In this document: in pieces, positions 1 to 33,719 of the stretch
Position numbering within the stretch: the stretch's first letter is position 1
Layout of the letters: every line of letters starts with the position of its first letter
Origin: an uncultured Lachnospiraceae bacterium
GTDB taxonomy: Bacteria > Bacillota > Clostridia > Lachnospirales > Lachnospiraceae
Reading direction: 5' to 3'
Assembly (NCBI GenBank): GCA_946631165.1
Contig: CAMOZZ010000006.1
Coordinates: forward strand, 1 to 33,719
DNA: 33,719 nucleotides
Notes under the pieces: generated by a model
Told to the model about the DNA's origin: nothing
Databases searched by the model: none
The model's input: only the letters and a program-made list of their open reading frames with translations
Made by a program: the position numbers and the translations under genes

Positions 1-1
1 G

Positions 2-1171
2 GAAGGCGGACTGCCCCCCTATGAAATGGATTTTTCAGAAAAAGAAAAGAAGAAGGAAAAGAAGACCCCGCCGCTTCTCTTCAATCTGGCCGAGCTGCAG
101 AATGTCTGTTCCAGACAGCTGAAGATCTCGCCGGACCAGACTCTGAAGGTCGTCCAGGAGCTTTATGAAAAAAAGCTGGTGACCTACCCCAGGACAGATG
201 CGAGAGTGCTGTCCACTGCCGTGGCGAAGGAGATCAGCAAGAATATCAAAGGGCTTCTTTCATATCAGAATGCTGCGCCTTTTGCACAGACGATCCTGGA
301 CCAGGGCAGCTATAAGAACATAGCGAAGACCAGATATACCAATGACAAGCAGATCACGGACCATTATGCCATCATTCCCACAGGCTACGGACTTGGTGCG
401 CTTGGTTCAGTCGGAGATCTGGGAAGGGCGGTCTACGACCGGATCGTAAGACGTTTCCTTTCGATCTTTTACCCGCCGGCGGAATATGAAAAATGGCAGC
501 TGATCTTTACGCGCCGGGGAGAAAGCTTCTTTGCATCCTTCAAAGCACTGAAAGAACCGGGCTATCTGACCGTCGCAGGCATGCCGAAGAAAACGGCCGG
601 AGCGGATCAGAGCGAAGGAAACGGTGAAAATGAGACCGAAGCAGATGCGGATCTGCTTGCCTGGCTTGCTTCCCTGAAAAAGGGCGGGAAAGCGGCGGCT
701 GCAGGCTTTGAGATCAAAGAAGGAGAGACCTCTCCGCCGAAGCGGTATACTTCGGGCTCCATGATCCTCGCTATGGAAAACGCAGGATCGCTGATCGAAG
801 ATGAAGAACTGCGCGCGCAGATCAAAGGCAGCGGGATCGGCACGTCGGCTACCAGGGCGGAGATCCTGAAGAAGCTTGTCGCGATCGAATACATGAAGCT
901 GAATAAAAAGACCCAGGTGCTTACGCCGACCTTCCTTGGAGAAATGATCTTCGACGCCGTGGATCACTCTCTCAGGTCGCTCCTGAACCCGGAACTGACA
1001 GCCAGCTGGGAAAAAGGCCTGTCCGGCGTAGCGGAAGGCACGATCACGGAAGAGGAGTACAAAGAGAAACTGTATTCCTATATAGTCAGGCGCACCGATG
1101 GCGTGAAAGGAAGGGGCGATACATCCTTCCTGCGGGATTCTTACGGAAGGCTGACTGCTTTCTACAGATGA
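2..1171 (+). CDS. topB: DNA topoisomerase III (type IA), C-terminal part; 5' end lies outside the window
   Basis: Reading frame is open from window base 2 (EGGLPPYEMDF...). Contains type IA topoisomerase motifs: VTYPRTDARVLS (active-site Tyr region), TDHYAIIPTG, and GIGTSATRAEIL. Confidence 0.9.
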   Translation, partial: EGGLPPYEMDFSEKEKKKEKKTPPLLFNLAELQNVCSRQLKISPDQTLKVVQELYEKKLVTYPRTDARVLSTAVAKEISKNIKGLLSYQNAAPFAQTILDQGSYKNIAKTRYTNDKQITDHYAIIPTGYGLGALGSVGDLGRAVYDRIVRRFLSIFYPPAEYEKWQLIFTRRGESFFASFKALKEPGYLTVAGMPKKTAGADQSEGNGENETEADADLLAWLASLKKGGKAAAAGFEIKEGETSPPKRYTSGSMILAMENAGSLIEDEELRAQIKGSGIGTSATRAEILKKLVAIEYMKLNKKTQVLTPTFLGEMIFDAVDHSLRSLLNPELTASWEKGLSGVAEGTITEEEYKEKLYSYIVRRTDGVKGRGDTSFLRDSYGRLTAFYR

Positions 1172-1213
1172 TCTGCTGCCATGGGAAAGCTGCAGACTGC
1201 CATGCAACAGCAA

Positions 1214-1241
1214 TTGTTTTTCGGGCGGTTTTGTTTATAAT
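1214..1241 (+). promoter_or_regulatory. Putative sigma-A type promoter for the flavodoxin-like gene
   Basis: TTGTTT (1214-1219), 16-nt spacer, TATAAT (1236-1241), ~30 nt upstream of the start codon. Confidence 0.5.
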
Positions 1242-1274
1242 AATATGAAAGAACAAGCAGACGGAGGTGCCGAT

Positions 1275-1751
1275 ATGAAGAAAACACTTTGCCTTTATTA
1301 CACCAGGACCAATACTACGAGAATGGCGGCGGAACTGCTGGCGCAGCATCTTGACGCGGATCTTGCAGAGTATACCGACGGAAAGGACAGGAGCGGGATA
1401 AGGGGATATCTTGTAAGCTGTATCGATGCTTTAAAGAAAACGCTTCCGCAGGTATATATCAAAGGCACCCATTTTCCTTTTGAATATGAACGGGTGATCA
1501 TCTGCATGCCTGTCTGGGCGGAAGGTCCTGCCATCGTCGGAAAGGCGCTTCTTGATAAATACAGGGATGACCTGCCGGAGGATGTGTGCTTCGTTGTTAC
1601 GCACATGGCCGGTACGGATTATGAAAAGAAGATCAACGGTCTGGATGCGTACCTGAAAGTACCGCATACCGCGCATCTTTCCCTGAGGACAAAAAACAAT
1701 CCGAAGCTGAAATATGAGGTACGCTGTTTCGCAGAGCAGATCGGGAAATAG
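1275..1751 (+). CDS. Flavodoxin-like protein
   Basis: MKKTLCLYYTRTNTTRMAAELLAQHLDADLAEY matches a flavodoxin FMN-binding N-terminus. ATG at 1275 is preceded by GGAGGT; the ORF-track start at 1245 is upstream of this RBS. Confidence 0.75.
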   Translation: MKKTLCLYYTRTNTTRMAAELLAQHLDADLAEYTDGKDRSGIRGYLVSCIDALKKTLPQVYIKGTHFPFEYERVIICMPVWAEGPAIVGKALLDKYRDDLPEDVCFVVTHMAGTDYEKKINGLDAYLKVPHTAHLSLRTKNNPKLKYEVRCFAEQIGK

Positions 1752-1772
1752 GCAAAACAGTGATAAAACAGG

Positions 1773-1820
1773 AGACTGCAGGATGGAATGATCCGGACTG
1801 CAGTCTTATATTTTTATTTT
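1773..1820 (+). terminator. Intrinsic terminator after the flavodoxin-like gene
   Basis: AGACTGCAG...CTGCAGTCT stem with inner GGAT/ATCC, followed by TATATTTTTATTTT. Confidence 0.7.
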
Positions 1821-1899
1821 ACAAAGGCCGTCCGGCATGGTAAGATATTAGATTGACAGAGCAGGAGATTCTGTCAGTCCAATGACTGAGGTTTAAAAT

Positions 1900-2823
1900 A
1901 TGGAAGAAAAAAAGCAGGGCCTTTTTGCGAGGCTCCTTTCGGGACTTACCAAAACAAGAAAACAGCTGGCAGGCGGATTTGCATCCGTTTTCGGCCTGAG
2001 CATTATCGATGACGATTTTTATGAGGAGCTGGAAGAGATCCTCATAATGAGCGATATCGGGATCCATGCCACAGAGGATATTATTGACTCGCTGAAGGAA
2101 CAGGTGGCGGAAAAGCATATCCACGAACCGGCTGCATGCAGACAGCTCCTGATGGATACCATTAAGGAACGGATGGATCTCGGCGAAAATGCTTATGAAT
2201 ATGAAAATAAAACATCCGTTCTGCTGGTGGTCGGCGTGAACGGCGTCGGCAAGACGACGTCGATCGGAAAGTTGGCGGCGCAGTTCAAGGCAGACCGTAA
2301 GAAGGTCGTGCTGGCTGCGGCGGATACATTCAGGGCCGGCGCTATAGAGCAGCTGACAGAATGGGCGCACAGAGCGGGCGTGGATATCATCGCGCAGCAG
2401 GAAGGTGCCGATCCGGCATCGGTCGTTTTTGATGCGATCGCAGCCGCGAAAGCGAGAAAGGCGGATATCCTGATCTGCGATACGGCCGGCAGACTGCATA
2501 ATAAGAAGAACCTGATGGAAGAATTGAAGAAGATCAACCGGATCATCGACAGAGAGTATCCGGAGGCTTACCGGGAGACGCTGATCGTCCTGGACGGCAC
2601 CACCGGCCAGAATGCGCTGGCACAGGCAAAGGTGTTCATGGAAGCAGCGGATGTTTCGGGAATCATCCTGACAAAGATGGACGGGACTGCGAGAGGCGGG
2701 ATCGCTGTGGCGATCCAGGCGGAGCTGGGCATTCCGGTGAAGTATATCGGCGTAGGAGAGCATATAGAGGATCTGCAGAAATTTGACGCGGACAGCTTTG
2801 TGGAAGCGATCTTCGCGGAGTAG
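1900..2823 (+). CDS. ftsY: Signal recognition particle receptor FtsY
   Basis: SRP GTPase motifs GVNGVGKTTSIGKLA, DTFRAGAIEQL, DTAGRLHNKKNLMEELKK, TKMDGTARGG. Confidence 0.95.
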   Translation: MEEKKQGLFARLLSGLTKTRKQLAGGFASVFGLSIIDDDFYEELEEILIMSDIGIHATEDIIDSLKEQVAEKHIHEPAACRQLLMDTIKERMDLGENAYEYENKTSVLLVVGVNGVGKTTSIGKLAAQFKADRKKVVLAAADTFRAGAIEQLTEWAHRAGVDIIAQQEGADPASVVFDAIAAAKARKADILICDTAGRLHNKKNLMEELKKINRIIDREYPEAYRETLIVLDGTTGQNALAQAKVFMEAADVSGIILTKMDGTARGGIAVAIQAELGIPVKYIGVGEHIEDLQKFDADSFVEAIFAE

Positions 2824-2834
2824 GAGTTGAAATA

Positions 2835-4073
2835 ATGGATACCGAACTTACCCTTGATAAATTTGAAGAAGCCACCGAGATCGTACAGAAAGTCATCCAC
2901 CGTACCAAACTCCAGTACTCGGAATTCTTCAGCAATCAGACGGGAAACAAAATCTATCTGAAGCCTGAGAATATGCAGAAAACAGGCGCCTACAAGATCC
3001 GCGGCGCTTATTACAAGATCAGCACGCTGAGTAAAGAAGAGCGTGAACGCGGCCTTGTTACGGCCTCTGCCGGCAACCATGCCCAGGGCGTGGCATATGC
3101 TGCGAAGGCATTCGGCGTGCCCGCAACCGTCGTCATGCCGACATCGACCCCGCTCATGAAGGTGAACCGCACCAAGAGCTATGGCGCGGATGTCGTGCTT
3201 TACGGCGATGTCTATGATGATTCCTGTGCATATGCTATGAAGCTCGCGGAAGAAAAGGGGATGACATTTATCCATCCCTTCAATGATCTGACCGTGGCTA
3301 CCGGCCAGGGAACGATCGCGATGGAGATCATCCAGGACCTTCCCACGGTCGATATGATCCTTGTCCCGGTAGGCGGCGGCGGACTTCTGACAGGTATTTC
3401 CACGATGGCCAAAATGCTGAATCCTAATATCAAGGTGATCGGCGTGGAGCCGGCCAACGCTGCCTGCATGAAGGAATCGCTTGCCGCCGGCCATATCGTT
3501 ACGCTTCCCTCTGCCAAGACCATCGCAGACGGCACAGCGGTAAAGACGCCGGGAGACAAGCTGTTCCCGTATGTACAGAAAAATGTTGACGATATCATTA
3601 CGATCGAGGATGAAGAGCTGATCGTGACATTCCTGGATCTGATGGAGAATCATAAACTGGTAGCAGAGAATTCCGGGCTGCTTTCCATTGCCGCCCTCAA
3701 GCACCTGGACTGCAAAGGAAAGAAGATCGTCTGCGTGATCAGCGGCGGAAACATGGATGTGATCACCATGGCGTCTGTCGTGCAGCATGGCCTGATCGCC
3801 AGGGACAGAGTGTTCACGGTATCAGTGCTGCTGCCGGATAAGCCCGGACAGCTGGTGAAAGTTGCCACGCTGATCGCGGAAAAGCAGGCGAATGTCATCA
3901 GTCTGGAACACAACCAGTTCTTCAGCATCAACAGGAACGATCTGGTCGAACTGCAGATCACGATGGAAGCGTTCGGCACGGAGCATAAGCAGGAGATCGT
4001 GAAGATGCTTGAAGAGAACGGCTTCCGGCCGAAGCTGATCGAGAGAAAAGGAAAATCCATGGGATCATGGTAA
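2835..4073 (+). CDS. ilvA: Threonine ammonia-lyase (PLP fold II, C-terminal ACT domain)
   Basis: KPENMQKTGAYKIRGA (PLP lysine), SAGNHAQGVAYAA, GGGGLLTG; ACT-like C-terminus (VSVLLPDKPGQLVKVATLIAEKQANVISLEH). Confidence 0.9.
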   Translation: MDTELTLDKFEEATEIVQKVIHRTKLQYSEFFSNQTGNKIYLKPENMQKTGAYKIRGAYYKISTLSKEERERGLVTASAGNHAQGVAYAAKAFGVPATVVMPTSTPLMKVNRTKSYGADVVLYGDVYDDSCAYAMKLAEEKGMTFIHPFNDLTVATGQGTIAMEIIQDLPTVDMILVPVGGGGLLTGISTMAKMLNPNIKVIGVEPANAACMKESLAAGHIVTLPSAKTIADGTAVKTPGDKLFPYVQKNVDDIITIEDEELIVTFLDLMENHKLVAENSGLLSIAALKHLDCKGKKIVCVISGGNMDVITMASVVQHGLIARDRVFTVSVLLPDKPGQLVKVATLIAEKQANVISLEHNQFFSINRNDLVELQITMEAFGTEHKQEIVKMLEENGFRPKLIERKGKSMGSW

Positions 4074-4085
4074 CGGGAGAACCGC

Positions 4086-5900
4086 ATGGCTGAATATAAG
4101 CAGGAAAACATCAGAAATTTTTGCATCATAGCCCACATCGATCACGGCAAATCCACGCTGGCAGACAGAATTATTGAGATGACCGGCCTTCTTACGCAGC
4201 GTGAGATGCAGGAGCAGGTCCTGGATAATATGGACCTGGAGCGCGAGCGCGGCATTACCATCAAATCACAGGCTGTCCGTACCATCTATAAGGCGAAGGA
4301 CGGGCAGGAATATGTCTTCAACCTGATCGATACCCCCGGTCATGTGGACTTTAATTACGAAGTGTCGAGATCGCTGGCTGCCTGTGACGGCGCCGTGCTT
4401 GTCGTTGACGCCGCCCAGGGCATCGAGGCGCAGACGCTGGCGAATGTCTATCTGGCGCTGGATCATGATCTGGAAGTGTTTCCGGTCATCAACAAGATCG
4501 ATCTTCCGAGCGCGGACCCGAAACGCGTGATCGATGAAATTGAGGACGTGATCGGAATCGAGGCGGAGGATGCACCGCAGATCTCTGCGAAAAACGGCAT
4601 CAATATTGAAGCAGTGCTGGAGGCGATCGTTGAGAAGATCCCTGCGCCGGAAGGCGATCCGGACGCACCGCTGAAAGCGCTGATCTTTGACTCGATCTAT
4701 GATTCCTACAGGGGCGTCATCGTTTTCATGCGCATCATGGATGGAAAAGTCAGGCGCGGCATGAATATTAAGATGATGGCGACCGGTGCGGCGTTTGACG
4801 TCGTCGAAGTCGGCACGTTCGGCGCAGGACGGTTCAATCCCTGCGAGGAGCTGTCTGCAGGAATGGTCGGCTATCTTACCGCAAGCATCAAGACGGTGCA
4901 GGATACCCGCGTCGGCGATACGGTGACAGAGACGGCAAGACCCTGTGCGGAAGCGCTTCCCGGATACAAGAAGGTGCTTCCGATGGTCTACTGCGGGCTT
5001 TATCCCGCTGACGGCGCCAAATATCCGGATCTTCGCGATGCGCTTGAAAAACTGCAGCTGAATGACGCCTCCTTATCCTATGAACCCGAGACATCCGTTG
5101 CACTGGGCTTCGGCTTCCGCTGCGGATTCCTGGGGCTTCTGCATCTGGAGATCATCCAGGAGCGGCTGGAAAGAGAATACAATCTGGATCTGATCACAAC
5201 AGCGCCGAGCGTTGTTTACAAGATCCATAAAACAGACGGCCAGGTGATCGAGCTGACCAATCCGACCAATATGCCCGATCCGACGTCGATCGAATACATG
5301 GAAGAGCCGGTCGTGGACGCGCAGATCATGGTGACGACGGAGTTTATCGGACCGATCATGGATCTGTGCCAGGAACGCCGCGGCATTTACCAGGGCATGG
5401 AGTACATGGAAGACACCAGGGCGCTCCTTAAATACAAGCTCCCGCTGAACGAAATTATTTATGATTTCTTTGACGCCCTGAAATCGCGTTCGAGAGGCTA
5501 TGCATCCTTCGACTATGAGATGGCAGGATATATGAGATCGCCGCTCGTGAAGCTGGACATCCTGGTAAACAGGGAAGAAGTGGATGCGCTGTCCTTCATC
5601 GTTTTCGAGGGAACCGCTTACGAACGGGCAAGAAAAATGTGCGAGAAGCTCAAGGAAGAGATTCCGAGACAGCTTTTCGAGATCCCGATCCAGGCAGCTG
5701 TCGGCAACAGGATCATTGCCAGAGAGACTGTAAAAGCCATGCGCAAGGATGTTCTTGCAAAATGCTACGGCGGCGATATCACCAGAAAGAGGAAGCTGCT
5801 GGAAAAGCAGAAAGAAGGAAAGAAGAGAATGCGTCAGGTGGGAACGGTAGAGATCCCGCAGAAGGCATTTATGAGCGTACTGAAACTGGACAGCGAGTGA
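4086..5900 (+). CDS. lepA: Elongation factor 4 (LepA)
   Basis: [49 protein letters not shown]; LepA C-terminus [43 protein letters not shown]. Confidence 0.97.
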
Positions 5901-5945
5901 CCGCCTCCCGGCGGAATGCTTACAGAATGAGAAGGATACGGCTGC

Positions 5946-7094
5946 ATGAAGAAGAAAGACCTCGGTTTATATATACATATCCCGTTCTGTGTCCGTAAGT
6001 GCGCATACTGCGATTTTGTTTCCTTCCGTGCCTCGGAAACCGTGCAGAACGCCTATTTCCGTTCCCTGCTGCAGGAGTTGGGAGAATACCAGATTCTTGG
6101 AAATACCTATCTGATCCGCACGATCTATTTCGGCGGAGGGACGCCCTCCATAGCGGATCCTATCCAGCTGATGCGGATCCTGCTGCTGATCAGGGATCAT
6201 TTCCTGGTCGCCGAAGACGCGGAGATCACCATTGAAGTGAATCCGGGGACCATTACCCGTGAGAATCTGAAAGCCTGGAAGCAGATCGGGATCAACCGTC
6301 TTTCCATCGGCCTGCAGTCGGATTACGATGAGCTGCTGAAAACGCTCGGACGCATTCACACGTATGACGATTTTCTTGCCGGATACAAAGCGGCCAGAGC
6401 GGCGGGCTTCGATAATATCAGCGTGGATCTGATGTATTCACTGCCGGGACAGACGCCGGAGATGTGGATGAATACGATCCGCAATATGACCGCCCTTGGT
6501 CCGGATCATATTTCCGCGTATGCGCTTTCGATCGAACAGGGAACGCCGTTCGCGAAAAAATACGGAACGCCGGAAGGCGCGGCGCTGCTGCCCTCGGAGG
6601 AAGAGGACAGGAAGATGTACCACGATGCGTGCGAGTACCTGAAAGCAGCGGGCTATGAACGTTATGAGATATCCAATTTCGCGAAACCCGGCAGATACAG
6701 CCGCCACAATATGATATACTGGAGCATGGGAGATTATCTGGGGCTTGGGGTGAATGCGTCTTCCTACATGAATGGGAGACGGTTCGCAAACCCGGCTGAT
6801 CTGAATGAATACAGGAAAGCTGTCCCCAAGCTTGCCGCAAGGATAAAGGAGAATGAGCCGCAGACGAAGAAAGCGGCCATGGAGGAATTCATGTTCCTGG
6901 GTCTGCGGCGCGGGTGCGGCGTGACGGTGAAGGAGTTCTCCGATGCTTTCGGAGAAGAGATGGAGAAGAAATACGGAGATGTCATAAGGCGGCTTGTGCG
7001 TCAGAAAATGCTTTCCTTTGAAGACGGGAGGCTGACGCTGACAGACGCGGGCATCGATGTCAGCAACGCGGTCCTGGCGGAATTCCTGCTGTAG
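5946..7094 (+). CDS. hemW: Radical SAM family heme chaperone HemW (coproporphyrinogen oxidase-like)
   Basis: LYIHIPFCVRKCAYCDFVSF (CxxxCxxC), FGGGTPS, SIGLQS, SVDLMYSLPGQTPEMW. Confidence 0.93.
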   Translation: MKKKDLGLYIHIPFCVRKCAYCDFVSFRASETVQNAYFRSLLQELGEYQILGNTYLIRTIYFGGGTPSIADPIQLMRILLLIRDHFLVAEDAEITIEVNPGTITRENLKAWKQIGINRLSIGLQSDYDELLKTLGRIHTYDDFLAGYKAARAAGFDNISVDLMYSLPGQTPEMWMNTIRNMTALGPDHISAYALSIEQGTPFAKKYGTPEGAALLPSEEEDRKMYHDACEYLKAAGYERYEISNFAKPGRYSRHNMIYWSMGDYLGLGVNASSYMNGRRFANPADLNEYRKAVPKLAARIKENEPQTKKAAMEEFMFLGLRRGCGVTVKEFSDAFGEEMEKKYGDVIRRLVRQKMLSFEDGRLTLTDAGIDVSNAVLAEFLL

Positions 7095-7167
7095 GGAGAG
7101 TCTTTCATCCTGAGCAAGCGGAGCGTGCCGAAGGATCCTCGCTCTGAAGACTGCGGTTTTACTGCAA
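7095..7167. repeat. Dispersed intergenic repeat, copy A
   Basis: GGAGAGTCTTTCATCCTGAGCAAGCGGAGCGTGCCGAAGGATCCTCGCTCTGAAGACTGCGGTTTTACTGCAAC. Copy B lies 121 bp downstream with only a few mismatches. Confidence 0.85.
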
Positions 7168-7216
7168 CTGAAATGAAGTGACGCTGCGGGAGAAAACGCT
7201 TGACAGAATGCAGTAA

Positions 7217-7287
7217 GAAAGTCTGTCATCCTGAGCAAGCGGAGCGCGCCGAAGGATCCTCGCTCTGAAGATTGCGGTTTTACTGCA
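7217..7287. repeat. Dispersed intergenic repeat, copy B
   Basis: GAAAGTCTGTCATCCTGAGCAAGCGGAGCGCGCCGAAGGATCCTCGCTCTGAAGATTGCGGTTTTACTGCA, nearly identical to 7095-7167. Confidence 0.85.
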
Positions 7288-7315
7288 GCAACAGATACGA
7301 TATCGGAGTTATCAC

Positions 7316-8116
7316 ATGGAAAACAAAGAAGCCTTTAAAGCCGGGCTGCGGAGACTGCAGCAGAAAGCCGAATCGCAGGGACTGCGTGTCACCATCAGCG
7401 ACATTCTCGCCTGCTTCCCGGACCGGGATCTGACCAGAGACCAGATCCGGCTCATCTATGAGTACGCGCGGGAAGAACGCATTATCATTGAGGATTATAA
7501 ACCGAGAGATACCAGGAGCGTATCCTTGTCCGAACCGAAACTGACCGGCTCTGAAAAGGAAAGCTTCAAAATGTATCTTCACGATCTGAAAGCTGTCAGG
7601 CGCTGCAGTGATGACGAGACTGCCATGCTGACGGAACGCCTGATGAACGGCGATGATTCCGTCGCGCACAGGCTGATCGAAGGCCATCTTCATCTGGTCC
7701 TGGAGCTCGCGACAAAGCATGCCGGCAACGGCGTCCTGATCGGGGATCTGGTCCAGGAGGGAAATGTGGAGCTTGTGACTGCTGTGGATGAGATCCTGTC
7801 CGGCGGCATGCTGCTTGCAGGAGGCTTCCCGGAATATATCGCCGGCCGCGTGGAAAAAGTGATGAAACGCGAAATCACGGCACAGAGCGGACATATCAAA
7901 GCGGCTGACCGTATCGCGGAGGAAGCGAACAAGCTGCTGCTGGCTACCATGGAACTGGAGGATGAACTCGGAAGAGAAGCCTCCCTGTTCGAACTCTCGG
8001 ACCGGGTGGGCCTGCCGGAGGAGAATGTAAAAGAACTGATCCGGATCTCGCTGTCTGCCGCGGAATTTGCGAACCGCGATGCAGAGCGGGAGGCCGCGGA
8101 AGGAAAAAGCAATTAA
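7316..8116 (+). CDS. Sigma-70-like protein with regions 1.1, 1.2-2 and 3 but no recognisable region 4
   Basis: N-terminus resembles sigma region 1.1; MYLHDLKAVRRCSDDETAMLTERLMNGDDSVAHRLIEGHLHLVLELATKHAGNGVLIGDLVQEGNVELVTAVD resembles sigma regions 1.2/2; EDELGREASLFELSDRVGLPEENVKELI resembles region 3. ORF ends directly after region 3. Confidence 0.75.
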   Translation: MENKEAFKAGLRRLQQKAESQGLRVTISDILACFPDRDLTRDQIRLIYEYAREERIIIEDYKPRDTRSVSLSEPKLTGSEKESFKMYLHDLKAVRRCSDDETAMLTERLMNGDDSVAHRLIEGHLHLVLELATKHAGNGVLIGDLVQEGNVELVTAVDEILSGGMLLAGGFPEYIAGRVEKVMKREITAQSGHIKAADRIAEEANKLLLATMELEDELGREASLFELSDRVGLPEENVKELIRISLSAAEFANRDAEREAAEGKSN

Positions 8117-8173
8117 GGCGGAACAAAACATCCGCTTTATCATAAAAGTTAATAAAATACCCAGGAGGACCAT

Positions 8174-11100
8174 ATGGGCGTAAGAAGATTATATGTGGAA
8201 AAGAAGCCGGACTATGCAGTCGCGGCGGCAGGACTGAAGTCTGAGATCACCGGATTCCTCGGCATCACCAGCGTGGAAAGCGTCCGCGTGCTCATCAGAT
8301 ATGACGTTGAAAATGTAAGCGATGAGACATTTGAAGCAGCAAAAGGCCTGGTATTCTCCGAGCCGCCCGTAGACGTTCTCTATGAAGACAGTTTCCTGAA
8401 GGTCGCGGGTTCCCATGTCTTCTCTGTGGAGTTCCTGCCCGGACAGTATGATCAGCGGGCTGACTCCGCGGAGCAGTGCATCAAGCTGCTGAACGAAGCA
8501 GAGGAGCCGCTCATTCATTCCGCCACCACTTATGTAATTGAGGGTGACATTACTGACGAAGAGCTGGAAGCGATCAAGTCTCTGACGGTCAATCCGGTCG
8601 ATTCCCGTTTCACGGATGAAACAATCCCGGAAACGCTTGTACAGTCTTTCCCCGAGCCGGCTGATGTTGCGGTATTTGAAGGCTTTACGGAAATGCCGGA
8701 GACAGATCTGGAAGTGCTCTATGATTCCCTGAATCTGGCGATGACATTTGCGGATTTCCTGTTCATCCGGGATCATTTCCGGGAGGAAGAGCATCGTGAT
8801 CCTACCGTTACTGAGGTACGTGTGCTTGATACCTACTGGTCGGATCATTGCCGCCATACCACCTTCCAGACCGAACTTACCGATATCGAATTCTTTGATG
8901 GCGATATGAAGGAAGAAATGGAGAAGACTTACGGCGAGTATCTTTCCGACAGGAAGGCTGTTTACGGTGACCGCAAGGATAAGTTCGTCTGCCTGATGGA
9001 TCTTGCGCTGATCGCCATGAAGAAACTGAAAGCCGACGGCAAGCTGACGGATCAGGAAGAAACGGATGAGATCAACGCCTGCTCCATCGTTGTTCCGCTG
9101 GAAGTGGACGGACAGACGGAAGAATGGCTGATCAACTTCAAGAACGAAACACACAATCACCCGACTGAGATCGAGCCTTTCGGCGGCGCCGCGACATGCC
9201 TTGGCGGTGCCATCAGAGATCCGCTCTCCGGAAGAACGTATGTCTATCAGGCGATGCGCATCACCGGCGCAGGAGATCCCACAAAGCCTGTATCAGAGAC
9301 ACTTGAAGGAAAGCTTCCGCAGAGAAAGCTCTGCACCGAAGCAGCAAGAGGCTACAGTTCCTACGGAAACCAGATCGGACTTGCAACAGGATATGTCAAG
9401 GAGATTTATCATCCGGATTATGTCGCGAAGAGGATGGAACTCGGTGCAGTCATGGGCGCGGCGAAGCGCAGCAATGTTATGCGTGAGACATCCGATCCCG
9501 GCGATATTATTCTGCTGATCGGCGGACGTACCGGACGAGACGGCATCGGCGGCGCAACCGGTTCCTCCAAGTCCCATAATACCGAGTCGATCCACACCTG
9601 CGGCGCCGAAGTCCAGAAGGGGAATGCGCCGACAGAAAGAAAGATCCAGAGACTGTTCCGCCGTCCGGAAGTCACAAGGCTGATCAGAAAGTGCAATGAC
9701 TTCGGCGCCGGCGGCGTTTCTGTTGCGATCGGCGAACTTGCGGACGGTCTGTTCATCGATCTGAACATGGTCCCCAAGAAATATGCCGGCCTGGACGGCA
9801 CGGAGCTTGCAATCTCCGAATCCCAGGAGCGTATGGCTGTTGTTATTGACCCTGAAGATCTCAATGAACTGATGGGCTATATCCATGAGGAGAATCTTGA
9901 GGCGACAGTGGTAGCCGAGGTGACCGAGGAAAAACGTCTTGTCATGCACTGGAGAGACAAGATCATCGTGGACATCAGCAGGGATTTCCTGAATACGAAC
10001 GGCGCCCATCAGGAAACAAAGCTTGCGGTAACATCGCCCTCGCTTTCCGGATCGCTCTTCAGGAAGAATTACAAGGCGGAAGATACTGCGGCTGCCTGGA
10101 AGAGCGTTCTGTCAGATCTGAATGTCGCCTCCCAGAAAGGCCTTGTTGAAATGTTCGACTCCACAGTCGGCGCGAACACGGTGCTCATGCCTTACGGCGG
10201 AAAACACCAGCTCTCCGAGATCCAGACGATGGTCGCGAGAGTTCCTGTTCCCGAAGGAAAATGCGATGCGGTCACAATGATGAGCTACGGTTTTGATCCG
10301 TATCTGTCAAGCTGGAGCCCTTATCACGGGGCCCAGTACGCAGTGCTGACATCTGTGGCGAAGATCGTGGCAGCCGGCGGTGAGATGGATAAGCTGCATT
10401 TCACATTCCAGGAGTTCTTCCGGAAACTCGGCAAGGATCCCAAACGCTGGGGCGAGCCTTTCTCAGCCCTGCTCGGTGCCTACAAGGCGCAGAGCGCTCT
10501 GGAGATCGCATCGATCGGCGGAAAGGATTCCATGTCCGGATCGTTCAATGAGATCGATGTTCCTCCTACGCTGGTATCGTTCGCAGTGGATGTGGCTTCG
10601 GAGAAGACCATCATTTCCACCGAACTGAAAGCAGCCGGCAGCAAGCTGGTTCTCTTTGCTGTCCCGCATGACGGGAAGGATCTGCCTGATTACGAGGCTG
10701 CGAAGGATCTGTACAGAAAGATCTTTGAGGATATAAGGAACGGAAATATCATTTCCGCTTATGCGCTGGAGAGAATGGGCGTATCCGAAGCAGCCGCAAA
10801 GATGGCATTCGGAAACAAGCTCGGCGTGAAGATCGATGCAGACTTCCCGGAAGAGAAATTCTTCGGACCCGGCTGGGGCAATATCCTGGCGGAAGTGCCG
10901 GCAGATAAGGTGAGAGAGCTTGCAGCGATCGGTACCGTGATCGGTGAAGTGACCGCAGACGCCTGCCTGCGCTACAAAGACGCCGCAATCGGTATGGATG
11001 AAGCCATCGATCTCTGGAGCGCACCGCTGGAGAAGGTATTCCCGTCCCATGTCGGAGACCAGAAGGATCCTGTGGAGAGCAAGCTGTACGATGCGAAGGA

Positions 11101-11929
11101 TATCTATATCTGCGAGCATAAGATGGCTGTACCGACCGTATTCATTCCCGCATTCCCGGGAACGAACTGCGAGATGGATTCCGCAAGAGCCGTCACGGAT
11201 GCGGGCGCGAAAGCCAATGTCCTTGTCATGAAGAACCTGACTGCCGAAGATATCAGGGATTCCGTAGAGGCGTTCAGCAAGGCGATCTCGCAGGCACAAA
11301 TGATTTTCTTCCCCGGCGGATTCTCCGCAGGTGATGAACCGGACGGTTCCGCGAAGTTCTTCGCGACAGCTTTCCGGAATGAGAAGATCAAAGAAGAAGT
11401 CGAAAAGCTTCTGAATGAGAGAGACGGACTTGCACTCGGCATCTGCAACGGCTTCCAGGCGCTGATCAAGCTGGGCCTTGTACCGGAAGGAAAGATCGTT
11501 CCCCAACAGGGAGATTCACCGACACTTACCTTCAACACGATCGGCAGACATATTTCCCGTATGGATTATGTCAAAGTCGTCAGCAATAAGAGTCCCTGGC
11601 TCAGAAAAGCGGAGCTTGGCGGCGTGTATACGAATCCGGCTTCCCATGGCGAAGGCCGTTTTGTCGCAAGCGAAGAGTGGCTGAAGAAGCTGTTCGGGAA
11701 CGGACAGGTGGCGACGCAGTATTGTGATCCCGAAGGCAATGTGAGCATGGATGAGGCATGGAACCCGAACGGGTCTGTGATGGCAGTAGAAGGTATTACC
11801 AGTGCAGACGGCCGGTGCCTCGGAAAGATGCTGCATAATGAGAGATATACGCCCGGACTGCAGAAGAACATCTATGGAAACCAGACGATGCTGCTGTTCG
11901 AGAGCGGCGTGGAATATTTCAGCAAATAA
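8174..11929 (+). CDS. purL: Phosphoribosylformylglycinamidine synthase, single long chain with C-terminal glutaminase domain
   Basis: 1251 aa; [67 protein letters not shown]; C-terminal GATase [45 protein letters not shown]. Confidence 0.96.
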   Translation: [1251 protein letters not shown]

Positions 11930-12023
11930 ATTGTTCGTTTGTAAATTTAAGCTTTCAGCAAAATAGCAATTCTTTTGTATTGTATGTAACATTGGTTGCG
12001 TTCAAGTTGAAGGAGGCACTCCT

Positions 12024-14657
12024 GTGAGCAGTAATTATAAAAAAAAGAATCTTGCTGTATTTCTGACGGTATTGTTTGTGCTCTGCGGATTGACTGTGCA
12101 TACACCTGTAAAGATATATGCCGCAGATGGCGATAAAGAAATCGCCTGTCTTGGAACAGAGACGATCACAGAACCGGAGGTGCCGGAAGATCATACAAAA
12201 TCGTGGAATGGAAGTTTTGTATATTTTGGAAGGTATGCTTCTTCCAGTGACGGAACGAAAGAACCTGTCAAATATCGTGTGCTGGATCCAAACACTGAAA
12301 AGTTTGGATCCGGTACGATGCTTTTGGATTGCCACAATATCCTGTATAAATACAATTACGATTTAGATGGGGACCCAAATCAGGGAGCAACCTCTATAAA
12401 TGAATGGTTATACAGTGATGTGCGAAAAAGCCTGATAGAAGGGGACGACAGTTTTCTGAACAATGCATTTACATCCGCGGAAAAGAATGCCATTGCTGAG
12501 AGTACAATAGGAACTCATAAGTATGCTGATGGAGGTATTATTCCCGGATATGAAGATGATTACTGGGCGATTGATTATATCGGGAGTTATACCCCTCTCA
12601 CAGGGGAAAAGATTTTTTTGCTGGATGTTGAGGATATTTACAATCAATCATATGGATACAAACCGGAACCCGATACCAATTCCTGTTTGGTAAAACGTTA
12701 TTTGGGAGGTACGAAAGGATCCTGGTTTTTACGTTCGCCCATTGATTCTGATGCGACAGGTCTCAACAATAGCGGGAAGCTGCAGAATCTGGTCAGGATT
12801 TCCAAGATAAAATATGGTGTATCCCCGGCTTTGAATGTCAGTCTGGCTGCAATCCTCTTTGCTTCTCCGATTGCGGAAACAACCAATGAATATAAGCTTA
12901 CGGTGTTGGACAGCAGTCTTGCGGTCGAGATCGATCCGGATAAAATTATACATGGCAGCGGGACTGTCACAGTGCCGTATGAAAAAACCGGTTCGGCGGA
13001 CCATATATCCTTATTCATTACGAATAAGGGCGATACCTGGTCTGATGAGAGCGGCTGGAACGATGGAGCGACAGTTCAATACTACACAACAGAAGCAATA
13101 GATCCTGACAAAGAGAACGGCACTGTAACCTTTGCACTGCCGGAGAATTATGAAGCGAATAAGGATGATTGGAAGCTTTATGTCGTTGTCGAAAAGATAA
13201 ATGGGGGAAAGCTGACTGACTATGCCAGCGAGCCGTCTTTTGTGAGATCACACGCTCACTCCTGGAGCTATTCGGCAAATGGAGCTGTTATCACGGCAAA
13301 ATGTAATGATACTGTCGGGGTTTGTGACATTACCAGCGGTCTGGAACTGAAAATAAGCAAGCCGGCTGATCTGGTTTATGATGGCAGTGCAAAAAAAGCT
13401 TCTCTGAATAAAGATTACGATAAAACAGCATTCCCGGACTCCTACGAGATCGAATATGCGCAGGGAACAACCAAACTGAGCGGTTCACCGGTTAATGCGG
13501 GAACGTATACGGCGAGCGTAACTGCAGGGAAAACTACAGCAAGTATAACGTTTACGATCGAACCCAGATCCATTACCGGCGCGACAGTGACGGCAGATAC
13601 TCCCTTGAAGTACAATGAAGCTGAGCAGAAGACAAGGGTTACCGGCGTAACGCTCCCGGACGGCACAAAACTGACAGAAGATGATTATGATGTCAGCGGC
13701 GACAGAGGAACAGATGCGGGATCGTATACTGTCACTGTGACCGGAAAAGGGAATTACAAAGATTCAGCGACAGCTGCCTGGCGTATCGAACGGGGAGATT
13801 TTTCTCCTAAAATCACCATTTCAGGATGGAAGGAAGGAGAAAAAGCCAATTCGCCTGTCTTATCCGGCTATTCTGGAAATGGCACTGTGACCATCGAATA
13901 TAAGAAAAAAGGCGCTGATAACAGCACCTATTCGACAGATGTTCCGACAGAAGCAGGCTTCTATACGGTTCGGGTTCGTATATCGGAAACAACGAATTAT
14001 ATAGCCTGGGAAGGAGAAGCGGATTTCGAGATAGAAGCCGCAGAAGACAAGAAAGAAGAGACCGTGATCATCAGTCCTCTGATGTCAAAAGCGGTTGTGA
14101 TAAGCGGTAAAAAAGTGACTATCAGCTGGAACAGAATAAAACAGGCAGACCGTTATGTTGTCTGCATGTCGAAATGCAGTACAAGAAACGTTAAGTATAC
14201 CGTAAAGAAAGTGAAGACGATCAAAGGCAGCGCTAAGATCAGCTGCGTAATCAGCGGACTGGAGAAGGGACAGAAATATAAATTTAAAGTACAGGCCCAG
14301 CAGAAAACAGACGGCAAATATAAGATCATAAAGAGCAGTAGAATGAGCCATTTTGTCAGCGGAAATGAAACGCCCAAATATACCAATCCGAAATCATTGA
14401 AGCTGAACAAGACCAAAGTGACGTTGAAGCAAGGGAAGACCTTCCTGATTACTGCAAAGATAAAACCGGTGGTACCCGGCAGGAAATATCTGACGCACTG
14501 TTCACTTCTGCGATATCTGTCCGACAATAAAAAGGTGGCGAAAGTCAATCCTGAAGGTCTGGTCAAAGCGGTGAAGCCGGGCAGCTGTAAGATCTATGTA
14601 CATACTGTAAACGGTATCTGGAAAACGCTGAAGGTGACAGTGAAGGAATCAAAATAA
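12024..14657 (+). CDS. Large secreted protein: signal peptide, DUF6273-like domain, MBG/Ig-like repeats, Fn3-like and Big_2-like C-terminus
   Basis: GTG start with AGGAGG upstream; hydrophobic signal (NLAVFLTVLFVLCGLTVHTPVKIYAA); WNGSFVYFGRY...VKYRVLD...GSWFLRSP...GVSPALNV (DUF6273 style); YDGSAKKASL...GTYTASVTAG (MBG style); KLNKTKVTLKQGKTFLITAKIKP...LSDNKKVAKVNPEGLVKAVKPGSCKIYVHT (Big_2 style). Confidence 0.8.
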   Translation: MSSNYKKKNLAVFLTVLFVLCGLTVHTPVKIYAADGDKEIACLGTETITEPEVPEDHTKSWNGSFVYFGRYASSSDGTKEPVKYRVLDPNTEKFGSGTMLLDCHNILYKYNYDLDGDPNQGATSINEWLYSDVRKSLIEGDDSFLNNAFTSAEKNAIAESTIGTHKYADGGIIPGYEDDYWAIDYIGSYTPLTGEKIFLLDVEDIYNQSYGYKPEPDTNSCLVKRYLGGTKGSWFLRSPIDSDATGLNNSGKLQNLVRISKIKYGVSPALNVSLAAILFASPIAETTNEYKLTVLDSSLAVEIDPDKIIHGSGTVTVPYEKTGSADHISLFITNKGDTWSDESGWNDGATVQYYTTEAIDPDKENGTVTFALPENYEANKDDWKLYVVVEKINGGKLTDYASEPSFVRSHAHSWSYSANGAVITAKCNDTVGVCDITSGLELKISKPADLVYDGSAKKASLNKDYDKTAFPDSYEIEYAQGTTKLSGSPVNAGTYTASVTAGKTTASITFTIEPRSITGATVTADTPLKYNEAEQKTRVTGVTLPDGTKLTEDDYDVSGDRGTDAGSYTVTVTGKGNYKDSATAAWRIERGDFSPKITISGWKEGEKANSPVLSGYSGNGTVTIEYKKKGADNSTYSTDVPTEAGFYTVRVRISETTNYIAWEGEADFEIEAAEDKKEETVIISPLMSKAVVISGKKVTISWNRIKQADRYVVCMSKCSTRNVKYTVKKVKTIKGSAKISCVISGLEKGQKYKFKVQAQQKTDGKYKIIKSSRMSHFVSGNETPKYTNPKSLKLNKTKVTLKQGKTFLITAKIKPVVPGRKYLTHCSLLRYLSDNKKVAKVNPEGLVKAVKPGSCKIYVHTVNGIWKTLKVTVKESK

Positions 14658-14705
14658 TAAAAGAATACTGATAAGCATATTACTGTCAGTAAGATGGTCA
14701 TCACA

Positions 14706-14744
14706 AAAACAGGCTGCCCGGTCATTCACCGAGCAGCCTGTTTC
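14706..14744. terminator. Hairpin terminator between convergent genes, overlapping the 3' coding end of the HTH gene
   Basis: AAACAGGCTGC-C-CGGT-CATTC-ACCG-A-GCAGCCTGTTT: ~11 bp outer and 4 bp inner stem, T-run on + side and A-run on the 5' side (T-run on -). Confidence 0.6.
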
Positions 14745-15162
14745 CTGTTGCGGAAAGTCTGTCGTTGACATCGGATATATCAGTGATGCCTCCGTTCATG
14801 CACGAGATTACTTCCAGATCCCTGGGATCCCGGGGATACAGATCTCTGTGCCCGAATGCCTTCAATATCCTGTCCGCTGATTTGACATCTGTCCTGAGCG
14901 CCAGGCAGATCATGATGATCACATCCCGGGAGGGGGAAGTCTTTGTGCCGCTCAGAATATCATAGATATAAGATCTTGAAAGATAACCCTGGCAGGAGCG
15001 AACAACATCTGCCGGCGTTGTTTCTTTATGATCATGCAGCCATGCATCGATAAGCTCCCGCCCGGACCGCAGAATGTTTTCCTCTGAGACAGCAGCTGCA
15101 GAATCCGTCCCGGAAGCGTTCAGAAGGCGATGATTAAGATCTGTAGTGGAATCCTTGTACAT
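14722..15162 (-). CDS. Small XRE-like helix-turn-helix protein, divergent from the kinase gene
   Basis: ATG at 15162 preceded by AAAGGAG (minus strand). TPADVVRSCQGYLSRSYIYDILSGTKTSPSRDVIIMICLALRTDVKSADRILKAFG resembles an XRE/Cro HTH; conserved-looking tail LYPRDPRDLEVISCMNGG...NDRL. Confidence 0.7.
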   Translation of the reverse strand: MYKDSTTDLNHRLLNASGTDSAAAVSEENILRSGRELIDAWLHDHKETTPADVVRSCQGYLSRSYIYDILSGTKTSPSRDVIIMICLALRTDVKSADRILKAFGHRDLYPRDPRDLEVISCMNGGITDISDVNDRLSATGNRLLGE

Positions 15163-15249
15163 GATATGCTCCTTTCGCCGTCTTGCGAATGTGTTCAATC
15201 CGATGTAATATTAGCATAATTCCGATATTCTGAACAGAGCGCTATCCTG

Positions 15250-15605
15250 TGAGAGCCGGCATTACGTATGCAAATTGTTCATTTTTATGATGCGTCCGTA
15301 AAAAGGCAGCTGCAGGAGGAGCGAAGAACCCGGAAATTACGTATGCAAGGGAAGATAGAAGAGAATGCGTCCGTAAAAAAGCAGCCGCAGGATGCGTGAA
15401 GCGCCGGGAAACTACGACCGCAAACGAAAGAATACGAGATTGCGTCCGTAAAAAGACAGCCGCAGGATGTGTGAAGAGTCCGGAAACTACGTACGCAAAC
15501 GGAGGAATACGAGAGTGCGTCCGTAAAAAGGCAGCCGCAGGCGAAGTGAAGAGCCTGAAAACTACGTACGCAAGGGAAGATCTCTGAACCTGTGTACGTA
15601 AACAG
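15250..15605. repeat. Tandem repeat array with an exact 75-bp period (four full units plus two partial flanking units)
   Basis: TGCGTCCGTAAAAA starts at 15291, 15366, 15441 and 15516, with the degenerate TGTGTACGTAAAC at 15591: all spaced exactly 75 bp. The second motif ATTACGTATGCAA / CTACGTACGCAA has the same phase and also occurs at 15261 upstream of unit 1. Confidence 0.97.
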
Positions 15606-15616
15606 AGGTAAAACAA

Positions 15617-16828
15617 GTGAGTATGTCTCTGGAATCTGAAAAATATGAGGTCTTATCCAGGCTGAAGGAAGGCAAGGATGTCTGGCTGGTAAAGAATCAG
15701 CGGGACGGCCGTTTGTATGTCAGGAAATGTGTCCGTAATTATGATATCGAAGTATACAGACACCTGATGGCACTGGACCTTCCGGGACTGCCGCATATCG
15801 TCAGTATTTCTGAAGAAAATGATTCGCTCGTTATTATTGAAGAATACATCCATGGAATGACAGTAGATGAGATATTGGAAAAAACCGGTCCGTTTCCATT
15901 TGAGGATACCCGACAGATCATGCTCGCTGTCTGCACACTGCTGTCACAGCTCCATTCACAGGTTCCGCCGATGATCCACCGTGATATCAAGCCGTCAAAC
16001 ATCCTGATCGGGCAGAACAAAGAAGTCTGGCTGCTGGATTTCAATGCTGTGAGGGAACTCAAGCCGGACAGTAACCGCGACACCAGGCTGATGGGAACGC
16101 CGGAGTTCGCCGCGCCGGAACAGTATGGTTTCGGACAGTCTGACGTGAGAACAGATATTTACGGCCTCGGCGTCACGATGAATGTGATGCTTACCGGGGA
16201 ACTGCCCTCTGTAAGGAAACCGGACAGACCGATCCGTACGGTCATAGAAAAGTGCATCAGGCTTGAACCGGAAGACCGGTTCGGAAATGTGGATGAACTT
16301 GCAAGAGTCCTTCAGAATGTGAAGGAAACCGTTGTCCCCGATGAGGATCCCGGAACTGACGGACAGGCAGCCTTCCGGAAACGGTTTGCTGCTTATGCAG
16401 AAGCGTTCAGCCGAAAAATGCCGGAAGCTTATGTCGGCAATGAAGATCTGAAGGCAGATTTAGACAGCGATCTTCCTCCGGATGTGACGAAATCCTTCCT
16501 GCCGGTAGGATTCAGAAGCAGAAATATCCTGCACATGATCACGGCTGTTCTGGGTTATCTTTTCATTGCCTGGATGAGCATAACCGTCGAATGGACGGAG
16601 AACGGAGTCCCGGGAGATACGTTTTATCAGATCTACAGCGGGATCATGTGGTTCTGCACCTGTGTGTTCACGGTATTCTGGCTGGGCAATTACAGAAATA
16701 TCCGGGGACGGTTTCCCGGGTGCCGGCGCGGAGGGCTGATCGGGTCGCTGGCTGTCCTGTCCTGGGGAATGGTGCTGGCGTTTCTGGTGGTCGTGCTGTT
16801 CGCACTTGTACTTTCAGTCATAGAGTGA
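15617..16828 (+). CDS. Membrane-anchored Hanks-type Ser/Thr protein kinase with C-terminal transmembrane segments
   Basis: IIEEYIHGMTVDEIL, MIHRDIKPSNILI (HRD loop), LLDFNAV (DFG replaced by DFN), GTPEFAAPEQYGFGQSDVRTDIYGLGVTMNVMLTG; two or three hydrophobic helices at the C-terminus. Start may be GTG 15617 or ATG 15623. Confidence 0.88.
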   Translation: MSMSLESEKYEVLSRLKEGKDVWLVKNQRDGRLYVRKCVRNYDIEVYRHLMALDLPGLPHIVSISEENDSLVIIEEYIHGMTVDEILEKTGPFPFEDTRQIMLAVCTLLSQLHSQVPPMIHRDIKPSNILIGQNKEVWLLDFNAVRELKPDSNRDTRLMGTPEFAAPEQYGFGQSDVRTDIYGLGVTMNVMLTGELPSVRKPDRPIRTVIEKCIRLEPEDRFGNVDELARVLQNVKETVVPDEDPGTDGQAAFRKRFAAYAEAFSRKMPEAYVGNEDLKADLDSDLPPDVTKSFLPVGFRSRNILHMITAVLGYLFIAWMSITVEWTENGVPGDTFYQIYSGIMWFCTCVFTVFWLGNYRNIRGRFPGCRRGGLIGSLAVLSWGMVLAFLVVVLFALVLSVIE

Positions 16829-16861
16829 CAGTGCATCAGAAGAAAAGTGTGGAAATGAAGA

Positions 16862-17692
16862 ATGATAGTAAAGGCAGATGAGAGAACAATTCCGGAACTG
16901 GAAGTATTCTGGAAATACGGGGAGCCGCAGCTGTTTCATTATTATGAACCGGAGCCGGGGATTTTCATCGCGGAGAGCCCGAATGTAATCGAACGCGCGT
17001 TGAATGCAGGGTTTGTCCCGGAAAAAGTGCTGATGGAAGAACGGTATGCCGACGGCAGAGCCGACGCGCTGCTCGCACGGCTTTCAGATATTCCGGTCTA
17101 TATTGCCGGACAGGAAATCTTTAAGAATAATGCGGATTTTTCAGCAGAGAAGTTGTCTCTCACCAGAGGTATGCTGTGTGTGATGCGGCGCAGACCGCTG
17201 CCGGATACAGAGTCGGTGATTCAGGGGGCGCGCCGGATCGTTGTGCTTGAAGATATTGTCAATCCGACCAATGTCGGCGCGATTTTCCGTTCAGCTGCGG
17301 CGCTTGGCATGGATGCTGTGCTCCTGACGCAGAACTGCAGCGATCCGCTGTACAGAAGAGCGGCAAGAGTGAGTATGGGCACGGTTTTCCAGATTCCGTG
17401 GACAGTCCTGAAAGCCGGAGAATGGCCCCGAAAGGGACTTCCGCTGCTCAGGGAAAACGGATTCTGCACGGCTGCCATGGCACTCGAAGATGATTCGGTA
17501 TCCATCGACGATCCCAGGCTGATGAAGCAGGAAAAGCTGGCTGTTGTACTGGGAACTGAAAGCGAAGGCCTGAAACCGGAAACGATAGAAACATGTGATT
17601 ATACGGTAAAAATCCCCATGTATCACGGCGTAGATTCGCTGAATGTGGCTGCTGCGAGTGCGGTTGCATTCTGGCAGCTGGGAAGAAGATAA
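16862..17692 (+). CDS. TrmH/SpoU family RNA methyltransferase
   Basis: IVVLEDIVNPTNVGAIFRSAAALGMDAVLLT, AARVSMGTVFQIPW, LAVVLGTESEGL, IPMYHGVDSLNVAAASAVAFWQL: canonical SPOUT motifs 1-3. Confidence 0.92.
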   Translation: MIVKADERTIPELEVFWKYGEPQLFHYYEPEPGIFIAESPNVIERALNAGFVPEKVLMEERYADGRADALLARLSDIPVYIAGQEIFKNNADFSAEKLSLTRGMLCVMRRRPLPDTESVIQGARRIVVLEDIVNPTNVGAIFRSAAALGMDAVLLTQNCSDPLYRRAARVSMGTVFQIPWTVLKAGEWPRKGLPLLRENGFCTAAMALEDDSVSIDDPRLMKQEKLAVVLGTESEGLKPETIETCDYTVKIPMYHGVDSLNVAAASAVAFWQLGRR

Positions 17693-17709
17693 TAATAGGT
17701 TCTGTTATG

Positions 17710-17740
17710 AACACCTGCGGGCAAGATCCGCAGGTGTTTT
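17710..17740 (+). terminator. Intrinsic terminator after the RNA methyltransferase gene
   Basis: AACACCTGCGG GCAAGAT CCGCAGGTGTTTT. Confidence 0.85.
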
Positions 17741-17759
17741 GACTTCTGACAGTTAAAAT

Positions 17760-17777
17760 GTCCGCTGTACAGCGGAC
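17760..17777. promoter_or_regulatory. Perfect 18-bp palindrome, possible operator
   Basis: GTCCGCTGTACAGCGGAC is identical to its reverse complement; lies ~80 bp upstream of the CDS at 17856. Confidence 0.45.
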
Positions 17778-17855
17778 GATTTCTATTTATCAAAATGCTA
17801 CTATTGATTATATCATTATTCAACACAATAGCTGATCAGAGGAGATAAGATTATT

Positions 17856-18860
17856 ATGAGAAGAAAAAGAATGATACTTATATGGACCTGTCTGATTGCA
17901 GCAGGATTATTTCTGGGACTGATGTCAGCAAATATTGTTTATGCTGCAGTGATGGAATCGGAACCGAATAATACACCTGCGAATGCGCAGACTATCAGCC
18001 CGGGAACAGAATATACCGGTCTGGTTAAGGATGATGATTCAGGTGATGACGAAGACTATTACAGGCTCTCTGTAAAAGAAGGTGACTTTTATAAAATATC
18101 CGTCTATGGAATGGAAGACTTGGACGAATATGGCTGGAAAACAATGATCGTAAACCTTTGCACAGACAGTAATACCGAAAACCGCAGCACGATCAGCAAT
18201 GGTGATTACACTGGAACATCGAAACTGTTCAGAGCATCTTATACAGGTTCTTACTACCTGCGATTCTGGAATGCCAGTCACACAAAATACAGTTTTAAAG
18301 TTGAAAAATATAATCCTAAAGGCAAGAAGGTGAAGGATTCCGACAGCAATACATATAAGATAACAGATAATTACAGTATTGAACTGTCAAAGATTGCCAG
18401 TAAAAAGAAAACTGACTTCTACATAAGCGAAAAAGAGTACTTTAAGACCATAGGCAACATGGAAGTGCTTGATTATTTTGATACGGAGTTTACGGTTTCA
18501 TCAATCGGTGCGTATGCATTCAAAGGAAGCAGTATAAAAAGCATTTCCATTCCGGAAGAAGTAAAGAAAATCGGAGCCGGCGCATTTCAGGACTGCAGGA
18601 AGCTTGGAACTGAGTCTTTTATTATGGGTGTAGTAATCAGTGGAAAGAAAGTGGTGATATCCAAAAACGCCTTTAAAGGATGCAGCAGACTTGGAACCGT
18701 AAGAATCCTGAAATCGGCAAGTATAAAGAGTATAGGAAAAGACGCCTTCAGAGGGACAAAGAAAGGAATCAGGCTTGAAGTCCCGGGAGTAAATAAGTAT
18801 AAAAAACTGTTTAAGAAAGCAGGTTTGAAAAACCCGAAGTATTCAAAGGCATATATTTAA
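17856..18860 (+). CDS. Secreted protein with PPC-like (pre-peptidase C-terminal) domain and BspA-type leucine-rich repeats
   Basis: Signal peptide; ESEPNNTPANAQTI...GDDEDYYRLSVKEGDFYKISVYG (PPC style); IGAYAFKGSSIKSISIPEEVKKIGAGAFQDCRKL...ISKNAFKGCSRLGTVRI (LRR_5 style). Confidence 0.8.
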   Translation: MRRKRMILIWTCLIAAGLFLGLMSANIVYAAVMESEPNNTPANAQTISPGTEYTGLVKDDDSGDDEDYYRLSVKEGDFYKISVYGMEDLDEYGWKTMIVNLCTDSNTENRSTISNGDYTGTSKLFRASYTGSYYLRFWNASHTKYSFKVEKYNPKGKKVKDSDSNTYKITDNYSIELSKIASKKKTDFYISEKEYFKTIGNMEVLDYFDTEFTVSSIGAYAFKGSSIKSISIPEEVKKIGAGAFQDCRKLGTESFIMGVVISGKKVVISKNAFKGCSRLGTVRILKSASIKSIGKDAFRGTKKGIRLEVPGVNKYKKLFKKAGLKNPKYSKAYI

Positions 18861-18941
18861 GGCCTTTATGATCGGTTGTCGAAGCTCGATGATCATAATC
18901 AGGCAGGAAATATAATATATGAAAAAGAGGAGGAAGTATCA

Positions 18942-19298
18942 ATGAAGGTATGGAAACTTGTATCAGGAATCTTGTCAATCGTCTTCTTCGTAGTCGTGAC
19001 TTTTCAGTCCTGTGCGGCAGGACTGGTGAATGCTATTGACGAGAATACAACTGATCTCAGTGCAGGAGGAGGTATGATAGTTGCTGTCCTGATGCTTGCA
19101 GGAGGTATTGTGTCAGTTGCCACAAGGAATGCCGGCAAAAAAGGACATATCGCAACGCTGGTCATTTTTGGGCTGGCAGCATTGCTTGGATTTGCAAGTC
19201 AGGGGGTATTTGCAGATCTTATGATATGGTCAGCATGGTGCCTGATCTGCGCTCTGATTTCGCTGATTGGAATTATAATACCCGGGAAGAAGAATTGA
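18942..19298 (+). CDS. Small integral membrane protein (about four TM segments)
   Basis: ATG at 18942 with GAGGAGG upstream; MKVWKLVSGILSIVFFVVVTFQSCAAG..., strongly hydrophobic throughout. Confidence 0.7.
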   Translation: MKVWKLVSGILSIVFFVVVTFQSCAAGLVNAIDENTTDLSAGGGMIVAVLMLAGGIVSVATRNAGKKGHIATLVIFGLAALLGFASQGVFADLMIWSAWCLICALISLIGIIIPGKKN

Positions 19299-19688
19299 TG
19301 GTATCTTTTAAATGCTGATAACTATATCAGAAAGATACAGCGACTGATTTGAACCGGGAACAAGCATTCCTCACTTTCAATGACGCAGAGTCACAAGGTG
19401 AAAGATGCTGGTCTCAGGTGTAGTGAAAGCTGCACCTGAGAAGCCGCCGAAGGTGGCTGAGGTTTATGAGCATACAGCGAAGCGGCATGCGAATGTCCGC
19501 TTTACCTGTGTGCGGGTATGCTCTGGCTTCAGTTACAAGCTGGAAAACAGGAGTTCGTTTCTGGTGTAATAAACTGCTTAAAGCAGCCACGGGTCATGAA
19601 AAGGTTCTGAAGAAGAATAAGAATATATCACTTTAAACGGGTACCGAAGGCACGTTATATAATTTGACTTCAGTACCCGTTTTTTTTG
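19286..19688 (+). ncRNA. Candidate large structured non-coding RNA ending in an intrinsic terminator
   Basis: No ORF in the track on either strand from 19299 to 19663. Consecutive helices by eye: GTATCTTT(19301)/AAAGATAC(19331) enclosing CTGATA-ACTA-TATCAG; GCAT(19364)/ATGC(19405)+CTTTCA(19374)/TGAAAG(19399) enclosing TGAC-GCAGA-GTCA; TCTCAGGTGTAG(19412)/CTGCACCTGAGA(19430); AGCCGCC(19442)/GGTGGCT(19452); GAGCATAC(19468)/GTATGCTC(19516) enclosing AAGCGG/CCGCTT capped by CAT-GCGA-ATG. Terminator at 19635-19688. 5' boundary is only estimated. Confidence 0.55.
19635..19688 (+). terminator. Strong intrinsic terminator of the ORF-free segment
   Basis: AAACGGGTAC-C-GAAG ... CTTC-A-GTACCCGTTTTTTTT: 10+4 bp stem followed by eight or more T. 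Confidence 0.85.
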
Positions 19689-19696
19689 CTGATCAA

Positions 19697-20065
19697 TTAC
19701 CTTACCGGCACGATCTCCAGCCAGTACCCGTCCGGGTCCTCAATAAAGTAGATTCCCATCTTTGGATTTTCAAAGCAGATGCATCCCATTTCTTCATGCA
19801 GCTTATGCGTCGCTTCCATGTCATCCGTCTGAAAGGCCAGATGGAATTCTCCTTCGCCAAGATCATACGGCTCAGGATGATCCTTCAGCCAGGTAAGTTC
19901 CAGCTCGAAATCCGATTCCGGATTGGAAACATATACCAGGATAAAAGAGCCGTCTTCGGCAGTTTTCCGGCGGACCTCCTTCAGACCGAGCGCCTTTTCA
20001 TAAAACGCCATGGATACAGCAAGATCCTTTACATTGAAATTCTCGTGAACCATACGAAACTGCAT
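19697..20065 (-). CDS. Glyoxalase I / VOC superfamily protein (lactoylglutathione lyase-like)
   Basis: MVHENFNVKDLAVSMAFYEKALGLKEVRRK...FILVYVSNPESDFELELT...GEGEFHLAFQTDD...GIYFIEDPDGYWLEIVPVR. ATG at 20065 with GGAGGT upstream on the minus strand. Confidence 0.9.
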   Translation of the reverse strand: MQFRMVHENFNVKDLAVSMAFYEKALGLKEVRRKTAEDGSFILVYVSNPESDFELELTWLKDHPEPYDLGEGEFHLAFQTDDMEATHKLHEEMGCICFENPKMGIYFIEDPDGYWLEIVPVR

Positions 20066-20497
20066 CACGTACCTCCGGTTTTTTATTTTGAGAGCAGGCA
20101 GCAGAGTGTTTCTGCATCCAATCATTTAACCAATTATATCATAGTTTGACGGGGAGATGTCAGAAAAAGACAACAGGATTATGCTTATCAAAGCAGAGGA
20201 GGGGTATCTTCTCTTCAGATCCCTTCCCAAAGGGAGGCAGAGAACCTTAAAGTGAAAAAATGCTTTACAGAGGTGCAGATTTTAAGCTATACTCTAGGCA
20301 AACATATCAGAGATCGCATCTGTAAACAGTTCTATTACACAGATCCGGCGTTTAGCGGGACAGTGTCAGAGTAAGAGTATTCTTCTTACGGATTACAAGC
20401 TATATCTCAAGTTTATCAGGATCAGGAAGATACATGCAGTTTTTTGTTTTACTGTTTTCTGATCCTGCATTATCAGATTATGATTCGAGAGGAAATT

Positions 20498-22582
20498 ATG
20501 CAGGAAAAGCTGAATGAGTTATCGTTGGCAGAACTTCGTGCACTGGCGAAGGAACTGGGGCTTAAGGGGATCAGTTCGTTAAGAAAGGCTGAACTGGCAG
20601 AGGCTGTCAGCAGACATCTGCCGGGAGCGAAGATGAAAGAGGTTGGGGATGCGGCGGTTCCGGAAACGCTGCCTGAAGCAGAAAAGAAACCGGAAGCAGC
20701 TGTGAAAGCGGAAGAATCCTCCGGCGTCAGCAATAGACCGAAACCTGAAGCGGCAAAGGGAAAGAACAGGAAAGCTTCTTCCGGGAAGAAAAAAGAACAG
20801 CTTGTTTCGCCTGAATCGGAAGCCGCCGTGAAGAAGCCGGAAGAACAGGCCATACCTGAAGCGGAAGCCGCCGGGAAGAAGCCGGAAGAGCCGGCTGTAT
20901 CTGAAGCGGAAGCCGCCGGGAAGAAACCGGGTGAAGCTGTGAAAAAGGAGTCCGGCAGACAGCAGTCTTCAGACCGCGGTCAGAGAAGCAGAGACCGCAG
21001 ACAGCAGCCGGAAAGACGTCAGAACCAGAGCGGCCGGGACCGCAGACAGGAACCCGGAAAGAATGAGCGGCGGATCCGCCGGTTCGGTTATTCCGAGGCG
21101 GCAGAGGATCAGATTTCGGGAAATGAACGTGCAGCCGTAAAAGAAGAACAGAGCGGAAACAGGGAAAATGAAAGCGTAATGATCATCGGAACGCGTGAGC
21201 CGGAGAATGTACCTGAGACTGCTGTGCCGATTACGGGTGATATTCCCGGGAACATTGCCGGGAATTCCGGTACTGCGGAAGACCAGGGCATGCAGCGGGA
21301 GACCGGATCTTCCCGGCAGGAGCCCCGGTCCCTGCAGCAGGAAAGCGGATTCGTGCATCAGGAGAACAGGCCTTTGCAGCAGGATAACCGGACATCCCAG
21401 CGGGAAGACCAGGACCAGAACCGCGTCCGGAAGAATAATCAGAACCTGAAGAAGCTGGATTCAGGCCAGGAAGCCTATGGTATCCTTGAAGTCATGCCGG
21501 AAGGCTACGGTTTTATCCGCAGTGACAATTATCTGCCGGGCGAAGAGGATATCTATGTATCCCCTTCGCAGATCCGCAGATTCAACATGAAGACCGGAGA
21601 TTTCATCGCGGGAAACATCCGCGTCAAGACCGGTACGGAGAAATACGCCGCACTGCTGTATGTACAGGCTATTAATGACGAGGAACCGGAAAAAGCGGCC
21701 AAACGCGAAAATTTCGAGGATCTTACGCCCATCTTCCCGAATGAACGCCTGCATCTGGAGCGGCCGGGCGGATCGGTCGCCATGAGGATCGTGGATCTGC
21801 TTTCGCCTGTCGGCAAAGGCCAGAGAGGGATGATCGTTTCGCCGCCCAAGGCCGGTAAAACGACGCTCTTAAAGGAGATCGCGCTGGCAACACAGACAAA
21901 TCATCCGGATGTGCATATCATTATTCTGCTCATAGATGAACGTCCCGAGGAAGTAACGGATATCAGGGAAAGTATTCCGGGAGACAATGTAGAGGTCATC
22001 TATTCAACCTTTGATGAAGAACCCGAGCATCATAAACGTGTGGCGGAAATGGTCCTCGGTCGCGCCCAGCGTCTCGTGGAGCACGGCAGGGATGTCATGA
22101 TCCTGCTGGATTCCATCACGCGTCTTGCCAGAGCATACAATCTGACAGTAGCCCCCAGCGGCAGAACGCTTTCCGGCGGTCTTGATCCGGCAGCGCTGCA
22201 TATGCCGAAAAAATTCTTCGGCGCAGCCAGGAACATGCGCGAGGGCGGCAGCCTGACGATCATGGCGACTGCACTTGTAGATACGGGCAGCAGGATGGAC
22301 GATGTCGTATTTGAAGAATTCAAAGGTACGGGAAATATGGAACTGGTGCTTGACAGAAAGCTCTCGGAACGCAGGATCTTCCCGGCGATCGACATCATCA
22401 AATCCGGTACAAGAAGAGATGATCTGCTGCTGACGAAGGAAGAGCAGGAAGCTGTTGCAACAATTCACAGAGGCATGCACGGCATGAAACAGGAAGAGGC
22501 AGTTGAGGAAGTCCTCAGGCTCTTTACGCGCACCAGAAATAATGCTGATTTTGTCAGGATGGTTAAAACGATCAGACTGTAG
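20498..22582 (+). CDS. rho: Transcription termination factor Rho with a long low-complexity N-terminal insertion
   Basis: ATG 20498 after GAGAGGAAATT; Rho_N (LNELSLAELRALAKELGLKGISSLRKAELAEAV), RNA-binding domain (YGILEVMPEGYGFIRSDNYLPGEEDIYVSPSQIRRF), Walker A PPKAGKTTLLKEIA, LIDERPEEVTDI, SGGLDPAALHMPKKFFGAARNMREGGSLTI. Confidence 0.96.
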   Translation: MQEKLNELSLAELRALAKELGLKGISSLRKAELAEAVSRHLPGAKMKEVGDAAVPETLPEAEKKPEAAVKAEESSGVSNRPKPEAAKGKNRKASSGKKKEQLVSPESEAAVKKPEEQAIPEAEAAGKKPEEPAVSEAEAAGKKPGEAVKKESGRQQSSDRGQRSRDRRQQPERRQNQSGRDRRQEPGKNERRIRRFGYSEAAEDQISGNERAAVKEEQSGNRENESVMIIGTREPENVPETAVPITGDIPGNIAGNSGTAEDQGMQRETGSSRQEPRSLQQESGFVHQENRPLQQDNRTSQREDQDQNRVRKNNQNLKKLDSGQEAYGILEVMPEGYGFIRSDNYLPGEEDIYVSPSQIRRFNMKTGDFIAGNIRVKTGTEKYAALLYVQAINDEEPEKAAKRENFEDLTPIFPNERLHLERPGGSVAMRIVDLLSPVGKGQRGMIVSPPKAGKTTLLKEIALATQTNHPDVHIIILLIDERPEEVTDIRESIPGDNVEVIYSTFDEEPEHHKRVAEMVLGRAQRLVEHGRDVMILLDSITRLARAYNLTVAPSGRTLSGGLDPAALHMPKKFFGAARNMREGGSLTIMATALVDTGSRMDDVVFEEFKGTGNMELVLDRKLSERRIFPAIDIIKSGTRRDDLLLTKEEQEAVATIHRGMHGMKQEEAVEEVLRLFTRTRNNADFVRMVKTIRL
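20818..20949 (+). repeat. In-gene tandem repeat, 45-bp period (15 aa), within rho
   Basis: GGAAGCCGCCG at 20818, 20863 and 20908; encodes (P/S)E(S/A)EAA(V/G)KKPEE... three times. Confidence 0.85.
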
Positions 22583-22610
22583 TTTTGCTGCTGCAGGCAG
22601 GGAGGATGAA

Positions 22611-23660
22611 ATGGCAGGTTCTTCGTTCGGTAAAGTATTCAGGATCACGACGTGGGGAGAGAGTCACGGACCGGCAGTCGGCGTGGTCATAGACGGCTGT
22701 CCGGCAGGATTTGGTCTGGAAGAGGCTGACATCCAGGTTATGCTCGACCGAAGAAAACCGGGACAGGGAAAATATTCGACCGCGCGTGCTGAAGAAGACC
22801 GCGTCCGCATTCTGTCAGGCGTATTCGAAGGGAAAACGACCGGCACGCCAATCTCACTGATGATTGAAAACAGGGATCATCGTTCTGCGGATTATTCAGC
22901 GATCAGGGATGTTTACCGTCCCGGTCATGCGGATTATACATATGATGAAAAATACGGCATCAGGGATTACCGCGGCGGAGGAAGGGCATCCGGCAGGGAG
23001 ACTGCATGCAGAGTTGCTGCAGGGGCAGTCGCAGAAAAACTGCTGAAAGAACTCGGCGTCACATGCAAAGTCAGACCGGTAATGATCGGCGGTATTCCGG
23101 CAGAAGAGGAAAAAACGGTCAGGGAACTTCTTGATGCGGCAGTAAGAGAAGGCGATTCCGTCGGCGGAACTGCCGAATGCATCATCAGCGGTGTTCCGGC
23201 CGGTCTTGGAGAGCCGGTATTTGACAAAGCCGATGCAAGACTTGCAGCAGCTGTCATGAGCATCGGCGCTGTGAAGGGCGTGGAGATCGGAGACGGTTAT
23301 GCTGCGGCAGGCAGCCGCGGTTCGGAAAACAATGATGCCTTACGGGCAGATGAAGCTGGCAGAATATCAAAGCTTACGAATCACTCGGGCGGAATTCTTG
23401 GCGGCATCACGGATGGCAGCGATATCATCATTCGTGCCGCATTCAAACCGACCCCTTCGATTGCAAAGACGCAGGAAAGCATAAACAGCGAACATGAAAA
23501 TGTTTCGCTGTCAATTACAGGCCGGCACGATCCGGTGACCGTATACCGCGGCATGGTGGTCATGGAAGCGATGGCAGCGTTGACAATACTGGACATGATG
23601 CTTGAGAACATGAGCGCGCAGGCGGAAAATGTTATCAGATTTTACGGAAACAGAAAATGA
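22611..23660 (+). CDS. aroC: Chorismate synthase
   Basis: ATG 22611 with GGAGG upstream; FRITTWGESHGPAVGVVIDGCPAG, DRRKPGQGKYSTAR, RPGHADYTYDEKYGIRDYRGGGRASGRETACRVAAGA. Confidence 0.96.
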   Translation: MAGSSFGKVFRITTWGESHGPAVGVVIDGCPAGFGLEEADIQVMLDRRKPGQGKYSTARAEEDRVRILSGVFEGKTTGTPISLMIENRDHRSADYSAIRDVYRPGHADYTYDEKYGIRDYRGGGRASGRETACRVAAGAVAEKLLKELGVTCKVRPVMIGGIPAEEEKTVRELLDAAVREGDSVGGTAECIISGVPAGLGEPVFDKADARLAAAVMSIGAVKGVEIGDGYAAAGSRGSENNDALRADEAGRISKLTNHSGGILGGITDGSDIIIRAAFKPTPSIAKTQESINSEHENVSLSITGRHDPVTVYRGMVVMEAMAALTILDMMLENMSAQAENVIRFYGNRK

Positions 23661-24355
23661 ATATTGAGATTTTTGAACTTGTAACTGGCGCCCGCAAAGC
23701 ACACGGACTGACCGTTATTATAGACGTTTTCAGGGCTTTTTCCCTTGAACCGTATCTGTTTTCAAGAGGCGCGGCAAAGATCCTTGCCGTAGGAGGCGAA
23801 GAGACGGCAAGACGCCTGAAAGCGGAAAATCCCGAAGCAGTACTGATCGGGGAACGGAAAGGCGTGAAGCTTCCGGGTTTTGATTACGGAAATTCGCCTT
23901 CGCAGACGGAAAAGGCAGACCTGAAAGGCAGGCTGGTGATCCATACGACCAGTGCCGGTACACAGGGAATCGTCAATGCGGCAGGCGCCGATGAACTGAT
24001 CACGGCAAGCCTTGTAAATGCGAAAGCTGCCGCTGCATATATCCGGTCAAAAGACCCGGAAAATGTCAGCCTGGTGGCAATGGGCCTCGGCGGAAAAGAA
24101 TCCGCGCCGGAAGATCTCCTGTGCGCGCGGTATATCAAGAGCCTGCTTGAAGAGCGGCCGTTCAATATGGTAAAGGAACTGGAAATACTTCGCGGCACTG
24201 AGTCCGGCATGAAATTTTTCAGACCGGAAAACCAGACTGTCTTCCCGGAAGCGGATTATCACCTGTGCACAAGATATGATATCTTTCCCTTTGTCCTTAA
24301 GGTGCAGGAGACCGGGCATGATATCTTCAGTGTGCAGGCCCAAACCGTCTTATAA
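23657..24355 (+). CDS. comB: 2-phosphosulfolactate phosphatase family protein (ComB-like)
   Basis: VIIDVFRAFSLEPYLFSRGAAKIL, LIGERKGVKLPGFDYGNSPS, LVIHTTSAGTQGIVNAAGADELITASLVNAKA: ComB family pattern; overlaps the aroC stop by 4 nt (ATGA). Confidence 0.85.
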   Translation: MNIEIFELVTGARKAHGLTVIIDVFRAFSLEPYLFSRGAAKILAVGGEETARRLKAENPEAVLIGERKGVKLPGFDYGNSPSQTEKADLKGRLVIHTTSAGTQGIVNAAGADELITASLVNAKAAAAYIRSKDPENVSLVAMGLGGKESAPEDLLCARYIKSLLEERPFNMVKELEILRGTESGMKFFRPENQTVFPEADYHLCTRYDIFPFVLKVQETGHDIFSVQAQTVL

Positions 24356-24378
24356 TCCCTCCAAAATACAGATAACGG

Positions 24379-24407
24379 TTGCATTTTCGTTCCATTTCGG
24401 TTACTAT
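24379..24407 (+). promoter_or_regulatory. Putative promoter upstream of the ftsB/divIC-like gene
   Basis: TTGCAT (24379-24384), 17-nt spacer, TACTAT (24402-24407). Confidence 0.4.
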
Positions 24408-24461
24408 ATAAGTTGATATATTGCAAACATGCGTTTCTGATCCGTCAGGGAGTGATCACAG

Positions 24462-24788
24462 GTGGCTAAAAAAGCAAGGAAAAGAAGATCCTACGGGAGA
24501 AAGAAAAGAAAACTGAATGCCAATGCCGGCGCGCTGATCGTAATCGTGGCAGTTCTGTGTTTCTCTGCAGTGATGGGATTCCGGATCAGGGCGATGAAAG
24601 AGGCTGACCATCGTTACGAGGTACAGGCGGCAGCACTGGAAGCGGAACTGGAAGCGGAAGAACAGCGCAAGGAAGAACTGGAAGAATCAAAAGAATATGT
24701 ACAATCGCAGGACTATATTGAGCGCCTGGCAAGAGAAAAGCTTGGGCTTATAGATCCTGATGAAATGCTTGTCAAACCAAATGAGTAA
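24462..24788 (+). CDS. Septum formation initiator family protein (FtsB/DivIC-like)
   Basis: GTG start; basic N-terminus, one TM, coiled coil, then YVQSQDYIERLAREKLGLIDPDEMLVKP, typical of DivIC/FtsB; adjacent to tilS-hpt-ftsH. Confidence 0.85.
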   Translation: MAKKARKRRSYGRKKRKLNANAGALIVIVAVLCFSAVMGFRIRAMKEADHRYEVQAAALEAELEAEEQRKEELEESKEYVQSQDYIERLAREKLGLIDPDEMLVKPNE

Positions 24789-24813
24789 GGAGGTGCCCTG
24801 GCACTTCCTTTTT
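24787..24813 (+). terminator. Intrinsic terminator or attenuator between the ftsB-like gene and tilS
   Basis: AAGGAGGTGCC-CT-GGCACTTCCTTTTT. Confidence 0.6.
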
Positions 24814-24875
24814 GAATCACAGGGCTGCGTGCCTGATCAGCAGGACGGCTCTTAAAAGGAACTGAAGAAACTGCC

Positions 24876-26243
24876 ATGGATGTCAGACTGCAGGTAAGAC
24901 AATATATATATCAGGAGAAGATGCTGGAGCCGGGAGATCACGTGATCATCGGGCTTTCCGGCGGAGCGGATTCCGTCAGCCTGCTGCTTCTGCTGGATTC
25001 TTTAAAAGACGAACTGGGAATCACCATGTCCGCGATCCATATCCACCACGGCATCAGAGGCGATGAGGCAGAGGCGGATGCGGAATTCTGTGACAGACTT
25101 TGTACAAAAAGACACATCCCTCTGCGGATCCTCCGGGAAAATGTGCCGGATCTTGCGAGGCGCAACCGGTGTTCCGTGGAAGAAGCCGGCAGGGATATCC
25201 GATATCTGAGGTTCTCCCAGGCAGCGCGCAGATACGCGGATCTTCATCCCGGCACGAGAGTAAGGATCGCCGTGGCGCATCAGCTGGAGGATCAGGCGGA
25301 AACCGTTCTCATGCATCTGTGCAGAGGCGCAGGCATCAGGGGACTCGGTGCAATGGCGCCGGTAAGAGACAATATTATCAGGCCGCTGCTGTCGGTAAGA
25401 CGGAAGGATATAGAAGCCTGGCTCAGGAAAAAGGGACAGGACTGGAGAGAAGACGGTACGAATTTCCATACGGATTATTCCCGGAACCGTGTAAGAAATA
25501 TTATAATGCCCGTCCTAAAGGAGAATCTCAATCCACGGACGGAAAAGCACCTCTTCATGATGGCGGAACAGGCAAGAGCCTGGACTGATTATATCGGAGG
25601 GGAAGCCCTGAAAGTAATGGAAACGTTTGAAGATCCTGCGGCAGTGCCGGTAAGCGTGATGGCAGAAATGCCGGAAGCGCTGAAGAACGAGATCCTGTAT
25701 CGCGTGCTGATCGGCAAAGCAGGCGCATCCAGAATCACGGGAAGGCATGTGGCTGCCGCTGCAGGCCTGCTGCAGTCGGACACGGGATCGCAGATCTCCC
25801 TTCCGGAAGGCCTACTTCTGGTAAGAGAGGAAAACTGTCTTCGCATAACCAGAGCGGAACCGAAAGCGCTTCTGTCAAAAGGAGAGCAGGAGCTCCCCGT
25901 AAGAGCCGTTTATTCTGTTTTTCCGTATGAATCCGGTTCAAAAATTCCCGGACAGAAGTATACGAAATGGTTTGATTATGATAAAATAAGCGGTGATCTC
26001 TGCATACGGAGACGGCAGCCGGAAGATTATATTGTGCTGGCGGGCGTAGGCAGAAAAAGCGTGTCAAGATATATGATCGACGCGCATATTCCCAAGGACG
26101 AGCGGGACGATGTTCCTCTGCTTGCAGACGGACATCACATCCTCTGGATCATCGGCTGGCGCATGAGCGCCGCTGCGCAGGTGCGTCCGGAAACAAATAC
26201 AATACTGCAGGTAAGTGTGCGCAGGAGGAAAGAACATGACTGA
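24876..26243 (+). CDS. tilS: tRNA(Ile)-lysidine synthetase
   Basis: IIGLSGGADSVSLLLLL (PP-loop), IHHGIRGDEAEADAEFC, VAHQLEDQAETVLMHLCRGAGIRGL. Confidence 0.95.
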   Translation: MDVRLQVRQYIYQEKMLEPGDHVIIGLSGGADSVSLLLLLDSLKDELGITMSAIHIHHGIRGDEAEADAEFCDRLCTKRHIPLRILRENVPDLARRNRCSVEEAGRDIRYLRFSQAARRYADLHPGTRVRIAVAHQLEDQAETVLMHLCRGAGIRGLGAMAPVRDNIIRPLLSVRRKDIEAWLRKKGQDWREDGTNFHTDYSRNRVRNIIMPVLKENLNPRTEKHLFMMAEQARAWTDYIGGEALKVMETFEDPAAVPVSVMAEMPEALKNEILYRVLIGKAGASRITGRHVAAAAGLLQSDTGSQISLPEGLLLVREENCLRITRAEPKALLSKGEQELPVRAVYSVFPYESGSKIPGQKYTKWFDYDKISGDLCIRRRQPEDYIVLAGVGRKSVSRYMIDAHIPKDERDDVPLLADGHHILWIIGWRMSAAAQVRPETNTILQVSVRRRKEHD

Positions 26244-26769
26244 AAGAGTAAAAGTGCTGATCCCTCAGGAAGAAGTTGAAAAAAGAGCAGATGAAATTGC
26301 AGCCCGTATTAACAGAGATTATGAAGGAAAGAGCCTTCATCTTATATGCATTCTGAAAGGAAGCGTTTTCTTTACTGCCGAACTTGCCAAGAGACTGACG
26401 ATTCCGGTGACCATGGACTTTATGAGCTGTTCAAGCTATGGTTCAGGAACTGTTTCAAAGGGTATCGTAAAGCTCGTAAAGGATCTGGATGAGCCGATCG
26501 AGGGCAGGGATGTGCTCGTCATCGAGGATATCGTCGACTCCGGCAATACGCTTTCCTATCTGCTGGGCCTGCTTGCGGACAGAAAACCGGCGAGCCTTGC
26601 ACTCTGTACCCTGCTTGACAAACCGGCCAGACGCGTCAAGAAAGATGTCGTTGTGGACTACTGCGGTTTTGAAATCGAAGACCATTTCGTGGTAGGCTGC
26701 GGCATGGACTACGATCAGCGGTACAGAAACCTGCCTTACGTAGGAATAATGGAATTAGAAGGAGAATAA
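26236..26769 (+). CDS. hpt: Hypoxanthine phosphoribosyltransferase
   Basis: ATG 26236 with [45 protein letters not shown] (PRPP motif), [26 protein letters not shown]. Overlaps tilS by 8 nt. Confidence 0.95.
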
Positions 26770-26774
26770 ACAGC

Positions 26775-28631
26775 TTGAATCAGCAAAAAGGCAGAACCGT
26801 CTTTCCCGTATATCTGATCCTTCTTGCAATCGTGCTTATTTCGTATTATTTTTCAGGCACATTTTTTTCGGGAAATGCGGGCAGAGAGACAGCTTCCTGG
26901 TCGGCTTTTGAGGAGGCGCTCACGTCAGGGAAACTTTCGGACGTAGAGATCCATCAGAATGCCGAGGTTCCTACCGGTTATGTCAGATATTCGGTGGGTG
27001 AGACACAGTATCAGCTGCAGGTAAGCGATGTAAACGATGTGATCGATCTGTGCAAGAATGCCGGATACAAGGATTATGTGCTGGCTGCCGTTACGCAGAA
27101 CATGGGAGGATCTTCCATGATCCTTTACATGATGCTTGGCATAGCGGCTGCGGTTATCATTTTCCTGGTCATGCGCAACTCCCAGATGGGAGGCGGCGGC
27201 AATTCGCAGATGATGAATTTCGGCAAGAGCCGGGCTGTAATGAGCCAGGGAAAGACCGATGTGGATTTCTCCGGCGTGGCGGGACTGCGCGAGGAAAAGG
27301 AGGATCTGGCGGAGATTGTTGATTTCCTGAAAGATCCCCAGAAATACAGCAGGCTGGGCGCCAGGATCCCCAAGGGAGTCCTTCTCGTCGGCCCGCCCGG
27401 AACCGGTAAGACGCTCATGGCAAAAGCCATTGCGGGAGAAGCGGGCGTTCCGTTCTTCTCGATCTCCGGATCTGATTTCGTGGAAATGTTCGTTGGTGTC
27501 GGCGCATCAAGAGTGCGCGATCTTTTTAACGATGCGAAAAACAATGCCCCCTGCATCGTCTTTATTGATGAGATCGATGCTGTGGCCAGGAAGCGCGGCT
27601 CGGGTATGGGCGGCGGCCATGATGAAAGAGAGCAGACGCTGAACCAGCTGCTTGTGGAAATGGACGGCTTCGGAGAGAATTCGGGGATCATCGTGCTGGC
27701 TGCCACGAACCGTGTGGATATCCTGGATCCTGCGATCATGAGGCCGGGACGTTTTGACAGGAAGATCATGATCGGACGTCCGGATGTAAAAGGCCGCGAG
27801 GAGATCCTGCTCGTCCATGCCAAAAACAAGCCCCTTTCTGATAATGTTGATCTGAAGCGTGTGGCGCAGACAACGGCCGGTTTCTCCGGCGCGGATCTTG
27901 AAAACCTGATGAATGAATCAGCGATTCTTGCCGCAAAGGACGGACGCCGTTTTATCACCCAGGAAGACATCGATGCCTCGTTTGTCAAGGTGGGAATCGG
28001 CGTTGAGAAGAGGAGCCGGATCATTTCCGAAAAAGAAAAACGCATTACCGCCTATCACGAATCCGGTCACGCGATCCTGTTCCATGTGCTGCCGGATGTC
28101 GGTCCTGTTCATACAGTATCCATCATTCCGACCGGAATCGGGGCGGCCGGCTATACGATGCCGCTGCCTGAAAAGGATGAAATGTTCATGACCAGAGGCC
28201 ACATGCTGCAGGATATCATGGTCTCCCTCGGCGGCCGTATTGCCGAGGAACTGATCTTTGATGATTATACGACCGGCGCTTCGCAGGATATCAAGCAGGC
28301 GACGGAGATGGCCAGAAATATGGTCACGCGCTACGGCATGTCCGAAACGATCGGCATGATCAATTACGGAAGTGACGAGGAAGTCTTTATCGGAAGGGAC
28401 TTCGGTCACACCAGAGGTTATTCCGAACAGATGGCTTCCGTCATTGACAATGAAGTCAAAAAGATCATTGATGACTGTTACGGAAAAGCCAGAAATATCA
28501 TTGAAGAGCATATGGATGTTCTTCATGCTTCCGCGAAGCTGCTTCTTGAGAAGGAAAAGATCGATCAGCAGGAGTTCGAAGCACTGTTCGCGGATCAAAA
28601 ACCCGAGGAGAATAATGCAGCAGATTTATGA
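26775..28631 (+). CDS. ftsH: ATP-dependent zinc metalloprotease FtsH
   Basis: TTG start; [86 protein letters not shown], zinc motif HESGH. Confidence 0.97.
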
Positions 28632-30679
28632 AGCTCTCGTCATTATATACAGATGAATCCGCGGAATTCGTTATACGGGACGCGGAGAAGGGAACAAGAG
28701 TGCGCTTTCAGATCCATGCGCAGGATTATCCCGTTACCAATGTAAAACTTCATACAGAAGGAAAATGTTTTAAGCTCTCTCCGGTAAAAACGCTGGGAGA
28801 GCTTTTAATACTTGAAACGGTCCTTCCGCGATCGGAAGAAGATCTGTATTACTTCTTTGAGATCACGGCAGCAGAGAACGGATCGTCATACAGCCTCGTT
28901 TACACCAAGGAAGGCATTTCCGATTATGCTGACGGGAAGATCTGGTTCCGGATCCGGGCGAATGCGGACGTGCCCGAATGGAGCATCGGTGCGGTCGTTT
29001 ATCAGATCTTCACCGACCGGTTCAGGAACGGAAATCCGGCCAATAATGTGACGGACAGAGAGTACATCTACAACGGCAGGCCGGTACACGAAGTACGGAA
29101 GTGGAGCGATCAGCCGGAGATCACGGACGTCGGCAGGATGTACGGCGGGGATCTGGTCGGCGTAAGGGAGAAACTGGATTATCTGAAAAAGCTGGGCGTG
29201 GAAGTGCTCTATCTGAATCCGATCTTCGTATCGCCGTCCTCCCACAAATATGATGTGCAGGACTATGATCATATTGACCCGCATCTTACGGTCATAAAGA
29301 AAGACGGCGGGAAGGCGATTCCGGTATTCTCCTTTTCCAATGCGAAGGCGGAACGATACCGCATCAGGACCACGGATCCGGAGAATCTGAAAGCTTCCAA
29401 TGAGTGGTTTGCCGGGTTCGTATCAGATTGTCATAAGAGAGGCATCCGCGTCATTATTGACGGTGTGTTCAACCACTGCGGATCGTTCAACAAGTGGATG
29501 GATATGGAGGGCTTTTATGACAGAGACGACATTCCGGAGACAGAAAAAGGAGCAGCCAGATCCGAAAGGAGCCGCTACAGATCGTACTTCAACTATGATA
29601 AAAAAGGCGATTATGAAGCGTGGTGGGATGTGCCCACGCTGCCGAAGCTGAATTACGAAGGATCGGAAGAACTGCAGGAAGAGATCATCCGCATCGGGAA
29701 AAAGTGGGTATCGCCGCCTTACAATGTCGACGGCTGGAGACTGGACGTGGCGGCAGATCTCGGACATTCGGAAGAATTCAACCATCAGTTCTGGAAGCGG
29801 TTCCGGAAAGCGATCCGGGAAGCAAATCCGGATGCCATCGTGCTGGCTGAACATTACGGAGATCCGGCTGCCTGGATATCCGCCGGGGAATGGGATACCG
29901 TCATGAATTACGATGCTTTTATGGATCCGGTAAGCTATTTCCTGACCGGCGTCGACAAGCATTCGGAGATTCTGCGGCCGGATCTGTACAGAAATGCGGA
30001 AGCCTTTATGACGACCGTGAAGCAGGCCATGCTCTCCCTCGATGAGGCGTCCCTGTTCGCGGCACTCAATCAGCTGGACAATCACGATCACTCGAGATTC
30101 CTGACCAGAACGAATAAACGGGCCGGAAAACTTGCCGAGGTCGGACCTGAATCGGCTTCCTTCGGCACGGATATGCGGATCATGCATCAGGGGCTCGTGA
30201 TGCTGATGACCTGGCCGGGGGCGCCGGGCCTGTATTACGGTGACGAAGCCGGCGTGTGCGGATGGACCGACCCTGATGACAGACGCACTTATCCATGGGG
30301 ATATGAGAACAGGGAGCTTCTTGAATTCGTACGGGAGATGACCTGGATCCATAAGAACCATCCGGCGCTCAGACAGGGCGCATGGATCCCGCTGCTCGCA
30401 GAACGCGGAATGATCGTCTATGCAAGAAGAAAAGATGCGGATGCGGTCATTACGATCATCAATACGACGGAAGCATTCAGACGGGAGGTCATTGACATTT
30501 CCACGTGCGGCATTACAGACAATGAATGCAGAAGGCTGATGCTTACTTCCGGTTCCGGTTACAATAAGGGACACAAAATATACAGGGCACTTTTCGGAAT
30601 GCTCAGCATCGAGATCCCGCCGGTATCCTCGATCGTGATCTCGGCAAAGGTACATGACAGAAAACTGAGGGGATGGTGA
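28628..30679 (+). CDS. Glycoside hydrolase family 13 alpha-amylase/neopullulanase-type enzyme
   Basis: [75 protein letters not shown]: canonical GH13 regions I-IV. Confidence 0.93.
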
Positions 30680-30681
30680 AT

Positions 30682-30957
30682 ATGAAGGAGATACTGTATT
30701 TCTATCTTAACGGATGTCCATACTGCAGAAATGCAAATAAAGCGATTGAAGCGCTCACCGCGGAAGATCCGCGCTATGCAGCAGTGAAGATCGAGCGGGT
30801 GGAAGAGAATGCGCATCCGGAAATCGCGGACCGGTATGATTATTACAGGGTGCCGACGATGTATATTGACGGAGAGAAGCTTTATGAAGCGAAGCCCGGA
30901 CAGGGATATGAAGAGATCAAAGCGAATGTGAAGCGCGTGCTGGAAGCCGCGCTGTGA
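30682..30957 (+). CDS. Glutaredoxin/thioredoxin-fold protein
   Basis: MKEILYFYLNGCPYCRNANKAIEAL (CPYC), YYRVPTMYIDGEKLYEAKPG (cis-Pro). Start could be ATG 30673 or 30682. Confidence 0.85.
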   Translation: MKEILYFYLNGCPYCRNANKAIEALTAEDPRYAAVKIERVEENAHPEIADRYDYYRVPTMYIDGEKLYEAKPGQGYEEIKANVKRVLEAAL

Positions 30958-30961
30958 GACA

Positions 30962-30991
30962 CAGGGGACGGTTCTTGTGAACCGCCCCCTG
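30962..30991. repeat. REP-like palindromic hairpin
   Basis: CAGGGG-A-CGGTTC-TTGT-GAACCG-C-CCCCTG: 6+6 bp stem with one A/C mismatch; not followed by a T-run. Confidence 0.6.
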
Positions 30992-31004
30992 CGTTTCTCC
31001 TGTC

Positions 31005-31031
31005 AAAAAGGGGAGACAAAGTCTGTCTCCC
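31005..31031 (-). terminator. Intrinsic terminator of coaX
   Basis: Minus strand reads GGGAGACA-GACTT-TGTCTCCCCTTTTTG. Confidence 0.8.
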
Positions 31032-31040
31032 TTCCCGACA

Positions 31041-31811
31041 TCATTTCATTGTATTTTTTCTGTAAATAATATACAGTCCTTTCAGCAGCAGGAAATCATC
31101 ATAAATGATCTCCTTTTTGCAATGCGGGATGATGAACGGCGCCAGACCGCCGGTGGCGATGACTGTCGCCGGGCAGCCGAGTTCTTCCTCCATACGTTCG
31201 ATCATTCCATCCATCATGGACGCCGTGCCGAGTACAGAACCGCTCTTCATGCATTCAATGGTATTTTTGCCAATGGCTTTTTTCGGCGCTTCAAAGCTGA
31301 TGTGCGGCAGCTGAGATGCTCTGTCTGACAGGGCATCAAGCGCTACCCGGGCCCCTGGAATAATTACGCCGCCGAGATAGGTGCCGTTCTTATCGATGGC
31401 CGAAATCGTCGTTGCCGTTCCCATATCAATGATCAGGAGCGGCGTGGGATATTCGGCAATTCCGGCGACTGCGTCAACCACCAGATCACTGCCGAGCGCC
31501 TGCGGATTCTCGATTTTTATATTCAGGCCTGTCTTCACACCGGGGCCGACGACCAGCGCGGGTTTTCCGGTCAGCTTTTCGATCGCACGGTTCAGCGTGG
31601 TGGTGACAGCCGGAACGACTGACGAAATGATGCTTCCGGTGACCTGCGGCCAGGTAAAATCATGAAGCTCAAGGATCGTATTTAGCATGACGGCATATTC
31701 CAGATCCGTCTTGTTGCGGTCTGTGGAGATGCGTTCGACGAAACGGGGCTTCCCTTTTTCGATCACCCCTGCCACGATGTTGGTGTTTCCTACGTCAACT
31801 GTGAAGATCAT
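31041..31811 (-). CDS. coaX: Type III pantothenate kinase
   Basis: MIFTVDVGNTNIVAGVIEKG, VVGPGVKTGLNI, GSDLVVDAVAGIAEYPTPLLIIDMGTATTISAIDKNGTYLGGVIIPG. ATG at 31811 preceded by GGAGG on the minus strand; the 31934 track start is not supported by an RBS. Confidence 0.95.
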   Translation of the reverse strand: MIFTVDVGNTNIVAGVIEKGKPRFVERISTDRNKTDLEYAVMLNTILELHDFTWPQVTGSIISSVVPAVTTTLNRAIEKLTGKPALVVGPGVKTGLNIKIENPQALGSDLVVDAVAGIAEYPTPLLIIDMGTATTISAIDKNGTYLGGVIIPGARVALDALSDRASQLPHISFEAPKKAIGKNTIECMKSGSVLGTASMMDGMIERMEEELGCPATVIATGGLAPFIIPHCKKEIIYDDFLLLKGLYIIYRKNTMK

Positions 31812-32157
31812 TTCATTCCTCCGTCTGCTGTGAAGCTTATTATCGGTTCCCGTATCAGATATCCGGTTTGCAGGAATTGCCGGATTTCCAGGTATTCCCT
31901 GAAAGCACGATTCCCTCTCTGCTCCGCTGGACATTGTGTTCTGTCTATGTTATAGTCTTTACACTAAATGTTGTGGTATCTGTTCATGCAGTACATAGAA
32001 CAGCCACAAGAATTCGGCTTGTTTACAAGCTTAAATATACCATCTGAATCGCCGGGTGTAAAGCGGGCTGTTAATTGAGCTCTTTATCGGTCAGTTCCAA
32101 TAAGATGGTTGCAGACTGCCTGATCTGACGCAGCTGATATTTACAAAAGAGATTCAT

Positions 32158-32186
32158 TTGTGACGTTCGTTCGAATTGGGTATATA
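32158..32186 (+). promoter_or_regulatory. Putative promoter of the coaBC leader transcript
   Basis: TTGTGA (32158-32163), 17-nt spacer, TATATA (32181-32186). Confidence 0.5.
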
Positions 32187-32192
32187 AGATGT

Positions 32193-32467
32193 GATTAAGG
32201 GAGAAGATACCCCGGAATGAATCAGAATTCCAGGATTTTTAAATAAAACGGGCGTTATGGCTTTTTTTAAGGAAGAAGATACCCCAACAAGAGATTTGTT
32301 TCAGCTGTGAACAGTTGATAAAGGGTATCGTCTTTTGGGAAAAAATATGTATCACCCATAATAAGCGGAAGAGAACCTCTATTATTGGTTTCATGGGGTA
32401 GCATTTGTCAAGAACAAGCTGATTCCGCCCAATGGATCATCAAACGGATTTAAATCGTAAGGAGAAA
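32193..32467 (+). promoter_or_regulatory. Candidate structured 5' leader (possible cis-regulatory RNA) of coaBC
   Basis: AGAAGATACCCC at 32202 and 32274; AAGAAGATACCC(32273)/GGGTATCGTCTT(32323) pair with one mismatch and enclose hairpins AACAA/TTGTT and CAGCTGT/ACAGTTG; further hairpin CCATAATA(32357)/TATTATTGG(32381). No credible ORF. Confidence 0.4.
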
Positions 32468-33670
32468 ATGATGCTTAACGGAAAACATATATTACTCGGT
32501 GTATCAAGTTCGATCGCGTGCTATAAGAGCGCAGAACTGGTGAGACAGTATGTAAAAGCCGGTGCGGAAGTGCAGGTCGTAATGACGGAGAATGCCGCCA
32601 GGCTCATCTCTCCCCTGCTTTTTGAGCAGCTCTCAAAGCATCACTGCATAACAGATACGTTTGAGCGTCCGGCTGAAGTAAAGGTGGCGCATATTTCCCT
32701 GGCTGATTGGGCGGATGTTTTTGTCATTGCTCCCGCGGATGCAAATGTGATCGCCAAATTCGCACATGGCATAGCGGATGATATGCTGTCCACTACCATG
32801 CTTGCCTGTGACTGCGAGAAGATCATTGCGCCCGCGATGAATACGAAGATGTATGATAATCCTGCCACGCAGGATAATCTTGCGCTGCTTGCCAGACGCG
32901 GATTTCATATCATGGATACTGCTTACGGAGAGCTTGCCTGCGGCGTGACAGGAGCCGGCAGGATGGCAGAGCCGGCACAGATCGCCGAATATACGGAACT
33001 GCTGATCGGCTATGAAAAGGATCTGGCAGGAAAGAAGATCCTGATCACATCCGGCCCTACGAGGGAAGCAATGGATCCGGTGAGATTCATAACAAATCAT
33101 TCCACGGGAAAGATGGGAACCGCGATCGCCAGAGCCGCGGCAGCAAGAGGTGCGGAAACAGTGATTGTTCACGGCGTTATGGAGGCCAAAGTGCCGGCAG
33201 GCGTAAAGGCGGTACCGGTGACGTCCGCGCAGGATATGTACGATGCGGTCATGGCAGAAGCAGACAGCACGGATATTTTCATCATGGCAGCCGCGGTAGC
33301 TGATTACAGGCCGAAGACAACCGCTGATCAGAAGATGAAGAAGAAAGACGGTGAGCTGACGCTGGAACTGGCGCGGACAAAGGATATTCTGGGAACGCTC
33401 GGCGCGGATAAGAAAGAAAAATGGTTCCTGTGCGGTTTTTCGATGGAGACAGAGCATGTTCTGGAGAATTCCAGGAAGAAACTGGAAAAGAAAAATCTGG
33501 ATCTGATTGTTGCGAACAGCATTAAGCAGGCCGGCGCCGGCTTCGGGACGGATACTAATATCGTGACCATGATCTCGAAGGACGCGGAAGATGAATTGCC
33601 GATCATGAGCAAAGATGATGTGGCGCATAAGATCCTGGACAGGATCCTGGAAATGTCAGGGCCGCATTAA
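32468..33670 (+). CDS. coaBC: Bifunctional phosphopantothenoylcysteine decarboxylase / phosphopantothenate-cysteine ligase
   Basis: ATG 32468 with AAGGAG upstream; KHILLGVSSSIACYKSAELVRQY, APAMNTKMYDNPATQDNL, ELACGVTGAGRMAEP, ILITSGPTREAMDPVRFITNHSTGKMG, MAAAVADYRP. Confidence 0.96.
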   Translation: MMLNGKHILLGVSSSIACYKSAELVRQYVKAGAEVQVVMTENAARLISPLLFEQLSKHHCITDTFERPAEVKVAHISLADWADVFVIAPADANVIAKFAHGIADDMLSTTMLACDCEKIIAPAMNTKMYDNPATQDNLALLARRGFHIMDTAYGELACGVTGAGRMAEPAQIAEYTELLIGYEKDLAGKKILITSGPTREAMDPVRFITNHSTGKMGTAIARAAAARGAETVIVHGVMEAKVPAGVKAVPVTSAQDMYDAVMAEADSTDIFIMAAAVADYRPKTTADQKMKKKDGELTLELARTKDILGTLGADKKEKWFLCGFSMETEHVLENSRKKLEKKNLDLIVANSIKQAGAGFGTDTNIVTMISKDAEDELPIMSKDDVAHKILDRILEMSGPH

Positions 33671-33671
33671 A

Positions 33672-33719
33672 GGAGAGTCTTTGTCATCCGGAGGAGCGGA
33701 GCGACGAAGGATCTTCGCC
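33672..33719. repeat. Dispersed intergenic repeat, diverged copy C, running off the window edge
   Basis: GGAGAGTCTTTGTCATCCGGAGGAGCGGAGCGACGAAGGATCTTCGCC aligns with 7095-7145; like copy A it starts essentially at the stop codon of the upstream gene. Confidence 0.75.

Follow-up and report, generated by a model that had tools for sequence, protein, structure and literature searches.

The 454-bp spacer between the start codon of a small HTH-like gene and the GTG of a Ser/Thr kinase gene holds an array of five units with an exact 75-bp period, and what looks like a private operator of the kinase locus turns out to be part of a family of arrays scattered over intergenic regions. The spacer lies in a stretch of 33,719 nucleotides from an uncultured Lachnospiraceae bacterium, hereafter the window. 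We consider it rather likely that the family is helix-phased intergenic DNA bound by a putative sequence-specific protein.

The first core of the window array, TGCGTCCGTAAAAA(A/G), starts at 15291, 15366, 15441 and 15516, and a degenerate copy, TGTGTACGTAAACA, follows at 15591, also in the 75-bp step. The second core opens each of the five elements listed in Table 1 (at 15413 it reads TACGACCGCA); it is in phase with the first and begins one unit earlier. These positions confirm the preliminary description, which had reported 75-bp steps of the first core between 15291 and 15591 with a degenerate last copy, and a second core in the same phase with one extra copy upstream, now placed at 15263. 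The two cores are one 10-mer in inverted copies, TACGTACGCA being TGCGTACGTA on the opposite strand, and the repeat unit can be written as TACGnnnGCA + 18 bp + TGCnnnCGTA + a 37-bp linker. The array is real and beyond chance: TRF reported it at 15290-15580 (period 75, 3.9 copies, score 363), the lag-75 autocorrelation of the spacer was 0.62, whereas 1000 shuffles reached at most 0.38 at any lag, and none of these shuffles contained an element. The last element ends 17 bp before the kinase GTG. No further elements were found in the rest of the window, outside the kinase spacer.

Table 1. Features of the window (positions in the window) and arrays found elsewhere in the same genome
Feature	Position	Strand	Description
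HTH-like protein, 146 aa	14722..15162	-	weak Cro/C1-type resemblance
Element 1	15263..15300	.	TACGTATGCA - 18 bp - TGCGTCCGTA
Element 2	15338..15375	.	TACGTATGCA - 18 bp - TGCGTCCGTA
Element 3	15413..15450	.	TACGACCGCA - 18 bp - TGCGTCCGTA
Element 4	15488..15525	.	TACGTACGCA - 18 bp - TGCGTCCGTA
Element 5, gene-proximal, degenerate	15563..15600	.	TACGTACGCA - 18 bp - TGTGTACGTA
37-bp linkers	15301-15337, 15376-15412, 15451-15487, 15526-15562	.	alternate with elements 2-4
Ser/Thr protein kinase (PF00069)	15617..16828	+	start GTG 15617 or ATG 15623
Array	between cobS and cobQ		8 elements, period 74-75 bp
Arrays	two places on contig C2		up to 9 units each
Array	adjoining 2-oxoacid oxidoreductase genes
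Array	after pgm
Array	C71		arms TACGGACGAA/TTCGTCCGTA
Arrays	C95 and C139

The window array belongs to a scattered family, because the same arrays adjoin unrelated genes in its own genome (2.2 Mb, 75% complete; counts rest on pattern searches). The pattern TACGnnnRCA, a gap of 8-38 bp and TGYnnnCGTA found 31 elements, versus 2 for the reversed control pattern, and the gap was exactly 18 bp in 31 of the 31, although 8-38 bp was permitted. About ten such arrays are present, and their contexts vary: upstream of a gene, within a co-directional gene group, or between convergent genes. At the kinase and at cobQ the last element ends some 17-25 bp short of the start codon, and is therefore probably transcribed there. 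We looked for an empty cobS/cobQ site in other members of the genus and obtained none, since cobQ is organised differently there. CobQ of this genome and of two sister species has an extra N-terminal part (L021:206-2410), which in other genus members is a separate upstream ORF.

Among 11 species of the genus, three carry arrays: the own species and two others (G003 and G010). All three have an array at the kinase locus, with five, two and three elements in spacers of 460, 236 and 288 bp, respectively, and likewise at cobS/cobQ. Copy number, whose variability had been raised as a check on the array, thus differs between species at shared loci, the kinase locus among them, and changes in place, by whole units. 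Arrays were also found beyond the genus, in further genera of Lachnospiraceae and in a second clostridial family, several of the hosts coming from the rumen. Arms and periods differ in other genera. In G410 the arms read TACGCGCAAA and the period is 64 bp; in UBA1255 (G431, apparently the same genome as G813) and G758, of the other clostridial family, the arms read TACGGCCG(A/C)A and dozens of units follow at 53-54 bp. In that family (f38) arrays were present in only 2 of 16 genomes, so presence is patchy. When 85,462 species were scanned for a pattern of three arms, 14 stretches were returned from a handful of genomes, mostly rumen MAGs of Lachnospiraceae or Clostridiales plus Fusibacillus kribbianus; a few of the 14 are probably chance matches. 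Fusibacillus kribbianus, a cultured isolate, has elements of the form TACGGCTGCA - 17 bp - TGCAGCCGTA in four places (L147-L150), mostly outside arrays and with similar loops; its elements are few, and single or degenerate.

The arms are 17-19 bp apart in almost all elements, other genera included. Over 32 arrays the distance from element to element was 53-54, 64-65, 74-76 or 85 bp; the means of successive classes lie 10.65, 10.3 and 10.3 bp apart, with a best-fitting period of 10.4 bp. A step of about 10.4 bp is one turn of the DNA helix. For four collapsed classes drawn at random the fit has a p of about 3e-4, a strong rather than exact value, as the classes were collapsed after inspection of the data. 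The arms hold 0.79 bits of information on average versus 0.17 bits in the interiors (20 arrays). Whole-turn spacing occurs together with conserved half-sites.

The clearest comparison is offered by two orthologous arrays, C95 in the own genome and C137 in G010, whose flanking proteins are 88% and 68% identical. Identity is 77% in the arms, 37% in the loops and 32% in the linkers, and loops and linkers are near saturation. Loop lengths are nevertheless 18/18 in all five elements and linker lengths 26/26, 47/47, 27/27 and 26/36; the sole length change is therefore exactly 10 bp. Unselected sequence at this divergence should gather many small insertions and deletions. As the order of linkers is irregular, the array cannot simply have been replaced by units of a regular 75-bp array. 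Constraint on spacing, suspected in the preliminary description, is strongly supported by the loop lengths, the helical-step periods and the conserved lengths in C95 and C137. Intergenic repeats are usually defined by their sequence; here the sequence saturates and the length is kept to the base pair. With one helical turn as the only change, the pair is an uncommonly direct sign from evolution that protein sites are helically phased in vivo. Just upstream of the two arrays there are copies of another interspersed intergenic repeat, CTGTCATCCTGAGGAGCGGAGCGACGAAGGATCC (L022:4815-5110 and L076:3630-3800). After the arrays comes a conserved promoter-like region, in which the palindrome CTTAAAC..GTTTAAG lies close before TATAAT (L022:5545-5580 and L076:4343-4400).

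From these features we infer a bound protein. Each element offers two inverted 10-bp half-sites with centres about 28 bp apart, a geometry that would suit a dimer whose DNA-reading heads are set apart. From one element to the next there are 5, 6, 7 or 8 helical turns, which would place all bound dimers on one face of the DNA; there they could touch each other and wrap or loop the intergenic region, with local DNA architecture or tuning of nearby promoters as the possible outcome. More tentatively, a dedicated protein of some rumen Clostridia, perhaps acquired horizontally, may coat the arrays in at least ten places on the chromosome and fold them into a repeated nucleoprotein structure. If true, the arrays would represent a new type of element for bacterial chromosome architecture or regulation, with evolution preserving spacing and not sequence.

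It counts against a bound protein that no binder was found and that no candidate is obviously common to all array genomes. A 264-aa nuclease-like protein adjoins arrays in two genera (L069:2881-3678 on contig C2 of the own genome; L155:2842-3636 in RUG842): on C2 arrays stand on both sides of it, and on RUG842 C232 it is 16 bp from an array. The two proteins are about 48% identical, have no family match in Pfam or NCBIfam, and resemble in their C-terminal part a region of plasmid-borne AAA ATPases and helicases; the predicted structure is of low confidence (pLDDT 55). We regard this protein as a lead for the binder, whose adjacency to arrays may be due to chance. The arrays themselves have a signature that can be searched for, and the biochemical test by which to locate the binder is obvious.

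The main rival to a protein-bound array is a selfish or by-product repeat of the BIME kind, in which a recombinase or transposase reading the arms copies and tandemly amplifies the palindromic units without host function, the spacing reflecting the geometry of the copying complex. The patchy distribution (3 of 11 genus genomes, 2 of 16 in f38) suits it too, as do high copy numbers in a few genomes, occurrence in every kind of intergenic position, change of copy number in place, and arrays broken at contig ends. We nevertheless think it unlikely: the kinase and cobS/cobQ positions are common to three species and the C95/C137 locus to two, and the C95/C137 spacing outlasts the complete loss of interior sequence. 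Like the REP/BIME sequences of E. coli and Stenotrophomonas, which are associated with RAYT genes, the arrays are made of clustered intergenic palindromes, regular and alternating in orientation, and are patchy among species (PMC2817692, PMC3733652). BIMEs bind gyrase or IHF (PMC2817692), and REP/RAYT palindromes are defined in part by a tetranucleotide, GTAG or CGTC, that marks one of their ends (PMC3733652). No such tag was found in the flanks of the elements. REP loops, moreover, are mostly 2-5 nt, whereas the symmetric arms here are 17-19 bp apart, and the fixed helical period is a further difference. A PF01797 gene was not seen in the own genome (75% complete), and the RAYT-size PF01797 genes of four other array genomes (G410, G430, G431 and G432) have no TACG elements nearby, several being flanked by other palindromes. 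RAYT transposases were rejected as partners of the arrays, as the RAYT genes present carry other palindromes or none. The palindromes at four RAYT loci (L172, L173, L175 and L177) are GC-rich, in three of GGGGACGG/GGGAGACAGGGGACGG type, and apparently form a REP family of their own.

The two arms of one element are closer to each other than to arms taken from other arrays (p < 2e-4) or from other elements of the same array. Both a hairpin and a two-fold protein site are compatible with this resemblance. Under the hairpin alternative, each unit would fold into a stem of 10 bp closed by an 18-nt loop, lying in a leader, an intercistronic region or a 3' UTR, and would affect the stability or translation of the mRNA; the complementary, co-varying arms and the location of arrays within the cobS-cobQ unit and close ahead of the kinase start codon speak for it. 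Several results make it improbable. Mismatches between arms show no excess of G-U and include many A-G and C-A, folding of the window array was unremarkable against shuffles (z -1.43 on the plus and -1.09 on the minus strand), and Rfam models gave only chance-level matches over 15000-15800, leaving the hairpin without an Rfam family. Of 58 flanks near array ends, 16 carried promoter-like sites directed away from the array and 2 carried sites directed towards it, although an outward bias is partly expected for any intergenic feature; many arrays therefore lie upstream of promoters and not in leaders. Linkers fixed in steps of a DNA turn would be needless in unpaired RNA. For these reasons (no G-U excess, folding, promoter direction and helical steps) we prefer the reading as protein-bound DNA. 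The folding, the arrays that lie upstream of promoters or between convergent genes, and the helical steps of the period leave the earlier idea of a repeated structured 5' UTR unsupported as a general function.

Least probable is that the array serves as an operator for the divergent HTH protein, which would regulate its own gene and the kinase. In its favour, the array sits between the HTH and kinase genes in three species, and within the genus an HTH orthologue is present in exactly the three species that carry arrays. Arrays of the same kind, however, occur at many other loci, and no HTH homologue was found in the four array-bearing genomes named above; Fusibacillus kribbianus has a weak one (29% identity). 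The arrays are confined neither to the HTH gene's side nor to genomes with the HTH gene. The protein itself had no match in Pfam or NCBIfam, and its model matched Cro/C1-type folds weakly. It is a neighbour of the array and not a general partner of arrays, although it could additionally bind the array at its own locus. The preliminary description had proposed such an operator and asked whether arrays always stand beside HTH/kinase pairs. They do not, and their neighbours are unrelated genes, the outcome which that description had named as refuting its proposal. Of its options the architectural element, or a protein-binding array not tied to the HTH protein, has held up best. The last element before the kinase and before cobQ, which are unrelated genes, contains a near-palindrome, CTGTRTACGTAAACAG, directly upstream of the ribosome-binding region (window 15590-15606 and L021:2421-2437).

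Other origins were rejected. Phage records gave no match, viral contigs none, and a single pattern match looked like chance. A minus-strand ORF of 124 codons over the window array follows from a unit of 75 bp, or 25 codons, and is a by-product, because other arrays have a period of 74 bp; periods of 74, 64 and 54 bp mix the frames and rule out a coding origin. CRISPR arrays resemble these in having palindromic parts and in being regular, at periods of 54-75 bp, but here many small arrays occur per genome, no cas gene is among the neighbours examined, and the interiors are related, diverged copies rather than unique spacers between constant repeats.

The arrays are a new variety of intergenic palindromic repeat; in the literature searched we found no earlier description of helix-phased inverted-repeat arrays. 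The MIRU-VNTR minisatellites of mycobacteria are likewise intergenic and tandem, with units of comparable size, a location in operons in some cases, and locus-dependent copy number. Unlike these, the units described here contain inverted half-sites and conserve their spacing over saturated sequence. Helix-phased operator or centromere arrays, such as parC/ParR, tubC/TubR and the separated half-sites of AraC or BirA type, also repeat their sites along a single helix face, and BirA-like operators have arms of about 10 bp that are about 16 bp apart. The present family differs from them in its many chromosomal arrays per genome, the lack of linked partition or biotin genes, and its sequence. A different tandem repeat, of 45 bp (15 codons), lies at 20810-20930 of the window, in the N-terminal part of a Rho termination factor gene.
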